From Levilactobacillus fuyuanensis (GTDB lineage Bacteria > Bacillota > Bacilli > Lactobacillales > Lactobacillaceae), in assembly GCF_003946395.1 (NCBI RefSeq), contig NZ_RHNZ01000002.1, positions 1 through 64,000 of the forward strand: a DNA stretch of 64,000 nucleotides, in the 5' to 3' direction. Position numbers and translations under genes: made by a program. Numbering within the stretch: position 1 is the first letter of the stretch; the number at the start of each line of letters is the position of its first letter. The notes beneath the pieces were generated by a model. That model ran no database searches, had not been told where the DNA came from, and was given only the letters and a program-made list of their open reading frames with translations. Shown here in pieces: positions 1 to 64,000 of the stretch.

Positions 1-419
1 GAATCACTGTCGCTATCTGAGTCACTATCGGAGTCTGAGTCGCTATCGGAATCGGAGTCGCTGTCGGAGTCTGAGTCACTGTCGGAATCTGAGTCACTGT
101 CGCTGTCAGAGTCACTATCAGAGTCTGAATCACTGTCGCTGTCAGAATCACTGTCTGAGTCAGAATCACTGTCTGAGTCGGAATCACTGTCGCTATCGGA
201 ATCACTATCAGAGTCTGAGTCACTGTCTGAGTCCGAGTCGCTGTCGGAATCGGAATCACTGTCGGAGTCTGAGTCGCTATCGGAATCTGAGTCACTGTCG
301 CTATCTGAATCACTGTCAGAATCAGAATCGCTGTCAGAGTCCGAGTCGCTATCAGAATCTGAGTCGCTGTCGCTATCTGAATCACTGTCAGAGTCTGAGT
401 CACTGTCGGAGTCCGAATC
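1..419 (-). repeat. Ser-Asp (SD) dipeptide repeat tract
   Basis: In the adhesin frame the codons alternate Ser (TCA, TCC, TCG, AGC, AGT) and Asp (GAT, GAC) without interruption from residue 1541 to the window edge, about 140 residues. The DNA is a degenerate 6-bp tandem array. In staphylococcal Clf/Sdr proteins such tracts form an extended, glycosylated wall-spanning stalk; that role is inferred here. Confidence 0.95.
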
Positions 420-3400
420 TCCTTCAGCCGCGATTGCCAAGTTTGCGTAACTTAACGCGTCGTTTGCTGCGCTAGAAGCCTTGTCTTTTGCTGCATGCGC
501 TGCTGAAGCCGCAGTTTGTGCTTGCGAAGCATACTCTTTAGCTGCCGCATTGTCCCCTGCTGCTTCTGCTGACTTAGCGTTGCTATAATTATCTGCTGCC
601 GTTGAGGCTGCTGATGATGCTTCGGATGCAGCTGTTGCGGCTGTCGATGCAGCAGTTTGGGCGTCGGCTGCATACGAAGCAGCTGATTTGTTATTTGCCG
701 CATATTGATCAGCAACGTTAGCGTAGGAACTCGCAACTGCTGCATAATCGCCAGCAACTGCTGCTGCAGACGCTGCATCTGAGGCTGCTGTTTCGGCATC
801 TTCAGAAGTTGTACCATTAACTGTCAATAACCCAGCACCCAGAGTGGTGGAATTTCCGCCAGAAGTAATCTTCAGGAAGTAGTATCCCGCCTGACTGGTC
901 TTGATGTCGGATAACGAAAGTGTTGAGTTGGTTGCGCCGTCAATAGCCGTTTGCGTACCATCTTCAGTACTTGCAAAATACCATTGGTAAGTTGCCGTGT
1001 CAGAACTTGTCCCAGCATCAGTGGCTGGTGTCCATTCCAAATCATCCCCGGCATTAACCTTCTGATCATTCAGACCACTACCAACTGTGACCACTTTCGT
1101 TGCTTTATAAGTGGTTCCATCCGCATTGGTAATGATTGCCGTAATCGTCGTGGTACCCTTCGCGTCAGCAACAGTTGTCAACACACCAGATGAATCGATG
1201 GTAGCAACTGAAGTATTGCTACTCGTCCAAGTTACATTTCCAGTGGCACTAGATGGATTAGTGTTAGCAACGTAGTTCGTCACATCATTCGTGAAGACAT
1301 AGCTATCACCACTAATCTCAATTCCAGTTGCTGGAATTTCACTATCGTAAATGTCAACTTCTGCGGTGTTGCTGTAAAGTGTGTCACCAATCAAACCATA
1401 TGAGGACTTCACTTGGAAGATTAACGTTCCAGTAAAGTCTTTGTTCGTCTTGACCGTCAATGTTGTACTTAACGTTGAGGTTGTAATAAATCCACCGGTC
1501 TTGTCAGAAGGCGTGGCTGATTCAATATATCCTGCTTTCACAGCATTATCAGTGGTCATCCACTTACCATTTACCTGAACGTACCAAGTTCCTGAGGCCC
1601 CGAAGATGTTACCTAATCCAGCGACCTTAGATGTCGCCGTCAGTGAAATCGTGTTCCCAGCAACTGTCGTCGTCATTGGCGCTGGTTGTTGCGTGTAACC
1701 AGAACTTAACGTAATCCCCCAAAGTGTCGAGGCGTTCCCACTAGGCTTGCTCTGATAAGTGTTCGTCTTGTTTGAGTAGTTCACTGCATAACTAGCTGCA
1801 ATCGTTGCATCAGATGCTGCGGCCGTTGCGACAACCGCGTAGGAAGCGGCTTCGGCAACTGAAGAATCGGCGGCAGCGGCATAAGAACTCGCTTCGACGA
1901 AATTACCCGCACTAACCGCTGAGGAAGCCAATGTCATGTAACTGGTAGCAGCTAAAGCCGCTTGATCACCATACGCAGCGTCCAACAAGGCCGATTGAGC
2001 ATAGTAAGCTGCTTGAGCCACATAAGAAGCACCTAAGCTTGTGTTATTAGGCATTGCATTGGCTAAGGAGTTCGCTACAGATGATGCCGCGTTAGCTTCA
2101 CTAGTCGCTGAGGATGTAATCGCAGCAGCTGAGGATGCTAAGGTCGTCGTGTTATCCAGTTGCGCATCGACAATGACTTTTGTTGCTGAACTAGCAGCTG
2201 TAGAAGCCGCGTTCAATGCATCCTTGGTGTAGGCTAAATTCGTTACCGCTTGGTCATACATCATTTCTGCTGTGTCGGCATCGCCTTCTGCAGCAGCCAA
2301 CGCTGCCGTAGATGCTGCACTAGAAGCTGTTTGTGCTTGTGCCAATGCTTCAGCAGCGGCGGAGACAGCAGCTTCGTAATACTCGGTTGCTCCCGAGTTG
2401 AAGTCAACCGCTGAGGAATAGGCGTTAGTAGCATCGTTAGCATGAGAGCCAGCCACAGTCGCTAAACTCGCTGCCTCACTAGCTGCGGCCGCTGTTAATT
2501 CTGCATAGCTAGATGCCAAGTAATCATTGGCCTTCGCTTTTTCCAAAGCTGTGTTCACATGGCCCAATGCGGCATTTGCTGCTGAACTAGCCGTTGTGTT
2601 ATATGAACTGGCTGTTGAAGCAGCGGCAGCGGCTTCTAAAGCATAAGAGCTAGCAGCCGAGTAATCTTTAGCCGCTTCAAAGGCAGCCGCGTTACTGTAT
2701 GCGGTACTTGCTGCTGAGGCGGCACTCGTTGCATTAGCGGCATTAGTTGCCGCAACAGCTGCATCTGATTTCGCCATATTTGCATAAGAAGTTGCTGCGG
2801 CAATGCCATCAATGTTGGCTACTTCATAAGCATTCGAGATAGCACTGCTAGCATTAGACGCTGCAGCATTTGCCGCATCCGCATAACTTGCCGCTAAACT
2901 GGATGCGTTAGACGCTTGATCCGTGTAATCCCCATTTGCATCAGTGACTACAACTGTCAAAACGTTGGAGGCTGCCTTAAATGCTGTAGAACTTAGGACA
3001 ACACTCTTCTTACCACTTACAACCGCTTGGAAATAGTATGTTCCCGCAACGTTCAACGTGAAGGTATTTGTCGTCTTAGTCTTAGTTCCGGTCGTCGTTT
3101 TCAATTGTGACCAGTTCGTACCGTCAGTAGAATATAACCACGTATAAGTCTGCGTTCCAGTCAAACCGTACAGAGCACCCAAATTACTAATTTCCGTAGT
3201 AATCGTGATCGTATCGCCTACTGACACAGCGTCTTCACTAATTGCAGTCGTCAATGTTGCCCCATCTTTATCAGTCTGCTCACCAGTAACGTGCGTATTG
3301 AATTTCTCTGCTAATGCTGCAGCTACCGCAGCGTCACTAGCTGCTGACGATGCGAGAGCGGCAGAACTGGCAGCTGCCTTAGCGTAGGAAGTTGCATCCT

Positions 3401-5039
3401 TAGCTGTAGAAGCATTGGCAGCATTCACCGCTGCCGTAGAAGCAGCTGCTGCTGCTGAAGCGGCGATTGTTGCTGAGCTGGCGGCATCGGCAGCGTACAG
3501 AACAGATTGGTCACCTTCATACTGTGCCGCCTCCGAAGCTGAACTACTAGCAGCCGTTGCATCAGAACTAGCATTGCTTGCACTGGCCGCTGCACTGTTC
3601 GCAATGTTTGAAATTGCTAACGTAGAAGCTTCCTCAGCCTTTGCCTGTGCAACGCTCGTAGCCGTCGTAGCTGTTTCCAAAGTCGTCACAGCTTCACTCG
3701 CTAAGCCATTAGCCGTTGACAGAGCACCCATCGCAGCGTTGTATTCCGTATCGTCCGTAGCAGTTGCAGCGGCTTCGGCGGCATTACTTGCCACCGTCCA
3801 AGCTTGCGCTGCTTTGGTAGCAGCATCGTTTAAGGCTGCAGCAGCACTGCTTGCTTCAGCTGCGGCACTGTTAGCTGCTGAGTAAGCTGATAACGCAGCA
3901 GAATTGGTTTTATCATATTGTGTTGCCGTGTAAGCACTACTTGCAGCAGCGGCAGCCGATGCAGCCAATTCATTGGCCGTGCTGGCAGCGGCGTTAATGC
4001 TGGTGCTAGCACTGCTGACCAAGTATACGATCTGTTGTGTTGCGGCGTTCCGTGTAGCCATCGCGGCAGAATCTGCCATTGATGCGTATGAGCTCACTTC
4101 AGCCGTGTACGACGTTGCCATAGACAATGCATTCACGTAAGCCATAGTGTTCGCGCCGACATCCCCGGCGGCACCCCCGGCGGCAATATCGATTGAAGCC
4201 TGAGAGTACATCGCAGCTAAACTATTATAGTGCTCAACAAATTCGTAAGCTTTTGCAGCTTCCTTGTAGGCACTCTGTGCGGCGCTGTTTGCCGTTTGAA
4301 CGTCTAACGCATTTTGAGTTTCTACAACCGCTGCATAGCTACTTGCCGAACTAGCTGCGGACGAAGCAGCTGCTAAATTAGCAGCCGCTTCCGCATTCTC
4401 TTCAGCTGTACTATTATCATTGGCAGCACTTGATCCGACCGTAGCGCTTTCATAAGAAGGCGTTACAACTGCCTTTTTAGTAGTTGCGACCTTGGTTACC
4501 ACTTTATTCACATTGGTGGTCAACGTCACATCTACTTTAGCCGTTGATGCCAAACTAGCAGCAGTGGCCGAATCGGTCACTGCACTTGCGGCACTTATGG
4601 CTTCAGCAGAAGTGCTCGTCGCACTAGTAGAACTCGCGGCACTTGAAGATGTTGTTTCTGAATGACTGCTAGTCGCAACTACTTCATCCTCTTGTACGGC
4701 AGTTGCCGCAGATGAAGCCGCGCTAGAAGTAGCTGAAGAATCCGCACCACTAGCTGAAGAGCTGGCGGCCTCAGATGTTGCTTCAGATGTATTAGTTGAT
4801 GATGCGTTCGACTCTAGTTCATCCGCAGCCGCGCCTGCTGAGCTTGCTGCTGATGAAACAACCTGTGCATTACTACTGGTATCGGCTTGACTAGTGCTAT
4901 CTGCACTTGCGGTCAATGATCCAGCCCCCAAAAGCGAAAATGATGCCAGTGCAGCGAAGACCCAGGTCTTCCCTACCTTGTACATCTTGTACCGCAGCTT
5001 GGGGTCGCCATTAAAAGCTTTATTCCGCATGAATTTCAC
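1..5039 (-). CDS. Large KxYKxGKxW-signal Ser/Ala-rich adhesin with SD repeats (partial, C-terminus off the window)
   Basis: A single open frame of about 1680 codons runs from 5039 to the left edge; I read it through and met no stop. The GTG at 5039 follows AAGGAGGA by 9 nt; the ATG at 5030 is too distant. Residues 18-26 form the KxYKxGKxW signal motif (KMYKVGKTW), followed by a hydrophobic core and an AxA-type site near residue 45; in serine-rich adhesins this signal type is associated with the accessory SecA2/SecY2 route. Next come a Ser/Ala-rich stalk (about 45-590), an Ig-like segment (about 594-700), more Ala/Ser helical repeats of ASSYA/ASSAA type (700-1100), Ig-like segments (about 1100-1407, with a Big_2-like part at 1237-1319 containing [14 protein letters not shown]), another Ala/Ser stretch, and an SD tract from residue 1541. 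An LPXTG anchor is expected beyond the edge but is not visible. Likely a glycosylated cell-surface adhesin; the ligand is unknown. Confidence 0.93.
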
Positions 5040-5077
5040 TTTTAATCGTCCTCCTTAAGTTGTCTGTGAAATGTTGG

Positions 5078-5115
5078 CTGTAGACATGCCTCCCAGTTCC
5101 GCATCATGTCTACAG
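5078..5115 (-). promoter_or_regulatory. 5' UTR hairpin of the adhesin gene
   Basis: CTGTAGACATG and CATGTCTACAG form a perfect 11-bp inverted repeat with a 16-nt loop. On the transcript strand the loop ends in GGGAGG, a second Shine-Dalgarno-like string. The hairpin lies 22 nt upstream of the real AAGGAGGA site and could affect mRNA stability or ribosome loading. A possible promoter (ATGACT, 18 nt, TATAGA) lies just upstream near 5140-5170, but it is weak. Confidence 0.55.
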
Positions 5116-5903
5116 GTTTACAAGTTAAGTGTAATTGGTCTATACACTTTTCTACAATGAAGAGTCATACGTATAAACGAGTATCCCCTATGAACGAGCT
5201 CTTCAACAAAATCATTTTATCATAAATTTACTATGCACACTATTTTAAAGATAAAATTATCATTGGTCTATCTTAAAAAACGATAAAAATTGAAAATGTT
5301 CTAATTTTATAACAGCAACTTCTAATTTTAAGGATAACTGATTAACTGTCTATTTTTAGTGTTCATGAAAGATTTTTAACTGTTCGTGTCAGTTTATAAG
5401 TGCCGACATATCAGTACTTACAGTGATATGAACTATTGTTCATCTTGGAGGGGGGACTTTATATACAGCTGATACCATTAACGAATGCACTTTCGTTAGT
5501 TTCTTTTTTTATCTACTTTTATGATATTTTGATTAAAAAATCTGTATGGGTTGATGATTTTGTGCCTCTTTTACTGGCCATAAATCCATCAATAAAGCAA
5601 GCATATGATTCGCAAATATGGCAGTAAATCGTGTGCATCCGGTTGCATCAAAACGCCAATTTACTCACACTAATTAAAAAACGTAACATACAAACTACAG
5701 CTTCTTGATCAGCTGATAACCTACCCTATTCTTAATTCAAGAACAGACATCCCTTAAATAGGCGAATTCATTTGTTTTCACAAATGTTTACGTCATTTCA
5801 AGGTGCAATGAAATCGTTTGTAAGTGACCATTTGTAACTTCTTAAGTTTGCGGGTGATTTTTTCTCATCGCTGGCCACCTACCCCTTATTAGTTACATAG
5901 ACA
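5116..5903. other. AT-rich intergenic region upstream of the adhesin
   Basis: This 790-bp stretch is clearly more AT-rich than its neighbours and has no convincing gene. A 63-codon plus-strand frame at 5436 needs a TTG start with no ribosome binding site before it. The region most likely holds the adhesin promoter and its upstream regulatory sequence. Confidence 0.5.
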
Positions 5904-5945
5904 AACCAAAAGGACCCAACACTGGTATTCACCAATGCTGAGTCC
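5904..5945 (-). terminator. Intrinsic terminator after the matrixin pair
   Basis: On the minus strand GGACTCAGCATTGGT pairs with ACCAGTGTTGGGTCC (15 positions, three of them G-U) around a GAAT loop, followed by TTTTGGTTTGT. It separates the matrixin genes from the adhesin transcript. Confidence 0.75.
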
Positions 5946-5953
5946 CTATCTCA

Positions 5954-6823
5954 CTATTTAGTTGAAAGTTGACCGTTATTATAAATGACGGTCATTTGTT
6001 GGCCACTCAAAACAGCAGCTCCTAATTTACGTGGATGCTGCCAACTGATTCCAGCCAATGCGACTGCCGCTGCATCCATCGGCGTGCTACGAATTCCTTT
6101 GCGATTAGCTGGCAACATGTTAGGCCCGGTCTCCCAGACACTCATGACCTCCGGCGTAATGTAGCCGATGGCCCCGGCATTCCCGCCAGTCTTGCCACCG
6201 CCTAACGTCGGGATACCCAGTGCGTGTCCCATCTCACGAATCAGCACTGCCTCACGGTTATTCTGATCCTCAGCCGCGGTGAATCCCTTCGTCTTCCAAT
6301 TTGCCGGGTAGAATTTCATCCCCGTGCCATCGTACTGCTGACCACCAATGTATTTATCCTTACTCTTGGCATCATGGATAATCTCATCGCTGGCCTTCGC
6401 TTTATCGACAACCTGCACAATGTCATAACCAGCGACCCGATTCCAAAACGCAGCGGCATCCTTGACCATTGGCGTTGTCATCATCTTAGACTCGCTGTAT
6501 ATCTGTAAGATGCCATCGCTCCCCACAAAGTTTCGGATACTTTTACCATTCATTTTGTAAACGTGGCGGGTGGCAACTGCATCCAAACTATGATTACCCG
6601 TGTACTTTGTGCCATGGGTAATCTTGGTGAGCCGTTCGAGCTCTGACTGCTTATACGTTTTTAAATTGATGACGCCATCGACTGTATTCGTCGCCTTCGT
6701 CCGCTGATAATAGTGCGCATCGTCAGTCATCGAAGCATTCAACCGATTGAGCCCCATGAAGACACCCGCCACCACGAGTGCTAGGACTAACAGAATGGCC
6801 AGTCGTTTCGTTAATTTTGTCAT
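5954..6823 (-). CDS. Matrixin-like membrane-anchored protein with degenerate zinc site
   Basis: 289 aa with one N-terminal membrane segment (about residues 8-24) and an extracytoplasmic domain closely similar to the product of the gene immediately upstream. Where that paralog has HExxHxxGxxH, this protein has REMGHALGIPT at 196-206. The first zinc histidine is Arg (CGT) and the third is Thr (ACG), while Glu197 and His200 remain. The Met-turn region (PEVMSVW) is still recognisable. With two of three zinc ligands missing it is unlikely to be an active metalloprotease; a regulatory or substrate-binding pseudo-enzyme is the simplest reading. The ATG overlaps the upstream stop as ATGA and follows GGGGGAG, so translation is probably coupled. 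Confidence 0.85.
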   Translation of the reverse strand: MTKLTKRLAILLVLALVVAGVFMGLNRLNASMTDDAHYYQRTKATNTVDGVINLKTYKQSELERLTKITHGTKYTGNHSLDAVATRHVYKMNGKSIRNFVGSDGILQIYSESKMMTTPMVKDAAAFWNRVAGYDIVQVVDKAKASDEIIHDAKSKDKYIGGQQYDGTGMKFYPANWKTKGFTAAEDQNNREAVLIREMGHALGIPTLGGGKTGGNAGAIGYITPEVMSVWETGPNMLPANRKGIRSTPMDAAAVALAGISWQHPRKLGAAVLSGQQMTVIYNNGQLSTK

Positions 6824-7686
6824 GCTTCACTCCCCCGTGGAATTGTTGACGTTAATTTTCCGTGATTGTAGGTGACCGCAGCCGTTGGGGTCGTCAGCAC
6901 CCAGCTAGCCAATTTACGCGGTCGTTGCCAGCTCAAACCAGCAAGGGCCAGTGCCGCCGCATCAACCGCCGTACTGCGCACACCCAAAGGATTACGCACC
7001 GGTCGCCACGGCGCCATGAACTCCGTCGTGATGATTCCTGAACTGGCCGCGTTCCCACCCAGTGGTCCGCCACCCAAGTGTGGAATGCCTAAGGCGTGGC
7101 CAATCTCATGAATCAGTGCCGCTTCCTGCCAATTCTTCTGATCCTTGGCTGAGAGGCCACTCAGGTGCCAATTTTGAGGAAAAAACACCAAGCCTTGGCC
7201 GTTGTAAGCCTGTCGTCCTAAGACACCACGCTGAATCTCATCGTCATGAATCACCTCATCGCTTAGCCGCTGACTGTCGACAACTTCAACGATTTGAGCA
7301 CCTGCGATCTGATTCCAGTAAGCAGCCGCATCTCGAACCATTGCCGTCGTCATAAAATTAGATTTGTTGTACAGCTGCAGCACGCCATCCTGCCCAACAA
7401 TGTTCGGAAGTGGCTTCCCCTCCAATTGATAGGCATACTTCGTCGCGGCCAGATCCAAGCTCGTATTGCCATGATATTGGCCGCCATGCGTTATCTGCGT
7501 CAACTTGGTCAGCTCTTCTTGGGAATAGTACCCTCGCGCAATGGTCCCACGATTATCGGTCTTCGTTCGCTGATAGTAGTGTCGGTTCGGACCGCCTACG
7601 ACACGCTGCGTGACCTGATATCCCAAAAATCCAACGAGAATAATTCCCAAGATTACAGCCATCCAGATTCCTCCTGAACGATGCAT
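6820..7686 (-). CDS. Matrixin-family (M10-like) membrane-anchored zinc metalloprotease
   Basis: 288 aa. I start it at the ATG at 7686, 7 nt after AAGGAGG; the in-frame GTG at 7692 is only 1 nt from that site. A membrane segment at about residues 8-26 places the catalytic domain outside the cell. The full zinc motif HEIGHALGIPH is at 193-203 (His193, Glu194, His197, His203), followed by a Met-turn (EFMAPW). The gene lies between the adhesin and the glycosyltransferases and shares a coupled transcript with its degenerate paralog, so processing or shedding of the adhesin is a reasonable guess. No substrate can be read from the sequence. Confidence 0.9.
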   Translation of the reverse strand: MHRSGGIWMAVILGIILVGFLGYQVTQRVVGGPNRHYYQRTKTDNRGTIARGYYSQEELTKLTQITHGGQYHGNTSLDLAATKYAYQLEGKPLPNIVGQDGVLQLYNKSNFMTTAMVRDAAAYWNQIAGAQIVEVVDSQRLSDEVIHDDEIQRGVLGRQAYNGQGLVFFPQNWHLSGLSAKDQKNWQEAALIHEIGHALGIPHLGGGPLGGNAASSGIITTEFMAPWRPVRNPLGVRSTAVDAAALALAGLSWQRPRKLASWVLTTPTAAVTYNHGKLTSTIPRGSEA

Positions 7687-7704
7687 GTGCACACCTCCTT
7701 AGAT

Positions 7705-7743
7705 AGAAAAACCGCCCCAACAAAAAACGTTTTCGGCGGTTTC
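7705..7743 (-). terminator. Intrinsic terminator after the glycosyltransferase genes
   Basis: On the minus strand AACCGCC pairs with GGCGGTT around an AT-rich loop, followed by a T-run. It lies between the last glycosyltransferase stop and the ribosome binding site of the matrixin gene. Confidence 0.75.
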
Positions 7744-7751
7744 CCTTTACT

Positions 7752-9293
7752 TTAATCCGTTGTAACGGCGGTCTTATCTTGGGTCAGACTGGTAAAGTAG
7801 TCCAGCAGTTGTTGCCACTGTTCAAAAACAGCATCTTCGGAGTAACGCTTGGCATTCTCATACGCAGCATCACTGTATGCGCGCAGTTGCTCCCGGTCAC
7901 TGAGCAACTCAATCAAGGCATCTGCTAATTGCTGTGGCTTGCCATTTTCCGTTAAGATCCCGGTCTCGCCATCCTGGATAATATCGCTAGGTCCATACTT
8001 CACGTCGTTAGCAACCATCGGTACCCCGTGAGATTGGGCTTCCAACAAGGTCAACGAGAAACCTTCTGCACGACTTGGCAGAACACCCAGTTGAGCACGG
8101 TCGTACACGGCGCCAATATCATGCGTGTACCCCTTGAAGCTGACAGCATCGGTCAGGCCAGCATCGACCACCTGTTGCTTGAATTTCTTTTCAATATCAC
8201 CGTTGGCGTAACCCCAGAGTTCGAGGCGGGCATCCGGAAATTGTTGATGCACCTGCGCAAAGGCTTCAATAGAATGATTTTGCTGTTTTTCCGGTGCCAA
8301 CCGAGCCACGTGCACGATCAGATTCTTCTGGCGTTTGTCGAACGCCTGGTGCTTGCGAGCAATCTCCTCGTCGGTCACATAACCAACGGGAATGGTAAAT
8401 GCCGGAATTGCCGTCCCGAACCGGTCCACAATATCTTGCGATTGCTCTGGTGTTGCCGAAATTACGGCATCCCACTTGTCCCAATTATTTAACGCATTCG
8501 TATAGTTGTTATTCAGCGGCGAGTGTAACATATCACTGGGATCGCTGACGTGGTCGTTGTGCAGATGGAGCACCTTAAACGCCGACGTCTGCATGTGAAA
8601 GAGTGCCCAGTCACATTCCACAGTTCGGTCACAGATGAAGACGTTGGCTGTTGACTGCGCATTTAACTCATCATAGAAGAAACGCGTCAATTCATTCATC
8701 CCACTAAAGACCCAGTTACTCTGACGATAATTCAATACCCGCCAAGAAATGCAGGCCTTGCCAGCACGATTGAGGTAATGATTCTTTTCAATATGCACCA
8801 GGCCATCCGGCCCAAAGTACTGTTCCTGAGAAATCTTGCCTTCCCAGTCAAAGAGCTGCTCGAGACTCTTGAAGCCACGAACGTCCCACCAAACCATCTT
8901 AATGGTTCGGCCGTTAACGTCGAAGTATTGGACATTACTAATTTCCTCACTGTCCTTGCGGAAATAGATGATCATCATCATTTTCCCCTGGGCAAAGACC
9001 TGAAGCTGATTATCCTTCCGCGTTGTCGTCGTGTTTGCCGGTAAGGAGAAGTCATTCATGGCAAATGACTTGGCAACCACATCAACACTGCCACAGAAGA
9101 ACTCAAACAAGTTCACAAAGTTTTCACGCGCAATACCTGCCTGCCGCAGGATGTTTGTGAGATCCATCGAGAAGACACGCGTCACGATTTTAGCTGGCAC
9201 CTGATGCTTGTCAAACAGCCGTAACCGGTTGATTTCGGCTTGTTCGATTCCTGATTTTGAATATTGCATGTTGTCATTTAAAAAATAATACAT
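7752..9293 (-). CDS. GT4 glycosyltransferase, TarM/SdgB/GtfA-like (paralog C)
   Basis: 513 aa from the ATG at 9293, which has AAAGGAAGG upstream; a longer frame from a TTG at 9314 reads through that site. The start MYYFLNDN is shared in form with two paralogs upstream. The N-terminal half is the beta-rich extension found in TarM, SdgA/SdgB and accessory-Sec GtfA proteins; the C-terminal half is a GT-B fold. VARLAPEKQ supplies the Arg/Lys donor-phosphate site, and EGFSLTLLE is an intact EX7E motif. Such enzymes add GlcNAc or glucose to Ser/Thr of surface proteins or to teichoic acid. Beside an SD-repeat adhesin, Ser O-glycosylation is the favoured role (inference). It lies 30 nt after paralog B. 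Confidence 0.88.
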   Translation of the reverse strand: MYYFLNDNMQYSKSGIEQAEINRLRLFDKHQVPAKIVTRVFSMDLTNILRQAGIARENFVNLFEFFCGSVDVVAKSFAMNDFSLPANTTTTRKDNQLQVFAQGKMMMIIYFRKDSEEISNVQYFDVNGRTIKMVWWDVRGFKSLEQLFDWEGKISQEQYFGPDGLVHIEKNHYLNRAGKACISWRVLNYRQSNWVFSGMNELTRFFYDELNAQSTANVFICDRTVECDWALFHMQTSAFKVLHLHNDHVSDPSDMLHSPLNNNYTNALNNWDKWDAVISATPEQSQDIVDRFGTAIPAFTIPVGYVTDEEIARKHQAFDKRQKNLIVHVARLAPEKQQNHSIEAFAQVHQQFPDARLELWGYANGDIEKKFKQQVVDAGLTDAVSFKGYTHDIGAVYDRAQLGVLPSRAEGFSLTLLEAQSHGVPMVANDVKYGPSDIIQDGETGILTENGKPQQLADALIELLSDREQLRAYSDAAYENAKRYSEDAVFEQWQQLLDYFTSLTQDKTAVTTD

Positions 9294-9323
9294 TCCCGGA
9301 CCTTCCTTTCTCAAGCCGCTACG

Positions 9324-10841
9324 TTAGGCTTTGAGCGCCTTCTGCCAACGATTCCAGACCTTCCGCCGCGTCCACTGTGTATGCGACTTCGCATAAGCAG
9401 CATCACTAAACGCCGTTAATTTGGCCGTATCAGTGAACAAGCCCACAATCTTCTCAGCCATCTGGAGGTTCTGCCCTGGATCAATCAGATAACCATCCTG
9501 GCCTTCCGTGATCAACTCAGCTGGACCATAGTTAAACCTGTAGCTGACAGCTGGAATCCCGTGCATCAGCGCTTCCATCATAGCCAGTGGTCCACCATCG
9601 GCCAGCGACATATTCGTCAGGACCTGATAATGATCATATTGCTCAGTTAAATTAGCATCGTAGTCCTTAAAAAAGACACTGCCGGTCAAGTTAAGCTCAC
9701 CCGTGAGCTTCTTCATGTCCGTAACATACTGCGGATCGCCGTAGCCAAATAGCGTGAACGTGGCATCCGGCACCCGGTCCTTAACGAGCGCAAACATCCG
9801 CAATTGTTGATCAATCTGCTTATCTTGACCGATCCGGCCAACATACAGCAAGCTATGCGGTATCCGCTGTGCCGGTGCGACTTTCTCCGTTTCCTCCTTA
9901 GATAATGGTAGCGTCGTAACGGCTGGTATGGAGAAGACGTGTGCCTTTGGGAAACGCGTCGTCAGGTTTTCTGCTTGTTGAGAAGTTGCCGTGATAAAGC
10001 CATCAAAGTGGCCAAAATGCTCAAAGGCTGGTGCCAGGAAGCCATCCAACTCAGCATGTACGGGGTCATTCGGATTGACTGCGTGGTTGATTGGAATATA
10101 GAGATACTTCCGGGAGGCATCATTTAAGGACAACAATGGTTGAACCCCAGTACCTGGGCGGTCGACGATAAAGGTCGTCGTCTCACTGTCTTGATTACTC
10201 AATTCGTTTAAGAAGAAATTGAACAGGTCGTCCGCGTTCTGGAAGAAGCGGTCCCCCTCGCCGTGATAATCCTTCAAGATCATCCGTGAAGGCAACGGCT
10301 TGCCCTCTGTATCTTGGGCATAGTACTCTTCCAGCACCGTTTGCCCAGCTGGGGTGTAGTACCGCTGTAAAATTAATTTGCCATTCTGACCAAAGTACTG
10401 CGTCGCCGATTTAAATCCACGCCAATCCCAGAGATCGGTTCCAATCCGATTACCCTGTGGATCGAAGAATTCCTGATAGAAGACGCGGCCAATGGTGCCA
10501 GGAATAAACCCAACATTTCCCACCAAGCGGTCCCCGTCAGCGACACCACTAAAGTTGGCCCCAACGGTAACTTCATACTCGATTGGAATATTGATATTAT
10601 CCGCAGTCACCACTTTGACATCCGTATAATCCGTAACCCCTTGGAAGTAATCGAACATGTTCACAACCTGATCGTCAGTTACCCCAAAATCACCAATCGT
10701 CCGATGAAGCAGACGGTCATAGATCTTCGTGACAATCTTTGCAGGTGCTTTGTAGTGGTTAAACAACTTAACCCGGTTCATCGCCGTATGCTCAACACTT
10801 GAATTTTTTTGCAGAATATACTCGTTGACAAAATAATACAC
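9324..10841 (-). CDS. GT4-fold glycosyltransferase paralog B with altered EX7E motif
   Basis: 505 aa. I choose the GTG at 10841: it gives the family start VYYFVNEY and has GGGAG about 11 nt upstream, whereas the ATG at 10859 overlaps that site. Domain layout matches paralogs A and C. The C-terminal motif reads DGGPLAMME, so Asp replaces the first Glu of EX7E and Gly-Pro replaces the usual Phe-Ser, although VGRIGQDKQ keeps the basic residues. In accessory-Sec systems a catalytic GtfA pairs with a non-catalytic GtfB; B could be such a partner for A or C (inference). Alternatively it is an active enzyme with a tolerated change. Confidence 0.85.
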   Translation of the reverse strand: MYYFVNEYILQKNSSVEHTAMNRVKLFNHYKAPAKIVTKIYDRLLHRTIGDFGVTDDQVVNMFDYFQGVTDYTDVKVVTADNINIPIEYEVTVGANFSGVADGDRLVGNVGFIPGTIGRVFYQEFFDPQGNRIGTDLWDWRGFKSATQYFGQNGKLILQRYYTPAGQTVLEEYYAQDTEGKPLPSRMILKDYHGEGDRFFQNADDLFNFFLNELSNQDSETTTFIVDRPGTGVQPLLSLNDASRKYLYIPINHAVNPNDPVHAELDGFLAPAFEHFGHFDGFITATSQQAENLTTRFPKAHVFSIPAVTTLPLSKEETEKVAPAQRIPHSLLYVGRIGQDKQIDQQLRMFALVKDRVPDATFTLFGYGDPQYVTDMKKLTGELNLTGSVFFKDYDANLTEQYDHYQVLTNMSLADGGPLAMMEALMHGIPAVSYRFNYGPAELITEGQDGYLIDPGQNLQMAEKIVGLFTDTAKLTAFSDAAYAKSHTQWTRRKVWNRWQKALKA

Positions 10842-10893
10842 AGTGCAACACTCTCCCATTCGTTTTGATTAATGGTTCCTGTATTCCTGATGT

Positions 10894-10966
10894 ATGCGGT
10901 CTCATCAAAATGAGACGTTCGCATAGCGATTCATTCAATTATACCTAATTTCTTTTATAATTAAAA
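10894..10966 (-). promoter_or_regulatory. Probable promoter and leader hairpin of glycosyltransferase B
   Basis: On the minus strand TTTTAA (10961-10966), 17 nt, and TATAAT (10938-10943) form a promoter with a weak -35 box. Just downstream, ATGCG-N3-GTCTCAT and ATGAGAC-CGCAT form an imperfect hairpin (10894-10924) without a T-run, within the untranslated leader. It suggests that B and C can be transcribed separately from A. Confidence 0.45.
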
Positions 10967-10990
10967 CCAATTACTACTCAGCTCAAAAAT

Positions 10991-12502
10991 TCATTTTGGC
11001 TGACTATTCAAAGATTGAACCAATTTTTCCCATTTTTCCATCGTTTTTGTCGGCGAATAGGCTTGTACTAATCGTTGTGCATTCCCCATGAAGGTCAGCT
11101 GGAGTTCCCTATCTGACAGGTATTCACGCATCTTTTCAACGAGCTGTTCCTGATCATTAACGGGGACCAAGAAGCCATTTTCACCGTCATGAATCATTTC
11201 ATTTGGTCCATAGCGAATATCGTAACCAATCACGGGAATACCATAGCTTAATTCCTCAACGGTCGACAGTGAGAAGCCCTCTTCAACACTCGTCATCAGG
11301 GCTAAAGAAGCCTGTCGGTACTCATTAGTCAGGTCCTTCTGGAACCCTCTGAGGAAGACATAATCTCCTAAACTGTGTTCATTAATATACTTTTGAAGTT
11401 CATTTTTGATTTTATTCCCAAATCCTAATAAATGTAACTGAATGTCTGGAAATTCCGGAACGAGTGCTTCAACCGCCTTGACCTGATGCATGAGCTGCTT
11501 TTCCGGTGAGTACCGGGCCACACTAATAATCCGGTGCGGGTCCCGCCGCATCACATCGATCGGTTGGGCCGTCGCATACCCTACTGGAATCGTCGTAATT
11601 GGTGGCAGATTACTGAAACGCGCCAAAAGATCCGTCCGTTGTTGCTCGGTAGACACGACGATCCCGTTAAACCGCTCTGGATGCGCCAGGATATAATCGT
11701 AAATACCATGCTTGAGTGCCCCCGTCACAATGTCTTGGCCCACCCGAACATGGGTGCTGTGAAAGACTGGGCAAATTTTAATATCTGGTCGTGTCCGATC
11801 CAGAGCCGGCGCCATCTTCCCGTTGCGATCAGAGAAGAAAATATCGCCATCCTGAGCCAATTCATTGAAAAAGAAAGTCTGCAACTCTGTCTCATCATTA
11901 AAGTAGTAATCTCGCTGACCATAATTTTTCAGCGTTACCGACCGCAATACAGACTTCCCATCGACCTGCTTGCATTGTTTAATCATTTTAACTTGTTGGT
12001 CTGGACTGTAGTAAAGCTCCGTATTGACCTGATTGTTCTCAACCAATAGGCTCGTTCGACTCAAGAACCCCCTACTGTCATAAACATCCCGGCGAATCTT
12101 GTTGTGATCGTGATCAAAGTAATTAATGTAATCGACTTGACTATAATCCTTATCTAGAAAATGCGCATACATTAAAAACTGGCCATCCTCATTGTCGACC
12201 CGCACATCATACGTGTCTGGAACGTCCCGCAACTGGTAATGGCAGGTCATCTGCCAATAATGGCGCCAATCAAAATGCCCCACATCTTGATACTGACGAC
12301 TTTCCTGAAAATAATCATACATGGAGAAGCCAACGCCTTGGAAACCAAACTTCTTTAAATGTTCATGCAACCGTGAGCCATACGCCAAATACACCAGAGC
12401 TGCCGGCATACCTGCCGTTTGAAACAAGTGCATCCGGTTAAACTGGGCCTTTTCAATGCCAGTCACCGCCGACCCCAAATTCATATCTACAAAATAATTC
12501 AC
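10991..12502 (-). CDS. GT4 glycosyltransferase, TarM/SdgB/GtfA-like (paralog A)
   Basis: 503 aa starting with GTG at 12502 behind GAGGTGAGGG. The N-terminus MNYFVDMN matches the other two paralogs. The N-terminal extension runs to about residue 300 and is followed by the GT-B catalytic half with VARYSPEKQ (donor phosphate binding) and an intact EX7E motif in EEGFSLSTVEE. It is the first gene of the surface-glycoprotein locus, and a TATAAT lies about 85 nt upstream without a clear -35 box. Teichoic-acid glycosyltransferases of the TagE/TarM type share this architecture, so protein versus wall-polymer acceptor cannot be settled from sequence alone; the linked adhesin favours a protein. Confidence 0.88.
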   Translation of the reverse strand: MNYFVDMNLGSAVTGIEKAQFNRMHLFQTAGMPAALVYLAYGSRLHEHLKKFGFQGVGFSMYDYFQESRQYQDVGHFDWRHYWQMTCHYQLRDVPDTYDVRVDNEDGQFLMYAHFLDKDYSQVDYINYFDHDHNKIRRDVYDSRGFLSRTSLLVENNQVNTELYYSPDQQVKMIKQCKQVDGKSVLRSVTLKNYGQRDYYFNDETELQTFFFNELAQDGDIFFSDRNGKMAPALDRTRPDIKICPVFHSTHVRVGQDIVTGALKHGIYDYILAHPERFNGIVVSTEQQRTDLLARFSNLPPITTIPVGYATAQPIDVMRRDPHRIISVARYSPEKQLMHQVKAVEALVPEFPDIQLHLLGFGNKIKNELQKYINEHSLGDYVFLRGFQKDLTNEYRQASLALMTSVEEGFSLSTVEELSYGIPVIGYDIRYGPNEMIHDGENGFLVPVNDQEQLVEKMREYLSDRELQLTFMGNAQRLVQAYSPTKTMEKWEKLVQSLNSQPK

Positions 12503-12672
12503 GACACCCTCACCTCTTTACGCAAATGTTTCATTCGAACGTGCTTCAAAATGCCCATCTAAATGAAAGCACTTGCAATTCTATGATTATAACTTAAGCT
12601 AAATTCAATTGGCACGCAACTAATCCACCTCAAATCACCAACATCCGTTAGGGAAGTAAAGCGGCCTTACAA

Positions 12673-12719
12673 ACGAAAAAGCCCCGTGCCATCAGTTTTC
12701 ACCGTGACTCGGAACTTAT
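12673..12719 (-). terminator. Probable terminator after the RluA-family gene
   Basis: On the minus strand AGTTCC pairs with GGGGCT (two G-U pairs) at the base of an imperfect stem with an AAAA loop, followed by TTTTT. The stem is weak in the middle. Confidence 0.5.
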
Positions 12720-12722
12720 TAG

Positions 12723-13634
12723 CTATCTAATATTATTATCATAAATCTCATGTTGAATCACCCGTGCCATATCACTCGGTAACGGCGCGTAGCACGTCAC
12801 CCACTGCTGTATGAACGGTTCGTAAAAGGATAATCGCGCGCAGTGCAAAGCTTGGCGGTGAATCCACGGATTTGTGGTCGTACCGTACAGCCAGTCTCCC
12901 AGAAGCGGATGCCCGATCGACTCGCAATGCACGCGAATCTGGTGCGTCCGCCCCGTGTGAAGCTTGACCGCCAACAGACTAGCCGTCTGCGACTGGGCCA
13001 CTACCCGAAGTTCGGTACTGGCTTGGCGCCCATCCGGTCGAACGGCTCGTTTAATAAACGAGCCCGCTGCTCGGCCAATCGGGGCAGTCACCATCTGATG
13101 ACGCGGCGCCACGACGCCCGCGGCCACCGCTACGTAACGTTTGTCCAGCTGATGTAACTTCAACTGCTTGTCAAGAATCGAGTGGGCAAAATGGTGTTTG
13201 GCGAAGATCACGGCGCCACTGGTCTCGCGATCGAGCCGTGTCACAATATGGGTCACCGTGCTATCGGCCTTGATTGCCGTCAGGTGCCCTTTAACGCGAT
13301 TAGCCAACGTATCATCCGGATAGAGGTGCGATGGCACAGACGCCATCCCAGCCGGCTTATTCACCACTAAAAAGTGGGGGTCCTCATAGAGAATCTCCAG
13401 CGGCGCAAACGACGTTGAAACGTGGTCGTTGGCCTGCTCGGGTGGCAACTGCAGCCCCACCGTTTGGCCGGGGTTAGCCATCGCAATAACGCGAACTTCC
13501 ACGCCATCCAGCGTGACGATACCGCCATGGAATTTGACCTTCTTCAAGAACGTCCGAGTCACCCCGTGATCCATCAGAACCGTCCGCACGTGAATCGGAC
13601 TAGTTCCCGTCACGCGCCACGAAAAGGCCGTCAT
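12723..13634 (-). CDS. RluA/RluD-family 23S rRNA pseudouridine synthase
   Basis: 303 aa. The catalytic signature RLDRETSG at 133-140 supplies the nucleophilic Asp135, within a standard RluA core (NKPAGM at 92-97, HQIRVH near the C-terminus). The enzyme isomerises uridine to pseudouridine in large-subunit rRNA. It corresponds to Bacillus YjbO: its ATG overlaps the NAD kinase stop as ATGA, and relQ precedes both, which is the conserved order. The exact target uridine is not readable from the sequence. Confidence 0.93.
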
Positions 13635-14434
13635 CCGTTGTCCCTCCCGATAAAGGAAGACTCGACGCGCTGCCAGAAGTGGGTGTGCCGATATTCCGCA
13701 AAAGAAATTCGGTGCTGCGCAATCTGGTAGGTAATCGCCTTGATTGGCCGACCCTCAATACTCAGCTGATCGCACATCAAGACATTATTGGCCGAGCTCG
13801 CTGGTTCTACGCGAATCCACTCGTCGGCCGGCAAGATCAGTGGTGACCCCAGTGTTCTGAAGACAAGGTTGTTGATTGAGGCTATTTCTGCCATCTGAAT
13901 GGCGTTAAACTGGGGACTCAATACGGCACCACCCACAGCCTTATTGTAGGCTGTCGATCCGGTTGGCGTCGAGATACACAGACCATCCCCTCGAAAACTT
14001 TCGAAAAATTCACCCTTGATGTAGACGTCGGCCACCATGGTCCCAGAGACCTTCTTAATCGTTGACTCATTCAGCGCCAAGGCCTTGTCGGGATGGGTAC
14101 CGTCCGCATACTCCACCTTAATCGTGAGCAAGGGATAACTGACACTCTGACCATTGTCTTTGACCAGACTATCAATCAGCTCCTGAACTTCATAATCCCG
14201 CCAATCGGTATAGAACCCGAGATGACCCGTATGAATACCCACGAAACGTACCCGATCCAAGCGATCACTGTAGTGGTGAAAGGCCGATAACAGCGTCCCA
14301 TCGCCGCCCACCGTAATCACGATGTCGGGGTCCAGACTGTCCAGCTCGATGCCTGCCGCCGTGAGTCCTTTTTTTAAAGCCGTCGCGACCTTCACCGAGG
14401 CCTGGCCGTTATTGCCATAAATGGAAACCTTCAT
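13631..14434 (-). CDS. nadK: NAD kinase
   Basis: 267 aa from the ATG at 14434, with AAGGAAG 9 nt upstream; a longer frame beginning at 14488 overlaps relQ. GGDGT at 43-47 is the phosphate-binding signature, ALNEST is the conserved NE motif, and [17 protein letters not shown] is the substrate region. It phosphorylates NAD to NADP in the cytoplasm. It starts 4 nt after the relQ stop and overlaps the rluD-type gene by 4 nt, so the three are one transcription unit, as in yjbM-yjbN-yjbO of Bacillus. Confidence 0.96.
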
Positions 14435-14438
14435 TGCG

Positions 14439-15098
14439 TCAATCTTCCTTACTGTGAGGTGAGTCCGGAGAATCCCCACCAGCGCCATTTTTCGGCGTAT
14501 AGTGTTGGGCTTCCTGAATCTCTTCTCGAATTTCGGACATTTCCGTGTCCAACTTGAAAGCGGCCTCCGCCGCTCGCTGGAGCCGTGCGCTCAGCTCTGT
14601 CGGGAAGTCACCTTGGTACTTATAATTCAATGAATGTTCAATCGTTGCCCAGAAATTCATGGCCAATGTCCGCACCTGAATCTCTGCTAAAATTTTCTTT
14701 TCTCCCGTGACCAATTGGACCGGATACTCAATCACAATGTGATAAGACCGGTAGCCACTGGGCTTTTCGTTATGGATGTAATCGCGTTCCTCAAGAATCG
14801 TCAGGTCCGTCCGCTGCCGAAGCAGGTCGACCACTTGGTAGATATCCTCAACAAATTGGCACATAATACGTAGTCCCGCAATGTCTTGCATATCTTGTTC
14901 CAAGCGTTCCTCGGCCACGTGCCGACGGGTCATCTTTTCCACGATACTGGGTACCGGTTTGACCCGTCCGGTAACAAACTCAATGGGCGGCCGCTGATTG
15001 CGATTCTCAAATTGCTTTCGGATACCGCGGAGCTTGACTTTCAGCTCACTCACGGCCTGTTGATAGGGCAATAAAAATTGATCCCAATTTGCTATCAT
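14439..15098 (-). CDS. relQ: Small (p)ppGpp synthetase RelQ (GTP pyrophosphokinase)
   Basis: 219 aa from the ATG at 15098 behind GGGGGAT; upstream codons in the same frame lack a ribosome binding site. Recognisable RelA/SpoT synthetase elements include [23 protein letters not shown] and [10 protein letters not shown], with no HD hydrolase domain or TGS/ACT domains, and the length is normal for RelQ (about 210-220). It transfers pyrophosphate from ATP to GTP/GDP in stress signalling. First gene of the relQ-nadK-rluD unit. Confidence 0.94.
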
Positions 15099-15325
15099 GA
15101 CGACTATCCCCCAACCTTTAATACACAGCTTACCTTTGAATTTTACCATAATTCAGCCGGAACCGAGACTAATTACTTGGTATCATCCCGTTAAATTTCA
15201 AAGTTCCTGCCAGTTTTGATTTCACGAGGCGTTTAGCTTTACCTCCGGCCAAAAATGTTGCATGATTAGGTTGCGTTTTAAACGGACGGGATTCACCTCA
15301 AACAAACGTTTGGATTGCTATTTTT

Positions 15326-15390
15326 TGAAAATTTGCTAAAGTAGTGCTATTGTTACTTTTTGTTTGACGACCCCTGTTGATCGTCAGACA
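15326..15390 (+). promoter_or_regulatory. spxH promoter and leader hairpin
   Basis: TTGAAA (15326-15331), 17 nt, TATTGT (15349-15354) is a good sigma-A type promoter. In the leader, TGTTTGACGA and TCGTCAGACA (15361-15390) form a 10-bp hairpin just before the AGGAGG of spxH. The rest of the 316-bp gap between relQ and spxH shows no further gene. Confidence 0.6.
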
Positions 15391-15414
15391 GGATAGATAT
15401 TAGGAGGAAGCAAT

Positions 15415-16065
15415 GTGTTAGAAGTCTATTTGTTCGTCAACCCCCTGGGCGCGCGTTGTATGCGTTCAGAACAGAATATTATGCGGTTGGCCGACCATTT
15501 AAATAGCAAGGTGTCGTTTCAATTCGTCCCGCTGCTAAATCAACAAATCATTGAACAGGCCTTGCCCGCACGGCCCACGTTGGCCCAACGCAACGCCTAC
15601 TTCAACGTTTACTACCAGGCTATTTTAGCCTATAAAGCAGCCCTCTTTCAGGGCAAACGTAAGGGACGGAAATTCCTACTCGACATGCAAACGGCCGTTG
15701 TCAGTGACCACCAAAAGTTCTCACAGGACTTGGCAGTGGAAGTGGCGAAGGACTGTCGCTTAGACCTCGACATGTTCACGGAAGACTGCGACTCCGACTT
15801 GGCGAAACAAGCCTTTAAGACGGATCAAAAGCTCGCAGCCGAAATGAAGATTCAACAGTCTTCATCTGCAGTTATCTTCAATTGTGACGTTTCCCAATGT
15901 GGGTTACTCTTAAACGATGTGACTTACGACTCCCTGTGCGATGTCTGCGAGAGTCAGGGTGTAGCTACGCGAGAAATGTTAATGGCTGAACCTAATTACC
16001 CCAAAAATGACCAAGCCAATTCAACATCATTGGGTGCTTTTCCACCGCATCTGCGGGTGTTATAA
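15415..16065 (+). CDS. spxH: SpxH/YjbH-type ClpXP adaptor (DsbA-like thioredoxin fold)
   Basis: 216 aa. It starts with GTG at 15415, closely behind TAGGAGGAAG; the overlapping ATG at 15413 gives only Met-Cys-stop. The N-terminus LEVYLFVNPLGARCMRSEQ is the thioredoxin-like start of SpxH, where Bacillus has a CxxC; here only the second Cys remains. The protein is shorter than Bacillus YjbH. SpxH presents the redox regulator Spx to ClpXP. Gene position, divergent from relQ in the yjbF-yjbO-like cluster, supports the call. A DsbA-family protein of other function is the alternative. Confidence 0.82.
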   Translation: MLEVYLFVNPLGARCMRSEQNIMRLADHLNSKVSFQFVPLLNQQIIEQALPARPTLAQRNAYFNVYYQAILAYKAALFQGKRKGRKFLLDMQTAVVSDHQKFSQDLAVEVAKDCRLDLDMFTEDCDSDLAKQAFKTDQKLAAEMKIQQSSSAVIFNCDVSQCGLLLNDVTYDSLCDVCESQGVATREMLMAEPNYPKNDQANSTSLGAFPPHLRVL

Positions 16066-16079
16066 ATCGTTTTACAGCA

Positions 16080-16110
16080 AGGCTCACGTGCAATCGCGTG
16101 AGCCTTTTTG
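16080..16110 (+). terminator. spxH terminator
   Basis: AGGCTCACG and CGTGAGCC form a strong hairpin followed by TTTTTG. Confidence 0.9.
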
Positions 16111-16215
16111 TATGGATTACGGGGGCCCTAAAAAAGTGACACAATATTCTCCCCTTGTTTCATCCAGTATGGTATGATTGACCCAACTATTTTGGATTTT
16201 TAAAGGGGAACGCTT

Positions 16216-17076
16216 ATGACAACTGCCATCGTTACCGATACTGCGTCTTATCTCACTGCCGACCAAATCGCACAAAACCCGATAACGGTCTTGCCCATCA
16301 CGGTCATTCTCGGTGGGCAACAGTATCCCGAGTCAGAACTAAGTCCACAAACTTTCTACGATTATTTAAAAACCGATAATGAACTGCCAACGACTGCACA
16401 GGTCTCCCTGGGGCAGATTGAGGATGCCTACGACGAGCTGGCTCGTCAGGGCGTCGATGAAATCATCTCGATTCACCTCTCCAGCGGGATCACCTCGTTT
16501 CTCAGCAATCTAAAGATGTTCTGCCGGACCTATACCAAGGCGAAAATCTACCCGGTGGATTCCCTAGTCGCCAGTGCCGGCGAAGCTAATCTTTGCCTGT
16601 TGGCGGGTAAGCTGATCAAAGCCGGCCAGACCGCCGAACAGATTATTCCCCAGCTGACCGCCCTCCGCGATACACAACAGGTCTACTTCGCCGTGGATAA
16701 CCTGAGTCATTTAGCGCGAACCGGGCGATTGAGTAATCGGTCAGCCATGATTGGCAACCTCCTCAACATCAAACCACTCCTGACGTTCGACGACACTGGT
16801 AAGATTATTGCCATCGACAAGGAACGGACGATGCGTAAGGCTTTTGGCTTCATCACCGACCACCTGACCGCCCGTCTGCAGGAAGTTGATTACCCGCTCC
16901 ATGCAACGGTCATCGACGCTAATAACGAAGAGACCGCCCTCCGGTGGCAACAGGCCTTGCACGAGCAGTTCCCGCAAGTTCGTGTCTCACGAAGCGCGTT
17001 AGGCCCTGCCATTAGCGTGCATACCGGTGAAAAGACGATGGGTGTACTGTGGCAACAGGATTGGCAATCGATTTAA
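16216..17076 (+). CDS. DegV-family fatty-acid-binding protein
   Basis: 286 aa behind AAAGGGGAACGCTT. The N-terminus TAIVTDTASYLT, the SIHLSSGITSF motif and the second-domain FAVDNLSHLARTGRLSNR segment are typical of DegV proteins. These bind a fatty acid between two alpha/beta domains and serve FakA-type fatty acid kinases as FakB subunits. No fakA is in the window. The gene is inserted between spxH and pepF relative to Bacillus order and faces pepF across a shared terminator. Confidence 0.9.
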   Translation: MTTAIVTDTASYLTADQIAQNPITVLPITVILGGQQYPESELSPQTFYDYLKTDNELPTTAQVSLGQIEDAYDELARQGVDEIISIHLSSGITSFLSNLKMFCRTYTKAKIYPVDSLVASAGEANLCLLAGKLIKAGQTAEQIIPQLTALRDTQQVYFAVDNLSHLARTGRLSNRSAMIGNLLNIKPLLTFDDTGKIIAIDKERTMRKAFGFITDHLTARLQEVDYPLHATVIDANNEETALRWQQALHEQFPQVRVSRSALGPAISVHTGEKTMGVLWQQDWQSI

Positions 17077-17100
17077 CCTTACAGATCATACGCGTAACCA

Positions 17101-17154
17101 AAAAAGCTGGCGTCATCACCGCATATTGTGCAGCGATGACACCAGCTTTCTTTC
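17101..17154. terminator. Bidirectional terminator between degV and pepF
   Basis: AAAGCTGGcGTCATC and GATGACaCCAGCTTT form a long stem with A-runs on the left and T-rich sequence on the right, serving convergent genes. Confidence 0.85.
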
Positions 17155-17196
17155 ATTGCAGATTGTTTACGACAGTCATGCAAGTCTTCATTAGTT

Positions 17197-19005
17197 TTAC
17201 TTCTTCAACTCACGGGCTAATTTACTAAATTCAGCTAGCCGTTCGTCAAAGGTCTTGAATGCCGTCTCCAGGTAATCTGGCTTGGTCATGTCGACCCCAG
17301 CCTTCTGCATCACTTCAATTGGTAAGGCGGAGCTCCCGGACTTCAGGTAGTTCAGGTAGGCATCGCGCTTAGTGGCATCCCCACTCAGAATGCGTTGTGC
17401 CAGCGTGGTTGCGGCCGCAAAACCAGTGGAATACTGGTAAACGTAGTAGTCGTAGTAGAAATGTGGAATCCGCGTCCATTCGTCGGCAATCTGTGGATCG
17501 GAAATCACCCCGTCACCATAGTAGCGTTGATTCAGGTCGCCGTAAAACTTACTCATGAAGTCTGCGGTCAATGTTTCACCGGCAGCCGCCTGTTGGTGAA
17601 TGTAGTCTTCGAATTCGGCAAATTGCGTTTGACGGTAGACCGTCCCCTTGAAGCCATCCAGATAATGGTTCAAGACGTAAGCTCTGACTTGTGGGTCGGT
17701 TTGCGTCTTTAACAGGTAATCCGTTAAGAGGTTTTCGTTAGTCGTCGAGGCAATTTCCGCCACGAAGATCGAGTAATCCCCGTATTGGTAAGGTTGATTA
17801 GTCCGCGTATAGTGGCTGTGCATGCTGTGACCCATTTCATGAACCAGCGTGAACAGGCTTTCCAGGCTATCCTGCCAGTTCAGAAGGATGTAAGGCTTGG
17901 TGTCATACATCCCACCTGAATAGGCCCCAGTCCGCTTGCCCTTGTTTTCGACCACGTCAATTGCACGGCCATCAAACATCTTCTGTACGTTGGCCACGTA
18001 ATCTGGTCCCAGCACACTCAGTGCCTTGAGTGCTTCCTGCTGCGCTTCTGGATAGGTATACGACAGGCTGGGTTCCCCCGTAATCGGCGTATACAGGTCA
18101 TACATGTGGAGCTCAGGCAAGCCCAGAATCTCCTTACGTAGGTTCACGTACTTGTGTAGAGAATCCAAGTGGTCATTGACCGTCTTGACCAGCGTGTCGT
18201 AAACGACAGCGGGCACGTTGTTACTACTCATTGCAGCTTCACGGGCACTGCCGTAATGCCGGACCTCAGCACTGAAATTATGCGTTTTAACCTCGCTGGA
18301 CAGCGTGCTGGCAAATGTATGCCGGAATTGTTGATAGACGCTGTACAGAGCCTTAAAAGCCTGCTCACGAACCTTGGGTTGGGTTGATTGCAGTAAGACG
18401 CCATATAACCCCTCGGAAAGCTGAACATCATTCCCTGCTTCGTCTTGAACTACTGGGAACTTCAGGTCGGCATCGCTCAGTACACTGTAAGTCTTGGCAG
18501 AAGCGCCAAAGATATCGCTGGCACCGGCCAGTAGTTTTTCCTCAGCGGCAGACAACGTGTGATCACGTTGTTCGCCTAAGACATCGAAGAAGTGTTGGTA
18601 TTCAGTCAGCCGTGGTTCGGCGTCAATCAGCGCTTGTAAGGCAACCTGTGGTAAGGCGAGCACTTCTGGTTCGTACCAGGAAGTTGCCGCAGCTACTGTT
18701 GCAACTAGGCTTTCGGCCTGGCCGGACAGGGCTTGTGCATTGGCGTCACTGGTATCTTGATCGTTTTTAAGGGAGGCGTACACGTACACCTTTTCCAGCT
18801 GGCGATTAAGGTCAAAAATTGCAGCGGTCACTTCGTAAAGGTCGCCTGCACTTTCTGCGAGTTGACCTTGCTTAGTTGCCACTTGCTTGGCTTGCGCCTT
18901 GATTGCGGCAACGGCCTGCTTAAAGGCCGCGTCATCGGCATAAATTGGGGTCAGGTCCCAGGTCAAAGCCTCGGGAACTGCCGCGCGTTCGGGAATTTGT
19001 TTCAT
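17197..19005 (-). CDS. pepF: Oligoendopeptidase F (M3B)
   Basis: 602 aa, normal for PepF. The start ATG follows AAAGGAGGATTAGGAAA. HEMGHSMHSHY at residues 389-399 contains the HExxH zinc site of M3 peptidases, and the flanking FTLV, TNEN and GFAAATTLA segments are typical. It is a cytoplasmic enzyme that cleaves peptides of roughly 7-17 residues, used in peptide utilisation. It lies downstream of coiA, the same neighbours as yjbF-yjbG in Bacillus. Confidence 0.96.
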   Translation of the reverse strand: MKQIPERAAVPEALTWDLTPIYADDAAFKQAVAAIKAQAKQVATKQGQLAESAGDLYEVTAAIFDLNRQLEKVYVYASLKNDQDTSDANAQALSGQAESLVATVAAATSWYEPEVLALPQVALQALIDAEPRLTEYQHFFDVLGEQRDHTLSAAEEKLLAGASDIFGASAKTYSVLSDADLKFPVVQDEAGNDVQLSEGLYGVLLQSTQPKVREQAFKALYSVYQQFRHTFASTLSSEVKTHNFSAEVRHYGSAREAAMSSNNVPAVVYDTLVKTVNDHLDSLHKYVNLRKEILGLPELHMYDLYTPITGEPSLSYTYPEAQQEALKALSVLGPDYVANVQKMFDGRAIDVVENKGKRTGAYSGGMYDTKPYILLNWQDSLESLFTLVHEMGHSMHSHYTRTNQPYQYGDYSIFVAEIASTTNENLLTDYLLKTQTDPQVRAYVLNHYLDGFKGTVYRQTQFAEFEDYIHQQAAAGETLTADFMSKFYGDLNQRYYGDGVISDPQIADEWTRIPHFYYDYYVYQYSTGFAAATTLAQRILSGDATKRDAYLNYLKSGSSALPIEVMQKAGVDMTKPDYLETAFKTFDERLAEFSKLARELKK

Positions 19006-19108
19006 TTTCCTAATCCTCCTTTAATTTTTGCATAACAATAGTTTACCACTTTTGTTGGGAGAGTTGGGTATTGGGTCTTTATTTATTCTCATCATTTTCT
19101 CACAGTCA

Positions 19109-20176
19109 CTAAGCTTCCCCCGCCCATTTCGGTCGCCGACAAATCTGCCAGTTCTCTTCAATTGGTCGTAAATAGCCTAGCCCCATTAAATCCGCTAGCA
19201 AACTACGTCGCGCCTTAAGCAACGCCTCATCCGCTGAAAACCAGACAGCCTGTTGATGGCCACCCACCGTTTTAAAGCTTCTCACCACCAGGAAATCCAT
19301 CGTGGCCCCTGTGATCCGTAGCACCGGCAACGCAAATAATTGGGCCATCATCAACGCACGCCACAACAAGAGTCCCTGTCCAAAGACTGGCAACGTAATC
19401 GTTGTCGTCATCAAAAAATCGGGAACGTCCAAGATGTGATGGCCCGTGGGATACAGAACCTCTTGGATGGCTAACACTGCAGGCCGCTTTGTCTGTAAGT
19501 CACGCGCCAATCGAGAGCGCCATTGCGGATAATCCAAAACGAGTTTAGGCAATGGTAGCTGATTACCGGCAACTAATTCTCCAATATTTAGCAACCAGGT
19601 TGTCCGACGATGATAGTTGCCGAGCGCATCTTGATAAAGGTGGTGATCGATTCGCATCCGCTGACGCTGAACATCCCAAAACAGGAGGCACAGCCCCCAC
19701 CCACGCAGTCGCGTGGCGAAGCGTTCAATTAGCGACCACCCTAGTTTTTGTTTGCCGTAGCGACTCCCTAAGATCCAAAAGGGATACACCTTCAGCTTTT
19801 GATAGCCCCTGGTTCGCCCCAAGACCTGGCTCGTCATGATTGGACTGCATTGAAACTCGATAGCGATTGGACACTTCTTTTCTCGTTCCACCCAACAGTC
19901 TGCGCGCTGCTGAATGTCTGGTAGAATTCGCTCTAAAGACACCACGCCCCATGACTCGAAAAACGTCATGAGTTGGCGCTTGCCTCTCAGATGTTGTTGT
20001 GTCTCACCCTCACTAAAAATTGTACAGGCTTCCCTAGGACGATGGGCAAAGTACGGCTGCACGTGCGTCCCATGGTGCAAGGTTACCCGTTGCTGACAAG
20101 TGGGACAGCAGTAGTCTTGTAGCCGTTCGGCATATGCCGCATCAATCAACTTCCCTTTCAGTAGCGCAATCAACAT
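19109..20176 (-). CDS. coiA: Competence protein CoiA-like
   Basis: 355 aa from the ATG at 20176, 9 nt after AAGGGG; the ATG at 20185 directly abuts that site. An N-terminal zinc-ribbon-like CCPTC (23-27) with HHGTHVQPYFAHR is followed by the restriction-endonuclease-like core (ADCWVE, IAIEFQCSPI) of CoiA. The family is needed for recombination after DNA uptake in competent streptococci and is widespread in lactobacilli. The gene sits upstream of pepF, the conserved position. No com-box was identified with confidence. Confidence 0.9.
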   Translation of the reverse strand: MLIALLKGKLIDAAYAERLQDYCCPTCQQRVTLHHGTHVQPYFAHRPREACTIFSEGETQQHLRGKRQLMTFFESWGVVSLERILPDIQQRADCWVEREKKCPIAIEFQCSPIMTSQVLGRTRGYQKLKVYPFWILGSRYGKQKLGWSLIERFATRLRGWGLCLLFWDVQRQRMRIDHHLYQDALGNYHRRTTWLLNIGELVAGNQLPLPKLVLDYPQWRSRLARDLQTKRPAVLAIQEVLYPTGHHILDVPDFLMTTTITLPVFGQGLLLWRALMMAQLFALPVLRITGATMDFLVVRSFKTVGGHQQAVWFSADEALLKARRSLLADLMGLGYLRPIEENWQICRRPKWAGEA

Positions 20177-20247
20177 GGTCGCCATCCCCTTTACTCTTTA
20201 ACTCCGTAAAAAGGGCCGAAATATATTTTATTTCTGAAATTTATTTC

Positions 20248-20308
20248 AAAAAAGAGTCCGCGCGAACAAACACCGGCGTCATCACCGCTGTTTGCCCCCA
20301 CGGGCTCT
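20248..20308 (-). terminator. trmB terminator
   Basis: A long, interrupted stem (GAG-CCCGTG..., AAACAGCGG paired with CCGGTGTTT) is followed by TTTTTTG on the minus strand, directly after the trmB stop. Confidence 0.8.
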
Positions 20309-20313
20309 CACAT

Positions 20314-20967
20314 TTAATCTTTCGTTTCAGTTGGGAAGTGGGCAATCACTTGGTAGATTGGCCCCTTCGCCGAGAATTTTTGTTCGTATTCTGTCTGAAT
20401 GTCCTCCACATCATCCGTAGCGGCGTGCAGATCGAGCCAGACCCCATCGAAGACCAAGCCGAAGTTGTTCAAGCTCCCTAAGGAGTATTCGAACAAGCCC
20501 CGGTTATCGGTCTTAAATTGAATCGACCCTTCAGGCTGTAAGACATCGGCGTAGTGTGCCAGAAAGACTGGCGATGTCAGTCGACGTTTGGCGTGACGTG
20601 ACTTAGGCCATGGATCGGAGAAGTTCAGGTACAGACCGGCAATTTCGCCCGCTGCAAAGAACGTGTTGACTGCCTCACCATCCGTGTGGACCAATTGAAT
20701 GTTGGTCAGTTCGCTAGCAACGACCTTCTTCAAGGCAGCCGCAATCACGGAAAACTGGATTTCAATCCCAATAAAGTTTCGATCGGGATGGGCCTTCGCC
20801 ATTTCAACGATGAACTGACCCTTCCCCGTCCCAATTTCAACGTACAAGGGCTGTTCCTTAGGGAAACGGCTCTGCCACTTACCCTTCAATGGTTCTGGTT
20901 CTTCAACTAGTCGTTCAGTGTGTTCGGCCACATAATCCTTGGCCCACGGTTTATTACGCACACGCAA
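20314..20967 (-). CDS. trmB: tRNA (guanine-N7)-methyltransferase
   Basis: 217 aa. It starts with TTG at 20967, 9 nt after GGAGG; the next in-frame GTG is 15 nt away. VEIGTGKGQFIVEMA is the SAM-binding motif, and FSDPWPKSRHAKRRL is the family signature. It methylates G46 of tRNA. Together with the upstream kinase-like gene it mirrors ytmP-ytmQ of Bacillus, and a 62-nt gap suggests cotranscription. Confidence 0.96.
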   Translation of the reverse strand: MRVRNKPWAKDYVAEHTERLVEEPEPLKGKWQSRFPKEQPLYVEIGTGKGQFIVEMAKAHPDRNFIGIEIQFSVIAAALKKVVASELTNIQLVHTDGEAVNTFFAAGEIAGLYLNFSDPWPKSRHAKRRLTSPVFLAHYADVLQPEGSIQFKTDNRGLFEYSLGSLNNFGLVFDGVWLDLHAATDDVEDIQTEYEQKFSAKGPIYQVIAHFPTETKD

Positions 20968-21029
20968 TGTCCAATTCCTCCTTCAATCACAACGGCGGGC
21001 GCAAGGTCCTTCCTCGCTCCCGCCGACGC

Positions 21030-21821
21030 TTAGTCCGTCACTGACTCTCTCGTCAGTTTTTCTAGTAAGATTAAATGTTGATTCATAATTTGAAAACGCT
21101 GTTGATGGTAGCTGTCGGCAATCACCGTCAAGCAGTGAATCCGTGCATACCAGTTGACCCGCGCCGTTAAATCAGACGTGATCTTTTCGCCGTAGTCCTG
21201 TAACCAGCGTTGCCACTCTTCCAGTGGCACGTACTCACAGAGCAAGGCCCCCAGATCGTAAGCGGGGTCAGCAAACGTTGCCGCATCCCAATCGACCAGG
21301 TACAGCCGTCGCCGGTCAGACAACAGCCAATTCTTATGATTTAAATCACCATGACATACTTCGTAATGCGTCTTGGGCAGTTGTGGTTGCTCAGCTTGTA
21401 GCGCTGCAAATGCCGATTGAATCAGCGGATGACGCCGTAAGTCAGCGGCTAAGGCTGGCTGTAAGCGAGTTAACAACTGGGCGGGCGTGGTAAATCGTCC
21501 GCCGACTTTTAATAACATATCATGAAGTAGGTGAGAATGATGAACCCGATGTAAGAGCCGAGCGACCCGCTGTTCGCGCATTTCCTCGCGATGCAACGTG
21601 CGACCGTTCAGCCATTCTTGAGCCGTCATGACATCCCCACTGGCAAGCCGCTTCGTCCACACCAACCGGGGTGTGATGCCCTCCATCGAGAGCGCGGCAA
21701 GAAATGGTGACGCATTTTGTTTTAAGAACACTTTTTGTGACGCCTTCGTCCCCATATACGCTGTACCGGTATTCCCGCCCAGCGGATATAGACTCCAGCC
21801 ATCACTGATATCCAGTGCCAT
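21030..21821 (-). CDS. YtmP-like phosphotransferase (choline/aminoglycoside kinase fold)
   Basis: 263 aa from the ATG at 21821, 7 nt after GGAGG. CHGDLNHKNWLL is the catalytic loop and LVDWDAATFADPAYDLG the metal-binding motif of APH/choline-kinase-fold enzymes. It is placed upstream of trmB as in Bacillus ytmP. The phosphate acceptor is unknown. It follows ecsB by 58 nt. Confidence 0.87.
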   Translation of the reverse strand: MALDISDGWSLYPLGGNTGTAYMGTKASQKVFLKQNASPFLAALSMEGITPRLVWTKRLASGDVMTAQEWLNGRTLHREEMREQRVARLLHRVHHSHLLHDMLLKVGGRFTTPAQLLTRLQPALAADLRRHPLIQSAFAALQAEQPQLPKTHYEVCHGDLNHKNWLLSDRRRLYLVDWDAATFADPAYDLGALLCEYVPLEEWQRWLQDYGEKITSDLTARVNWYARIHCLTVIADSYHQQRFQIMNQHLILLEKLTRESVTD

Positions 21822-21879
21822 GGTCACCCCTCCTCGATTTGTCAGCTATTATTAATTCTATGGGGAAACGGAAGCCACG

Positions 21880-23106
21880 TCAAGCCCTATTTTCAATCGA
21901 ACGCGCTAACCGCTGGGGTGTATAGATTCTGGCGAGATACCAAACTTCTACCACCTCGACCAGTAACGTCACCCCGGCCGTCATCAGGTGTGGATTGGCC
22001 ACCACGACCACGAGCCACAGAAGCAAGGCAGCCACACTCAGAATCAAAGTGATCAGCGTCACGAAGCTCTTTAAGCGCTGTGCCGGCAGGATCGGATAGA
22101 CGTGAGTGAATACAACGTCATCGTACTGCTGGAAGAATGGGAGCAATTGAAAGCCAATCAGGTAGATGAACAGTGCGGCGAGAATCACAGGCAGCCATTC
22201 GCCCCGCACAAAGTACAGGAGAAGCATCCCAATCACGGTCAGCCGAACGACTAATCCACTGAATTCACTCCCCCGCACCATGCCACGGCTGTAGAGGTAC
22301 AGGTAAAACTTATCGTGACGTGGCTTAATCAGCTTGAATAGGCCATCGAGATAACGCCGCCGCTTGATAGTTCCAGACAGCATTGGCACTTCCGTAAACA
22401 TGTTGAAGAACCGGTAGATGCCTAGCATCCGATTATCTTCAATCTTAATCTGCTCGCGCCAGCGAATCTGTTGCTTCTGCCAGTGCTGCGCAAACCAGAC
22501 AGCCACAGCAATATCGAGAATCAAGGCTAAGCCAACGGCAACCAGTGGCAGTGTCCACAGTCCGGCTGCCAGCACAATGATGCTCAGTAGCCACTTGAAC
22601 TCCCAGCGATTCATCCGCGTTTGCCCCGTCACCTGATAGGCACTCGCTAAGTCTAAGCGGAGCAGCGCATCCTTTAAGATGATCTGCGCCAGCCCCAATT
22701 CAACCAAGCTCAGTACTGGCCAAGCCATGGTCACACTCATAAATGGTGCCAATAAGAAAACGGCAATCACCTGAGTAGCCTGCGCCAACCCCTGGCTGTA
22801 CCGCCGTGCGGCCACCAGATAGGCGTGCATCGCCCGTTCCTTTGGCAAGAGGAAGACGCGGTCGGCATCCTCGATCAACGTTGCGAACCGGCCAATTTGC
22901 GCCACAATGACCAACACCAGCAGTGCCACGACGGGCGCCCACCAGTAACCGGTCTTCAGCGTCTTTAACATATTTGAATAACCGTACCCTAACCCACCCA
23001 ATAAGAAGAGCAAGGCAAAGACAAAGAAATCATTGAACACCAACCGCAAATACTTCGCCATTTCCCGGAGATGGCGCTGCAGCCGGGTCTTAAATAAACC
23101 GGTCAT
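21880..23106 (-). CDS. ecsB: ABC transporter permease EcsB
   Basis: 408 aa with multiple membrane segments (clear ones near residues 25-45, 55-70, 110-150, 170-205, 290-330 and 345-395). The start overlaps the ecsA stop as ATGA. EcsAB is an ABC transporter that in Bacillus affects exoprotein production and RasP-dependent proteolysis; the substrate is unknown. The pairing with EcsA and the divergent hit gene make the call secure. Confidence 0.92.
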   Translation of the reverse strand: MTGLFKTRLQRHLREMAKYLRLVFNDFFVFALLFLLGGLGYGYSNMLKTLKTGYWWAPVVALLVLVIVAQIGRFATLIEDADRVFLLPKERAMHAYLVAARRYSQGLAQATQVIAVFLLAPFMSVTMAWPVLSLVELGLAQIILKDALLRLDLASAYQVTGQTRMNRWEFKWLLSIIVLAAGLWTLPLVAVGLALILDIAVAVWFAQHWQKQQIRWREQIKIEDNRMLGIYRFFNMFTEVPMLSGTIKRRRYLDGLFKLIKPRHDKFYLYLYSRGMVRGSEFSGLVVRLTVIGMLLLYFVRGEWLPVILAALFIYLIGFQLLPFFQQYDDVVFTHVYPILPAQRLKSFVTLITLILSVAALLLWLVVVVANPHLMTAGVTLLVEVVEVWYLARIYTPQRLARSIENRA

Positions 23107-23837
23107 GCGCGATCGACCTTCGTCATAGAAAGGTAAATGTCGTTCAGCGATTCCCCCGCTTCGGGAAGAGCGGCTTGTAACTCACTGAGGGTGCCTTCGG
23201 TCTTGACCTGGCCATCATGTAACAGGACGAAGCGGTCACAGTACCGTTGGGCCGTGTCCAACACGTGGGTCGACATCAGAATGCTAGCGCCCTTCTTCTT
23301 CCGATCCTCAATCAGATTTAACAGGTCGTTAACAGCCAATGGGTCCAGTCCCAAGAAGGGTTCATCAATAATAAACAGCTTAGCCTGCGTCAAAAAGGCA
23401 CAGACAATCATGACCTTTTGCTTCATCCCCTTGGAGAAGTTCGCGGGGAACCAGTCTAACTTATTATCCAGCCGGAAGGTCTTCAACAACTCGTGAGCCG
23501 TTGCCCAGGCTTGATCATGGTCCAAGTCATAGGCCATCATGGTCACTTCCAAATGTTCCCGCAGCGTCAATTCTTGGTACAACACTGGCGTTTCAGGGAT
23601 GTAGGCAATCTGTTGCTTGTACGCCTGACTATCCTGATCGATGGTGACACCGTTAAGCGTAATCGTCCCTTTGTGGGGCGTTAATAACCCAATAACATGA
23701 TTGATCGTCGTTGATTTACCGGCACCGTTTAGCCCGATCAAACCAACCAATTCGCCGTCCTTAACGTCAAAACTAATGTCCTTTAAGACGGGAATCTGGG
23801 AGTACCCCCCCACAACGTGGCTAACTTCTAAAGCCAT
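23103..23837 (-). CDS. ecsA: ABC transporter ATP-binding protein EcsA
   Basis: 244 aa from the ATG at 23837, with GAGGGA upstream; the ATG at 23843 abuts it. Walker A is GLNGAGKST, the signature region is FSKGMKQK, and Walker B is LFIIDEPFLGLDP followed by the H-loop STHVLDT. It powers EcsB. It is divergent from hit across 530 bp that holds a structured repeat. Confidence 0.95.
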   Translation of the reverse strand: MALEVSHVVGGYSQIPVLKDISFDVKDGELVGLIGLNGAGKSTTINHVIGLLTPHKGTITLNGVTIDQDSQAYKQQIAYIPETPVLYQELTLREHLEVTMMAYDLDHDQAWATAHELLKTFRLDNKLDWFPANFSKGMKQKVMIVCAFLTQAKLFIIDEPFLGLDPLAVNDLLNLIEDRKKKGASILMSTHVLDTAQRYCDRFVLLHDGQVKTEGTLSELQAALPEAGESLNDIYLSMTKVDRA

Positions 23838-23995
23838 AAACATTCCCTCATTTCTTGACCGCCTGTTGTTAGCTGGACAGTCTTTAATTTTTTCTAAATT
23901 TAGTTACCTCAAATTTAATTACCGCGCTTTAGAATACAGTGTCTCAGTACGCCGGCAATTGCTAAAATCATTGCAACGGTAATGACTGAATCACC

Positions 23996-24263
23996 TTATC
24001 AGCGAGTATATTGGCAATTCCAGCCACTATCCTAGCCGTAGACGGTCAGGGATAGCGCCAGCCGTGATTGTGGTGTTAATTGGCGTTTTCGGCCAATTTA
24101 CACCACGGGACGTGTTTGGAAACTCGCGGATTTTGCGAGGTTCCAAACCGAGCTGAAAGCCCGCTCTTTGGCTGCAAGCGGTCCCCACAGTAGGCAGAAC
24201 CCCTGACAGTCGCAGGCGACCAGCATACGCACGCTAATAATTCGAGGTAATACTCGGTGATAA
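23996..24263 (-). repeat. Structured intergenic repeat, copy C
   Basis: Reading the minus strand, outer arms TTATCACCGAGTAT and ATACTCGCTGATAA enclose the conserved blocks GTCGCCTGCG, CTGTGGGGACCG and GGTTTGGAACCTCGC...GCGAGTTTCCAAAC, an inner stem GTCAGGG/CCCTGAC, and a hairpin GTGGTGTAAATTGGC/GCCAATTAACACCAC. The same layout occurs three more times in the window. Function unknown; it lies in the ecsA-hit divergent region. Confidence 0.85.
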
Positions 24264-24368
24264 CTCAGCTATTATACCATAGCGCAGACTGTGAACGAAC
24301 GATGGAGATGAATCCGCCCCTAACGATGGTGTATAATAGACGAAATCAACCCGAAAGAAGGAGATTTC

Positions 24369-24827
24369 ATGGATAAAATGACACTCGAACCGCACTATGA
24401 TGACGATTGTATTTTTTGCAAAATCTTAAAGGGAGATATCCCGAGCTACACCGTTTACGAAGATAACATTGTCAAGGCTTTCCTAGATATTTCACAAGGG
24501 ACTCCCGGCCACACGCTGGTCATTCCGAAGACCCACGTCAAGGACATCTTCGCCTACGACAGTGACCTCGCAGCGGCCGTCTTCTCCCGGATTCCGCGCA
24601 TCGCCCGTGCCGTTCAGGCGTCAGATCCCGCCATTACTGGGATGAACATCGTCAATAACAACGGTAAGGTGGCCTATCAATCCGTATTCCATTCCCACTT
24701 TCACCTCGTTCCCCGCTACACCGACGACGATGATTTCCAAATGATCTTTAAGGATAACTCCGGCAACTACACGCCAGACGATTACGCTGCTATCCAGTCT
24801 AAGATCAAAGCACACGTGGAGGATTAA
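24369..24827 (+). CDS. hit: HIT-family nucleotide hydrolase
   Basis: 152 aa behind AAGGAGATTTC. CxxC at the start (CIFCKIL) and the histidine triad HSHFHLVPRY are diagnostic of Hint-type HIT proteins, which hydrolyse purine nucleoside phosphoramidates. Divergent from ecsAB and followed 2 nt later by a YtxH-like gene. The synteny with prsA and yhaMNO matches the Bacillus chromosome. Confidence 0.95.
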   Translation: MDKMTLEPHYDDDCIFCKILKGDIPSYTVYEDNIVKAFLDISQGTPGHTLVIPKTHVKDIFAYDSDLAAAVFSRIPRIARAVQASDPAITGMNIVNNNGKVAYQSVFHSHFHLVPRYTDDDDFQMIFKDNSGNYTPDDYAAIQSKIKAHVED

Positions 24828-24829
24828 TC

Positions 24830-25150
24830 ATGGGATTTGGTAAATTTCTAACCGGTGTCACCCTGGCAACCGGTGTTGGTTTGGCAGCCTACTTTACGTT
24901 GACCAAGCAAGATCCCCGTGTCTGGGCCAAGCAACTTGGTGACCAGGTCAAGGACACCGCCAACAAGGTTGACGACGTCAAGACGGCTAAGGATAATATG
25001 ACGACAAAGGTAGCCGCCCTTAACGCCACCGTTACTGCCGCCACCCCTGCCATCGAGGATATTCAAAGCGATGTCGAAAAGTTTGCGTTTAAAATTGCCC
25101 CACGCGTGGAAGAAATTCAGGACACAGTCTCACGCTGGGATAAGTTCTAA
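24830..25150 (+). CDS. YtxH/YhaH-like small membrane-associated protein
   Basis: 106 aa, with an N-terminal glycine-rich hydrophobic segment (about residues 4-22) followed by a charged, heptad-like helical region rich in Lys, Asp and Val. This is the pattern of YtxH-domain proteins such as Bacillus YhaH, which lies near hit and prsA. It starts immediately after hit, so the two are cotranscribed. Function unknown. Confidence 0.8.
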   Translation: MGFGKFLTGVTLATGVGLAAYFTLTKQDPRVWAKQLGDQVKDTANKVDDVKTAKDNMTTKVAALNATVTAATPAIEDIQSDVEKFAFKIAPRVEEIQDTVSRWDKF

Positions 25151-25262
25151 ATTTGAACTTTTTGTAAAGCTTCGCGTACCTTTTTAGGTTTCGCCATATT
25201 TGTGTTATGATATCCAAGTATGGTGTTTACACCAATTTTGATGAATGGATGTGTTGAGTAAT

Positions 25263-26180
25263 ATGAAGAAATGGTTTATCGCCCTTGCTGGCTTGTTACT
25301 GACTGTAACGCTTGCTGGTTGTGGGAACCAAACCGTTGCAACCACTAGCGGTGGTAAGGTTACCGAAAGTGCTTACTACAGCAGTTTGAAGGGAACTTCA
25401 TCTGGTAAGCAAGTTCTGCAACAGATGATCCTGAACAAGGTTTTGGAAAAGCAATACGGTAGCAAGGTCAAGAAGTCCGCTGTTACTAAGCAATTCAATA
25501 CCTATAAGGCACAGTATGGCTCATCATTCAAGAGCGTTCTTTCTCAAAGTGGGATGACGGAATCCAGCTTAAAGACTGAAATCCGTTCTAACTTACTCTT
25601 GAAGGAAGCCGTTAAGGACAACGTAACGGTTACTGATGCGCAATACAAGAAGCAATTCAAGAGCTACGAACCAGAAGTTACTGTTGCCCACATCTTAGTT
25701 TCCAAGAAGTCTACTGCTAACACGATTATCAGCGACTTGAAGGGTACCAAGAAGAGCGACATGACGTCCGAATTCACGAAGTTAGCTAAGAAGTACTCTA
25801 CTGATACAGCTACCAAGAACAAGGGTGGTAAGTTGAGTGCCTTCGATAGCACGGACACTTCCCTTGACTCAACCTTCAAGAAGGCTGCCTTCAAGCTTAA
25901 GACTGGTGAATACACCGCTACGCCTGTTAAGACGCAATACGGTTACCACGTCATCTTGATGTTGAAGAACCCTGGTAAGGGTACTATGAACCAACACAAG
26001 GCTGAACTTAAGAAGCAAATCATTGACAACGACATGAACGATTCTACTGTTCTGCACAACGTGGTTGCCAAGGTCTTGAAGAAGGGTGACGTTTCCATCA
26101 AGGATAACGATTTGAAGAACATCTTGTCTGATTACTTATCATCAAGCAAGTCTTCCACCACTTCATCTTCAACTAAGTAA
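25263..26180 (+). CDS. prsA: Foldase lipoprotein PrsA (parvulin-type)
   Basis: 305 aa from the ATG at 25263 (MKKWF), chosen because it starts a clean lipoprotein signal with LAGC and the modified Cys at residue 20; no strong Shine-Dalgarno site is present. A central parvulin-like PPIase region begins at [11 protein letters not shown] and contains GKLSAF and GYHVILML. A Ser/Thr-rich tail ends the protein. PrsA assists folding of exported proteins outside the membrane; the adhesin, matrixins, amidase and PBP1A of this window could be clients (inference). Confidence 0.94.
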
Positions 26181-26195
26181 TTTCTGAATTAAACT

Positions 26196-26241
26196 GATCC
26201 CCGGTTCACCGATTTCCGTCGGCGTACCGGGGATTTTTTTG
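26196..26241 (+). terminator. prsA terminator
   Basis: ATCCCCGGT and ACCGGGGAT form a hairpin followed by TTTTTTTG. Confidence 0.92.
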
Positions 26242-26298
26242 TCTTTGCATTTCGCCTTGCCGGGCGGTGAAAATAAACTGGAACGCGGTGGGCAAAAT

Positions 26299-26501
26299 AC
26301 AAATGTGGCTCTGTCGCTTGCGGCTGCCAGGGTTACGTCTGCTGTGGGGACCGTCTTCAGCCACAGAACAGGCTTCCGCCTTGGTTTGAAACCTCGCTCA
26401 AGACCGCGAGTTTCCAAACACATCCCATGGCGTAAGAACGGGCACCCCACCATCTTCACGGCCGGCTCCACCCTAGCTGCCTCCAGCTACACTACAATTG
26501 T
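26299..26501 (+). repeat. Structured intergenic repeat, copy A
   Basis: The conserved blocks GTCGCTTGCGGCTGCCAGG, CTGTGGGGACCG, GGTTTGAAACCTCGC...GCGAGTTTCCAAAC and GCCGGCTCCA are present in order. The outer arms ACAAATGT/ACAATTGT and the closing stem around CCAGGGT/ACCCTAG are weaker than in copies B and C. A 154-codon plus-strand frame runs across it but matches the repeat, not a gene. The rest of the 565-bp prsA-yhaM gap shows no gene. Confidence 0.82.
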
Positions 26502-26652
26502 CTATCATCTGCACGACCGCCCACTGATGAATTACAACAGCCTACAAAAATTCATCGTACTCACATCCCCGTATGACAGGCCAAGCCGGCCCCCTCTTTC
26601 TTTACATTATTCATCATCAGCCAAAAGCCAATCATTTAAAAATTCATCTCGT

Positions 26653-26691
26653 AAAACAAAAGCCACGCCCAAAATAACTGGTGCGGCTTTC
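26653..26691 (-). terminator. yhaM terminator
   Basis: On the minus strand AAGCCGCACC pairs with GGCGTGGCTT (two G-U pairs), followed by TTGTTTT. Confidence 0.75.
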
Positions 26692-26745
26692 TATCATACT
26701 TAATTTTTATCAAAAAATTTTGAGACTTGATTGCCCCATTGCACT

Positions 26746-27720
26746 TTAATCTTTTTTCTCTTCCGGTACATCTGTCGTTGGCCGGTAGAAACGGCGGCCA
26801 TCCATGGCAAAGACCCGTTCCGAGAATTCTCCCGGTTCCGTGTGGTCCACGACCGTATCCAGCATCATGATTGAAGCATCCAATTCATCCAATTGGTGGA
26901 GCACATCGGCTTCACGTAGGGCCGGACGCACAGGCGAACCGTATTCCAACAAACCGTGGTGACTCAAGATCATGTGCCGCAACAGTAAGACATCCTCGGC
27001 TTGTGGATCCAGCTTCAGGGGATCACAGGCTCGGACCAGTTCCCCATCGATCAGCACGATATGGCCTATTAGGTTACCGGCCAAGGTGTAGGTCGTCGAC
27101 TGCGGGCCTGACAGTTCAATGGTCTTACCCAAGTCATGTAGAATTGCACCGGCAAAGAGCAGTGGCGCATTTAAATCCGGATACTGTTTGACCACAGAAT
27201 GGGCCAATTTCAAAATTGAAATCGTATGAAAAGCCAGCCCACCCTTAAACGCATGGTGGTTGCTCTTAGCTGCAGGGAACGTGAAAAATTGATCCTGATA
27301 TTCGCCCAAGAGCTTGCGTACCAGCCGGTTCCAAGTTGGCTGGGTAATCTCAAAAATGGTCTGGTTGATGTAATCTTCCATGGCCGCCCGATCCATCGGT
27401 GCCTGTTCAATAAACATTTCTGGATCGGTAGGTTCTCCCGGCTTAGCTAAGCGCAGGTGGAAAATCTTAATCTGCGGATGGGTCTGGTAATTCTCCCGCT
27501 TCCCTTGTAGGTGCACGACCTGACCAGAGACATAGTTTTTAACATCCTCTTCGGAAGCGTCCCAGTACTTACCTGAAATCTCTCCAGAACGGTCTTCAAA
27601 AACTAAGGCAATGTACTGCTTGCCATTCTTCGCCACCCGGACGTCCGCCGACTTTAATAACACAAATAGGTCGACCGCCTCGTCCACTGCGTAGTCCATT
27701 AATTGTTTTGTTGCCGCCAT
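26746..27720 (-). CDS. yhaM: 3'-5' exoribonuclease YhaM
   Basis: 324 aa. An N-terminal OB-fold (about residues 15-95, VFEDRSGEISGKYWD) is followed by an HD domain with HAFKGGLAFHT and AGAILHDLGKT, the layout of YhaM/CBF1 exoribonucleases. Last gene of the yhaO-yhaN-yhaM operon, 11 nt after yhaN. It acts on RNA and single-stranded DNA in the cytoplasm. Confidence 0.94.
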   Translation of the reverse strand: MAATKQLMDYAVDEAVDLFVLLKSADVRVAKNGKQYIALVFEDRSGEISGKYWDASEEDVKNYVSGQVVHLQGKRENYQTHPQIKIFHLRLAKPGEPTDPEMFIEQAPMDRAAMEDYINQTIFEITQPTWNRLVRKLLGEYQDQFFTFPAAKSNHHAFKGGLAFHTISILKLAHSVVKQYPDLNAPLLFAGAILHDLGKTIELSGPQSTTYTLAGNLIGHIVLIDGELVRACDPLKLDPQAEDVLLLRHMILSHHGLLEYGSPVRPALREADVLHQLDELDASIMMLDTVVDHTEPGEFSERVFAMDGRRFYRPTTDVPEEKKD

Positions 27721-27731
27721 GTTAGCCCCTC

Positions 27732-30359
27732 CTAATCAGTTAATCGAATTAAGTTTTCTGTGGGTAATCTATCCGCAACCCCATCATCCGCGGTCAATAG
27801 AATCACTTGAATGTCGTCGCTGATGGCTGCTAACAGCTGATAAGCCGCCTGTCGTCGATCGGCATCAAAATTAACGAAGCCGTCATCGATGACTACCGGC
27901 ATGGCCACCCGCTGCGCCATGACTACGGCAAAGGCTAATTTCACGGCAAAGTCGAGTTGTTCGGCCGTCCCCCGTGACAGTTGCCCCACCGCACGCCAGT
28001 CGCCATCCGCACGTTTGACCCGGAGCGTGGTTGGTGTGAGTTCAATTTCAGTATACCGGTTTTCCGTTAATTTACCATAGAATTGGCTAGCCGTTTTGAC
28101 GATTTGGGGCAAACGGTCGCCGGATGCCGCAGCCAAAGTCGCCGCGATCCACTGACTCACTAACCGATCGACCAACCATTGTTGCGTGGTCGCCTGCATC
28201 TGTGCCGCTAGATTGGCTAATTTTTGGCGCAGACTAGCCTGCGTGCCGCTGGCGGTCAAATGGTCTAGCTGACCGGCAATCGTCGCGAGATGCTCCGTCA
28301 TGGCATCTAACTGCTGTTGTAAGTCTGTGACCTGCGTCGTCGCCGACTGCGCACGTTGGCCGAGATCCGCTTGACTGGCAACCCGCTGCAGCGCCGCCAA
28401 GTTACGTTCTCCCAGCTGTTGGGCCAAAGCTGCGCGCTGTTGCGTCCGATTCCCCTGCTCACGTACCTGCTGATACTGCTGATAAAAGGCATCCGTACTG
28501 CGTAAATTACGCGTCTGTAAGAAGGTTGTGACGGCGCGTTGGGCTTGATCTAATGCAATCTGGTCGCGTTTTAACCGCCCGGCCACCGCCGTGACATCGC
28601 TCTCCTGTGTCCGCAACCGCTGCTGCGTGCTCTGTAAGTCCTGCAATTCACGTGCCAACTCGGAAAAATTGGTGGTCGTTGCCACCGGCAGTGCCCGCTG
28701 AACGGCTGTCTGGAAGTCGGTGACCGTCTTTGCCACCGTTGCCAACTGCTCAGCGACATTTTCCAGCCGTTGCGTGAGTCGATCCCAGGTCACAATAGCA
28801 TCCTGAGCCGCATTCCACTGCTCCAGTGCCAAATCACTCAATCCGTGGGCATCCCCAATATCATCGAGTTGCTGGGTCAGGTGATCGATATCTCTACCAC
28901 CCTCCCGCAGTTGCGCCTGAACATCCCGGATGTCTTCCTCTAATGTCTGCATTTGCCGACTGGCTGGTGTGCTGCTATCCACGATGAAGACACCATAGTA
29001 GCCCACGGCCACGCCAAGCAGCGCACCCACTAGTTTAAACAGGGCACCGGGAAGAAACATCGCCCCGATCAGCACGATTAGCCCAGCTGACAGCCAGCCA
29101 ACCTGCTTGTCAGCCAGCGGATTTTTACGCTGTTGCCGAGTTGGTTGTTGCTGGCGATACTGTTCGTTAAGCTGATTAAGTTGTTGCTGAAGTCGTCGCC
29201 GCTTCTGGTTGGCCAACGACAGACTCGCCGTTAACTCCTGCACCTGTTGGGTGGTCGCCAGTGAAAACGCCCGCGGCATCTGGCCGTGCTTCGCGTACTG
29301 ATGCTCAATATTACCGGCCTGTTGCTGCAGGTCGGCCTGATCAGTCTGCAAGCGTTCGCGTTCCCGCGCGGCAATGGTCACGTCGGGTAACCGCGCAATC
29401 AGGGGATCAACCTGTGCCGTGACTAATAAGTATTGTTGAAAAAGCGGTGGCAATTGTGCTTGTTCTTGCAAACTCGCCAATTGCTCCTGATCTCCCTGGA
29501 GGGTGGTTGCCGTCGCATTTACCTGATTGGTCAACCGTTCCAAGGCCGTGGCATCGTTCTGCTGAAAGCCGCTGGCTACTGGTGTTGTCGTATCATCTAA
29601 ATCCAGCCACTGCTGATAGGTGGACCACAGCGATAATTGCTGGTCGTATTGGCTCGCCACCTGCCGTTGCACCGCTAACTGCCGCTGTAGCTCCGTTTGC
29701 TGAGAACGCTGTTGCTGCTGCGTCTGCAAAAGATCCCAATAAGTGGTGTAGCTGGCATTGGCTCGATTTAATTTCTCAGTTAAGTCTTGATATTCCTGAA
29801 GTTGCTGATTCAAACGCGGCTTGCGGCCCTGTGGCTTGTAGAGGTCATCCGCAGCATCATCCAATCGACGTGCCTGTGTCAGCCAAAAGTCGCTCCCAAC
29901 GGCGCCCACGTGACGCAGCCGATCAATCAGCTCCTGCTTAGATGCCGCAAACACGGTACCCAACCGGGGCTCATTGATGGCGTAGACGTTGCTGAAAAGC
30001 TGGGCGTCGACCGGCGCCAATAAGTGAGCCAAAGTGGTTGCTGGCAAAACCAAATCAAGCGTGATGTTGCGTAGGGTCACTTTGCCTCCGCGTGGCCCAT
30101 CCACACGAGTGACCAGGTAGTCCGTCCCATCCTGTGTAAAGGCAATCTCGCCGCCGAAGCGACTGCCATCGAGGGGTTCATAGCGGAGCTCCGGGTGCTT
30201 CTTCGTTGGAAAACCAAAGAGAATGGCGCTGATAAATTGCGTCAACGTGGACTTACCCGCCTCGTTTGGTCCTAGTAGGACATTTAAGCCTGCATTCAGT
30301 GGAAAGGTCCGATCGTGAAATTTACCAAAACCGTAAATCGTCAACTGGTTAAGCTCCAT
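27732..30359 (-). CDS. yhaN: YhaN-like SMC/Rad50-type ATPase
   Basis: 875 aa. Walker A (GPNEAGKST) lies near residue 30, the ABC-type signature LSRGTAEQ and the Walker B-like VVIDDGFVNFD are near the C-terminus, and two long Gln-rich coiled-coil arms lie between. Unusually for SMC-like proteins, two hydrophobic segments interrupt the coiled coil (about residues 420-460), as in Bacillus YhaN. It probably works with the nuclease YhaO as an SbcCD-like complex in DNA repair. Its start overlaps the yhaO stop by 11 nt. Confidence 0.9.
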   Translation of the reverse strand: MELNQLTIYGFGKFHDRTFPLNAGLNVLLGPNEAGKSTLTQFISAILFGFPTKKHPELRYEPLDGSRFGGEIAFTQDGTDYLVTRVDGPRGGKVTLRNITLDLVLPATTLAHLLAPVDAQLFSNVYAINEPRLGTVFAASKQELIDRLRHVGAVGSDFWLTQARRLDDAADDLYKPQGRKPRLNQQLQEYQDLTEKLNRANASYTTYWDLLQTQQQQRSQQTELQRQLAVQRQVASQYDQQLSLWSTYQQWLDLDDTTTPVASGFQQNDATALERLTNQVNATATTLQGDQEQLASLQEQAQLPPLFQQYLLVTAQVDPLIARLPDVTIAARERERLQTDQADLQQQAGNIEHQYAKHGQMPRAFSLATTQQVQELTASLSLANQKRRRLQQQLNQLNEQYRQQQPTRQQRKNPLADKQVGWLSAGLIVLIGAMFLPGALFKLVGALLGVAVGYYGVFIVDSSTPASRQMQTLEEDIRDVQAQLREGGRDIDHLTQQLDDIGDAHGLSDLALEQWNAAQDAIVTWDRLTQRLENVAEQLATVAKTVTDFQTAVQRALPVATTTNFSELARELQDLQSTQQRLRTQESDVTAVAGRLKRDQIALDQAQRAVTTFLQTRNLRSTDAFYQQYQQVREQGNRTQQRAALAQQLGERNLAALQRVASQADLGQRAQSATTQVTDLQQQLDAMTEHLATIAGQLDHLTASGTQASLRQKLANLAAQMQATTQQWLVDRLVSQWIAATLAAASGDRLPQIVKTASQFYGKLTENRYTEIELTPTTLRVKRADGDWRAVGQLSRGTAEQLDFAVKLAFAVVMAQRVAMPVVIDDGFVNFDADRRQAAYQLLAAISDDIQVILLTADDGVADRLPTENLIRLTD

Positions 30360-31563
30360 GGTTCTCCTCCTCTCCCATTAACTCGGCTAACTGCCGACGC
30401 GCGGCGGCTTCCACTTCCGTTGCTGTCTCTGGCTGGGCAAACCACGCCGCCAGCGTCTGATCCTGATTAAGCTTGCCAAAAAGTTGCTGTAAGTTCTCCG
30501 GTGTAAAGACCCCGCTCGCTCCCTGTTCCCAGTAGTGCTGGTCCAATTGTGGGGCAACCATCTTGGCCGCCTGGGTGGCTGTATTAACCGCAATCACATA
30601 GCGTTGGGACGCTCGCATAGTGCGTTGTTGCGTCCGCTGCCAGAGCGCTAACCAATCCCCGCTTTGCAGCTGGGCGGCATCCTCACCAGTCAGTGGCTGT
30701 GCCAATTGCACGGTGAAGGCCGTGAGCGTCGTGCGGTCCGCGGGATGCGCCGTTAACCAATCTACCAGCTGCTGACTCACGGTCTGGAGAGACTCGCCAC
30801 CGGACAGCGTGACTGTCTCCCAGTTGATCGCCGACGTTTCAAAGAATTCAGGCACGAGATGGCCGTTCTGACTGGTCACCAGGTAGGCGCCCTTCGTGCC
30901 GGTCTCGGTAATGGCCCGCCCCTGCGTATTTCCTGCGTACAGAATTGGCGGTTGGTCGTTTAGCGACTGCCGATGGTGAATGTGACCCAGCGCCCAGTAA
31001 TCGTAGTGTTTCGCCAATAACTCATCTACCGTAAAGGGCGCGTAGTGGTCGCCACTACCGGTACTGACGGCACCGTGTAGCATGCCGATGTGCCAGTCGG
31101 TTGCCGCATGCGTGGGAAACTGAACCGCTTGATCATCCGGTACCCAGCGTTGCGGGTAGCTGAAACCACTGATGGCCACCGTCTCTCCAGACGTTAACGT
31201 CAGCGTCTGCGTCCCGACCTCTGGGCCGAATACAGTCACGTTGGCGGGATACGCCACGGTCTGATGTTGGTCTGCGAGGTAATCGTGATTCCCAAAGCTG
31301 ATCAGCGCCGGAATTTTAGCGTCGTTGAGTCGGTTAAACTGCTCGAACAAGTAGGCCTGCGCCGCCACACTCTGTTCCGCGCGATCAAAGAGATCACCGG
31401 CGAGTAGGACAAAGTCCACGTGTTCGGCAATCGCTTTATCAAAAACCTTGGTTGCTGCGGTAAAAGTTGACTTGCGCACCTGGGCCAACAAAGTGTTGGG
31501 CAAATACTGCAGCCCCAAAAACGGGCTATCTAAATGTAAATCAGCCGCATGAATGAATTTCAT
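30349..31563 (-). CDS. yhaO: YhaO-like SbcD/Mre11-type DNA exonuclease
   Basis: 404 aa. Calcineurin-like phosphoesterase motifs appear in order: DLHLDSPF, GDLFDR, SFGNHDYL and LGHIHHRQ. The C-terminal third has no motif I recognise. It partners with YhaN. First gene of the operon; upstream lies structured repeat copy B, within 35 nt of the start codon. Confidence 0.93.
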   Translation of the reverse strand: MKFIHAADLHLDSPFLGLQYLPNTLLAQVRKSTFTAATKVFDKAIAEHVDFVLLAGDLFDRAEQSVAAQAYLFEQFNRLNDAKIPALISFGNHDYLADQHQTVAYPANVTVFGPEVGTQTLTLTSGETVAISGFSYPQRWVPDDQAVQFPTHAATDWHIGMLHGAVSTGSGDHYAPFTVDELLAKHYDYWALGHIHHRQSLNDQPPILYAGNTQGRAITETGTKGAYLVTSQNGHLVPEFFETSAINWETVTLSGGESLQTVSQQLVDWLTAHPADRTTLTAFTVQLAQPLTGEDAAQLQSGDWLALWQRTQQRTMRASQRYVIAVNTATQAAKMVAPQLDQHYWEQGASGVFTPENLQQLFGKLNQDQTLAAWFAQPETATEVEAAARRQLAELMGEEENHGA

Positions 31564-31593
31564 GGTTCGGGCCTGCCTTTCTTAATTTTCTCT

Positions 31594-31820
31594 TGGTTTA
31601 ACATTGTCGCCTGCGGTTGCCAGGAATTCTACCTGCTGTGGGGACCGGTGAAAGCTTGAGGAACGATCTTTCACCTCGGTTTGAAACCTCACCAAGACCA
31701 GGTGAGCTTCCAAACACGTCCCATGCTGTAACCCCGGGAAGGACCAAACGCCCGGGCTAACAGCACCGACACAGCCGGCTCCATTCCTGGCCTCCTCCGG
31801 CTACACTAGATGTTAAACCA
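31594..31820 (+). repeat. Structured intergenic repeat, copy B
   Basis: The best-preserved copy. Outer arms TGGTTTAACAT (31594-31604) and ATGTTAAACCA (31810-31820) are perfect, and an inner stem pairs GCCAGGAAT with ATTCCTGGC. The internal hairpins are GGTGAAAG/CTTTCACC, GTTTGAAACCTCACC/GGTGAGCTTCCAAAC, and TGCTGT...CCCGGG/CCCGGG...ACAGCA. Compared with copies A and C, the second stem tip changes on both sides (CTCGC/GCGAG to CTCACC/GGTGAG). The remaining 130 bp to the next terminator show no gene. Confidence 0.88.
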
Positions 31821-31952
31821 GCGCAACCTTCTTTTTCCCACTCTGATTCCCAGACGAGGGATACTACTCACAACCTATACAATACTATCTATATTCATAC
31901 AAACAACATTGATTCCAAGCCTTCACTAAATTCTCTCCAAATCAATACCAGT

Positions 31953-32002
31953 TAAAAAAAACGTCGGCGCCGACCTTCCCAACGGAATGGTTGCGCCGAC
32001 GA
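31953..32002 (-). terminator. Terminator of the YlbF-family gene
   Basis: CGTCGGCGC pairs with GCGCCGACG, followed on the minus strand by a run of eight T. Confidence 0.9.
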
Positions 32003-32012
32003 TTCTTTTCGC

Positions 32013-32354
32013 CTAGCCCTTGTAGATAGCTTGAATGGGTTCGGTAATCATCTTGTTTAAATCAGTCAACAGGTCGTTAACGCCCCGTTCCTTATCCATC
32101 AAGGCCTTGATGGCATCCTTTTCGGAAACGCGACCGGCAACTTCTTGGACGTGCTTCATGTCTTCGTCCGTAGGTTGTTGACCCGTCATTTGTTTTTGTT
32201 GTAAGTCCATTTGAATTTGTTCAAATTCTTTAAACAACTTGTACGTTTCATCGTCAGCCTTCATCGTGTCGAAAGCTGCTTGAAGATCCTTGAATTCTTG
32301 TGTTTCTTGCAAGGTTTGGGCCACTTGTTCGCCCAGTGCGTGCATGTCTGCCAT
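32013..32354 (-). CDS. YlbF/YheA-family protein
   Basis: 113 aa behind AAGGAGGAACACTA. It is almost wholly helical and charged, with the family pattern of an N-terminal AxxLxxALxxxxEFxxLQxA-like helix and a central DDETYKLFKEFEQIQ. It resembles UPF0342 (YheA) and the YlbF/YmcA proteins that act with RNase Y in Bacillus. Precise role in this organism unknown. Confidence 0.85.
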   Translation of the reverse strand: MADMHALGEQVAQTLQETQEFKDLQAAFDTMKADDETYKLFKEFEQIQMDLQQKQMTGQQPTDEDMKHVQEVAGRVSEKDAIKALMDKERGVNDLLTDLNKMITEPIQAIYKG

Positions 32355-32443
32355 TAGTGTTCCTCCTTGTTGGGCATCCGCCCGGATAAGTTAATCACCA
32401 ACTATTGTACCATGGTTTCTCACGCAACCCTAGCGAGAATCAG

Positions 32444-34543
32444 CTATTCCACGTAGGATTTCGCCTTTTCCCACCAAGATTTAACCGTGTCGGCAGCGTT
32501 GTTAAATGACTTACCCGCATTGTCGATGCCATTCTGGACCTGATCCCAGATATCACTGGATGAAGAGGTCGTGCCAGAACTTTCAGCCTTGGCCAACGTC
32601 GATGCATCCTTGGTGGTAAACGAAGTCCCCTTGGTGTTGGGTAGAATCCCTTGCATTTCTGCTTGGAACAGTGGGCCTTCACCGGTACCACTAACGTTCT
32701 CCAAGTGATGCTTACTGCTGGTACTGTCAAACCCTTCCCAGGTTGTGACGACCACATCAGGGGTATAGCCGACAATCCATTTGTCACGGGTTGCATCGGC
32801 ATCCCCATCGGCCTCGGTACTCCCGGTCTTCCCGGCAATCGTGTACCCGTAAGGCTTGGCGCTAGTTCCAGTCCCGTAGTTAAAGACGCCCATCATCATA
32901 CTGGTCATCTGCTTAGCGGTCTTCTCCGACATCACCTTGGTGCTCTTCGCCTTACTGTCATCCGTGCTGACGACCACGTTCCCCGAGGCATCCACAATCT
33001 TACGGATGTAATGGGCTGAAGTCATGGTCCCGTTATTGGCAAATGACGTGTAGGCCTGAGCCAGCTGTTGCGGTGATACCCCGGTCTTCAAACCACCCAG
33101 CGCTAACGCCAGGTTCTTATCGGACTTCGTGACGGGTAAGCCAAACTTCTTCACGGATTCGTAACCCTTGTCCACACCGATCTTATTCAGCAACCACACG
33201 GCGGGTGCGTTGGCACTCTGCGCTAGGGCCTGGTACATCGGCATCTTACCGGTATACTGGTTGCCATAGTTTTCTGGCGTGTACTTGTTCGAGCCATATG
33301 ATTTCTTCTTGTTGGTCAGTTCAGAATCGTAGTAGTACCCATTCTCCAAGGCTGGCGTGTAAACGGCCAGTGGCTTGATGGTCGATCCCGGTTGTCGCTG
33401 CATCTGCGTCGCTCGGTTGTAGCCCCGGAAGACGTGTTTACCCCGACCGCCGACGACCGCTTCAACGCCACCGGTATCCGGATCAATGGCAATGCTGGCT
33501 GCTTGAACCTTGGTGCCATCAGCCGCGTTGGCTGGGAAGTAACTAGTATTCTTAAACAGCGTCTGCATTTGTTTCTGGTTGGATTGATCCAGAGTCGTAT
33601 AGATCTTGTAACCCTTGTTCATGATCTCCGATTCGGTCAGGCCATACTTGCTGACAGCCTCATTGATTACGGCATCGAAGAAGTACGGGTACTTATAGGA
33701 ATTCTTATACGCATAACTGTCATTGGTGGTGAGTGCCGTAGCCTGATACTGCTTGGCTTGAGCCGAGGTAATCGCCCCAGTCTCCGCCATTAACCCCAAC
33801 ACGACATTCCGCCGGGCGCGTGAGGCCTGGGGATGGTCGATGGGATTGTAAGCACTCGGTGAAGTCAACATTCCCGCTAAGACGGCCGATTCGGGCACCG
33901 TCAGTTGTTCGGCCGAGGTTCCAAAGTACCGTTCGGCCGCATCCTGAACCCCCCAGACCCCGTTACCGAAGTAGGCATTGTTCAGATACATCGAGAGGAT
34001 ATCTTTCTTGGTATAAACATTTTCGATTTCAATCGACAAAAAGAGTTCCTTGAACTTTCGCGTAAAGGTCTGCTCCTGTGTCAGGTAGGCATTCTTCGCC
34101 AACTGCTGCGTCAGCGTACTCCCCCCACCACTAATGTAGTTGTGCCGGAGCACCTTGTTCTTGGCATACAGAAAGAAGGCCCGCGCATATCCCTTGAAAG
34201 AAAATCCATACTCATGATAAAAGTTGCGATCTTCCGTGGAGATCACGGCGCTCTGAACGCTCGGTGAAATACTCTTTAATGGGACGTAGGTACCCTTCTG
34301 GGAATACAACGTCCCGGCTTTTTGATTACTGCGGTCATAGATCTGCGTTGGATTTTCCAGCGCAGCCTTCAGGTCGCCGACGTTGGCCGTCTTGGCCATG
34401 AACGTCAGGTAGCCACTTAACACCAAGAACCCACTCAGCACAATGACGATCAACCACCGCGTTAACTGAAATCGGTGCCAGACGTACTTGAAGCGAGCCT
34501 TGAAGCCTGACCAAAAGTTCTGATTAGGTTGTTGGTTATTCAT
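32444..34543 (-). CDS. Class A penicillin-binding protein (PBP1A)
   Basis: 699 aa. A short cytoplasmic tail and a membrane anchor (about residues 29-48) precede the GT51 glycosyltransferase domain with the catalytic STEDRNFYHEYG (Glu104) and GGSTLTQQLAKN. The transpeptidase domain has SxxK in PGSTIKP, SxN in AQSANAP and KTG in AGKTGST. The Ser/Thr-rich tail ends in a helical segment. It polymerises and cross-links peptidoglycan on the outer membrane face. No clear terminator follows it. Confidence 0.95.
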   Translation of the reverse strand: MNNQQPNQNFWSGFKARFKYVWHRFQLTRWLIVIVLSGFLVLSGYLTFMAKTANVGDLKAALENPTQIYDRSNQKAGTLYSQKGTYVPLKSISPSVQSAVISTEDRNFYHEYGFSFKGYARAFFLYAKNKVLRHNYISGGGSTLTQQLAKNAYLTQEQTFTRKFKELFLSIEIENVYTKKDILSMYLNNAYFGNGVWGVQDAAERYFGTSAEQLTVPESAVLAGMLTSPSAYNPIDHPQASRARRNVVLGLMAETGAITSAQAKQYQATALTTNDSYAYKNSYKYPYFFDAVINEAVSKYGLTESEIMNKGYKIYTTLDQSNQKQMQTLFKNTSYFPANAADGTKVQAASIAIDPDTGGVEAVVGGRGKHVFRGYNRATQMQRQPGSTIKPLAVYTPALENGYYYDSELTNKKKSYGSNKYTPENYGNQYTGKMPMYQALAQSANAPAVWLLNKIGVDKGYESVKKFGLPVTKSDKNLALALGGLKTGVSPQQLAQAYTSFANNGTMTSAHYIRKIVDASGNVVVSTDDSKAKSTKVMSEKTAKQMTSMMMGVFNYGTGTSAKPYGYTIAGKTGSTEADGDADATRDKWIVGYTPDVVVTTWEGFDSTSSKHHLENVSGTGEGPLFQAEMQGILPNTKGTSFTTKDASTLAKAESSGTTSSSSDIWDQVQNGIDNAGKSFNNAADTVKSWWEKAKSYVE

Positions 34544-34863
34544 AAATAGCCTCTTCTTATCTCAATTAGAATTGAACACTCAGGCTAGGCTGACCTATCC
34601 GGACTACTAGTCGCAAACAATCGGCACTGGCTTGCGCATTCATTAGCTAGTCGCGTCATCTCTCAACTGACGCGCCCCTGCGGCTCTGATTTTAAATAAA
34701 CTCGCCACGTGTAATATCACTATTTTAGCATAGTCCATCGACCCGCCCGGCGTTTCCCAAAAACTTTACGAACCTTTAAAATAGCTTAACTCTGGGTTGA
34801 CGCGGCACTTCCGTTGGCGCTCCGCGAATCTTAACGGTGCCAACACTTAAGTTTACCGAATCG
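34544..34863. other. Intergenic region upstream of PBP1A
   Basis: About 320 bp between PBP1A and the argR terminator. I see no gene, repeat copy or strong promoter; it should hold the PBP1A promoter. Confidence 0.4.
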
Positions 34864-34903
34864 GCAAAAAGGCGTAAAGCGAACGGCTATTCGCTTTACG
34901 CCC
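34864..34903 (-). terminator. argR terminator
   Basis: GGCGTAAAGCGAA and TTCGCTTTACGCC form a perfect 13-bp hairpin, followed by TTTTTGCC on the minus strand. Confidence 0.93.
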
Positions 34904-34921
34904 TCTCAAATTATGGTAAGT

Positions 34922-35389
34922 TTAATGGACGATGTCCGGGTTCATTTCGTCCGCGATCATGTCATGGAGCTTGACCGCTACCTCGGCACTAGGACTGATA
35001 ATGAAAATGGTATCATGTCCGGCCAAAGTTCCGGCAACCTCTGGCAAGTTCAAGTCATCAAAGATTGCTGCTAAGAGGTTCCCGTTGCTCGGGAGCGTTT
35101 TCAAAATATTGACGAATTCAACCCGAGTCAGGCCCGTAACGACCTCGTTGATGGTCTCCCGTAGCCGCTCTTCCTCACTACGATTACCGGCCTTGAAGAT
35201 TGTGTAGCGCAGGTGGCCGTGACCATCCTGGGCCTTAACAATCTGCATTTCCCGAATATCCCGCGAGATGGTGGCCTGCGTAGCTTGAATGCCAACCTCC
35301 TCGAGGTGTTCCATTAACTCTTCCTGCGTACCGATCGGATATTGATTGATCAGCTGCTCGATACGTGATTGACGCATACTTTTCTTCAT
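34922..35389 (-). CDS. argR: Arginine repressor ArgR
   Basis: 155 aa from the ATG at 35389 (MKKSMRQ), with AAGGGTGG upstream; the longer frame lacks a site. The N-terminal winged helix contains TQEELMEHLEEVGIQATQATISRDIREM, and the C-terminal oligomerisation/arginine-binding domain contains GTLAGHDTIFI. It controls arginine genes and lies 530 bp downstream of argS, a common pairing in lactobacilli. Confidence 0.94.
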   Translation of the reverse strand: MKKSMRQSRIEQLINQYPIGTQEELMEHLEEVGIQATQATISRDIREMQIVKAQDGHGHLRYTIFKAGNRSEEERLRETINEVVTGLTRVEFVNILKTLPSNGNLLAAIFDDLNLPEVAGTLAGHDTIFIISPSAEVAVKLHDMIADEMNPDIVH

Positions 35390-35500
35390 TGCGACCACCC
35401 TTCCCGCATAAAATTGCATTAAGTATAACAAAGGATGCGCAATTTAGCCACACGTCTCTGCATATTTATAAAGCAAGTGTACCAAATATTCGTTTTCAAC

Positions 35501-35536
35501 GCAAAAAGAAGCTTCCTCAGGAACGGGAAACTTCTT
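35501..35536 (-). terminator. Hairpin-T terminator upstream of argR
   Basis: On the minus strand AAGAAGTTTCC pairs with GGAAGCTTCTT (one G-U pair) followed by TTTTTG. It lies 110 nt before the argR start with no minus-strand gene between it and the argS terminator, so its transcript is unidentified; an attenuator or a repeat-D transcript are options. Confidence 0.65.
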
Positions 35537-35544
35537 AACGAACT

Positions 35545-35688
35545 GTTGTGGCTAAGTGTTGTCGCCTGCGGTGATCATAGATTCTGCTACTGTGGGGACC
35601 GCCTACAGCCAAAGTGCGCGCTTACGTCGCACAGTCACTGCGGTGTCATCCCTGGCCTCCTCCAGCTTTACTAACGTTTAAGCACGAC
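35545..35688 (+). repeat. Structured intergenic repeat, copy D (short form)
   Basis: Outer arms GTTGTGGCTAAGTGTT and AACGTTTAAGCACGAC pair imperfectly with several G-U pairs. Conserved blocks TGTCGCCTGCGG, CTGTGGGGACCG and CCTGGCCTCCTCCAGC are kept, but the two central hairpins of copies A-C are replaced by a nested ACCGC/GCGGT and GTGCG/CGCAC stem. It lies between two minus-strand terminators. The 150 bp to the argS terminator hold nothing else I recognise. Confidence 0.78.
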
Positions 35689-35840
35689 GTTAGTTAATCA
35701 TCCAGCCATCAATTTCAGCCAAAACAGCATTTAATAAGGACGCTGGTTATACCGTCAGTAGCTATGTACCTGCTCTAACTATCTTGATGTGTTGCACCTA
35801 AATCAATCTCATGGACGTTAGCTTCCTGCGCCATGCCATA

Positions 35841-35890
35841 GATAAAAAACGGTCACCCACTAAGCTTATGCCGAGTTGATGACCGTTTCT
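35841..35890 (-). terminator. argS terminator
   Basis: AAACGGTCA and TGACCGTTT pair around an imperfect upper stem, followed by TTTTTT on the minus strand. Confidence 0.85.
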
Positions 35891-35915
35891 TCTAACCTTT
35901 AAATTTAATTTGAGC

Positions 35916-37607
35916 TTACATTTCGTCTGGTGCTTGAACACCCAACAGGCGTAAGGATTCCTTCAGAACCGTGGAAACGGCCTTGACCAGTGCTAAGCGT
36001 GCTGGTAACTCGGCGTCTTCCGTCAGGATCTTGGAGTGCGCGTAGTACTTGTTGAAGGTCTTCGCTAAGCGAATGGCGTACTTGGCAATGACGGATGGTT
36101 CCAGTTCCTTGCAAGCCATCTTGACCATTGCCGGGAAGTCAGCCAATGCCTTAATGGTATCCCAAGCTTCTGGGTCCGTGATATGGTTGCCAGCTGCCTG
36201 CACGTCAACGTTAGATGCCTTACGCAGGATACTTTCGGCACGGGCGTGAGAGTACTGTACGTATGGACCAGTTTCTCCCTCGAACTTCAACTGGTCAGCC
36301 AATACGAAGTCAATGTTGTTGGTCCGTTCGTTCTTCAAATCACCGAAGACGATGGCACCGACACCAACTTGCTTGGCGACTTCTTGCTTGTTTGCCAATT
36401 CTGGGTTCTTTTCGTTGATCTGTTCACCAGCCAACTTAACGGATTCTTCCAGAACCTTGGCCAACAGGATGATCCGGCCGGAACGGGTCGATAACTTCTT
36501 CCCGTCAACGGTGATCAAACCAAATGGCACGTGTTGGAGGTTGTCGGCAGACTTAACGCCCATTTCCTTCAGGACGGCCTTCAATTGCTTGAAGTAGTAA
36601 GTCTGTTCGGACCCAACCACGTATAAGTTCTTAGCTGGCGCGTAAGTCCGGTCACGGTATAAGGCCGTGGCGATATCACGGGTGATATACAGGGATGCCC
36701 CATCACTCTTCAAGATTAAGGCTGGGTTCAAGTCGTATTTGCTCAAATCAACCACTTGGGCGCCTTGTGACTCAACCAGTAAGTGCTTGTCCTTTAAGAT
36801 CTGAACAACTTCTTCCAGCTTGTCGTTGTAGAAGGCTTCACCATTGTAGGTGTCGAACTTCACACCCAATTCTTCATAAACATCGTTGAATTCTTGGAGA
36901 GAAGCTTCACGGAACCATTTCCACAGACGGTGAGCTTCTTCATCGCCGTCTTCTAGCTTCTTGAACCATTCACGCGCAACGTCGTCCAGTTCAGGTTTGT
37001 CGACGTCTTCCTTATGGAAACGCACGTAGTATTCAACCAACTTGTTGATGGGATCAGCCTTCACATCGGCTTCATTCCCCCACAACTTGTAGGCGGTGAT
37101 CAGTTTTCCAAATTGGGTTCCCCAGTCACCCAAGTGATTATCCTTGATTGGGTGGTAACCGTTCTTGGTCAGAATCTCAGCAATCGAGTTCCCGATAACC
37201 GTTGAACGCAGGTGACCCATAGACATTGGCTTGGCAATGTTAGGTGAAGACATGTCGATTGGCACGTTACCGCCGTTACCGTCTTCGTTCTTCCCGTAGC
37301 TGGCACCAGCCGTCAGAACCGTATCCAGAGTTGCTTCACTGTAAGCGCCCTTGTCAAAGAAGAAGTTCAGGTAAGGACCAACGACCTCGACCTTTTCAAA
37401 GTCAGTCGTATCCAGCTTGTCAGCCAAGTCCTGCGCAATCTGTTGGGGTGCGCGGTGTAAAACCTTGGCCAGCGTAAATGTTGGGAACGCCATGTCCCCC
37501 TTATCAGATGTCTTTGGCCGTTCCAGCTTGGCGCTGATCTCGTCAGCGGTCAATTGGCCGTCGAGCGCTTGGGCTAAGGCTGCAGTAACTTTTTGTTTGT
37601 AATCCAT
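35916..37607 (-). CDS. argS: Arginyl-tRNA synthetase
   Basis: 563 aa behind GGGAGGAAAATTAGC. The class I signature is the HLRS variant in MSMGHLRSTVIGN, the N-terminal add-1 domain is present, and KKLSTRSGR stands in the KMSKS position, a usual ArgS divergence. The DALR anticodon-binding domain closes the protein. It charges tRNA-Arg. A T-box leader upstream couples expression to tRNA charging. Confidence 0.97.
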   Translation of the reverse strand: MDYKQKVTAALAQALDGQLTADEISAKLERPKTSDKGDMAFPTFTLAKVLHRAPQQIAQDLADKLDTTDFEKVEVVGPYLNFFFDKGAYSEATLDTVLTAGASYGKNEDGNGGNVPIDMSSPNIAKPMSMGHLRSTVIGNSIAEILTKNGYHPIKDNHLGDWGTQFGKLITAYKLWGNEADVKADPINKLVEYYVRFHKEDVDKPELDDVAREWFKKLEDGDEEAHRLWKWFREASLQEFNDVYEELGVKFDTYNGEAFYNDKLEEVVQILKDKHLLVESQGAQVVDLSKYDLNPALILKSDGASLYITRDIATALYRDRTYAPAKNLYVVGSEQTYYFKQLKAVLKEMGVKSADNLQHVPFGLITVDGKKLSTRSGRIILLAKVLEESVKLAGEQINEKNPELANKQEVAKQVGVGAIVFGDLKNERTNNIDFVLADQLKFEGETGPYVQYSHARAESILRKASNVDVQAAGNHITDPEAWDTIKALADFPAMVKMACKELEPSVIAKYAIRLAKTFNKYYAHSKILTEDAELPARLALVKAVSTVLKESLRLLGVQAPDEM

Positions 37608-37681
37608 GCTAATTTTCCTCCCTATAATTCACTTCATCAATGACGTTGTGCTCTTAGTTTACATCATTTCACCGGTGGGAT

Positions 37682-37885
37682 AAAAAAACGTCCCCTACAA
37701 AAATATTTGTAAGAGACGAGATTTCCCGCGGTACCACTCTGATTGACTTAAAAGTCCACTTAAATGATCAATTTAATTGACTCAGCCGCTCCGTTCCGAT
37801 GGTGAAATTACCCGGCTCACAGCCTCCCGGATTCGCTGAAAATTATAACCACCGTACTAATTCGTCTGAGGTGCTTTCGAATAAT
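37682..37885 (-). promoter_or_regulatory. T-box riboswitch of argS
   Basis: The T-box sequence AGAGTGGTACCGCG (37727-37740) is followed by a terminator stem GTCTCTTACAAA/TTTGTAGGGGAC with TTTTTTT. Upstream lie a stem I region with an AGTA loop-E-like element and the GAACGGAG segment. Uncharged tRNA, presumably tRNA-Arg, should stabilise the antiterminator. I could not assign the specifier codon with confidence. Confidence 0.92.
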
Positions 37886-37910
37886 AAGAAAGACGACCCT
37901 AAAGGCCGCC
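37882..37910 (-). terminator. Weak terminator after tRNA-Gly
   Basis: GGCGGCC pairs with GGTCGTC (two G-U pairs) around a short loop, followed by TTTCTTATT on the minus strand. It may leak into the T-box leader. Confidence 0.5.
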
Positions 37911-37919
37911 CCATTCGAA

Positions 37920-37990
37920 AGCGGGTGACGGGAATCGGACCCGCGACACAAGCTTGGGAAGCTTGAATTTTACCACTAAACTACACCCGC
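37920..37990 (-). tRNA. tRNA-Gly (anticodon CCC)
   Basis: Acceptor arms GCGGGTG/CACCCGC, D-arm TAGTTTAGTGGTA, anticodon stem CAAGC/GCTTG with loop TTCCCAA (anticodon CCC), T-arm GCGGGTCCGATTCCCGT and discriminator T are all visible. CCA is not encoded. Confidence 0.95.
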
Positions 37991-38002
37991 ACAACACAGA
38001 AA

Positions 38003-38031
38003 AGTATAGCATACCATCTGTGAGTTGTCAT
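38003..38031 (-). promoter_or_regulatory. Promoter of tRNA-Gly
   Basis: On the minus strand ATGACA (38026-38031), 17 nt, TATACT (38003-38008) lies 13 nt before the tRNA 5' end. Confidence 0.78.
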
Positions 38032-38068
38032 TATCTTTTTGCAAATAAATTCAAAAAGTTGTTAAAAA

Positions 38069-38308
38069 CTAGTTTTCGTCTGCTTTGTTGCCCGTAATCT
38101 TGGCAGCTGACTTACGTACAACGGCACGGTTATTCATGTCCCCGACCGCCGTTTTATCAGCTGGATCGTAGTCGCGGATCTCAACTAAAACTGAATTATC
38201 ATACACTTTGGTCACTTCACCCGTGAAATCGTGTTCCAGGGGACCAAACTTCTTTGCCGCAACGTAATCGCCAATCTTAATCTCTGTATCAGTCGTTTCA
38301 TCAGCCAT
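38069..38308 (-). CDS. DUF2187-like small protein (KOW/SH3-like)
   Basis: 79 aa from the ATG at 38308 (MADETTDTE) behind AAAGGAGCGACGAACA; the longer frame has no ribosome binding site. IKIGDYVAAKKFGPLEHDFTG and VTKVYDNSVLVEI form a small beta-barrel pattern like KOW/DUF2187 proteins of lactobacilli. Nucleic-acid binding is possible but not shown. Confidence 0.75.
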   Translation of the reverse strand: MADETTDTEIKIGDYVAAKKFGPLEHDFTGEVTKVYDNSVLVEIRDYDPADKTAVGDMNNRAVVRKSAAKITGNKADEN

Positions 38309-38558
38309 TGTTCGTCGCTCCTTTCGTATGCAAATAATAATTATAGCTAAATTCCGCCGTAACCGCAAGCAAATGCTTCCGGCATCTCTGCCACAGAATT
38401 GTAAGAACATTGAAACAATCAGCTAATTCCGAACTTTGATTGTAAATACCATGTAAAAATCACAAGAATCCGATAGTTGATGAGTTCATCCGCCCTTTTC
38501 CCGTCATACATGCCGAAACCCCGAACTTGGCTGATAGATCACCCCATAAGCTATTCAA

Positions 38559-38587
38559 TATTCAACCTTTGAAAAATACGTTATAAT
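38559..38587 (+). promoter_or_regulatory. Probable promoter of the amidase gene
   Basis: TATTCA (38559-38564), 17 nt, TATAAT (38582-38587), then a 60-nt leader with a T-rich stretch and GGTAGGAGGAG before the ATG. The rest of the 340-bp gap (38309-38558) shows no gene. Confidence 0.5.
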
Positions 38588-38647
38588 CGAGTCGTTGCGT
38601 TACATCTTTTTTTAGATAAAGGATATTCGGTAGGAGGAGAAGTTATT

Positions 38648-39907
38648 ATGAAGAAATGGCAACACTGGGCGATTCGGGGAATCGCCCTCACGGCGGGATG
38701 TCTGGGATTATTCTGGTCATCCACGACTGCTAGTGCCAATGCAATCAATACCTACATTGGTAATCAAGATTACAGCACACCTAAGATCACCAAGGCCTAT
38801 CAATCGGTTCTGCCAAAGAATAGCTACCGGTATAACAAGCCTGAAGGGGTTGTGGTCCACGAAACGGCTAACCCGAATTCCACTATTTATGGTGAAATTA
38901 ACTACATGACTGGTCACTACAACAACGCCTTCGTGCACACCTTCGTTGATGCCAGTAACATCATCAACATTGCTAACACGAAATACCTGTGCTGGGGAGC
39001 TGGGCCGGTAGCCAACCAACGTTACGTGCAATTCGAACAAGTCGAAGTCCACTCCAAGTCGGCCTTCGCTTCCGAATTAAACAACGCGGCCTACTATACG
39101 GCTTACATCCTTAAACAATACGGGTTAACACCGAAGCGGTACACGACGGTTCTTTCCCACCACGATGTCTCTAATCAACTGGGTGGAACGAACCATACCG
39201 ACCCCGATGGTTACTGGTCCACGAATGCCAGAAACTACTTTGGCACAACTTACACCATGACGGACTTCGTTAACCTAGTGAAGACGCAGTACGCGAACCT
39301 AGGTGGGGTTACCACCGATACAGATACTGATACAACGACCGATCAAACACCAGACGAGTCTACGCAACACACGGTGGCCAAGCCTAAGACTGTGAAATAT
39401 TACCACGGTGGCAACAATGAAACGGCCACCTTAGCCAACAACTATACCAGTTGGAGTGTCTACAACCACGTTAAGGGCACGAACGGTGCACGTAAGATTG
39501 GCTGGTCCAACCTGAGTTCCGACTACCGTGGCGCCAAGGTCTACGTCGACAGTCGTGGTGTTAAGAAAGGCGGCTGGAGTGGTACTTGGTACCGGATTCG
39601 TTTCAGTAAGAACTCCAGTTACAAGTACTGGGTCTACAGTAAGGTCTTGAATTTCCAAAAAGTCACCTACAGTGATGCCAGCGGCACCCCTACCTTAAAG
39701 ACTACCAAGAACTACGCTTTATACAACCACGTCCTGAATTCAAACTACCTGTCCAAGACGACGGCTCACACACAAGACTTCAAGGCTGGTACAACGGCTA
39801 AGATCAACAAAAAAGGCTACAAGGCTAGTGACAACTCCACTTGGTACCGCGTTTCCGTTGCGGGTAACACCTACTGGGCAAAGTCCACAAGTCTGAACTT
39901 GAACTAA
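38648..39907 (+). CDS. Secreted N-acetylmuramoyl-L-alanine amidase with GW/SH3-like wall-binding repeats
   Basis: 419 aa. A signal peptide ends near ASA (about residue 31). The Amidase_2 domain (about 50-220) shows VVVHETANP, the central FVHTFVD, and HHDVSNQLGGTNHTDPDGYW, with the expected zinc histidines. A Thr/Asp linker (DTDTDTTTDQTPDE, about 223-236) leads to two related modules (about 250-335 and 340-419) with TWYRIRF...YWVYSKVLN and TWYRVSV...YWAKSTSLN, resembling GW/SH3-type cell-wall anchors. It is likely a peptidoglycan hydrolase for autolysis or separation, acting outside the cell. A terminator follows directly. Confidence 0.93.
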   Translation: MKKWQHWAIRGIALTAGCLGLFWSSTTASANAINTYIGNQDYSTPKITKAYQSVLPKNSYRYNKPEGVVVHETANPNSTIYGEINYMTGHYNNAFVHTFVDASNIINIANTKYLCWGAGPVANQRYVQFEQVEVHSKSAFASELNNAAYYTAYILKQYGLTPKRYTTVLSHHDVSNQLGGTNHTDPDGYWSTNARNYFGTTYTMTDFVNLVKTQYANLGGVTTDTDTDTTTDQTPDESTQHTVAKPKTVKYYHGGNNETATLANNYTSWSVYNHVKGTNGARKIGWSNLSSDYRGAKVYVDSRGVKKGGWSGTWYRIRFSKNSSYKYWVYSKVLNFQKVTYSDASGTPTLKTTKNYALYNHVLNSNYLSKTTAHTQDFKAGTTAKINKKGYKASDNSTWYRVSVAGNTYWAKSTSLNLN

Positions 39908-39919
39908 ACCATCATAACT

Positions 39920-39957
39920 TAGGGGACGAAACACCGCGCGTGTTTCGCCCCTTTTGT
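39920..39957 (+). terminator. Amidase gene terminator
   Basis: AGGGGaCGAAACAC and GTGTTTCGcCCCTT form a long stem followed by TTGT. Confidence 0.82.
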
Positions 39958-39976
39958 CTAAAGGAGCAACCTAAAA

Positions 39977-40507
39977 ATGGGTAAAATTCAATTCTACGGC
40001 GCCATCTCCCTCGATGGTTACCTAGCAACGACAAATGATAATATTGATTGGCTGACTAGCCTGCCAAACATTCCCGCCGACGTGGGTGCTAAGACGCTCG
40101 CCGCCATGTCAACCGCCATCCTCGGTCGCGTCACCTACGAGGCAATTCAGGCCATGGCACCCGGAAGTCCCCTGAATCCGCACAATCCGGAAATGGACAG
40201 TTACGTACTGACCAGCCACTCCAAGCCTGCTCAGCCCGGCTACACCTTCACGTCAACGGATGTGGTGACCCTAGCCACGCAATTAACCCAACAATCGGGT
40301 AACGTCTGGGTGGTCGGTGGGAGTGGTGTCTTAATGCCCCTACTCGCCGCCAACCTCGTTGACGATTTGTTTATTCAAATCGCGCCGATTCTTTTGGGAA
40401 ACGGCAAGCGCTTGTTCGGCGAATTGGCACAGCCTCAAGATTACCAGTTGGTCGCGACGCATCAATACGGTCCATTGGCCGAAGTCGTTTATCACCGGGT
40501 AAATTAG
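39977..40507 (+). CDS. RibD C-terminal/dihydrofolate reductase-fold protein
   Basis: 176 aa behind AAGGAGCAACCTAAAA. MGKIQFYGAISLDGYLA, ILGRVTYEA and the glycine motif VWVVGGSGVLMPLL are typical of the YwjB/YyaP type of RibD-C reductases, usually NADPH-binding. The length suits a stand-alone reductase domain. Substrate unknown. Followed by a small membrane protein gene after about 60 nt. Confidence 0.85.
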   Translation: MGKIQFYGAISLDGYLATTNDNIDWLTSLPNIPADVGAKTLAAMSTAILGRVTYEAIQAMAPGSPLNPHNPEMDSYVLTSHSKPAQPGYTFTSTDVVTLATQLTQQSGNVWVVGGSGVLMPLLAANLVDDLFIQIAPILLGNGKRLFGELAQPQDYQLVATHQYGPLAEVVYHRVN

Positions 40508-40569
40508 TTCCCTTTGGCCCCGTCAATATGGTACGCTAGAAGCAAATAGTGCTTAAGGGAGCGGTTACG

Positions 40570-40911
40570 ATGTGGTTAGCCTTACATTTTTGGACCTGGA
40601 TTGTCCTGACGATCCTGGTGATCGTTGGTCTGACGCGGCACTCGGAAAAGCGAGTGACCCAATTTTTACTGCTAGCAAGACTGGCCTATCTGGTCATGAT
40701 TATTAGTGGTGTTGTCCTGAGTATTCGGACGTTCGGCCACGCACCCCTGCTGATCAGTCTCAAGTTTGCCTTGGGAATTGCGACCATCGCGCTGATTGAA
40801 GTCAGCTTTGGCCGTAAAATGGAACGTGACACCCCTCACCTGATCTACTGGATACTGGGCGTCGTCGCTCTGATTACGGTTGGTTTGGGCCTGACACTGG
40901 CTTTTCGGTAG
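40570..40911 (+). CDS. DUF1516 (YisL-like) membrane protein
   Basis: 113 aa from the ATG at 40570 behind AAGGGAGCGGTTACG. Four hydrophobic segments (about 2-22, 34-56, 63-83 and 92-112) with a short hydrophilic turn FGRKMERDTP match the YisL family. Function unknown. Confidence 0.8.
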   Translation: MWLALHFWTWIVLTILVIVGLTRHSEKRVTQFLLLARLAYLVMIISGVVLSIRTFGHAPLLISLKFALGIATIALIEVSFGRKMERDTPHLIYWILGVVALITVGLGLTLAFR

Positions 40912-40919
40912 TAAACAGA

Positions 40920-41029
40920 GTGGGACAACAGGCGATTAGCTAGTAAGCATTAACATCATAAGGGGAAAATCCCGGGTTTGGATTATTCTCCTTATGGGGT
41001 TAAGCGCAGCTAGCTGCCTGCTGTCTCAC
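40920..41029. repeat. 110-nt imperfect inverted repeat
   Basis: GTGGGACAACAGGC (40920-40933) pairs with GCCTGCTGTCTCAC (41016-41029), and the arms continue through AGCTAG/CTAGCT, TTAAC/GTTAA and ATAAGG/CCTTAT to an apical AATCC/GGATT. It forms one long hairpin between convergent genes, distinct from the CTGTGGGGACC repeats. No coding capacity. Confidence 0.8.
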
Positions 41030-41087
41030 GTTTCGACCATATAAAATTGGATAGCAATAGCGTCTGGGATTTTGTCCCCGGCCTGTA

Positions 41088-41127
41088 AACAAAACGGACC
41101 CGCTCGTCATGAGCAGGTCCGTTTTTG
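41088..41127. terminator. Bidirectional terminator before racD stop
   Basis: AAAACGGACCcGCTC and GAGCaGGTCCGTTTTT form a strong stem with A-run and T-run; it can serve the minus-strand cross-bridge operon. Confidence 0.88.
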
Positions 41128-41137
41128 ACTACCAAAC

Positions 41138-41848
41138 TTATTTATTACGCATCTTCAAAGCCAGTTCCAGCGTCCGGTCGACCAAAATAGATTGGCTGTC
41201 GGCCGTTGGGAAGGTCGTCTCGGGCTCCCGTTCCTGAGCCAATGAAAGCTCAGTGCAGCCCAAGATGACCACGTCGGCATGTTGTTCCGTCATCATTTCA
41301 CGAATGATACGGTGGAACAAGTCGGCGTTCACTTCGTTGTTTTCTTTGATATAGTGATAAATCAGCTTCATCGTCTCGGCTTCGATAGCTTCAGTTGGCA
41401 GGACGGGCGTTAACCCTGCTGCCTTCACCTCATCCTCGTAGACCTTATCGGCAATGGTTCCTCGCGTCCCGGTAATCCCGATACGTTTGGCATCCGGATA
41501 CCGGCGCTTGATCTCTTTAACGGTCTCGCGTGGCATGTGCAGAATGGGAATGTCAGTGGCTGCTTGCAGGTCGTCATAGAAATAATGCGCCGTGTTGCAT
41601 GGCAACGTAAAGAACTCTGGGTGTAACTGACTCTGTTGCTGAATATCTTCTAACAAGCTCGGTAGTGGATTGGGCTGACTGTGATCCAAAATGTAGTCTG
41701 TCCGGTCCGGCACCGTGGCGTGGTTGACCAAAATATAATTCAAATACTCCTGATCGGCGTGAGCCGGCGTCCGTAAGTTCAGTTGATGTAAATAACTTTC
41801 GGTGGCCATGGTGCCCATGCCGCCAATAATCGTAAAGAATTTTTGCAT
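41138..41848 (-). CDS. racD: Aspartate/glutamate racemase family protein (probable aspartate racemase)
   Basis: 236 aa. The two catalytic cysteines lie in LPCNTAH (Cys84) and ILGCTELS (Cys197), and the N-terminal IIGGMGTMAT is typical of RacD/AspR. It would make D-aspartate from L-aspartate. It lies 5 nt after the ATP-grasp ligase gene, and the pairing with a D-aspartate ligase strongly favours aspartate over glutamate as substrate. Confidence 0.9.
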   Translation of the reverse strand: MQKFFTIIGGMGTMATESYLHQLNLRTPAHADQEYLNYILVNHATVPDRTDYILDHSQPNPLPSLLEDIQQQSQLHPEFFTLPCNTAHYFYDDLQAATDIPILHMPRETVKEIKRRYPDAKRIGITGTRGTIADKVYEDEVKAAGLTPVLPTEAIEAETMKLIYHYIKENNEVNADLFHRIIREMMTEQHADVVILGCTELSLAQEREPETTFPTADSQSILVDRTLELALKMRNK

Positions 41849-41853
41849 GGCAA

Positions 41854-43107
41854 TTACCCCTTGTTTTCTGCGAAGTACTTCTTGAAGTTAACCGTGTAGT
41901 TGTGTTGCATCCACTGGATCAGGGCCCAACGCTTCAAGTTCATGTCTTGATCGTAACGATACGTGGTCCCGTACTTGCCCGCTGCAATCAGCTTGAGGGC
42001 GCGTTCCTTGTCGGCATTTTCACGCGTATACTGCTTGAATACCTTGACCGGTACCCCTAACCACAAAGCGTGTTGACTTTCGTCCTTGTTCCCATAAACA
42101 GTCGGTGCATCAACCAGTTCACCCTTAACATAGTCCTTAACGACCCAGTCTGCAAGGTTATAGCCGTTCAACGTCACGAAGAAACTGCTCCGTCCTTGCC
42201 GCAAATTGATTTCAAACAACTTGAAGCTGTGGTCGCGGACGTCATACTTCATGTCAAAGTTGGCGTACCCGGTGAAGTCGATGGCTTCCAGGAAGGTCTG
42301 GATGTTTTTGTAAATCGTTTCGTTGTATTCCGGAATGATGGCCACGTAGTTACCGATGGCCGATGGTGCGGGATCTTCCAACAGGGGATGACCCAAGCAC
42401 ATCATCTTCACGTGATGGTGCTGATCCACGTAGGCATTCAGTACCCGCATGTTGCTGTCATCGCCGGGCACGAAGTCTTGCAAGATCAGGTCGGAGGTAT
42501 ACCCGTTGGCGTAGGCCTTGACCACGATGTCCTTGAATTCGGCTTCACTTTGAATCCGGAAAGCTTTCTTCCGACCTTCAAAGTGCACGTCGAGCCATTC
42601 CACACTGTTGGCTGGCTTCAGGGCAACTGGGTAGTCAAAGGGTTGTTCAACATCCCCACTGGCCGCTTCATCCTTGGTGATGATTCGCGTTGCCGGGTAA
42701 GGCAAGTCGTACTGGTCACACACCTTGTAGAAGTTTTCCTTGTTGTTGAGGTGCCGCAACTTGTCGTAATCGATATATGGGCAAATAAAGACATCTTCCA
42801 GTTCGGCCTTATGCTTACTGATCAGTTGGGCATAGCCATCCCCACAACCGATTAAAATAACGGGTTCGGGATGATTGGCATACCGTTCCTTGAGTTTACG
42901 CATGGTTTCGATCCACACGGGATCCTCATCGAATCCGGGAATCAGTTCCAGATTAACCACCTTGGTGTAGCGGGTCGGGGCCAACTGAATGCTGGCGAAG
43001 GCCTGAACGGGTTCGTGGTACAGATCGTAAAATGACCGGGCCATCCCGTAAACGTTGAAGTCACTCCCCAACAGAATTGGGGTGAATTTTACGCCATTGT
43101 TTTCCAT
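41854..43107 (-). CDS. D-aspartate ligase (ATP-grasp, peptidoglycan cross-bridge)
   Basis: 417 aa of ATP-grasp type: the N-terminal domain has LIGCGDGYAQLI, the lysine segment PVALKPANSVEW binds ATP, and FEINLRQGRSS provides metal-binding residues. This matches the AslA/Aslfm D-aspartate ligases, which activate the beta-carboxylate of D-Asp and attach it to Lys of the peptidoglycan precursor. The adjacent racemase gene and upstream asparagine synthase gene support the role. Confidence 0.88.
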   Translation of the reverse strand: MENNGVKFTPILLGSDFNVYGMARSFYDLYHEPVQAFASIQLAPTRYTKVVNLELIPGFDEDPVWIETMRKLKERYANHPEPVILIGCGDGYAQLISKHKAELEDVFICPYIDYDKLRHLNNKENFYKVCDQYDLPYPATRIITKDEAASGDVEQPFDYPVALKPANSVEWLDVHFEGRKKAFRIQSEAEFKDIVVKAYANGYTSDLILQDFVPGDDSNMRVLNAYVDQHHHVKMMCLGHPLLEDPAPSAIGNYVAIIPEYNETIYKNIQTFLEAIDFTGYANFDMKYDVRDHSFKLFEINLRQGRSSFFVTLNGYNLADWVVKDYVKGELVDAPTVYGNKDESQHALWLGVPVKVFKQYTRENADKERALKLIAAGKYGTTYRYDQDMNLKRWALIQWMQHNYTVNFKKYFAENKG

Positions 43108-43151
43108 AACTATTTTAAAGTCCCTTCACAACTACTTTTTATCTGATTAAA

Positions 43152-43227
43152 CGCAAGCAAGGTTGTTAGCGGACGAGTCCAATAGCAACCTTGAGCGTTA
43201 TGTACGCGCCGTGTGAATGCACGGCGC
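43152..43227 (-). other. Two hairpins between asnB and the D-Asp ligase gene
   Basis: CAAGGTTG/CAACCTTG (43152-43193) encloses a GGAC/GTCC stem, and GCGCCGTG/CACGGCGC (43206-43227) is perfect. Neither is followed by a T-run, so RNA processing or stability control is more likely than termination. Confidence 0.6.
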
Positions 43228-43240
43228 ATCTTAAATTATA

Positions 43241-45124
43241 TTAAACTTGTGTCCGGTGGACCAGATCAACCGTCTTGGCCGTCGTGTCTTCTGGGAAGTA
43301 AACTTCGTACCAGAGGATGAACGTGTAGATGGTAAAGATCTTTTGCATGCTGGACTTACCGTTGATGTGTTCACGTAAGATATCCATCAAGGCTTCGGTA
43401 TCAAAGAATTTGTGGGCCACGTCAGAATTGAAGGCTTCAATGATCCGTGACTTGTAAGGTTCCGTCTTGATCCAAGTAGCGATTGGAGATGGGAAGCCCA
43501 TCTTTTCCTTCTTCGCTACCCGTTCTGGCAATTCGGCTTCGGCAGCAGTCCGCAGAGAAACCTTCGTTTCATCTGTGTGAATCCGCGTCTTCACTGGCAT
43601 GGTCGCGGCAAACTTTGCCACTTCCTTATCAACCAATGGGGTCCGAACTTCCAGAGAGTTCGCCATACTCATCCGATCAGCCTTGTGTAAGATATCGTAA
43701 GGTAACCAGGTGTTGATGTCGAAGTATTGCATTTGGGTCATTTCGTCCAAGCCCTTAACGTCATCAAACAAGTGCTTGGTGTAAGCACCCGCATCTTGAT
43801 TGAGCTTCGGGTTTTTCAGAATCTTGTTCCGGTCATGGTAGTCAAACACGTAGTTGACCCGGTAGTAGCGTTCGCTCAATGGCTGTGCACCACGCACTAA
43901 GAAACGCCGTCCATGAAACCGTGGGAACTTTTCGGCGATGCCACCCAGCATCTTCCGAATGCCCTTTGGTACCCACTTCTGGTAGCGCTCGAATGGAATG
44001 GCTTCGAGGTAAGTGTTGTAACCCCCGAAGAATTCATCGGCCCCTTCACCAGACAGGGCAACCTTTACGGATTCACGCGTCCCCTTAGACAGGTAGTATA
44101 ACTGCATTGCTGAAGGGTTAGATAACGGCTCGTCCATGTAGTACATGATGGTTGGCAGGATATCGAAGTAATCCTCACCCGTCATGTAGAGTGGCGTGTT
44201 CTTTTGCTTGATTTCCTTGGCAAACTCAGTAGACCAGCTCAACTCACTGTACTTAGAGTTCTTGAACCCTAAGGAGAAGGATTGAATTGGTTTGAGCTTG
44301 GAGGCTTCATTCAATACGTAGGAAGAGTCGATCCCACTGGACAAGAAGCTCCCTACTTCAACGTCGGCGATCATGTGCGCCTTAACGGATTCGTCAACGA
44401 TGCCACGAATCTTCTTGGCATCCTCTTCAACCGTTTGGCTGTTGTCAATGTGATCGTAGTTGAACTTGAAGTAACGGTGCGTTTCCGTTTCCCCGTTCGC
44501 GTGATGAATGAAGTATTGACCAGGCAATACCTTGTAAACGTTCTTGAACATGGTGTCCCGTGATGGGATAAACTCGAAGCTCAAATGGATTGGCAATAAG
44601 GTTTCGTTGAATTCCTTCTTGAAGTTTGGGTGTTCGAGGAAGGCTTTGATTTCAGAAGCCCACAGGAACGTCTTGCCATCGTCGTAGTAGTACATTGGCT
44701 TGATCCCGAAGTGATCCCGGGCACCAAAGACTTCGTTCTTCGTCTTGTCGTAAATGGCAAAGGCGTACATCCCCCGAAGCCGGTCCAACAACTTAGGACC
44801 CCAAGCATCGTAACCGTGGATCAGAACTTCAGAATCCACGTCCGTTTGGAATTCGTAGCCGAGCTTTTGTAAGTCAGCTCGAATTTCCTTGTAGTTATAA
44901 ATTTCACCATTAAAAGTTAAGACCTTGGTTTGGTCCCGGTTGTACATTGGTTGCTTACCGTGAGCCAAGTCAATGATCGACAAGCGGCGGAAGCCCATGA
45001 CAGCTTGGTCATCACTGAAGTAGGCCTCGTCATCTGGCCCCCGGTGCTTGATGCGGTCTGCCATATCGTTAATCGTGGTAGCCGGAACATCCTTTTGGTT
45101 CACGTAGCCAACGAATCCACACAT
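43241..45124 (-). CDS. asnB: Glutamine-dependent asparagine synthase family (probable D-Asp cross-bridge amidotransferase)
   Basis: 627 aa from the ATG at 45124, which places Cys2 (MCGFVGYV) at the N-terminus as the glutaminase nucleophile; the AAAGGGG site precedes it. The class II glutaminase half includes HRGPDDE, FRRLSIIDL, and GEIYNY. The synthetase half contains FLSSGIDSSY (ATP PP-loop) and LSGEGADEFFGGY. Free L-asparagine synthesis is the default annotation, but in Lactococcus AsnH of this family amidates the D-Asp cross-bridge, and the downstream D-Asp ligase and racemase genes favour that role here (inference). Confidence 0.9.
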   Translation of the reverse strand: MCGFVGYVNQKDVPATTINDMADRIKHRGPDDEAYFSDDQAVMGFRRLSIIDLAHGKQPMYNRDQTKVLTFNGEIYNYKEIRADLQKLGYEFQTDVDSEVLIHGYDAWGPKLLDRLRGMYAFAIYDKTKNEVFGARDHFGIKPMYYYDDGKTFLWASEIKAFLEHPNFKKEFNETLLPIHLSFEFIPSRDTMFKNVYKVLPGQYFIHHANGETETHRYFKFNYDHIDNSQTVEEDAKKIRGIVDESVKAHMIADVEVGSFLSSGIDSSYVLNEASKLKPIQSFSLGFKNSKYSELSWSTEFAKEIKQKNTPLYMTGEDYFDILPTIMYYMDEPLSNPSAMQLYYLSKGTRESVKVALSGEGADEFFGGYNTYLEAIPFERYQKWVPKGIRKMLGGIAEKFPRFHGRRFLVRGAQPLSERYYRVNYVFDYHDRNKILKNPKLNQDAGAYTKHLFDDVKGLDEMTQMQYFDINTWLPYDILHKADRMSMANSLEVRTPLVDKEVAKFAATMPVKTRIHTDETKVSLRTAAEAELPERVAKKEKMGFPSPIATWIKTEPYKSRIIEAFNSDVAHKFFDTEALMDILREHINGKSSMQKIFTIYTFILWYEVYFPEDTTAKTVDLVHRTQV

Positions 45125-45271
45125 GTGCGTATCCCCTTTTTCCTGTTTATTATTAAGTCTAATTTGGTCGTTCATTAAAATTTAAATGAAACACAACACC
45201 CATCATTTTAGCAAATTTATTTCGGGAATACCATATTATTAAGGATTCTTAAACGGTTCGCTGAAAATGCC

Positions 45272-45973
45272 CTATGATGGGGCCAATTCACTAAGTTTAA
45301 TGGAATCGGTTACTTTGACCTGCCGACGGCCAATCGTTTCAATAATTCCGGCGGTTGCCAGCTGTCGCAGCTTGCGACTCAATGATTCTGGGGTCATCCC
45401 CAAATAGGCGGCCAAGTCCTGCTTGCTCATCGGCAAGTCAATCGTCCCGGTCGTATGGCCAGTGAGTTCCTGCAAGTAGCCTGCCAAACGGGGCAGCGCA
45501 TCTGGAATCGCCAACAAGGTTGCTTGACGTTCGGCGGCTTTCAACCGATCGGCCAAAGCACCCAGTAGTGCCATCGACAGTGGCGGCAGCTTCTTGATCA
45601 GTGCCGTCAGTGAGGCTCGCGAAATGGTGCACAGTTCCGTCGTCTTCGTTGCTTCGGCATAGGAAGCATGGATTTCATCCGTAAACAGCGCAATTTCGCC
45701 AACGAAATCTCCCGGATTCAGAACCCGTAAGACCTGTTCGCGGCCATCCTCAGCCAAATGGTACAGCCGGACCTGACCCTGATTCACGATATATAGCGTT
45801 TGTGAGACCTCGCCCGTACTAAAGACGGCGCCACCTTTTTCCGCGTGAATCGGTCGGGTTACTTGGGCCACCGAGGTCATCTGCTCGCCAGACAACCGCT
45901 GAAAAATTGGCACCTGTGAGACACACTCTAATTCTCGTTCAATCGAATGTTCATGCGTATGGACACTTTCCAT
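45272..45973 (-). CDS. Crp/Fnr-family transcriptional regulator
   Basis: 233 aa from the ATG at 45973 behind AAAGGAG. The cyclic-nucleotide-binding-like beta-roll (about 25-150, with GAVFSTGEVSQTLYIVNQG and PGDFVGEIALF) is followed by a helix-turn-helix, LPMSKQDLAAYLGMTPESLSR. The CXXC cluster of FLP proteins is not evident; a Cys lies near residue 17 in a His-rich N-terminus (HTHEHS), so metal or redox sensing is only a possibility. Divergent from a C69 dipeptidase gene. Confidence 0.9.
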   Translation of the reverse strand: MESVHTHEHSIERELECVSQVPIFQRLSGEQMTSVAQVTRPIHAEKGGAVFSTGEVSQTLYIVNQGQVRLYHLAEDGREQVLRVLNPGDFVGEIALFTDEIHASYAEATKTTELCTISRASLTALIKKLPPLSMALLGALADRLKAAERQATLLAIPDALPRLAGYLQELTGHTTGTIDLPMSKQDLAAYLGMTPESLSRKLRQLATAGIIETIGRRQVKVTDSIKLSELAPS

Positions 45974-46033
45974 TACGACATCTCCTTTAAGATTTTGATT
46001 CTCGATTATCACAGCCCGATTGCTGGCGCCAGT

Positions 46034-46048
46034 TTGATACTTAATCAA
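46034..46048. promoter_or_regulatory. FNR-like half-site palindrome
   Basis: TTGAT-N5-ATCAA lies between the Crp/Fnr gene and the dipeptidase gene. It resembles the FNR box but with a 5-nt rather than a 4-nt spacer. Confidence 0.4.
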
Positions 46049-46188
46049 TCACTATTTGCGACATTAAACAACTATCCACGGTCTATTCTAGCAAACAATT
46101 GGATAGAAACGGTGCGCAACGGCTTATTCGGTCAAAATATGCTATAGTAAATCTTATATTTAAGCACTTTTTCGAAGGAGGAACCCCC

Positions 46189-47598
46189 ATGTCTCGTCAA
46201 ACCCATCAGGCCTGCACCTCATTTCTCGCTGGTAAATTGGCTACTATCGACGGTAGTCCCTTAATTGCCCGCAACGAGGATAACGGTGTCGCCATCTGGC
46301 CTAAACAAGCGGTCGTGTACCCGGCGACCGACAACGCGAATACCACTTTTATTTCTAAAAACAACCACTTCACGACAACGCTTCCCGTCCACGCGGCGCA
46401 CTACACCGCCGTCCCTGACAGTGATTCCAGCGAAGGCGATTACGCCGAGAGCGGCATCAACAGTCATAACGTCGCCATGAGTGCCACGGAATCGGCTTAC
46501 GCTAATAGTCGGGTGCTGGGCGTGGACCCACTCGTCGACGACGGCATCGCCGAGGACGCCATGGTTACGGTCGTCCTACCCTACGTGGACTCGGCTCAAG
46601 CCGGCATTAAGCGCCTGGGCTACCTCGTTGAAACCAATGGTGCCGCCGAGGCCAACGGCATTCTTTTCAGTGACAGCGACGAGGTCTGGTACATGGAAAT
46701 CGTCAGTGGTCATCACTGGGTTGCCCAGCGTATTCCGGATGACATGTATGCCGTTGTTGCCAATCAATTGGCTATTCAGGACATCGACTTCGATCGTCCT
46801 GGAGACTTTCTGACCTCCGCCAATATTCGGCACTTCGTTCAAGCTAACCATCTTAATCCAGACAGCAATCGCTTCAACTCCCGCCATATTTTCGGCACCC
46901 AGACCGTTTTCGACGCCCACTACAATACGCCCCGCGTCTGGTACGGGCACAAGCTCTTTACCCCGAGTGCCTTTGAAAATCCCACCGATCAGGAACTGCC
47001 CTTCATTCGGCACGCGGAGCGCAAGATCAGTGTCCCGGACGTCGCGGAGCTCTTGGGTTCTCACTATCAGGAGACCCCTTACGATCCGTTAGGTGATGGT
47101 AGCGAAACTGAACGCCACCTCTATCGGTCGATTGGCCTCTCGCGCACGGAAAATTCTCACATTTTGCAAATCAGACGCCACGTGGTTCCACAATTGGCCG
47201 GCCTCATTTGGCAGTGTCTGGGCAACCCCGCGTTCAATCCGTACGTTCCCTTCTATGCCAATGGCGACCAGTTCGGTACGGTCTATGCGGCCGACAACCA
47301 GCAGTTCTCACCACAAAATCCCTACTGGGCCGGCAAGCTGCTCGAAGACCTAAGCGAGACACACTATCACCAAAACCGCCAGCTCATCGCGGACTTCTTG
47401 AAACACACGCAATCATTGGGGATTCAGCGCGTGACCGCTGGCGATGCGCTGACGGCGACCGATGACACCAGTCTAGGTCGTTTCAATGCGGACACCGCAC
47501 AACGCTTTGCAACGGAAATTGAAGCCCAGGCTGGCAAGTTGCTCTGTGCCAACGCTGAACAGTCGCAACTCTCATTTACCATGGACCAGAATTTGTGA
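46189..47598 (+). CDS. C69-family dipeptidase (PepD)
   Basis: 469 aa from the ATG at 46189 behind GAAGGAGGAACCCCC. Cys9 in QACTSFLAGKLATIDGSPLIARNED is the likely N-terminal nucleophile of this Ntn-fold peptidase after processing of the first eight residues. SEGDYAESGINSHNVAMSATESAY is conserved in PepDA. It is a cytoplasmic dipeptidase with broad specificity. The Crp/Fnr regulator is divergently transcribed. Confidence 0.92.
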   Translation: MSRQTHQACTSFLAGKLATIDGSPLIARNEDNGVAIWPKQAVVYPATDNANTTFISKNNHFTTTLPVHAAHYTAVPDSDSSEGDYAESGINSHNVAMSATESAYANSRVLGVDPLVDDGIAEDAMVTVVLPYVDSAQAGIKRLGYLVETNGAAEANGILFSDSDEVWYMEIVSGHHWVAQRIPDDMYAVVANQLAIQDIDFDRPGDFLTSANIRHFVQANHLNPDSNRFNSRHIFGTQTVFDAHYNTPRVWYGHKLFTPSAFENPTDQELPFIRHAERKISVPDVAELLGSHYQETPYDPLGDGSETERHLYRSIGLSRTENSHILQIRRHVVPQLAGLIWQCLGNPAFNPYVPFYANGDQFGTVYAADNQQFSPQNPYWAGKLLEDLSETHYHQNRQLIADFLKHTQSLGIQRVTAGDALTATDDTSLGRFNADTAQRFATEIEAQAGKLLCANAEQSQLSFTMDQNL

Positions 47599-47667
47599 AT
47601 TGATACCGTTTTCAGAGTAAGTGCGGTATAATGAAATTAGCAGCTAGCCCTGAAAGGAATGATTATA

Positions 47668-47907
47668 ATGGATGAAGTTGTACTCTTTAATCCTGGCGAT
47701 TCAATTGGTAACTTTCACGATTATCACGAAGCCGTCCAATCGGCGCAGATCTATCAAGAACGGCATACAGATGCCGGTCACGTTTTGGTAGTGAAGAGCG
47801 AAAAAGGTGAGCCTTCCTTTGATATCTTCCTAGCAGAATCACAACTGGGAAATGGCCAGACCGGCCACGCGGCCAGCGAGCGTTACCAAATTTCCAAGAA
47901 ACTTTAA
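47668..47907 (+). CDS. Small hypothetical protein
   Basis: 79 aa. I start at the ATG at 47668, 9 nt after AAAGGA; an ATG at 47659 abuts the site. Acidic and soluble (DEVVLFNPGDSIGNFHDYHEAVQSAQ). I do not recognise a family. It has its own terminator, and a promoter-like TATAAT lies about 40 nt upstream. Confidence 0.7.
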   Translation: MDEVVLFNPGDSIGNFHDYHEAVQSAQIYQERHTDAGHVLVVKSEKGEPSFDIFLAESQLGNGQTGHAASERYQISKKL

Positions 47908-47923
47908 CTTTAATTTAGATAAA

Positions 47924-47962
47924 ACGAGCGTCGACGAAGATTGATTTGTCGGCGCTCTTTTT
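47924..47962 (+). terminator. Terminator after the small hypothetical gene
   Basis: GAGCGtCGACGAA and TTGTCGgCGCTC form a stem followed by TTTTTG. Confidence 0.88.
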
Positions 47963-47972
47963 GTCTCAAAAT

Positions 47973-48095
47973 TTAGGCGAATAGATCTAGATGGGCCTTT
48001 AAATACTGACCCGTGACACTCGTTGGATTCTCGCTGACCGCGGCTGGTGTCCCGGTCGCGACCAGTTGACCTCCAGCAATCCCGCCACCGGGATC
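47973..48095 (-). pseudogene. uvrA 3' end remnant
   Basis: Forty codons on the minus strand read [17 protein letters not shown], then [18 protein letters not shown] and LDLFA-stop. This matches the extreme C-terminus of UvrA-type excinuclease proteins (GPGGGxxGGxxVAxGTP, NPxSxTGxYLK). Upstream codons no longer resemble UvrA, and there is no start. It is a relic of a lost uvrA or uvrA paralog. The remaining 200 bp to the next gene show no other coding trace. Confidence 0.82.
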
Positions 48096-48309
48096 CCTTT
48101 CGAAATTAGTCAGTGCTTTTATTCTACCCTAATTGCCTTGAAAATTCAGGTTTACGGCTTAACTATCGTTTTAGCCCCGAAGTAGTCGTTCCCCTGGGTA
48201 ACTGCCTGTGATAATTGTCGGACTCGCGAACTGTTTCGCACATCGGCGAGCGTCTCGTGTATAATACGGTGATAGGACTTTCAAATCTTACTTTATGGAG
48301 GCAATTCCC

Positions 48310-48825
48310 GTGAAAAAAAGAAGCGGCATTTCAATTAGTGTCATCGTTTTCTTAATTCTAGATGTGATTCTTGGCGTCATCTTCTACACGCTGGGATACG
48401 CCATTACGTGGTCCACGGTCATCGCATTGGTCTTAGCCATCATCTACTGGTTATTTCCCCAGATTGGCCGCCTAGTTGGCCTTAACCGACCACAAGCCGA
48501 GCAACCCCAGCAGCCAGTTGGAACCCCCTACACCGATTACTACCAGATCACCTGTGTGCTTGACCGGGAAACTTGTCCGGACTGCGGTGCACAAGATGGC
48601 CGCGTTTACCGGACAGACGAAGCCCGCCCAGGCATCAACTATCCCCCGTTCCACGACGGTTGCCGGTGCATCGCTACCCCCTGCACGGGTGATCTCCCAA
48701 CGACCACGAATCGGCAGTATCTCGATCCGCAGACCGGCGAACTGGGGATGGGCCCCTACCTCACATACAGCAACTGGCGAAAGGCCATGATCAAGGCGTA
48801 TGGTAAGGACATTTTTCAAAAATGA
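48310..48825 (+). CDS. Membrane protein with phage head-protein (SPP1 gp7/Mu F)-type zinc motif
   Basis: 171 aa. The GTG at 48310 is preceded by TATGGAGG at proper distance; the ATG at 48295 is part of that site. Two hydrophobic segments (about residues 6-26 and 31-48) are followed by a soluble domain with TCPDCGAQDGRVY, DEARPGINYPPFHDGCRC. This pattern is seen in the C-terminal zinc region of phage minor head proteins. No other phage gene is nearby. It may be a domesticated module on a membrane anchor; function unknown. Confidence 0.78.
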   Translation: MKKRSGISISVIVFLILDVILGVIFYTLGYAITWSTVIALVLAIIYWLFPQIGRLVGLNRPQAEQPQQPVGTPYTDYYQITCVLDRETCPDCGAQDGRVYRTDEARPGINYPPFHDGCRCIATPCTGDLPTTTNRQYLDPQTGELGMGPYLTYSNWRKAMIKAYGKDIFQK

Positions 48826-48953
48826 ATCCCCGAGCAGAAATCAAACTTGTCCAGACGATTCACGACAAATTCTAACAAAAAATTAAATAGACAAAAGCAA
48901 TTGTCCCCACTCCGGCAAATCGGTATACTGGAAACGTTAGGAGGCGGGAAAAT

Positions 48954-49454
48954 ATGATCCGTTGGTTACCATTCATCGGCGTCAGCCTGCTGTGGGCCAC
49001 ACTGAGTCTTAGGGATTTGCATAACCGCCGCTTTCGACGAATTTGGTGGTGGCTGGGGTGCTGGGGACTAAATGCCCTGACGTGGACGCCAGTCGCGATT
49101 ACGTTGGGAAGCAGTGTTGGTCATATTCAAACTTTTTGGATCGCCGGTGGTACCTGGGTCATTTGGCCCCTACAACCAGCCAGTATCGATCTGTCATTTT
49201 GGCTAAATATTGTCATGACTATTCCCCAAGGCATCGTCTGGCAATACAATCACAGTCAACATCGATGGCGCCAATGGCTACTCGCCGGTCTCGCCACTGG
49301 GTTGACCCTTGAGAGTGGTCAGGCAATTTTTAATTGGCTAGTCGGTCTGGGGCGTTGGGTCGACATCAACGACGTCCTAACAAACTGTACGGGCGTGATC
49401 ATTGGCGCGGCATGCATGTTGATCCTGCAACGCCATTATCAGGTTTTAAAATGA
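48954..49454 (+). CDS. VanZ-like membrane protein
   Basis: 166 aa behind AGGAGGCGGGAAAAT. Hydrophobic segments at about 5-20, 32-50, 62-75, 83-98, 112-130 and 145-160. GLTLESGQAIFNWLVGLGRWVDINDVLTNCTG carries the VanZ pattern E...Q...GR..D..D...N..G. VanZ proteins can give low-level teicoplanin resistance; most homologues have unknown roles. Followed by a YbjQ gene 13 nt later, so they are cotranscribed. Confidence 0.87.
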   Translation: MIRWLPFIGVSLLWATLSLRDLHNRRFRRIWWWLGCWGLNALTWTPVAITLGSSVGHIQTFWIAGGTWVIWPLQPASIDLSFWLNIVMTIPQGIVWQYNHSQHRWRQWLLAGLATGLTLESGQAIFNWLVGLGRWVDINDVLTNCTGVIIGAACMLILQRHYQVLK

Positions 49455-49467
49455 GGAGGAACTACCT

Positions 49468-49746
49468 ATGTTTATGACGACTGGGGGCTTAAACCGGTCC
49501 CACCAAATTCAAGGTATCTTGACGGCAACGGCGCACACCATGTTGCGGTCGGAAAAGCCGGATCAGTTTGAACTCTTCGACGGCCTATTCGACGAGGCTA
49601 AGCAAGAGTTGATGAAGAAAGCTCAGGAAATGGGAGCAGACGGTCTGATTGAGGTGCGCTTTAACACTGAGATTGCTCAGATGAATGTTGCCCCAAAATT
49701 TCTGGTCGTTCATGGCTACGGGACAGCCGTTAAATTCCCTAAATAA
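49468..49746 (+). CDS. YbjQ/UPF0145-family protein
   Basis: 92 aa behind GAGGAGGAACTACCT. TTGGLNRSHQIQGILTATA and MGADGLIEVRFNTE match the YbjQ fold, a small oligomeric domain often annotated as heavy-metal binding. No cysteines are visible, so metal binding is doubtful. A second family member is at 63650. Confidence 0.8.
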   Translation: MFMTTGGLNRSHQIQGILTATAHTMLRSEKPDQFELFDGLFDEAKQELMKKAQEMGADGLIEVRFNTEIAQMNVAPKFLVVHGYGTAVKFPK

Positions 49747-49765
49747 AAAAATTTTAAATTAAGGG

Positions 49766-49794
49766 TTCACATTTATACACAGATAGTGTAATAT
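49766..49794 (+). promoter_or_regulatory. Promoter of tRNA-Leu
   Basis: TTCACA (49766-49771), 17 nt, TAATAT (49789-49794), ending 18 nt before the tRNA. Confidence 0.7.
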
Positions 49795-49812
49795 ATTATT
49801 TGTTGTTGAGTT

Positions 49813-49896
49813 GCCCCGATGGCGGAACTGGCAGACGCGCAGCGTTCAGGTCGCTGTTTGAGAGATCAAGTACAGGTTCGAATCCTGCTCGGGGCA
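49813..49896 (+). tRNA. tRNA-Leu (anticodon CAG)
   Basis: Acceptor arms GCCCCGA/TCGGGGC, anticodon stem CAGCG/CGCTG with loop TTCAGGT, a long variable arm and the T-arm CAGGTTCGAATCCTG are visible. CCA is not encoded. Confidence 0.96.
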
Positions 49897-49910
49897 TCAT
49901 GAATAACTGA

Positions 49911-49957
49911 TATAGGAACTTCGTTAGATTAACGTCTAATGAAGTTCCTATTTTTTG
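49911..49957 (+). terminator. tRNA-Leu terminator
   Basis: ATAGGAACTTC...TTAGA and TCTAA...GAAGTTCCTAT form a long stem followed by TTTTTT. Confidence 0.92.
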
Positions 49958-50337
49958 TATTCAGTGGCCATCACTTGGCTTCCCCTCTTTTGCATTGAAT
50001 CATCGTTTTTTCTCACTAGTTTTTCATTATCATATCTATAAAATTTAACTTTTCATTTCAAAATCTTCTGGTATACTTAAGCAGTCTTGTCAACCAGGTA
50101 ATCAATTGACCACTTTAATCATATTTTCACAAAGCTTTTTTATCAGGTTGACGCCACTATAGTTATCGCGGCAGTTTAGTTTTTAAGTTATCATAAGTTA
50201 CTCGCAGTAATTGCGTATACCTTTCACAAATTGGCTGCTCCCCTAAATGTTAAATGTAGGATAAGGCTAATCATGTCAACAATTGCTGTATTCACCTATA
50301 GACATGATATATAATCATGATGATGTTACATTTTAGC

Positions 50338-50397
50338 CAGATTGTCTCGTCTTTTGGTTGTTCACGTGACCAAGTCATGTTCATGACGAGCAATCTG
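50338..50397. other. Inverted repeat upstream of ohrR in a 450-bp gene-free stretch
   Basis: CAGATTGtCTCGTC (50338-50351) pairs with GACGAGCAATCTG (50385-50397) with one bulge, and TTGGT/ACCAA nests inside. The rest of 49958-50408 is AT-rich with no gene; a GTCAACC/GGTTGAC pair near 50089/50146 and a CATGA...TCATG element near 50303 are also present. Confidence 0.55.
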
Positions 50398-50408
50398 AGG
50401 TACTTTAC

Positions 50409-50437
50409 TTGCCAGCAGCAATTTAATTGTATACAAT
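50409..50437 (+). promoter_or_regulatory. ohrR promoter with overlapping OhrR-type operator
   Basis: TTGCCA (50409-50414), 17 nt, TACAAT (50432-50437). The -10 box is covered by AATTTAATTGTATACAAT, whose core TTGTATACAA (50427-50436) is a perfect palindrome and closely resembles the Bacillus OhrR operator. Autorepression is likely. Confidence 0.72.
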
Positions 50438-50470
50438 ACACTGGAAAGTAAACGAAAGGAGGCCAATACG

Positions 50471-50950
50471 ATGGCAGACGTTAACCCCGTATTGTTGGAT
50501 GAACAGTTATGTTTTTCGATCTATTCGGCCAGCAAGAAATTCAATCATTTTTACCAGAGTGCTTTAGCACCCTTTGGCTTAACCTATCCCCAGTACATTG
50601 CCATGCTTGTTCTGTGGGAAAAGGCCCCTCTAACTGTTCACCAACTTGGCGAACGCTTGGAATTAGACAGTGGCACATTGACGCCGTTACTAAAACGGCT
50701 GGAAAAGCAAGGCTGGGTCACTCGGGTTCGAAGTCAAATCGACGAACGACAGGTTTTGATTCACTTGACTGAAATGGCTACGACCAAGCGTGATGAAGTC
50801 TACTCACGAATTGGTCAGTGTCAAACGTTACTTGACATGTCGTCAGAGGAAATTGATTCAATGATGACCGAACTGGTGACCGTTAAGCATCAACTCGACA
50901 CAGTTAGCAACGAACGGCTCATTACAAAAGAAGTCGACAAAGTTAATTAA
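50471..50950 (+). CDS. OhrR-like MarR-family peroxide-sensing repressor
   Basis: 159 aa behind GAAAGGAGGCCAATACG. The N-terminus DEQLCFSIYSASKKFNHFYQ matches OhrR, with the reactive cysteine at residue 14. The winged helix spans about 45-110 (LTVHQLGERLELDSGTLTPLLKRLEKQGWV, DERQVLI). Single-Cys OhrR proteins sense organic hydroperoxides and repress ohr. No ohr gene is adjacent, so its target may be elsewhere. Confidence 0.9.
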   Translation: MADVNPVLLDEQLCFSIYSASKKFNHFYQSALAPFGLTYPQYIAMLVLWEKAPLTVHQLGERLELDSGTLTPLLKRLEKQGWVTRVRSQIDERQVLIHLTEMATTKRDEVYSRIGQCQTLLDMSSEEIDSMMTELVTVKHQLDTVSNERLITKEVDKVN

Positions 50951-50952
50951 AG

Positions 50953-50993
50953 AAGACCAACGCCCCCATTTGCGAGTGCGTTGGCCTTTTTTG
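50953..50993 (+). terminator. ohrR terminator
   Basis: GACCAACGC and GCGTTGGCC form a hairpin followed by TTTTTT. Confidence 0.9.
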
Positions 50994-51040
50994 TCATCCC
51001 TACTGGTTAAAAATTATCGATTCTGGTTTACACAATTGTC

Positions 51041-51718
51041 TTAGTGCAGCGTCGCAATCATCACAGCCACCGCAATCAAATTATTAAATCCGTGCAGGAT
51101 AATCGTTGTCTGAAGCTTGTCCGTCTTCCGGTAAATGTAGGCGAACGTGCCCCCCATCAAGGCGTAGATCAGCCAACTAATAATGTTGTCGCTCTGGTGG
51201 ACCAGCGAGAAGACAACGCCACTGGTGATGACTGGTATCCAAAACATCTTGGCTGGGAAACATCCCCCAACGAGGATTCCCCGGAAGGTCAGTTCCTCCA
51301 GAAATGGCGAGGCTAAAACGGCTGTCAGGCTGAGCATCACCAGGGTCAGCGAGCTATGACCCATAATGTCAGCAATCAGAGTGTTATTCTTCGTACTGGT
51401 TTCACCGAAGAAAACGTTATTGACCACATTTAACACAATCTCCGCAGCAATAATGAACACGTATCCCTTGACCATCAATTGCCAGTCCTGCCGTGTCAAT
51501 CGCTGCCAGTGCACGGGATGCACCTGCCGAAAGATCCAAGCACCCAACGCAATTGCCACGGCAAAACCAACCAAGTAGCCAGCCGCCCACAGCCCACGAT
51601 TCAGCGTGGTGCCGTGCGCCATAAAATTCAGTGGAATCTGAACCACCGACGTCACGACGATCATAATCAAGACCCATCCAAAATTCCAATAATTATTTGG
51701 TTGCTGCTTAGTTTTCAC
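51041..51718 (-). CDS. CPBP-family intramembrane metalloprotease
   Basis: 225 aa, mostly membrane segments. Motif 1 is EELTFRG (EExxxR), motif 2 is FSLVHQ (FxxxH) and the C-terminal ILHGFNNL completes the Abi/CPBP signature. Such proteins resemble Rce1 and are linked in lactobacilli to bacteriocin self-immunity or signal processing. No bacteriocin gene is nearby, so its role is open. Confidence 0.92.
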   Translation of the reverse strand: MKTKQQPNNYWNFGWVLIMIVVTSVVQIPLNFMAHGTTLNRGLWAAGYLVGFAVAIALGAWIFRQVHPVHWQRLTRQDWQLMVKGYVFIIAAEIVLNVVNNVFFGETSTKNNTLIADIMGHSSLTLVMLSLTAVLASPFLEELTFRGILVGGCFPAKMFWIPVITSGVVFSLVHQSDNIISWLIYALMGGTFAYIYRKTDKLQTTIILHGFNNLIAVAVMIATLH

Positions 51719-51874
51719 GTTATCATTCCCTCTATCACTTTGTTTTTTTGCCGAACAAACCCATAACCCGTCTAGGTTACCACTGTTTCTCGAGTTCTAT
51801 TAAAAACCGCAAAAAGTTTGCCAAATATTTATTTTTTAATGGCATTTTTTCTTGTTCTGCGTTACTATAAGGTT

Positions 51875-52044
51875 GCGGGTAAGTTTGAACTAACCTTCTG
51901 CTTACGCGTGAGGCTTCTGTCCTCATTCAACAGACAGATTTCATTTTACTCCCCCAAAGTAGATGAAATTTTTACAACATAATCCCCCAATTATGTTGTA
52001 ACCTTACTCTTTGGCCATTGCGACTTATCGTAATGGCTTTTTTT
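51875..52044 (+). ncRNA. Candidate small RNA with two CCCCC loops
   Basis: In a 364-bp gene-free gap, a weak promoter (ATGGCA, 18 nt, TACTAT) precedes a chain of hairpins. After a TGAGG/CCTCA stem come stem 1 (51938-51969, ATTTCAT/ATGAAAT and TACT/AGTA) with loop CCCCCAA, and stem 2 (51972-52001, perfect TTACAACATAAT/ATTATGTTGTAA) with loop CCCCCA. An intrinsic terminator GCCATTgCG/CGtAATGGC with TTTTTTT ends it at 52044. C-rich loops are typical of Gram-positive small RNAs that pair with Shine-Dalgarno sequences. The 5' end is approximate. Confidence 0.62.
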
Positions 52045-52082
52045 GTGTCTATTTTTAAAGGCTTTGTCTTCTAGAAAATGCT

Positions 52083-52286
52083 CTATTCATCGTCATCTTC
52101 AAATGGTCGGTGTGGCCACAACGTCCAGTACAAGAAGAAGTTGACCACCGTCGCCAGCAGTAACCCGCCAAAACCGACCGCAATCTTCACCCAACCAACG
52201 AGGGCCCACGCCAGCAATCCCCAGAGGGTGCCACCGATAATGAGGCCAGTCGCCAAGACAATTAGGATCATCGTTAACACTTTCAA
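52083..52286 (-). CDS. Small two-helix membrane protein
   Basis: 67 aa. It starts with TTG at 52286 about 9 nt after AAGGGAG. Two hydrophobic segments (about 4-26 and 31-54) and an acidic tail (FEDDDE). I do not recognise a family. No terminator is clear. Confidence 0.6.
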   Translation of the reverse strand: MKVLTMILIVLATGLIIGGTLWGLLAWALVGWVKIAVGFGGLLLATVVNFFLYWTLWPHRPFEDDDE

Positions 52287-52561
52287 CAGCGTTAGCTCCC
52301 TTCACAAGTTCAATACCAAAAGCTTACCACGTTTCTGCCAATTTATCGAAGCCTATTTTACGGACGTTCGCTTATCCAATTGGTCGAACCAATGGGTAAA
52401 ATCTCAAATCGTGCAATCGCTTGCAACGGCGCCGCTTTAGCGTTTTACTTCACGTAAATTTTATCAAAATTAAGGGGAATTAATTGCTTATTGTCAGCGG
52501 GTAACCTAAGATTAATAGTGAATAATACGCTAAGTTTTAGCAGAAAGGACGACGATCAAGC

Positions 52562-55279
52562 TTGAAAATAATTACATTACACGTTTTAGATGATTCCTTG
52601 CAGGTGAGTTACGCACCGGCCGGCCAACCCGCTGCCCAGCGTCAATTCACGATTGCCTACAATTCGGATCAAGCCATCGGCGAAAATTTGGAAAACCTAC
52701 GACTGAAGTTAGCGGGTCTCGATGTGGACGCTGCCGTCATCGACAATGCATTGAGCTACCCCTTCTCCGACACCGTCGTCGGTATCAATCACCAACGGAT
52801 CGACATCGGGCTTGCCATTACCAACATGCTCAACATCCCCGTCGTCAGCAGTCAAGCGATTGCCGATCAGGGGTTAAATGCGGCTCTCACCGCCAAGCGT
52901 AACTACCTGAGCTGGCACCTCGATTATTATGGTCAGTATCAAGGTAAGCGTAACTATGGTCAAGAAGCCATGCTCACTGTGGGCAACGGCTTCTTCGGTC
53001 TACGGGGCGCCTACACCGAGGCCCATGCCGATCACGACAACTATCCTGGCATGTACGCCGCGGGTCTCTACGACCAACTGTCGACCAATATCAACGGTCG
53101 TCAAGTCACGAACGAAGACCTGGTCAACCTACCTAATGCGCAGGCACTGACCTTTGGCGTGGATCATCAGAATCCGTTTCAGATCAAGGCTAGCGACATT
53201 CAAGACATCTACCGCAGCCTCGACCTCCACACCGGTGCTTTGACGACGACCATGCTGGTCCAGTTGCCCACCGGCCACAGCTTACAGATCAAGACAACGA
53301 AGCTCGCCAACATGAAAGACTGGCATCGCCTCGGCATTCGCTACAGTGTGACCCCCCTCAACTTTGCGGGCACCCTGCAGATCTATTCAGAAATTGATGG
53401 TAGCGTTATCAACAGCAATGTTGACCGCTATGCCGCCTTCGATCAGCACCACATCAAGGTGACTGGCACCGGCCAACAACCCGATACCATCTACTTGGAA
53501 GGCCAAACCAGAGCCTCCAAGGTCGACTTCATCTTTGGTTCGCAACTCGTCGGTCCCGGTAAGGCCCTCGATGCCCCCGTCGACACCCGGCCGAATGCCG
53601 AACAACACATTCAACAGATGCGCTCGGTCGCCGTCCAACCTAATCAAACCTATACTTTTGAAAAAAACGTGGTTCTCTTTACGAACCGCGAAACCAAGAC
53701 GGATCTCATGGCAACCGCTACGTCAGAACTCCAACAAGCCAGTTTTGCCAATACCCTAGCTAGCTCAACAGCCTACTGGCAACAGCGGTGGGCCGGCGCC
53801 GACATCCAAATTACCGGTGACATCACCGCGCAGAAGCTAACGCGGGTCAACCTCTATCACCTGTTCTCCTCGGCACAAGCTATTGCTTCTGGCAAGATTG
53901 ACGCTTCCGTCAACGCCAGAGGGCTCGACGGTGAAGCCTACCGGGGGCACGTCTTCTGGGATGAAATGTTCGATCTTCCCGTTTACGCGCTGCACGATCC
54001 ACAACTCGCTAAGCAGCTTCTGATGTACCGTTACCGGCGGCTGCCCGCAGCCAAGCAGAATGCCAAGGACGCGGGCTTTGCTGGAGCCATGTACCCGTGG
54101 CAATCCGGTGAAGTTGGCGACGAACAATCGCAAGTCGTTCACTTGAACCCCCTGACCAACACCTGGGACCCGGACTATTCCTCACTACAACGCCACGTTT
54201 CATTGGCCGTTGCCTACAACGTGATCATGTACACCCACATCACCGGTGACACCGACTTCATGGCCGACTACGGTTTGGAAATGCTGGAAGAAATCTCGCA
54301 GTTCTGGCTCAGCAAGGCCAAGTTGGACACCAAGACCGGCCGCTATACGATCGACCAGGTCATGGGGCCCGACGAATTCCACGAAAATTATCCTAACGCC
54401 GATTCGACCGGACTGGCCAACAACGCCTACACTAACCTGATGGTCACCTGGCTGTTCAATCAATTGACCGACTTACGGCAATCCTTACCACAGTCACAGG
54501 TTGCAGCCGTCGATCAGAAGACTGGCTTTAATCAAGCCGTGGCTAAAAAGGTCGCCGACGTGAGCCATCATCTCAAGCTCGATATCAATCCAGATGGCAT
54601 CATCGGCCAATTTGAGGGTTACTTTAAGCTCCCACGCCTAGACTTTAGTAAATACCAGAAGAAGTACGGGGACATCTCGCGGATGGATCGGATCTTAAAG
54701 GCTGAGGGTAAAACACCCGACGCTTACCAGGTCGCCAAGCAGGCCGATGCGCTGATGGCCTTTTACAGTCTAGATGCCACAGCCGTCATGGGTCTACTCA
54801 AACAATTGGGTTATGACTTACCACAGCAAGCGTTGATGAAGAACCTCCAGTTCTACCTCGACCGAACGACCCACGGCTCCACCCTCTCACGTATCGTCTA
54901 CGCCGTTTTGACTGCAATGGCGGGGAACATGGATCAGTCGTGGAAACTCTTCTCACAGGCCCTGTTATCCGACTATTACGACATCCAGGGAGGCACCACT
55001 GCCGAAGGGATTCACCTCGGCGTCATGGGTGCCGTCACACTGATGTCCACCCGGCACTATGCCGGCGTCGATGTCCTGGCACCGCAGCTCACGGTGAACC
55101 CTCACTTGCCAGAGAACTGGCAAACTCTGCGGTTTCACCAACTGGTTCGAGGCATTCGCTATACCTTTGCGATTGACCACCGTCAAGTCACGGTAACCGC
55201 CGATCACGCTGCCACACTAACTATTGGTCAACATAAAGTTTCACTAAAACCGCAACAACCCGCAACAATTTCATATTAA
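52562..55279 (+). CDS. GH65 disaccharide phosphorylase with N-terminal extension
   Basis: 905 aa, about 150 longer than typical GH65 maltose phosphorylases. It starts with TTG at 52562; AAAGGA lies 12 nt upstream. The GH65 N-terminal beta domain begins near residue 130 (MLTVGNGFFGLRGAY). The (alpha/alpha)6 catalytic part has the general acid Glu605 in MGPDEFHENYPN, then NNAYTNLM and FEGYF. Residues 1-125 are an added domain with no motif I recognise. The enzyme should cleave a glucose disaccharide (maltose is the usual lactobacillus substrate) with phosphate into glucose and beta-glucose 1-phosphate. pgmB follows 13 nt later. Confidence 0.88.
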   Translation: MKIITLHVLDDSLQVSYAPAGQPAAQRQFTIAYNSDQAIGENLENLRLKLAGLDVDAAVIDNALSYPFSDTVVGINHQRIDIGLAITNMLNIPVVSSQAIADQGLNAALTAKRNYLSWHLDYYGQYQGKRNYGQEAMLTVGNGFFGLRGAYTEAHADHDNYPGMYAAGLYDQLSTNINGRQVTNEDLVNLPNAQALTFGVDHQNPFQIKASDIQDIYRSLDLHTGALTTTMLVQLPTGHSLQIKTTKLANMKDWHRLGIRYSVTPLNFAGTLQIYSEIDGSVINSNVDRYAAFDQHHIKVTGTGQQPDTIYLEGQTRASKVDFIFGSQLVGPGKALDAPVDTRPNAEQHIQQMRSVAVQPNQTYTFEKNVVLFTNRETKTDLMATATSELQQASFANTLASSTAYWQQRWAGADIQITGDITAQKLTRVNLYHLFSSAQAIASGKIDASVNARGLDGEAYRGHVFWDEMFDLPVYALHDPQLAKQLLMYRYRRLPAAKQNAKDAGFAGAMYPWQSGEVGDEQSQVVHLNPLTNTWDPDYSSLQRHVSLAVAYNVIMYTHITGDTDFMADYGLEMLEEISQFWLSKAKLDTKTGRYTIDQVMGPDEFHENYPNADSTGLANNAYTNLMVTWLFNQLTDLRQSLPQSQVAAVDQKTGFNQAVAKKVADVSHHLKLDINPDGIIGQFEGYFKLPRLDFSKYQKKYGDISRMDRILKAEGKTPDAYQVAKQADALMAFYSLDATAVMGLLKQLGYDLPQQALMKNLQFYLDRTTHGSTLSRIVYAVLTAMAGNMDQSWKLFSQALLSDYYDIQGGTTAEGIHLGVMGAVTLMSTRHYAGVDVLAPQLTVNPHLPENWQTLRFHQLVRGIRYTFAIDHRQVTVTADHAATLTIGQHKVSLKPQQPATISY

Positions 55280-55292
55280 GGAGTGTTTCGCA

Positions 55293-55964
55293 ATGACAAA
55301 ATTTGCTGATATTAAAGGATTCGTTTTCGACTTAGACGGGGTTATCACCGATACTTCCATCTTACACGGTACCGCTTGGCACCAACTGGCCGACTATCTC
55401 GACGTGGCTTGGAGCGATGAGCTCGCTAACGGTCTCAAGGGGATTAGTCGGATGGACTCCCTGGAAATGATTCTCAAGGCTGGGGGCAAGGAAAACGACT
55501 ATACTCAAGCCCAAAAGGTAGAATTAGCTACCAAGAAGAACACGAACTACGTGGCCGAAGTCGACAAGATGACGCCCGCCAACATTCTGCCTGGCATGAA
55601 GGCCTTCCTGGACGATCTGCGGGCTAAGGGCTATCAATTATCCCTGGCTTCTGCTTCTAAGAACGCCCCTCGTGTATTGGACAAGCTACAGTTAGCTGAC
55701 TACTTTCCTAAAGTCGTCGACCCTGCTAGCCTGACGCACGGTAAGCCAGATCCCGAAATCTACACCAAGGGGGCACAGCTATTAAACCTGCCACCCGCAC
55801 AATGCATTGGGGTCGAGGATGCCGCTGCCGGCGTCCAAGCCATCAACGCTGCTGGTGAAGTCTCCTTAGGTATCGGTGATGCCACCGAACTTGGGGCCGC
55901 CGACATGGTCTTTGCGGACACGGCTGACGTCACACTCGCTAACATTGCGAAGAAATTAGGCTAA
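55293..55964 (+). CDS. pgmB: Beta-phosphoglucomutase
   Basis: 223 aa behind AAGGAGTGTTTCGCA. It is a HAD-superfamily enzyme: the nucleophile motif is FDLDGVITDTS, the conserved SASKNAPRVLDKL follows the cap, and GVEDAAAGVQAI supplies the Mg-binding acids. It converts beta-glucose 1-phosphate from the GH65 enzyme to glucose 6-phosphate. Two-gene operon with a terminator downstream. Confidence 0.96.
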   Translation: MTKFADIKGFVFDLDGVITDTSILHGTAWHQLADYLDVAWSDELANGLKGISRMDSLEMILKAGGKENDYTQAQKVELATKKNTNYVAEVDKMTPANILPGMKAFLDDLRAKGYQLSLASASKNAPRVLDKLQLADYFPKVVDPASLTHGKPDPEIYTKGAQLLNLPPAQCIGVEDAAAGVQAINAAGEVSLGIGDATELGAADMVFADTADVTLANIAKKLG

Positions 55965-55982
55965 AACTATACCTGTAGCATA

Positions 55983-56022
55983 TAGCGCCGCTGTTCCTAT
56001 CATGGAACGGTGGCGTTTTTGT
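55983..56022 (+). terminator. pgmB terminator
   Basis: AGCGCCGCTGTTCC and GGAACGGTGGCG form a stem followed by TTTTTG. Confidence 0.9.
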
Positions 56023-56239
56023 GTTGTTCCTACTTAGTACTAATGTAAAAAATGGGAAATCTGTCGCATCTTTTCTGACAACTTTATAAAAATTTAGGTT
56101 CTCACAAATTCAATAATAAAAAGGCAGCACCAGCCATCCCCCACCGCAACGGTGAGTGAACGGACTGAGTGTCGCCTGTATTTTTTGACCTATTTTTCCC
56201 AATCGAAATACGCTATACTAACGAGACTGGTCCTCTAAC

Positions 56240-57010
56240 TTATCGAATCAAGCCGAAGTGACGCAGACCCTTGACGATACCGTCGTCCATATTGCTGGCC
56301 GTGACATACGCCGCCTTATTTTTGGCCTGAAAGACCCCATTACCCATGGAGATTGGAATATCGACCTCGTCAAACATCTGCAGGTCATTTAAACCGTCCC
56401 CAAAGGCATAGGTTTTGACCTTCTCGAGACCAGCTTTCTTCAGAAATGTGCGAATACCCGTCTGTTTGGTGACGCCCGTCTGCATGGTATCCAGAGCCCG
56501 TGGGTTGTTGCGGACGAAGGACAGCGTGCCCGCAAACTTTTCTTGATAGATTTTTTCTTTATCCCGGTTAAAGACGTTCAAGAAGTTAATATCTTGGGAC
56601 TGATACCAGGTGGGATCAACCCGCGCGTCTAAGCGCAATAATTTAAAGTTATCGGTCGTATCCTGGTTCGCCTGGCTCAGGCGAAATCCCTGGTTATTGA
56701 AGTAACCCAACGGATCACCCTGCTCCTTGGCGAAGGCCGTAATGGCCGCTAACGTCTTCTGGTCGATTACGGCCGCAGTTAATTTTTTGCCCTGATACTG
56801 GACGTAACTGCCGTTCGCACTGACCACAGCATCGATTCCCGTGGCATCCAGGACATATTGAATTTCAAAAATGTTTCTTCCAGTCGCAATAACTGGTAGA
56901 ATATGATGTTGTTGCATTTCTTGAATGGCTGCGACACTTGTCGGTAAAACATTCTTGTCGTCGTCAAATAATGTTCCATCCAAGTCAAAAAAGACGATTG
57001 CTTGATACAT
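56240..57010 (-). CDS. Cof-type HAD-IIB phosphatase
   Basis: 256 aa. FFDLDGTLFDDDKNV is HAD motif I, VIATGRN is motif II, and FGDGLNDLQMFDEVDIPISMGN covers motifs III/IV, with a C2-type cap between. Such enzymes dephosphorylate sugar phosphates or cofactors; the substrate cannot be read. Oriented convergently with pgmB. Confidence 0.92.
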   Translation of the reverse strand: MYQAIVFFDLDGTLFDDDKNVLPTSVAAIQEMQQHHILPVIATGRNIFEIQYVLDATGIDAVVSANGSYVQYQGKKLTAAVIDQKTLAAITAFAKEQGDPLGYFNNQGFRLSQANQDTTDNFKLLRLDARVDPTWYQSQDINFLNVFNRDKEKIYQEKFAGTLSFVRNNPRALDTMQTGVTKQTGIRTFLKKAGLEKVKTYAFGDGLNDLQMFDEVDIPISMGNGVFQAKNKAAYVTASNMDDGIVKGLRHFGLIR

Positions 57011-57165
57011 TTAATCAACCTCCTAATCCACTAATACCAACGGTTTCATTATACAACAATGACCAAAGTACTGGAAATGGCGGAAATTTTTCTTCCCGGC
57101 AGATGTAGTAGTCAGTCATTTTATGGTACACTATATCTTGTATTTCTAATTAAAGAGGGGCTATC

Positions 57166-57813
57166 ATGGTGATAATTACAGCTGGAATGATCGGGGTCGG
57201 TAAAACGACTCTAACTGGAAAAATCGCATCACACTTAAATACGCAAGCATTCTTCGAACCGGTCGGTGATAACCCGGTGTTACCACTCTACTACCGGGAC
57301 CCAAAGCAATATGGTTTCTTGCTACAGATCTACTTCTTGAACAAGCGCTTTAGCATGATCAAGCGCGCGCTCGCGGACGACAACAACGTCCTCGACCGTT
57401 CGATCTATGAAGACGCCCTGTTCACACGAGAAAACAACGCTGAAGGGAACATTACGGACACCGAACTCGAGGTTTACTTACAACTCCTCGACAACATGAT
57501 GACTGAACTGAACGAACTCCCAAAGAAGGCACCAGATTTGTTAGTATACGCTGACGCCGACTTCGACACCATTCTTCACCGGATCAAGAAGCGTGGCCGG
57601 GATTACGAACAATTCGACAACAATCCTGAATTGGAATCCTATTACAAAAAGATGTGGACGGCTTACCAAGGTTGGTTCGCCGACTACGATATCAGTCCTA
57701 AGATCAAGATTGACTTACAAAAGTATGACTTAGATAAACCAGGTAATACGGAACTCGTCTTGGGTCAAATTGATGACGCCTTAAAAGACATTCGGACCGA
57801 CGCAACGGTCTAA
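57166..57813 (+). CDS. Deoxynucleoside kinase (dGK/dAK type)
   Basis: 215 aa behind AAGAGGGGCTATC. P-loop GMIGVGKTTLTGKI (residues 7-20), DRSIYEDALF and the lid-like RIKKRGRDYEQFDN match Gram-positive deoxyadenosine/deoxyguanosine kinases, which lactobacilli use for purine deoxynucleoside salvage. These kinases often occur as an adjacent dAK/dGK gene pair; only one gene is seen here. Confidence 0.93.
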   Translation: MVIITAGMIGVGKTTLTGKIASHLNTQAFFEPVGDNPVLPLYYRDPKQYGFLLQIYFLNKRFSMIKRALADDNNVLDRSIYEDALFTRENNAEGNITDTELEVYLQLLDNMMTELNELPKKAPDLLVYADADFDTILHRIKKRGRDYEQFDNNPELESYYKKMWTAYQGWFADYDISPKIKIDLQKYDLDKPGNTELVLGQIDDALKDIRTDATV

Positions 57814-57818
57814 ATTGA

Positions 57819-57862
57819 CAAAAAACTCCCACAAGCCAGAAATGGTTTGGGGGAGTTTTTTA
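57819..57862. terminator. Bidirectional terminator between the kinase and DUF960 genes
   Basis: AAAAACTCCC and GGGAGTTTTTT flank an imperfect upper stem; it serves both convergent genes. Confidence 0.88.
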
Positions 57863-57864
57863 AT

Positions 57865-58194
57865 TTAGTGGTCCGCCGTTTCGGATGGCAGCAGGATAAT
57901 CTGACTGTCACCATCATCGTAGGCCAGGACAGTATCTGGGAGTTCGGGAGCATAAGCGAAATCCGTATCGAACCCCGCACTCAGGGCTCCGGGATGATCA
58001 TTTTCATCCAATTGGACGTATTCAAACGTAGTCGTCCCCTGGTTGTTATGCAGCTTAAACGTCAGTAAATTCTCCAGTGGGAATACCCCTTGAAGGTCTT
58101 GGTCGATGATCTCCCAAACGGCGTCGATCATGTCGCCGGGCAAGGCCGCAACGGTGCCATAACTCGCGTAACGTGAATGATTATTTTCAAACAT
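57865..58194 (-). CDS. DUF960-family protein
   Basis: 109 aa from the ATG at 58194, 8 nt after GGAGG; the GTG at 58209 overlaps that site. MFENNHSRYASYGTVAALP, VWEIIDQDLQG and LLTFKLHNNQGTTTFEYVQ match DUF960 proteins of lactobacilli and staphylococci. Soluble and acidic; function unknown. Confidence 0.82.
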   Translation of the reverse strand: MFENNHSRYASYGTVAALPGDMIDAVWEIIDQDLQGVFPLENLLTFKLHNNQGTTTFEYVQLDENDHPGALSAGFDTDFAYAPELPDTVLAYDDGDSQIILLPSETADH

Positions 58195-58260
58195 TTTCTT
58201 CGCCTCCACTCTCAGTCATTTAGAACTATTATACCGTACCTAAGCTTAAAACGGGAATAT

Positions 58261-59736
58261 TTACGCTTGATGGTCACTCAGGCTCTGCGTGCCCCGGCGG
58301 TCGAGTAAGTTGACCAAGAATGAAACCACAATCAGACAGGCTCCCGTGATGAAAATCAGGTGTAACCCTTGATATAGAATACCATGTAACGTGGGCAGCA
58401 GGTGCGCTGGGAGGCTCTTGGCCGTTTGTGGGTTAATTAACTTATTCATCATCGCCATGCTTGTGCCGGGATGACTGGCAACCCCACGCGCCATCGTCAC
58501 GTTCATGACGATTCCCAGGACAGCAACCATCACGGTCTGCCCCAGCGTCCGGGCCAAGGTGTTAAATGAGGTTGCTACCCCAATCTCGGCCACAGGAACC
58601 TTGCTCTGGACGGTCACGGTCGTGGTGGTGATCGTAATCCCAAAACCAGTCCCACAGATGGCCGCAATGACAAAGAAGCTCCAGAATGGCGTGGTTGCTG
58701 GGATAACCGCCATGATGACCGCACCAATCAGCACCAGCGTCAGACTAATATTAACAATCTGGTATGGCGAGCGTTTCATTAATAATTTACCGGCAATGAA
58801 GGACCCAACGATCCACATCAGAGAGCTGGGCGTAATCGCAAATCCAGCCTCGGAGGCCTTCAATCCCAATAACCCCTGCGTCCAGGTGGGCAGATACACT
58901 TCAAAGCCCATGATAAAGCCACTCAACAGTGCAGCAATCAGATTTTGGACCACAAAGGTTCGGTTGCCAAACAGTTCCATAGGAATGAGGGGATCATCCG
59001 TCCGTTTCTCCCGGCGAATAAACGCCCAGAAGGCTGCGATAGCAACGATTAATCCAGCAATAACCCAGATGATATTGAGGTCTCCTTCACCCAGTAACTG
59101 GAAAGTCAGCATGACGGCCAAGAGGCCCACGGATAGCCAGATACAACCGGCCCAGTCCATGGTAAATGCCTGACGTGCCGTGTGCTCATTGAGAAAGAAC
59201 CAGATCAATCCCATAGTCACGATCCCAATCGGAATGTTAATGAAAAAAATCCAGTGCCAGCTCAGTTGATCGACAATAAATCCCCCTAATAGTGGCGCGA
59301 CAACCGCTGCGATTCCCCAGGCAGACCCGTTGAGACCCATGACCCGGGCACGTTGTTCGACAGGGTAAATATCAGCAAGGATTGTGAACGAGACGGGCAT
59401 GATGGCGCCCGCGCCGATACCTTGTAAGGCTCGCCAGGCAATCAGTGTCTCCATGCTGTGAGACATCCCCGACAACGTGGACCCCAGAACGAAGATGAAC
59501 AGTCCAACGAGAAAGACTAGTTTCCGACCGACGGTATCAGCCAATTTGCCATAGATGGGGGTAGCAATCGCACTGGTCAGTAAGAAGATGGAGAAGACCC
59601 AGTTCATCAGGGCCACACCCTTTAAATCACCAACGATGGTCGGCATGGCGGTCGACACGATTGTCCCCTCAACGGCTGACATGAAGGTGGCCACAAAGAC
59701 GGCGATGGTGACGACCTTAACATTTGTTTGTTTCAT
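58261..59736 (-). CDS. MFS drug exporter, DHA2 (EmrB/QacA) family, 14 TM
   Basis: 491 aa. ATFMSAVEGTIVSTAMPTI at the N-terminus is the TM1 antiporter motif of DHA2 proteins, and GKLADTVGRK is motif A. AWRALQGIGAGAIMPVS is motif B-like, and GSAWGIAAVVAPLLGGFIVD is motif C. Fourteen hydrophobic segments fit proton-driven multidrug efflux. No TetR/MarR regulator is adjacent. Substrate unknown. Confidence 0.92.
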   Translation of the reverse strand: MKQTNVKVVTIAVFVATFMSAVEGTIVSTAMPTIVGDLKGVALMNWVFSIFLLTSAIATPIYGKLADTVGRKLVFLVGLFIFVLGSTLSGMSHSMETLIAWRALQGIGAGAIMPVSFTILADIYPVEQRARVMGLNGSAWGIAAVVAPLLGGFIVDQLSWHWIFFINIPIGIVTMGLIWFFLNEHTARQAFTMDWAGCIWLSVGLLAVMLTFQLLGEGDLNIIWVIAGLIVAIAAFWAFIRREKRTDDPLIPMELFGNRTFVVQNLIAALLSGFIMGFEVYLPTWTQGLLGLKASEAGFAITPSSLMWIVGSFIAGKLLMKRSPYQIVNISLTLVLIGAVIMAVIPATTPFWSFFVIAAICGTGFGITITTTTVTVQSKVPVAEIGVATSFNTLARTLGQTVMVAVLGIVMNVTMARGVASHPGTSMAMMNKLINPQTAKSLPAHLLPTLHGILYQGLHLIFITGACLIVVSFLVNLLDRRGTQSLSDHQA

Positions 59737-59900
59737 AATTTCCTCCTACCGTTGGGCCCCACCACGCAACGAAACTGAGTAGCCAACAGCGCTACTTCCC
59801 AAATCCTGTTTGAAACAGTAATATCTTATACTATCACGGATTGCTTGTGAAAGGACACCCCCCGGTGAAAATAAATCTAGCGGACCAGCTAATCTAAACG

Positions 59901-59947
59901 CAAAAATCCCATCAGCCGGCAAGAACGCCGAACCAATGGGATTTTAT
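59901..59947 (-). terminator. metK terminator
   Basis: AAATCCCAT and ATGGGATTT enclose a CGGC/GCCG inner stem, followed by TTTTTG on the minus strand. Confidence 0.88.
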
Positions 59948-59968
59948 TTTAGAAATTAATCGTGGCGC

Positions 59969-61156
59969 TTATTTGCAAGCAGCCTTTAACGCATCGACCT
60001 TGTCTGTATGTTCCCAAGGCAAATCGATGTCGGTCCGACCAAAGTGGCCGTATGCGGCAGTTTGCTTGTAAATTGGCCGCTTTAAGTCGAGCATCTTGAT
60101 GATGCCGGCTGGACGCAAGTCAAAGAGTTGACGAACGGCTGCAGCTAATTTACTTTCCGAAACGACCCCAGTGCCGAACGTGTTGATGGAAACGGAAACG
60201 GGTTCCGCCACACCAATCGCGTAGGCAATCTGAACTTCACATTCAGTTGCCAACTTGGCAGCGACAATGTTCTTGGCAATGTACCGTGCAGCGTAACTTG
60301 CTGAGCGGTCCACCTTCGTGGCGTCCTTCCCAGAGAAGGCCCCACCACCATGGTGAGCAGCCCCACCGTACGTGTCGACGATAATCTTACGACCCGTCAA
60401 TCCGGCATCCCCTTGAGGACCTCCGATGACGAAACGACCGGTTGGGTTGATGAAGTACTTCGTCTTGTCATCTAACAGGTGGGCGGGAATAACTTCCTTA
60501 ACCACCTGATCGATCACGTCTTGACGAATCTGGTCCAACGTCACGTCTGGATCATGTTGCGTACTCAAGACAACTGTGTCGACCCGCAATGGCTTGCCAT
60601 TATCGTCGTATTCAACGGTAACTTCTGCCTTAGCATCTGGCCGTAAATAATCAATGGTGCCCATCTTCCGCAAGCTGGCGATCCGACGCATCAAGGCGTG
60701 GCTCAACGTGATGGGAAGTGGCATCAATTCTGGCGTTTCGTCGATGGCGTAACCAAACATTAACCCTTGGTCACCGGCACCAATCTTGTCCAGTGGATCT
60801 TCATCACCTTCACGCGTTTCGTAAGAGTCATCGACCCCTTGCGCAATGTCGGGTGATTGTTCGTCGATAGCGACGAGGACGGCACAGTTGTCACCGTCAA
60901 AGCCGTATTGACCGTCCGTGTACCCAATTTCTTTGATGGTTTGACGAACGACCTTTTGGATGTCCACGTATGCTTTGGTAGAGATTTCACCGAAGACCAG
61001 TACTAAACCGGTCGTAACGGACGTCTCGCAGGCAACCCGTGAATCCGGATCCTGAGCCAGTAAAGCATCTAAGATGGCGTCGCTGATTTGATCAGCAATT
61101 TTATCTGGATGCCCTTCTGAAACGGATTCCGACGTAAATAAATGTCTTTCTTGCAA
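59969..61156 (-). CDS. metK: S-adenosylmethionine synthase
   Basis: 395 aa. It starts with TTG at 61156, 8 nt after the GGGGG of the riboswitch. [28 protein letters not shown] and [16 protein letters not shown] are the MetK signatures. It makes S-adenosylmethionine from methionine and ATP. Expression is expected to be switched off at translation when SAM binds the leader. Confidence 0.97.
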
Positions 61157-61160
61157 TGGA

Positions 61161-61258
61161 TATTCCCCCTAGATAGTGTTGACGACGAGTTGACCGATAA
61201 TCTCGCGCCAGTCGGTTACAAGGCAGCTTCACTGAGTTCGTGAATCCTATCGGGAATT
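61161..61258 (-). promoter_or_regulatory. SMK box (SAM-III) riboswitch of metK
   Basis: On the minus strand ATTCCCGATAGGAT, GCCTTGTAACCGA and AGGGGGAAT appear in the order of the SMK box. The ATTCCC strand can pair with GGGGGAAT, which contains the Shine-Dalgarno sequence of metK, so SAM binding hides the ribosome site. The P3 and linker regions are longer than in the Enterococcus minimal element. Confidence 0.93.
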
Positions 61259-61399
61259 GACTCATAACTTAAGCATTCTAACATATATTAATGAGGGATA
61301 AAAGAAACCTTGGCGTTTTTTTCAAAGAATGATTGACCAGGGTCAAAACAATATCTATTATAAAGGATAAGACTAAATCAGTTGAAACGGAGCGATTCC

Positions 61400-62107
61400 A
61401 TGACCACAATCATGGCCTTCTTAAAAAATAAGACGGTACAACAATTATTTATTTTCACTTTTTTTCAAAATTTACTTTGGTGGGTCGCTGGATCGACCGC
61501 CGCTACGGGAACGCCCCTGGCGACGAACATTAAGGTCTACCTCGGCGGATATGGCATCCTCGTGGCAGCTGGCTACTTCTTGATTCTCAAGCGCCACTTT
61601 CAATCCCACATTGGGCCGATCCTCGTGGTTGCAGCGGCCACGTTAGGCTTACTGGCTGCCCCTCACGACCACCTGCTGCAGTTATTTGCGATTCTATTGT
61701 GTGTCTTTCTGGTCCTGGCATGCGTTCCTCAATTGGGCTTGCAGTCTGCCTATGGCCTCGTGGTCTTTAGCTTCCTGGCCGGTTGCGGGGTTCCCGTGAT
61801 TCTGTTCTTCCTTCGCAACCATTACCTGGCAACGCAATTTTTGATGCCAATGGTACCGTTAGTCGCTAGCTACCTAGTCTTCTTTGAGCCTTACTACTTA
61901 ACGAAGGAACGCGACTGGCGCTGGACGCTGCTCACCCCTGTCATCTTAATTCTGACGCTGTTTACGCTGGGATTCTCGTGGCAGGTCCTCATTGCCGGCA
62001 TCCTGGCCCTCGCCTACTGGTGGCTGCAACCCAAGATCAATGATAACTACCGATTGGTGACAACCAGTGTCGTCCAACTTATCTTAGGCCTCCTGATTTT
62101 CGATTAA
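61400..62107 (+). CDS. Multi-spanning membrane protein of unknown function
   Basis: 235 aa from the ATG at 61400 behind ACGGAGCGATTCC; the TTG at 61382 lies before that site. Seven or eight hydrophobic segments cover most of the sequence, with two charged loops (KRHFQSH, TKERDWRW). I do not recognise a family. Confidence 0.75.
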   Translation: MTTIMAFLKNKTVQQLFIFTFFQNLLWWVAGSTAATGTPLATNIKVYLGGYGILVAAGYFLILKRHFQSHIGPILVVAAATLGLLAAPHDHLLQLFAILLCVFLVLACVPQLGLQSAYGLVVFSFLAGCGVPVILFFLRNHYLATQFLMPMVPLVASYLVFFEPYYLTKERDWRWTLLTPVILILTLFTLGFSWQVLIAGILALAYWWLQPKINDNYRLVTTSVVQLILGLLIFD

Positions 62108-62229
62108 TTCATCAGAAAAGTAATATTTAGTTGCGTAAATTTAAAGTTTCGCTAAGCTCGCAGGCAATTGGTCCCCCTTCGCCAATTCTCGTGTTAAAAT
62201 GGGGCATCATTGAAATTGGAGGAACCCCT

Positions 62230-62574
62230 ATGCCTGAAATCAAAGTGATCGGTGACATCCTAAGTGGTAAGTTTCAGCCAACGTTAACGGGTAATACCAT
62301 TGTGGACGCTGCCTTGATCGATCGCTTTTGTCAAGGCCTAATCGCCGCACTTGCCCTATCACCACAATCCGTTCACGCTGAACATCACTGGGATCTCGTT
62401 GTTGATCCCGCAACCATCTACGTCGTGGACGAGCATATATTAGACGCTAGCGGCCATCAACGTAGTATGGCAAACATCATCCCCGTCAGCCACACGGCGC
62501 TGTTACGCGGCGAAGTCGGTGCGACTAAGCGTAAATTAGCGACTATCCTAGCTGCCCAGTCGTCAGCTAACTAA
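62230..62574 (+). CDS. Conserved-looking hypothetical protein
   Basis: 114 aa from the ATG at 62230 behind ATTGGAGGAACCCCT; the longer frame has no site. Soluble, with IKVIGDILSGKFQPTLTGN at the start and HHWDLVVDPATIYVVDEHILDASG in the middle. No family recognised. Own terminator downstream. Confidence 0.72.
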   Translation: MPEIKVIGDILSGKFQPTLTGNTIVDAALIDRFCQGLIAALALSPQSVHAEHHWDLVVDPATIYVVDEHILDASGHQRSMANIIPVSHTALLRGEVGATKRKLATILAAQSSAN

Positions 62575-62575
62575 T

Positions 62576-62613
62576 GAATCCAACTAGCAAAGTACTTGCG
62601 GTTGGATTTTTTC
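62576..62613 (+). terminator. Terminator after the 62230 gene
   Basis: AATCCAAC and GTTGGATT enclose a GCAA/TTGC inner stem, followed by TTTTC. Confidence 0.87.
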
Positions 62614-62695
62614 TTTGTCTTCATTTGCGGCCGTATGTCGTATCTGGTTACTCATATGTATCTGCCACTGTTCGTAGCAGATGAAGCGTCCTGAA

Positions 62696-63292
62696 CTAAG
62701 TGAAGTCTTTGATATGGAGAATAGCATCTTTGAGCCACATTGAGCGGGCTTCTAACCGTTGTTGCAGGCGCATCAGACCATCGACTGTCCCATACGGCTG
62801 CCCGTCAATGTAGAACTGGATCTTGTTCTGGTAGAGGTGATGATTCTGGATATCGTACGTCCGTCGTAATTTATAGCCCAATTGGACGTACGTGAGCGTT
62901 TCGACTGCGGTTCCCGTCTTGATATCGCAGGTATCCGCGCGCGACAGCTCATGTTGTGGAAAACAGTATTTCTGATGAGAATCCCGATCCCAGAACTCCA
63001 GTTGATAGGTCGCTGCAACTGACTTTTGCAAAAAACGACCGACTCGTGTGAAGAAGTTCCGTCGAAAGTGCGTTAGGTCACTCACGTCCTGGTAAAATAG
63101 CCGCTGATCGTGGTAATTCACGAGTGGTGCGTGCAAGGACTGTTCTAATGCAATCAGTGCCTCACGATGGGCTTTTTCGGCGGCTAAGAAAGTATCAATC
63201 TGGTCACGTTGACTCTGTGATAATGGCTGATTCAGCGTCTCGTTCGTTAATGCTTCCAGGGGACGTCGTGATTCTCTGCCTTCTATCGTCAT
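62696..63292 (-). CDS. Hypothetical protein
   Basis: 198 aa behind TAAGGAGAAAGC. An N-terminal helical region (QSQRDQIDTFLAAEKAHREALIALEQ) is followed by a mixed region with many aromatic residues (QKYCFPQHELSRADTCDIKTG). No membrane segment or signal peptide. No family recognised. Confidence 0.7.
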   Translation of the reverse strand: MTIEGRESRRPLEALTNETLNQPLSQSQRDQIDTFLAAEKAHREALIALEQSLHAPLVNYHDQRLFYQDVSDLTHFRRNFFTRVGRFLQKSVAATYQLEFWDRDSHQKYCFPQHELSRADTCDIKTGTAVETLTYVQLGYKLRRTYDIQNHHLYQNKIQFYIDGQPYGTVDGLMRLQQRLEARSMWLKDAILHIKDFT

Positions 63293-63589
63293 GCTTTCTC
63301 CTTAGGGTGGTACCTCTTATTAGGTCTCCACAAACCACAGCTTAACATGTAGGCATCCTAATTAACAGCTAATAACATTGGTAGACTGACCAGTATTAAG
63401 GCCAAGATACCGGTTATATGCAGAAATTTAAGCCGCAAAAGGTGAGGAGTAGGTTGCCCCAATGGATATACAACCAGATATCGCCTATTCATGCAGGATT
63501 AGTCTTAGCAAATCAGGTCAAAATTCGTCGATAAGCCTTCGAAATATGACTATCCTAAATTCTGACTGGTCTCGCTTCAACCCTCTCAT
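63293..63589. other. Intergenic region
   Basis: About 300 bp without a gene. A GGTGGTACC string at 63307-63315 resembles part of a T-box but lacks the rest. Nothing else stands out. Confidence 0.4.
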
Positions 63590-63618
63590 TTGTATTCCCC
63601 TCCTAACATCGGTATATT
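63590..63618 (+). promoter_or_regulatory. Promoter of the second YbjQ-family gene
   Basis: TTGTAT (63590-63595), 17 nt, TATATT (63613-63618), with the start codon 32 nt downstream. Confidence 0.72.
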
Positions 63619-63649
63619 AGGGATAACCCAACTGAGGAGGATGTACACT

Positions 63650-63970
63650 ATGGCAGAAATTCTGGTAACAACGACTGAAAAGATTCCCGGACAAGATTAC
63701 GAGGTTTTAGGTGAGGTCTTTGGCCTAACCACCCAATCCAAAAACATCATGCGTAACATCGGTGCTTCGTTGAAAAATGTGATCGGTGGTGAAATCAAGG
63801 ATTACACGAACATGTTGAACGAGTCACGGAACATCGCCATCGACCGGTTACGGCAAAATGCTATCGACATGGGTGCAGACGCCGTCGTCATGATGCGTTT
63901 TGATTCCGGTTCCATTGGTACAGATATGCAATCTGTGGCCGCTTACGGAACCGCCGTGAAATATCGCTAA
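63650..63970 (+). CDS. YbjQ/UPF0145-family protein
   Basis: 106 aa from the ATG at 63650 behind [72 protein letters not shown] and YGTAVKY are clear family matches, better than the paralog at 49468. It lacks cysteine, so the common metal-binding label is not supported. Function unknown. Confidence 0.92.
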
Positions 63971-64000
63971 TTACCCCACAATAAGGAAAGTGTTACCACC

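Follow-up and report, generated by a model that had tools for sequence, protein, structure and literature searches.

A maintained pseudoprotease with a predicted matrixin fold at the adhesin locus of Levilactobacillus

Levilactobacillus, a genus of lactic acid bacteria of fermented foods, contains a relative of the matrixin metalloproteases that has lost two of its three zinc ligands and that is almost certainly a maintained bacterial pseudo-matrixin. It is encoded, next to a paralogue with an intact zinc signature (the active copy), in a stretch of 64,000 nucleotides of Levilactobacillus fuyuanensis (contig NZ_RHNZ01000002.1, positions 1 to 64,000), hereafter the window. We class it as a pseudoprotease because catalytic residues are lost, the fold is kept in the predicted model and the protein forms a clade under purifying selection. 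Tentatively, from sequences and structure models, we read this metzincin pseudoprotease as a core component of the adhesin locus that would bind the adhesin without cutting it, the active copy being optional. Eukaryotes are the best-known source of pseudoproteases, and in the open-access literature searched we found no earlier description of a bacterial matrixin pseudoprotease, and nothing on a matrixin in Levilactobacillus or, together with serine-rich repeats, in Lactobacillus.

The gene pair and its predicted fold

Both reading frames of the pair are uninterrupted on the minus strand, with the active copy upstream and the pseudo-copy downstream (Table 1). The first-pass annotation had described HEIGHALGIPH in the upstream copy and REMGHALGIPT in the downstream one, the loss of the first and third zinc ligands with retention of Glu and the second His, an intact frame and an overlap of stop and start as ATGA, and all of this is borne out in the window. 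An alternative start of the active copy is the first GTG, at 7692, which would give an ORF of 6820-7692; the ATG at 7686 is the likelier start, judging by an AGGAGG that is well spaced upstream of it. Despite the ATGA overlap, the pseudo-copy has its own ribosome-binding site, GGGGGAG. The two proteins are paralogues, 50% identical to each other, and the pseudo-copy of the window is 94% identical to that of L. parabrevis. In both, a membrane helix follows a short N-terminus, and neither contains a cysteine in the window genome, so that both are expected to be membrane-anchored with their domain outside the cell.

Table 1. Features of the pseudo-matrixin region in the window
Feature	Position	Strand	Remarks
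Serine-rich SD-repeat adhesin, KxYKxGKxW signal	3..5039	-	3′ end missing at contig start
Strong terminator-like hairpin just after the pseudo-copy	5910..5947	-	17 pairs, -25.8 kcal/mol, z -5.7
Pseudo-matrixin, 289 aa	5954..6823	-	N-terminal membrane helix, predicted extracellular matrixin fold, zinc site lost
Degenerate signature REMGHALGIPT of the pseudo-copy	6206..6238	-	R196, E197, H200, T206
ATGA overlap, active stop / pseudo start	6820..6823	-	parabrevis group only
Active matrixin-like protease, 288 aa from ATG	6820..7686	-	N-terminal membrane helix and predicted extracellular metzincin domain
Intact zinc signature HEIGHALGIPH of the active copy	7078..7110	-	
Hairpin and T-run between GT3 and the active copy	7705..7746	-	z -2.9; conserved in relatives
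GT3, SdgA/SdgB-like glycosyltransferase (GT4 type)	7752..9314	-	
GT2, SdgA-like glycosyltransferase	9324..10859	-	Asp1/GtfB-like N-terminal part
GT1, SdgB-like adhesin O-glycosyltransferase	10991..12502	-	

The Pfam matrixin model PF00413 gives the active copy 14.4 bits, below the cut-off of 24 bits, and has no match to the pseudo-copy; the matrixin label of the first-pass annotation therefore draws on the predicted fold and the zinc signature and not on Pfam, and the active copy is filed as matrixin-like. The AlphaFold models of the pseudo-copy and the active copy (pLDDT 78 and 79, respectively; pTM 0.78) both have karilysin, MMPs and snapalysin as their top structural matches, with Foldseek E values of 2e-4 to 3e-4 and VIA-align Z scores of 10.6 for the pseudo-copy (to karilysin) and 9.9 for the active copy, over 137-138 residues at an rmsd of 2.6-2.9. 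With the bacterial matrixins (MEROPS M10A-like, such as karilysin of Tannerella forsythia) both copies share the predicted fold of the catalytic domain, at a VIA Z of about 10, and the Met-turn Met, which is invariant in active copies and present in 21/21 pseudo-copies (Met227). The active copy also shares the signature HExxHxxGxxH, found in 12/12 active sequences and in all 8 outgroup sequences. Karilysin differs in that identity to it is only 15-17%, and in that the proteins described here have an N-terminal membrane anchor and fall short of the Pfam matrixin cut-off. The pseudo-copy differs from bacterial matrixins by the lack of two zinc ligands; none of its 21 sequences has the three-histidine zinc site, and it is predicted to be non-catalytic.

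Origin, distribution and selection

In a phylogeny built with the motif columns removed and rooted by the outgroups, the pseudo-copies form one clade (support 100/99) and the active copies another (89/81). Since the pseudo-copies are a single clade and the outgroups all carry HExxHxxGxxH, the tree points to a single duplication and a single loss of the zinc site, which appear to date back at least to the common ancestor of those Levilactobacillus species in which the family occurs. Along this tree, ligand 1 has two state changes (the loss itself and one exchange between R and K) and ligand 3 has five. As to whether the Arg and Thr substitutions are fixed in orthologues, a check proposed by the first-pass annotation, at ligand 1 a basic residue is fixed (R in 18 and K in 3 of the 21 sequences), whereas ligand 3 varies (S in 8, N in 7, T in 5, D in 1) and is His in none. 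Glu197 and His200 are each present in 21/21. Two signatures were inspected by hand, REIRHALGIPD in the pseudo-copy of genome G182 and HEIGHVLGIPH in the active copy of HBUAS51381.

Full-length homologues of the pseudo-copy are found in 20 of the 35 Levilactobacillus genomes, which shows that it is not a chance frame, and no species seen has an interrupted frame. An intact active copy accompanies it in eleven of these 20 genomes and is missing in 9/20, of which seven lack the gene, one has a remnant and one a broken gene; the active copy without the pseudo-copy occurs in none of the 35. Those of the seven genomes lacking the active copy that could be matched to named species belong to the brevis group of the tree. 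In G182, the active remnant lies between GT3 and the pseudo-copy, with about 40 N-terminal and 30 C-terminal residues that align and an in-frame stop. In L. yonginensis (a draft assembly), the active copy lies next to a transposase gene and is broken by a frameshift and an in-frame TAG. On the pseudo-copy tree, the active copy has been lost independently at least three times. Natural stops account for the stop marks in some tblastn rows. Family-wide (397 genomes) and order-wide (395 genomes) searches found no pseudo-copies outside Levilactobacillus, and the relatives found outside the genus, including one in a genome named Enterococcus (L059), have the active-type signature. A horizontal copy on plasmids was also considered and had no match in the plasmid collection. 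A third relative of 1067 aa, of the active type and with C-terminal GW domains, is present in L. yonginensis (L058:7986-11186) and in G406, where it occupies the slot in which the brevis group has its pseudo-copy.

Is a protease gene without its zinc site maintained or decaying? The first-pass annotation had argued for maintenance, and this is upheld by monophyly, intact frames, the invariant Glu, second His and Met-turn Met, and low dN/dS. Random zinc-site states or frameshifts in orthologues, which would have indicated simple decay, were looked for and not found. Pairwise estimates for nine matched species pairs (codon maximum likelihood, own script) put dN/dS at 0.037-0.080 for the pseudo-copy, against 0.055-0.136 for the active copy. 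The pseudo-copy has the lower value in 8/9 pairs, single values being rough because many pairs have a dS close to 1 or higher. Pairs from lineages without the active copy give 0.056-0.072 for the pseudo-copy and thus no sign of relaxation where it is the only copy. The loss of two zinc ligands might have suggested a recent decay caught early, a pseudogene in the making, but this is extremely improbable for an ancient, monophyletic gene that is intact in 20 species with a dN/dS around 0.05, and it is the catalytic copy, not the pseudo-copy, that is decaying. The 20 genomes and the low dN/dS also rule out decay or sequencing error as the source of the pseudo-copy.

Between distant clades, the two copies diverge equally over residues 37-182. 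Identity in the zinc helix and loop is 0.677 for the pseudo-copy vs 0.826 for the active copy, in residues 208-225 it is 0.496 vs 0.654, and in the C-terminal part 0.570 vs 0.655. We read this pattern as one scaffold on which the old cleft side of the pseudo-copy may have been tuned clade by clade; the greater divergence there would fit ligands particular to each clade but also partial relaxation.

The adhesin locus

The pseudo-copy very probably belongs to the adhesin locus. In the mapped genomes it has one chromosomal slot, downstream of RluD, together with a serine-rich adhesin with a KxYKxGKxW signal and with GT2/GT3. GT3 is present in 32/35 genomes, including all those with the pseudo-copy, and an orthologous adhesin in 20/20 genomes with the pseudo-copy and 10/15 of the others, co-occurrence figures that overstate significance because the species are not independent. 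The ten genomes with the adhesin and without the matrixin family indicate that the pseudo-copy is an accessory of the locus and not a requirement.

Gene order is GT1-GT2-GT3-active-pseudo-adhesin in the parabrevis group and pseudo-GT2-GT3-active-(GT1)-adhesin in the koreensis and tongjiangensis groups. In the brevis group it is adhesin-F6-GT2-GT3-NTP transferase-glycosyltransferases, followed in most species by a Mur ligase/PGA_cap fusion, and then the pseudo-copy. The ATGA overlap, from which the first-pass annotation had argued for a maintained partner, occurs only in the window, in L. parabrevis and in one MAG. In other lineages the copies are separated by a short gap or by two glycosyltransferase genes. 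The fusion that lies directly upstream of the pseudo-copy in most of the brevis group is a protein of about 1070 aa with Mur ligase (MurF-like), D-Ala carboxypeptidase-like and PGA_cap parts (for example L044:4770-7970 and L045:4753-7968). F6, which follows the adhesin, is a conserved protein of about 550 aa with no confident family (L089+L090 joined: 16436-18073, and orthologues).

The transferases of the locus are closer to S. aureus SdgA/SdgB than to GtfA/GtfB, with scores of up to 506 bits against an 800-bit cut-off. The combination of an SD-repeat adhesin with SdgA/SdgB-like glycosyltransferases recalls the staphylococcal system, from which the locus differs by scores well under the curated Sdg cut-offs, by the KxYKxGKxW signal, by the adhesin C-terminus without LPxTG and by the presence of matrixin genes. 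Those SD-repeat adhesins whose C-terminus is complete (e.g. L042, L087+L088, L089) share a conserved terminal TLWG-hydrophobic-basic tail that may be a C-terminal sorting signal not recognised so far, and with such a tail in place of LPxTG the mature adhesin may stay near the membrane-anchored matrixins. Some species have a second adhesin, with SE repeats, whose end is LPQTG/LPQTN-like. An accessory Sec (SecA2/SecY2) system is ruled out for the genomes with the pseudo-copy, each of which has a single SecY-type match, below the SecY2 cut-off. A second, SecY2-like SecY was seen only in 7 genomes, all of them without the matrixin family, a distribution that may reflect phylogeny only.

Possible roles and flanking hairpins

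Does the dead copy serve the active one? The first-pass annotation had proposed a maintained partner, of which the maintenance stands, but the genome survey refutes an obligate partnership with the active copy; a facultative one would be compatible with the survey where both copies exist. A dedicated partner, acting on the active matrixin as heterodimer subunit, chaperone or inhibitor in the way of alpha-MPP/beta-MPP, would suit the tandem, translationally coupled genes of the parabrevis group and the presence of a pseudo-copy in each genome with an active one, and pseudoenzymes often regulate their active relatives (PMC11266112). We consider it unlikely, because eight genomes have at most a remnant of the active copy and a ninth a broken one, while their pseudo-copy is intact and under strong purifying selection, and because two genes separate the copies in the koreensis and tongjiangensis groups. 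alpha-MPP and the M16B heterosubunit metallopeptidases also combine inactive and active paralogues with an altered metal motif (HxxDR in alpha-MPP, PMC11266112), but their fold is unrelated and the pair works together, whereas here the dead copy persists alone and the MPP-like co-occurrence of inactive and active subunit fails in the nine genomes lacking an intact active copy.

Since the pseudo-copy is kept even where its sister has decayed, it probably has a job of its own. Our best guess, offered with some reserve, is a stand-alone role in adhesin binding. One membrane-anchored matrixin would have duplicated, and the zinc site would then have been lost once on the pseudo branch; the dead copy would have become the core matrixin-fold component of a locus that makes, glycosylates and displays the SD-repeat adhesin, and the catalytic copy would have become optional. 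Held outside the cell by its N-terminal membrane helix, the pseudo-matrixin may use its old substrate cleft to bind, without cleavage, either the adhesin or adhesin repeats that are partly glycosylated, and so serve as tether, chaperone or protector. In genomes that have it, the active copy may trim or shed the same surface protein as a dispensable processing protease or sheddase, and the two copies may compete for or share the adhesin as substrate. It is possible, if far from certain, that a bacterial metzincin fold has come to serve on its own at the cell surface as a non-catalytic receptor or chaperone of a glycosylated SD-repeat adhesin, with a dispensable catalytic ancestor. In the brevis group the pseudo-copy is the last gene of an operon whose other members encode enzymes such as an NTP transferase and the Mur-ligase/PGA_cap fusion, so the ligand could instead be a wall polymer.

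There are partial precedents. The vertebrate metzincin pseudopeptidases ADAM11/22/23 are likewise membrane-anchored, inactive and kept as extracellular ligand-binding receptors (PMC11266112); they are multidomain animal proteins of another metzincin family. Clostridioides difficile has PPEP-1, a secreted metalloprotease that releases adhesins, and a relative, CD1597, for which no activity was found (PMC11460543); these belong to another protease family, and CD1597 retains HEXXH and is a spore protein.

Two further explanations concern the cleft itself. The pseudo-copy might act as a substrate shield, occupying the adhesin site of the active sheddase or of other proteases, so that its level sets adhesin release. 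Paralogues with the same fold could plausibly share a ligand, and protection from proteases is a theme of such loci, given that glycosylation by SdgA/SdgB shields the SD-repeat adhesins of S. aureus from proteolysis (PMC3794999). We nevertheless regard a shield as quite unlikely, because the cleft-side regions of the pseudo-copy diverge more across clades and the gene persists without its sister protease, though other proteases could threaten the adhesin. A changed chemistry, in which the R/K-E-x-x-H plus S/T/N/D site would bind another metal or act as a non-zinc hydrolase, is improbable: replacement of 2/3 ligands rebuilds no known metzincin site and the third position varies. The invariant Glu197 and His200 and the always basic ligand 1 are more than an idle site needs, but Glu and the second His may be retained for packing or salt bridges.

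If the stand-alone role is true, a kept dead copy with a dispensable catalytic ancestor would be the reverse of the usual account of the pseudoenzyme as helper, and the pseudo-matrixin may be an added protein in the display of SD-repeat glyco-adhesins. One species group provides a natural experiment, with pairs, pseudo-only loci, one decayed active remnant and one broken active copy, and gene deletion in harmless food bacteria could show whether a pseudoenzyme helps its active twin or has acquired a function of its own.

The pair is flanked by two hairpins (Table 1), so that transcription of the matrixin genes may be lower than that of the transferase genes. A hairpin of the type found between GT3 and the active copy recurs in eight related loci (judged by eye) with apparently compensating changes, and it is a possible attenuator of the matrixin genes. 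This hairpin is retained in G182 despite the loss of its active copy.

Follow-up and report, generated by a model that had tools for sequence, protein, structure and literature searches.

The window, a 64,000-nucleotide stretch of a Levilactobacillus fuyuanensis contig, carries at positions 51875–52044 of its forward strand a free-standing unit composed of a conserved −10-like box, two hairpins with CCCCCA loops, and an intrinsic terminator. According to the open reading frame (ORF) list, the unit is flanked upstream by a divergent gene for a CPBP-type membrane protease (51041–51718, − strand) and downstream by a convergent 67-amino-acid ORF (52083–52286, − strand). The next + strand gene encodes a glycoside phosphorylase and starts 500 nt downstream of the unit, which itself contains no + strand ORF of at least 60 amino acids in the ORF list for the region. 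The original prediction described two adjacent CCCCCA-loop stems, one of them a perfect 12 bp, and a terminator; both hairpins and the terminator were found in the places it gave. The features are collected in Table 1. The −35-like hexamer is listed only as a putative element because it scores below the threshold of the promoter scan.

Table 1. Features of the candidate small RNA (sRNA) gene, its paralogues in the same genome, and its best candidate target (SD, Shine-Dalgarno)
Feature	Position	Strand	Remarks
Weak −35-like ATGGCA	51839..51844	+	putative; 18 nt before the −10 box; partly conserved in genus
−10-like box TACTAT	51863..51868	+	little change across 30 aligned genus sequences; followed by conserved GTTGCGG
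Predicted sRNA transcript, ~170 nt	51875..52044	+	fold z −6.84; 36/36 genus genomes; start placed by −10 spacing
Near-invariant core	51907..52043	+	covariance models R1 (169 bits) and R2 (131 bits)
Junction-closing helix, 5' arm GUGAGG	51908..51913	+	from fold; pairs with 52002–52007; weakest helix
Hairpin 1	~51938..51970	+	loop CCCCCAA, 51951–51957; motif ACUCCYCCAAAGU
Hairpin 2	51972..52001	+	perfect 12 bp, 51972–51983 with 51990–52001; loop CCCCCA, 51984–51989
Linker CCUUACUCUUUGG	52002..52014	+	counterpart in other genera, CCUUACUCCUUU (anti-SD)
Intrinsic terminator	52013..52044	+	11 bp stem, CUUA loop, U tract
sRNA-like gene B	G000:C52:126215-126318 (about 126190-126320; L035, L036 4180-4322)		adjoins degV-family gene
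sRNA-like unit C	L036 2640-2750		CACUCCCCCCAAAAC in hairpin, then strong terminator; 1.5 kb from sRNA B
Paralogue D	L272 1464-1605	−	model R2, 44 bits; operator-bearing
Paralogue E	L273 1493-1642	−	model R2, 34 bits; operator-bearing
Probable paralogue F	L284 about 1360-1470	−	operator-bearing
Candidate target, relQ SD region UUGGGGGA	15107..15114	−	relQ ORF 14439–15098 (−)

The predicted minimum free energy (MFE) of the 170-nt sequence is −53.4 kcal/mol, as compared to −27.1 ± 3.8 kcal/mol for shuffled sequences (z −6.84; 0 of 200 shuffles). The MFE and centroid folds concur, with the junction closed by GUGAGG/CCUUAC. The CCCCCA hexamer is not rare in itself, occurring 22 times in the window against 32 expected by chance. 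The pattern CTCCCCCAAAGT, by comparison, occurs about 87 times in 36 Levilactobacillus genomes versus twice for the reversed pattern. The unit was detected by blastn in all 36 Levilactobacillus genomes (its own and 35 others), and the mean pairwise identity of its core is 97.8% over 276 species pairs. In the same genomes, relQ third codon positions are 55% identical and the DNA upstream of the sRNA promoter is 60% identical; in every one of the 276 pairs the core is more similar than the relQ wobble positions. Both loops are invariant in 30 aligned genus sequences save for one C→T change (CCCTC) in a single species. It is the conservation of the unit, not the mere presence of CCCCCA, that exceeds chance, and this pattern indicates strong selection on the sequence at the RNA level. 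No covariation is seen within the genus because the sequence is too conserved there.

A covariance search of the Lactobacillaceae, suggested alongside the original prediction, returned homologues in other genera (12 of 40 with model R1), with covarying stems. Compensatory change is found at 44 of 47 pairs among 75 homologues, 68 of them distinct. Cells with compensatory change on both sides number 811, versus 230 in shuffled and 114–169 in slid controls; because fitting the alignment (A3) to the model structure biases the count in the structure's favour, the slid controls weigh more than the shuffles. Across homologues, hairpin 1 is paired in 95.7% of cells and its motif is present in all genera found. 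Hairpin 2 is paired in 89.8% of cells and covaries at 12 of 12 pairs, and the junction-closing helix is paired in 72%, with compensatory change at 6 of 6 pairs. Loop 1 reads CUCCYCCAAAG throughout the homologues, a constancy that is partly selected because the motif belonged to the scan pattern. Loop 2 is C-rich in nearly all sequences (CCCCCA, CUCCCCA, CCUCCCAA, CGCCCA or similar). In most genera loop 1 is CUCCUCC, a perfect anti-SD sequence, and the linker CCUUACUCCUUU there is also anti-SD. Among the cross-genus sequences compared, only those of Levilactobacillus and a single Lactiplantibacillus copy show the CCCCC form; beyond that set, it recurs in a few more distant paralogues. The terminator loop, CUUA in the Levilactobacillus copy, is C-rich in several other genera.

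The CCCCC-type copy of L. plantarum is a true orthologue: its neighbour is the same CPBP-protease gene; the same MarR-like gene lies close by. A wide scan with a pattern comprising loop 1 and the linker over 84,980 species gave 93 matches, all 93 in records named Lactobacillaceae, from Levilactobacillus, Lactiplantibacillus, Loigolactobacillus, Lacticaseibacillus, Agrilactobacillus, and two smaller lineages. There is strong support for the earlier proposal that function resides in the loops: across genera the stems are rewritten around a fixed loop 1 and a loop 2 that remains C-rich, and the loop CACUCCCCCAAAGU recurs on another stem. These data make it almost certain, as far as sequence can tell, that 51875–52044 is a genuine conserved sRNA gene.

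The second stem belongs to a paralogue. Model R2, trained only on Lactobacillaceae members, places in this genome the window sRNA (sRNA A) and paralogues B, D, and E, and inspection adds C and F as further candidates. The family thus has 4–6 members here, and at least 5 in L. plantarum. Levilactobacillus genomes have about two CTCCCCCAAAGT sites each, the second being gene B, which carries the same 14-nt loop as sRNA A on a different stem, followed by GUAUCCCCCCUCAAG and a terminator. Gene B is genus-wide and present in at least 12 species; paralogue D has counterparts in almost every Levilactobacillus species. Two of four other CTCCCCCAAAG sites in the genome (L032, L034) were rejected as coding or chance, and the hairpin at the CTCCCCCAAAG site C45:50889 is not followed by a terminator. 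Separately, repeats of GTATTCCCCACAGGTGTGGGGGTGATCC at G000:C51 about 690–800 (L298) resemble a type I-E CRISPR array.

At gathering scores, Rfam gives no match for the window sRNA. The best sub-threshold match, LhrC (RF00616), reaches 25.3 bits (E 0.077) and fails the gathering score of 110, and the Ref84 model (RF02846) reaches 20.5 bits, below its gathering score of 52. A likeness to RsaE/RoxS, raised in the original prediction, is unsupported: Rfam gave no match to it, whether at the gathering score or with E relaxed to 10. In contrast, the comparison with LhrC made there holds in part. With model R2, 37 of 80 Lactobacillales genera yield members (E-values of these quickly calibrated models are rough), and the model recovers both the LhrC of Listeria (clusters L271 and L278; 27–46 bits) and Enterococcus-type Ref84. 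The likeness therefore stands as one of architecture and probable superfamily, but the Rfam LhrC score stays below gathering. Under our working definition of an LhrC-like superfamily, in which a Lactobacillaceae-trained model recovers LhrC, the window RNA is LhrC-like; by the Rfam definition it is not an LhrC. Among the other loci, L113 564–651 (− strand) of Loigolactobacillus rennini matches the RatA RNA antitoxin at 62 bits (gathering 49).

LhrC1–5 of Listeria resemble the window RNA in being multi-copy (here A, B, D, and E, likely also C and F) and in having a UUUCAUU..AAUGAAA-type hairpin with a C-rich loop, a C-rich single-stranded stretch, and a terminator. The UCCC motif of LhrC hairpin loop A has its equivalent in the invariant ACUCCCCCAAAGU loop. 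However, UCCC is absent from the linker and terminator loop of the window RNA, which lack CCC altogether; compared with LhrC, the window RNA is longer in its 5' part and has hairpin 2 in addition. Neither RNA has the TTCACA repeat described below. LhrC is under a two-component system, as the sister sRNAs of the window RNA likely are. Homology to LhrC is likely, although short C-rich hairpins and terminators could converge. Streptococcal csRNAs of the CiaRH regulon are several C-rich paralogues that block SD sites under one response regulator. They are likened to the present family by analogy; their CiaR operator, made of TTTAAG repeats, differs, and the window RNA has neither an Rfam csRNA match nor a family-type operator. 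R2-positive loci from other Lactobacillales families match Ref84 of Enterococcus, and one of them (L279) scores 68.4 bits against a gathering score of 52. Ref84 has a C/U-rich stretch UACUCCUUUU before its terminator and is shorter than the window RNA. In L. casei BL23, two sRNAs, sLCB266.5+ and sLCB2938, are reported to be similar to Enterococcus sRNA families, and Northern signals were obtained for sLCB266.5+ and sLCB2938+ (PMC8220740). Described in L. casei only, they are probably family members, set beside the family by description rather than sequence. We found no description of the family in the open-access literature searched.

Outside Levilactobacillus-A, a TTCACA-N5-TTCACA direct repeat (at least 10 of 12 positions) lies upstream of 46 of 46 distinct members, with a mean score of 11.2 versus 7.7 in shuffles. 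Several homologues in other families also carry it. In the L. plantarum genome, the three top-scoring operator sites each lie ahead of a family sRNA. OmpR-type response regulators, PhoP for example, typically recognise 11-bp direct repeats like this one. It is probable, from this operator, that one OmpR-type response regulator governs the wider family, the Levilactobacillus-A copy excepted. At the cut-off of 10 of 12 positions, 0 of 7 distinct Levilactobacillus-A promoters, including that of the window sRNA, have the repeat. Its promoter sequences indicate that the Levilactobacillus copy has lost the operator and has its own conserved promoter, and for this reason it probably lies outside the two-component regulon. 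A motif search of 8-kb loci found no OmpR-type regulator gene beside the sRNAs, and the operator regulon yielded no convincing protein-coding member, with one weak case (L295). There, at 1500–1600 (− strand), a TTCACA-type repeat precedes a predicted secreted-protein gene, a possible protein-coding regulon member.

The best target candidate is relQ, one of the two targets suggested with the original prediction, and it gains support here: 28 of the 28 Levilactobacillus orthologues with a readable start have the invariant SD UUGGGGGA (2 of 30 loci were not parsed), which can pair over 8 nt with both loops. The sequence GTTGGGGGA, kept at these 28 relQ loci, is complementary to the UCCCCCAA that both loops contain. 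Outside Levilactobacillus the relQ SD is ordinary, for example GGAGG in Lactiplantibacillus. Because Lactiplantibacillus has a CCCCC orthologue yet a GGAGG relQ SD, relQ would be at most a lineage-specific target. The other proposed target, metK, was rejected, as its GGGGG is the SD of a SAM-III (SMK box) riboswitch (61154–61272, − strand) and needs no sRNA. In many species, a family-2 glycosyltransferase (GT2) gene has CUUUGGGGGA-like SDs in diverged contexts. Its CUUUGGGG(G)A is complementary to loop 1 in many, not all, Levilactobacillus species; several GT2 genes of the genus carry GGGGAGG or GAGGG instead. UGGGGGA starts in the own genome include those of a polysaccharide deacetylase, a lipoprotein, an ion channel, and an ABC ATPase, named by reading their sequences. 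GT2 and these genes are leads only, such matches being cheap. Loop-SD complementarity alone is weak evidence because purine-rich SDs generally resemble GGGGG. For the same reason, the genome-wide count of TGGGGGAN{2,12}ATG, 49 versus 20 in reversed controls, is uninformative. Target prediction drew on sequence patterns and selected orthologues. In the window, at 6821–6836 (− strand), the start of a small membrane-anchored protein has the SD GGGGGAGUG, with 8 nt complementary to loop 1.

Taken together, the sequence comparisons suggest that 51875–52044 very probably encodes a regulatory sRNA, near-unchanged in one genus and part of an order-wide multi-copy family. We consider it likely to be a trans-acting, LhrC-like, Hfq-independent antisense sRNA of this Lactobacillales family that blocks SD sites, and SD blocking by the loops is, with similar confidence, the likeliest mode. 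The predicted junction exposes UCCCCCAA/UCCCCCAAAG on its two hairpins, and these loops would be the first to touch the G-rich ribosome-binding sites, (U)UGGGGGA, of target mRNAs, among them relQ and those of some envelope genes. Pairing would block translation initiation, and degradation of the target mRNA may follow. The loops appear redundant, and sister sRNAs with the same seed probably have common targets. LhrC, controlled by LisRK, likewise blocks the lapB SD via redundant UCCC motifs and does not need Hfq (PMC4132741). Because lactobacilli have no Hfq (PMC4132741), the extended G-C-rich pairing of the loops would act unaided.

Alternatively, the repeated C-rich loops could act as a decoy that titrates an RNA-binding protein or G-rich sister RNAs without mRNA pairing. 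Several identical loops do sit on different scaffolds, near identical in many paralogues, and protein-titrating RNAs such as CsrB look alike. However, we know of no such C-binding protein in lactobacilli, the loop in most genera is the anti-SD CUCCUCC, and LhrC, the closest experimentally studied relative, pairs with mRNA (PMC4132741), so that we regard the decoy as unlikely. A structured noncoding RNA with another role (6S-like, a small-protein mRNA, or antitoxin-like), its C loops being incidental, would fit the lack of an Rfam match, and the exceptional conservation could reflect a housekeeping role. This reading is rather improbable given that conservation maps to the loops while the stems covary, that the ORF list shows no + strand ORF of at least 60 amino acids in the region, and that the family model recovers LhrC and Ref84. 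A cis element, namely a leader or attenuator of a neighbouring gene or a structured 3' UTR, could look to the glycoside phosphorylase gene downstream but is highly improbable, as a strong terminator closes the unit, the adjacent genes are divergent and convergent, L. plantarum has a different downstream gene (MarR-like, convergent), and paralogues lie in unrelated contexts.

Under the favoured reading, a trans-acting sRNA that blocks SD sites, the Levilactobacillus copy probably acts outside the OmpR-type two-component regulon of its sisters, with a CCCCC seed in place of the CUCCUCC of most relatives. A wider proposal is tentative, and we lean somewhat against it: a single ancient, Hfq-independent sRNA regulon may be common to the Lactobacillales, and LhrC and Ref84 would be those of its outliers that already have names. 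Most copies would serve one OmpR-type two-component system, which recognises TTCACA repeats, as its post-transcriptional arm. One Levilactobacillus copy would have become uncoupled and frozen, its seed retuned from anti-GGAGG to anti-GGGGG in step with selected targets, relQ among them, and this would tie it to the stringent response. Lactobacilli have no Hfq, and their trans-acting sRNAs have been mapped only sparsely. The present family spans the main food and probiotic genera, and its visible common operator and readable seeds make the regulon directly testable. It also ties the isolated LhrC and Ref84 into a wider group, and the possible relQ link, if true, would connect an sRNA with alarmone control.
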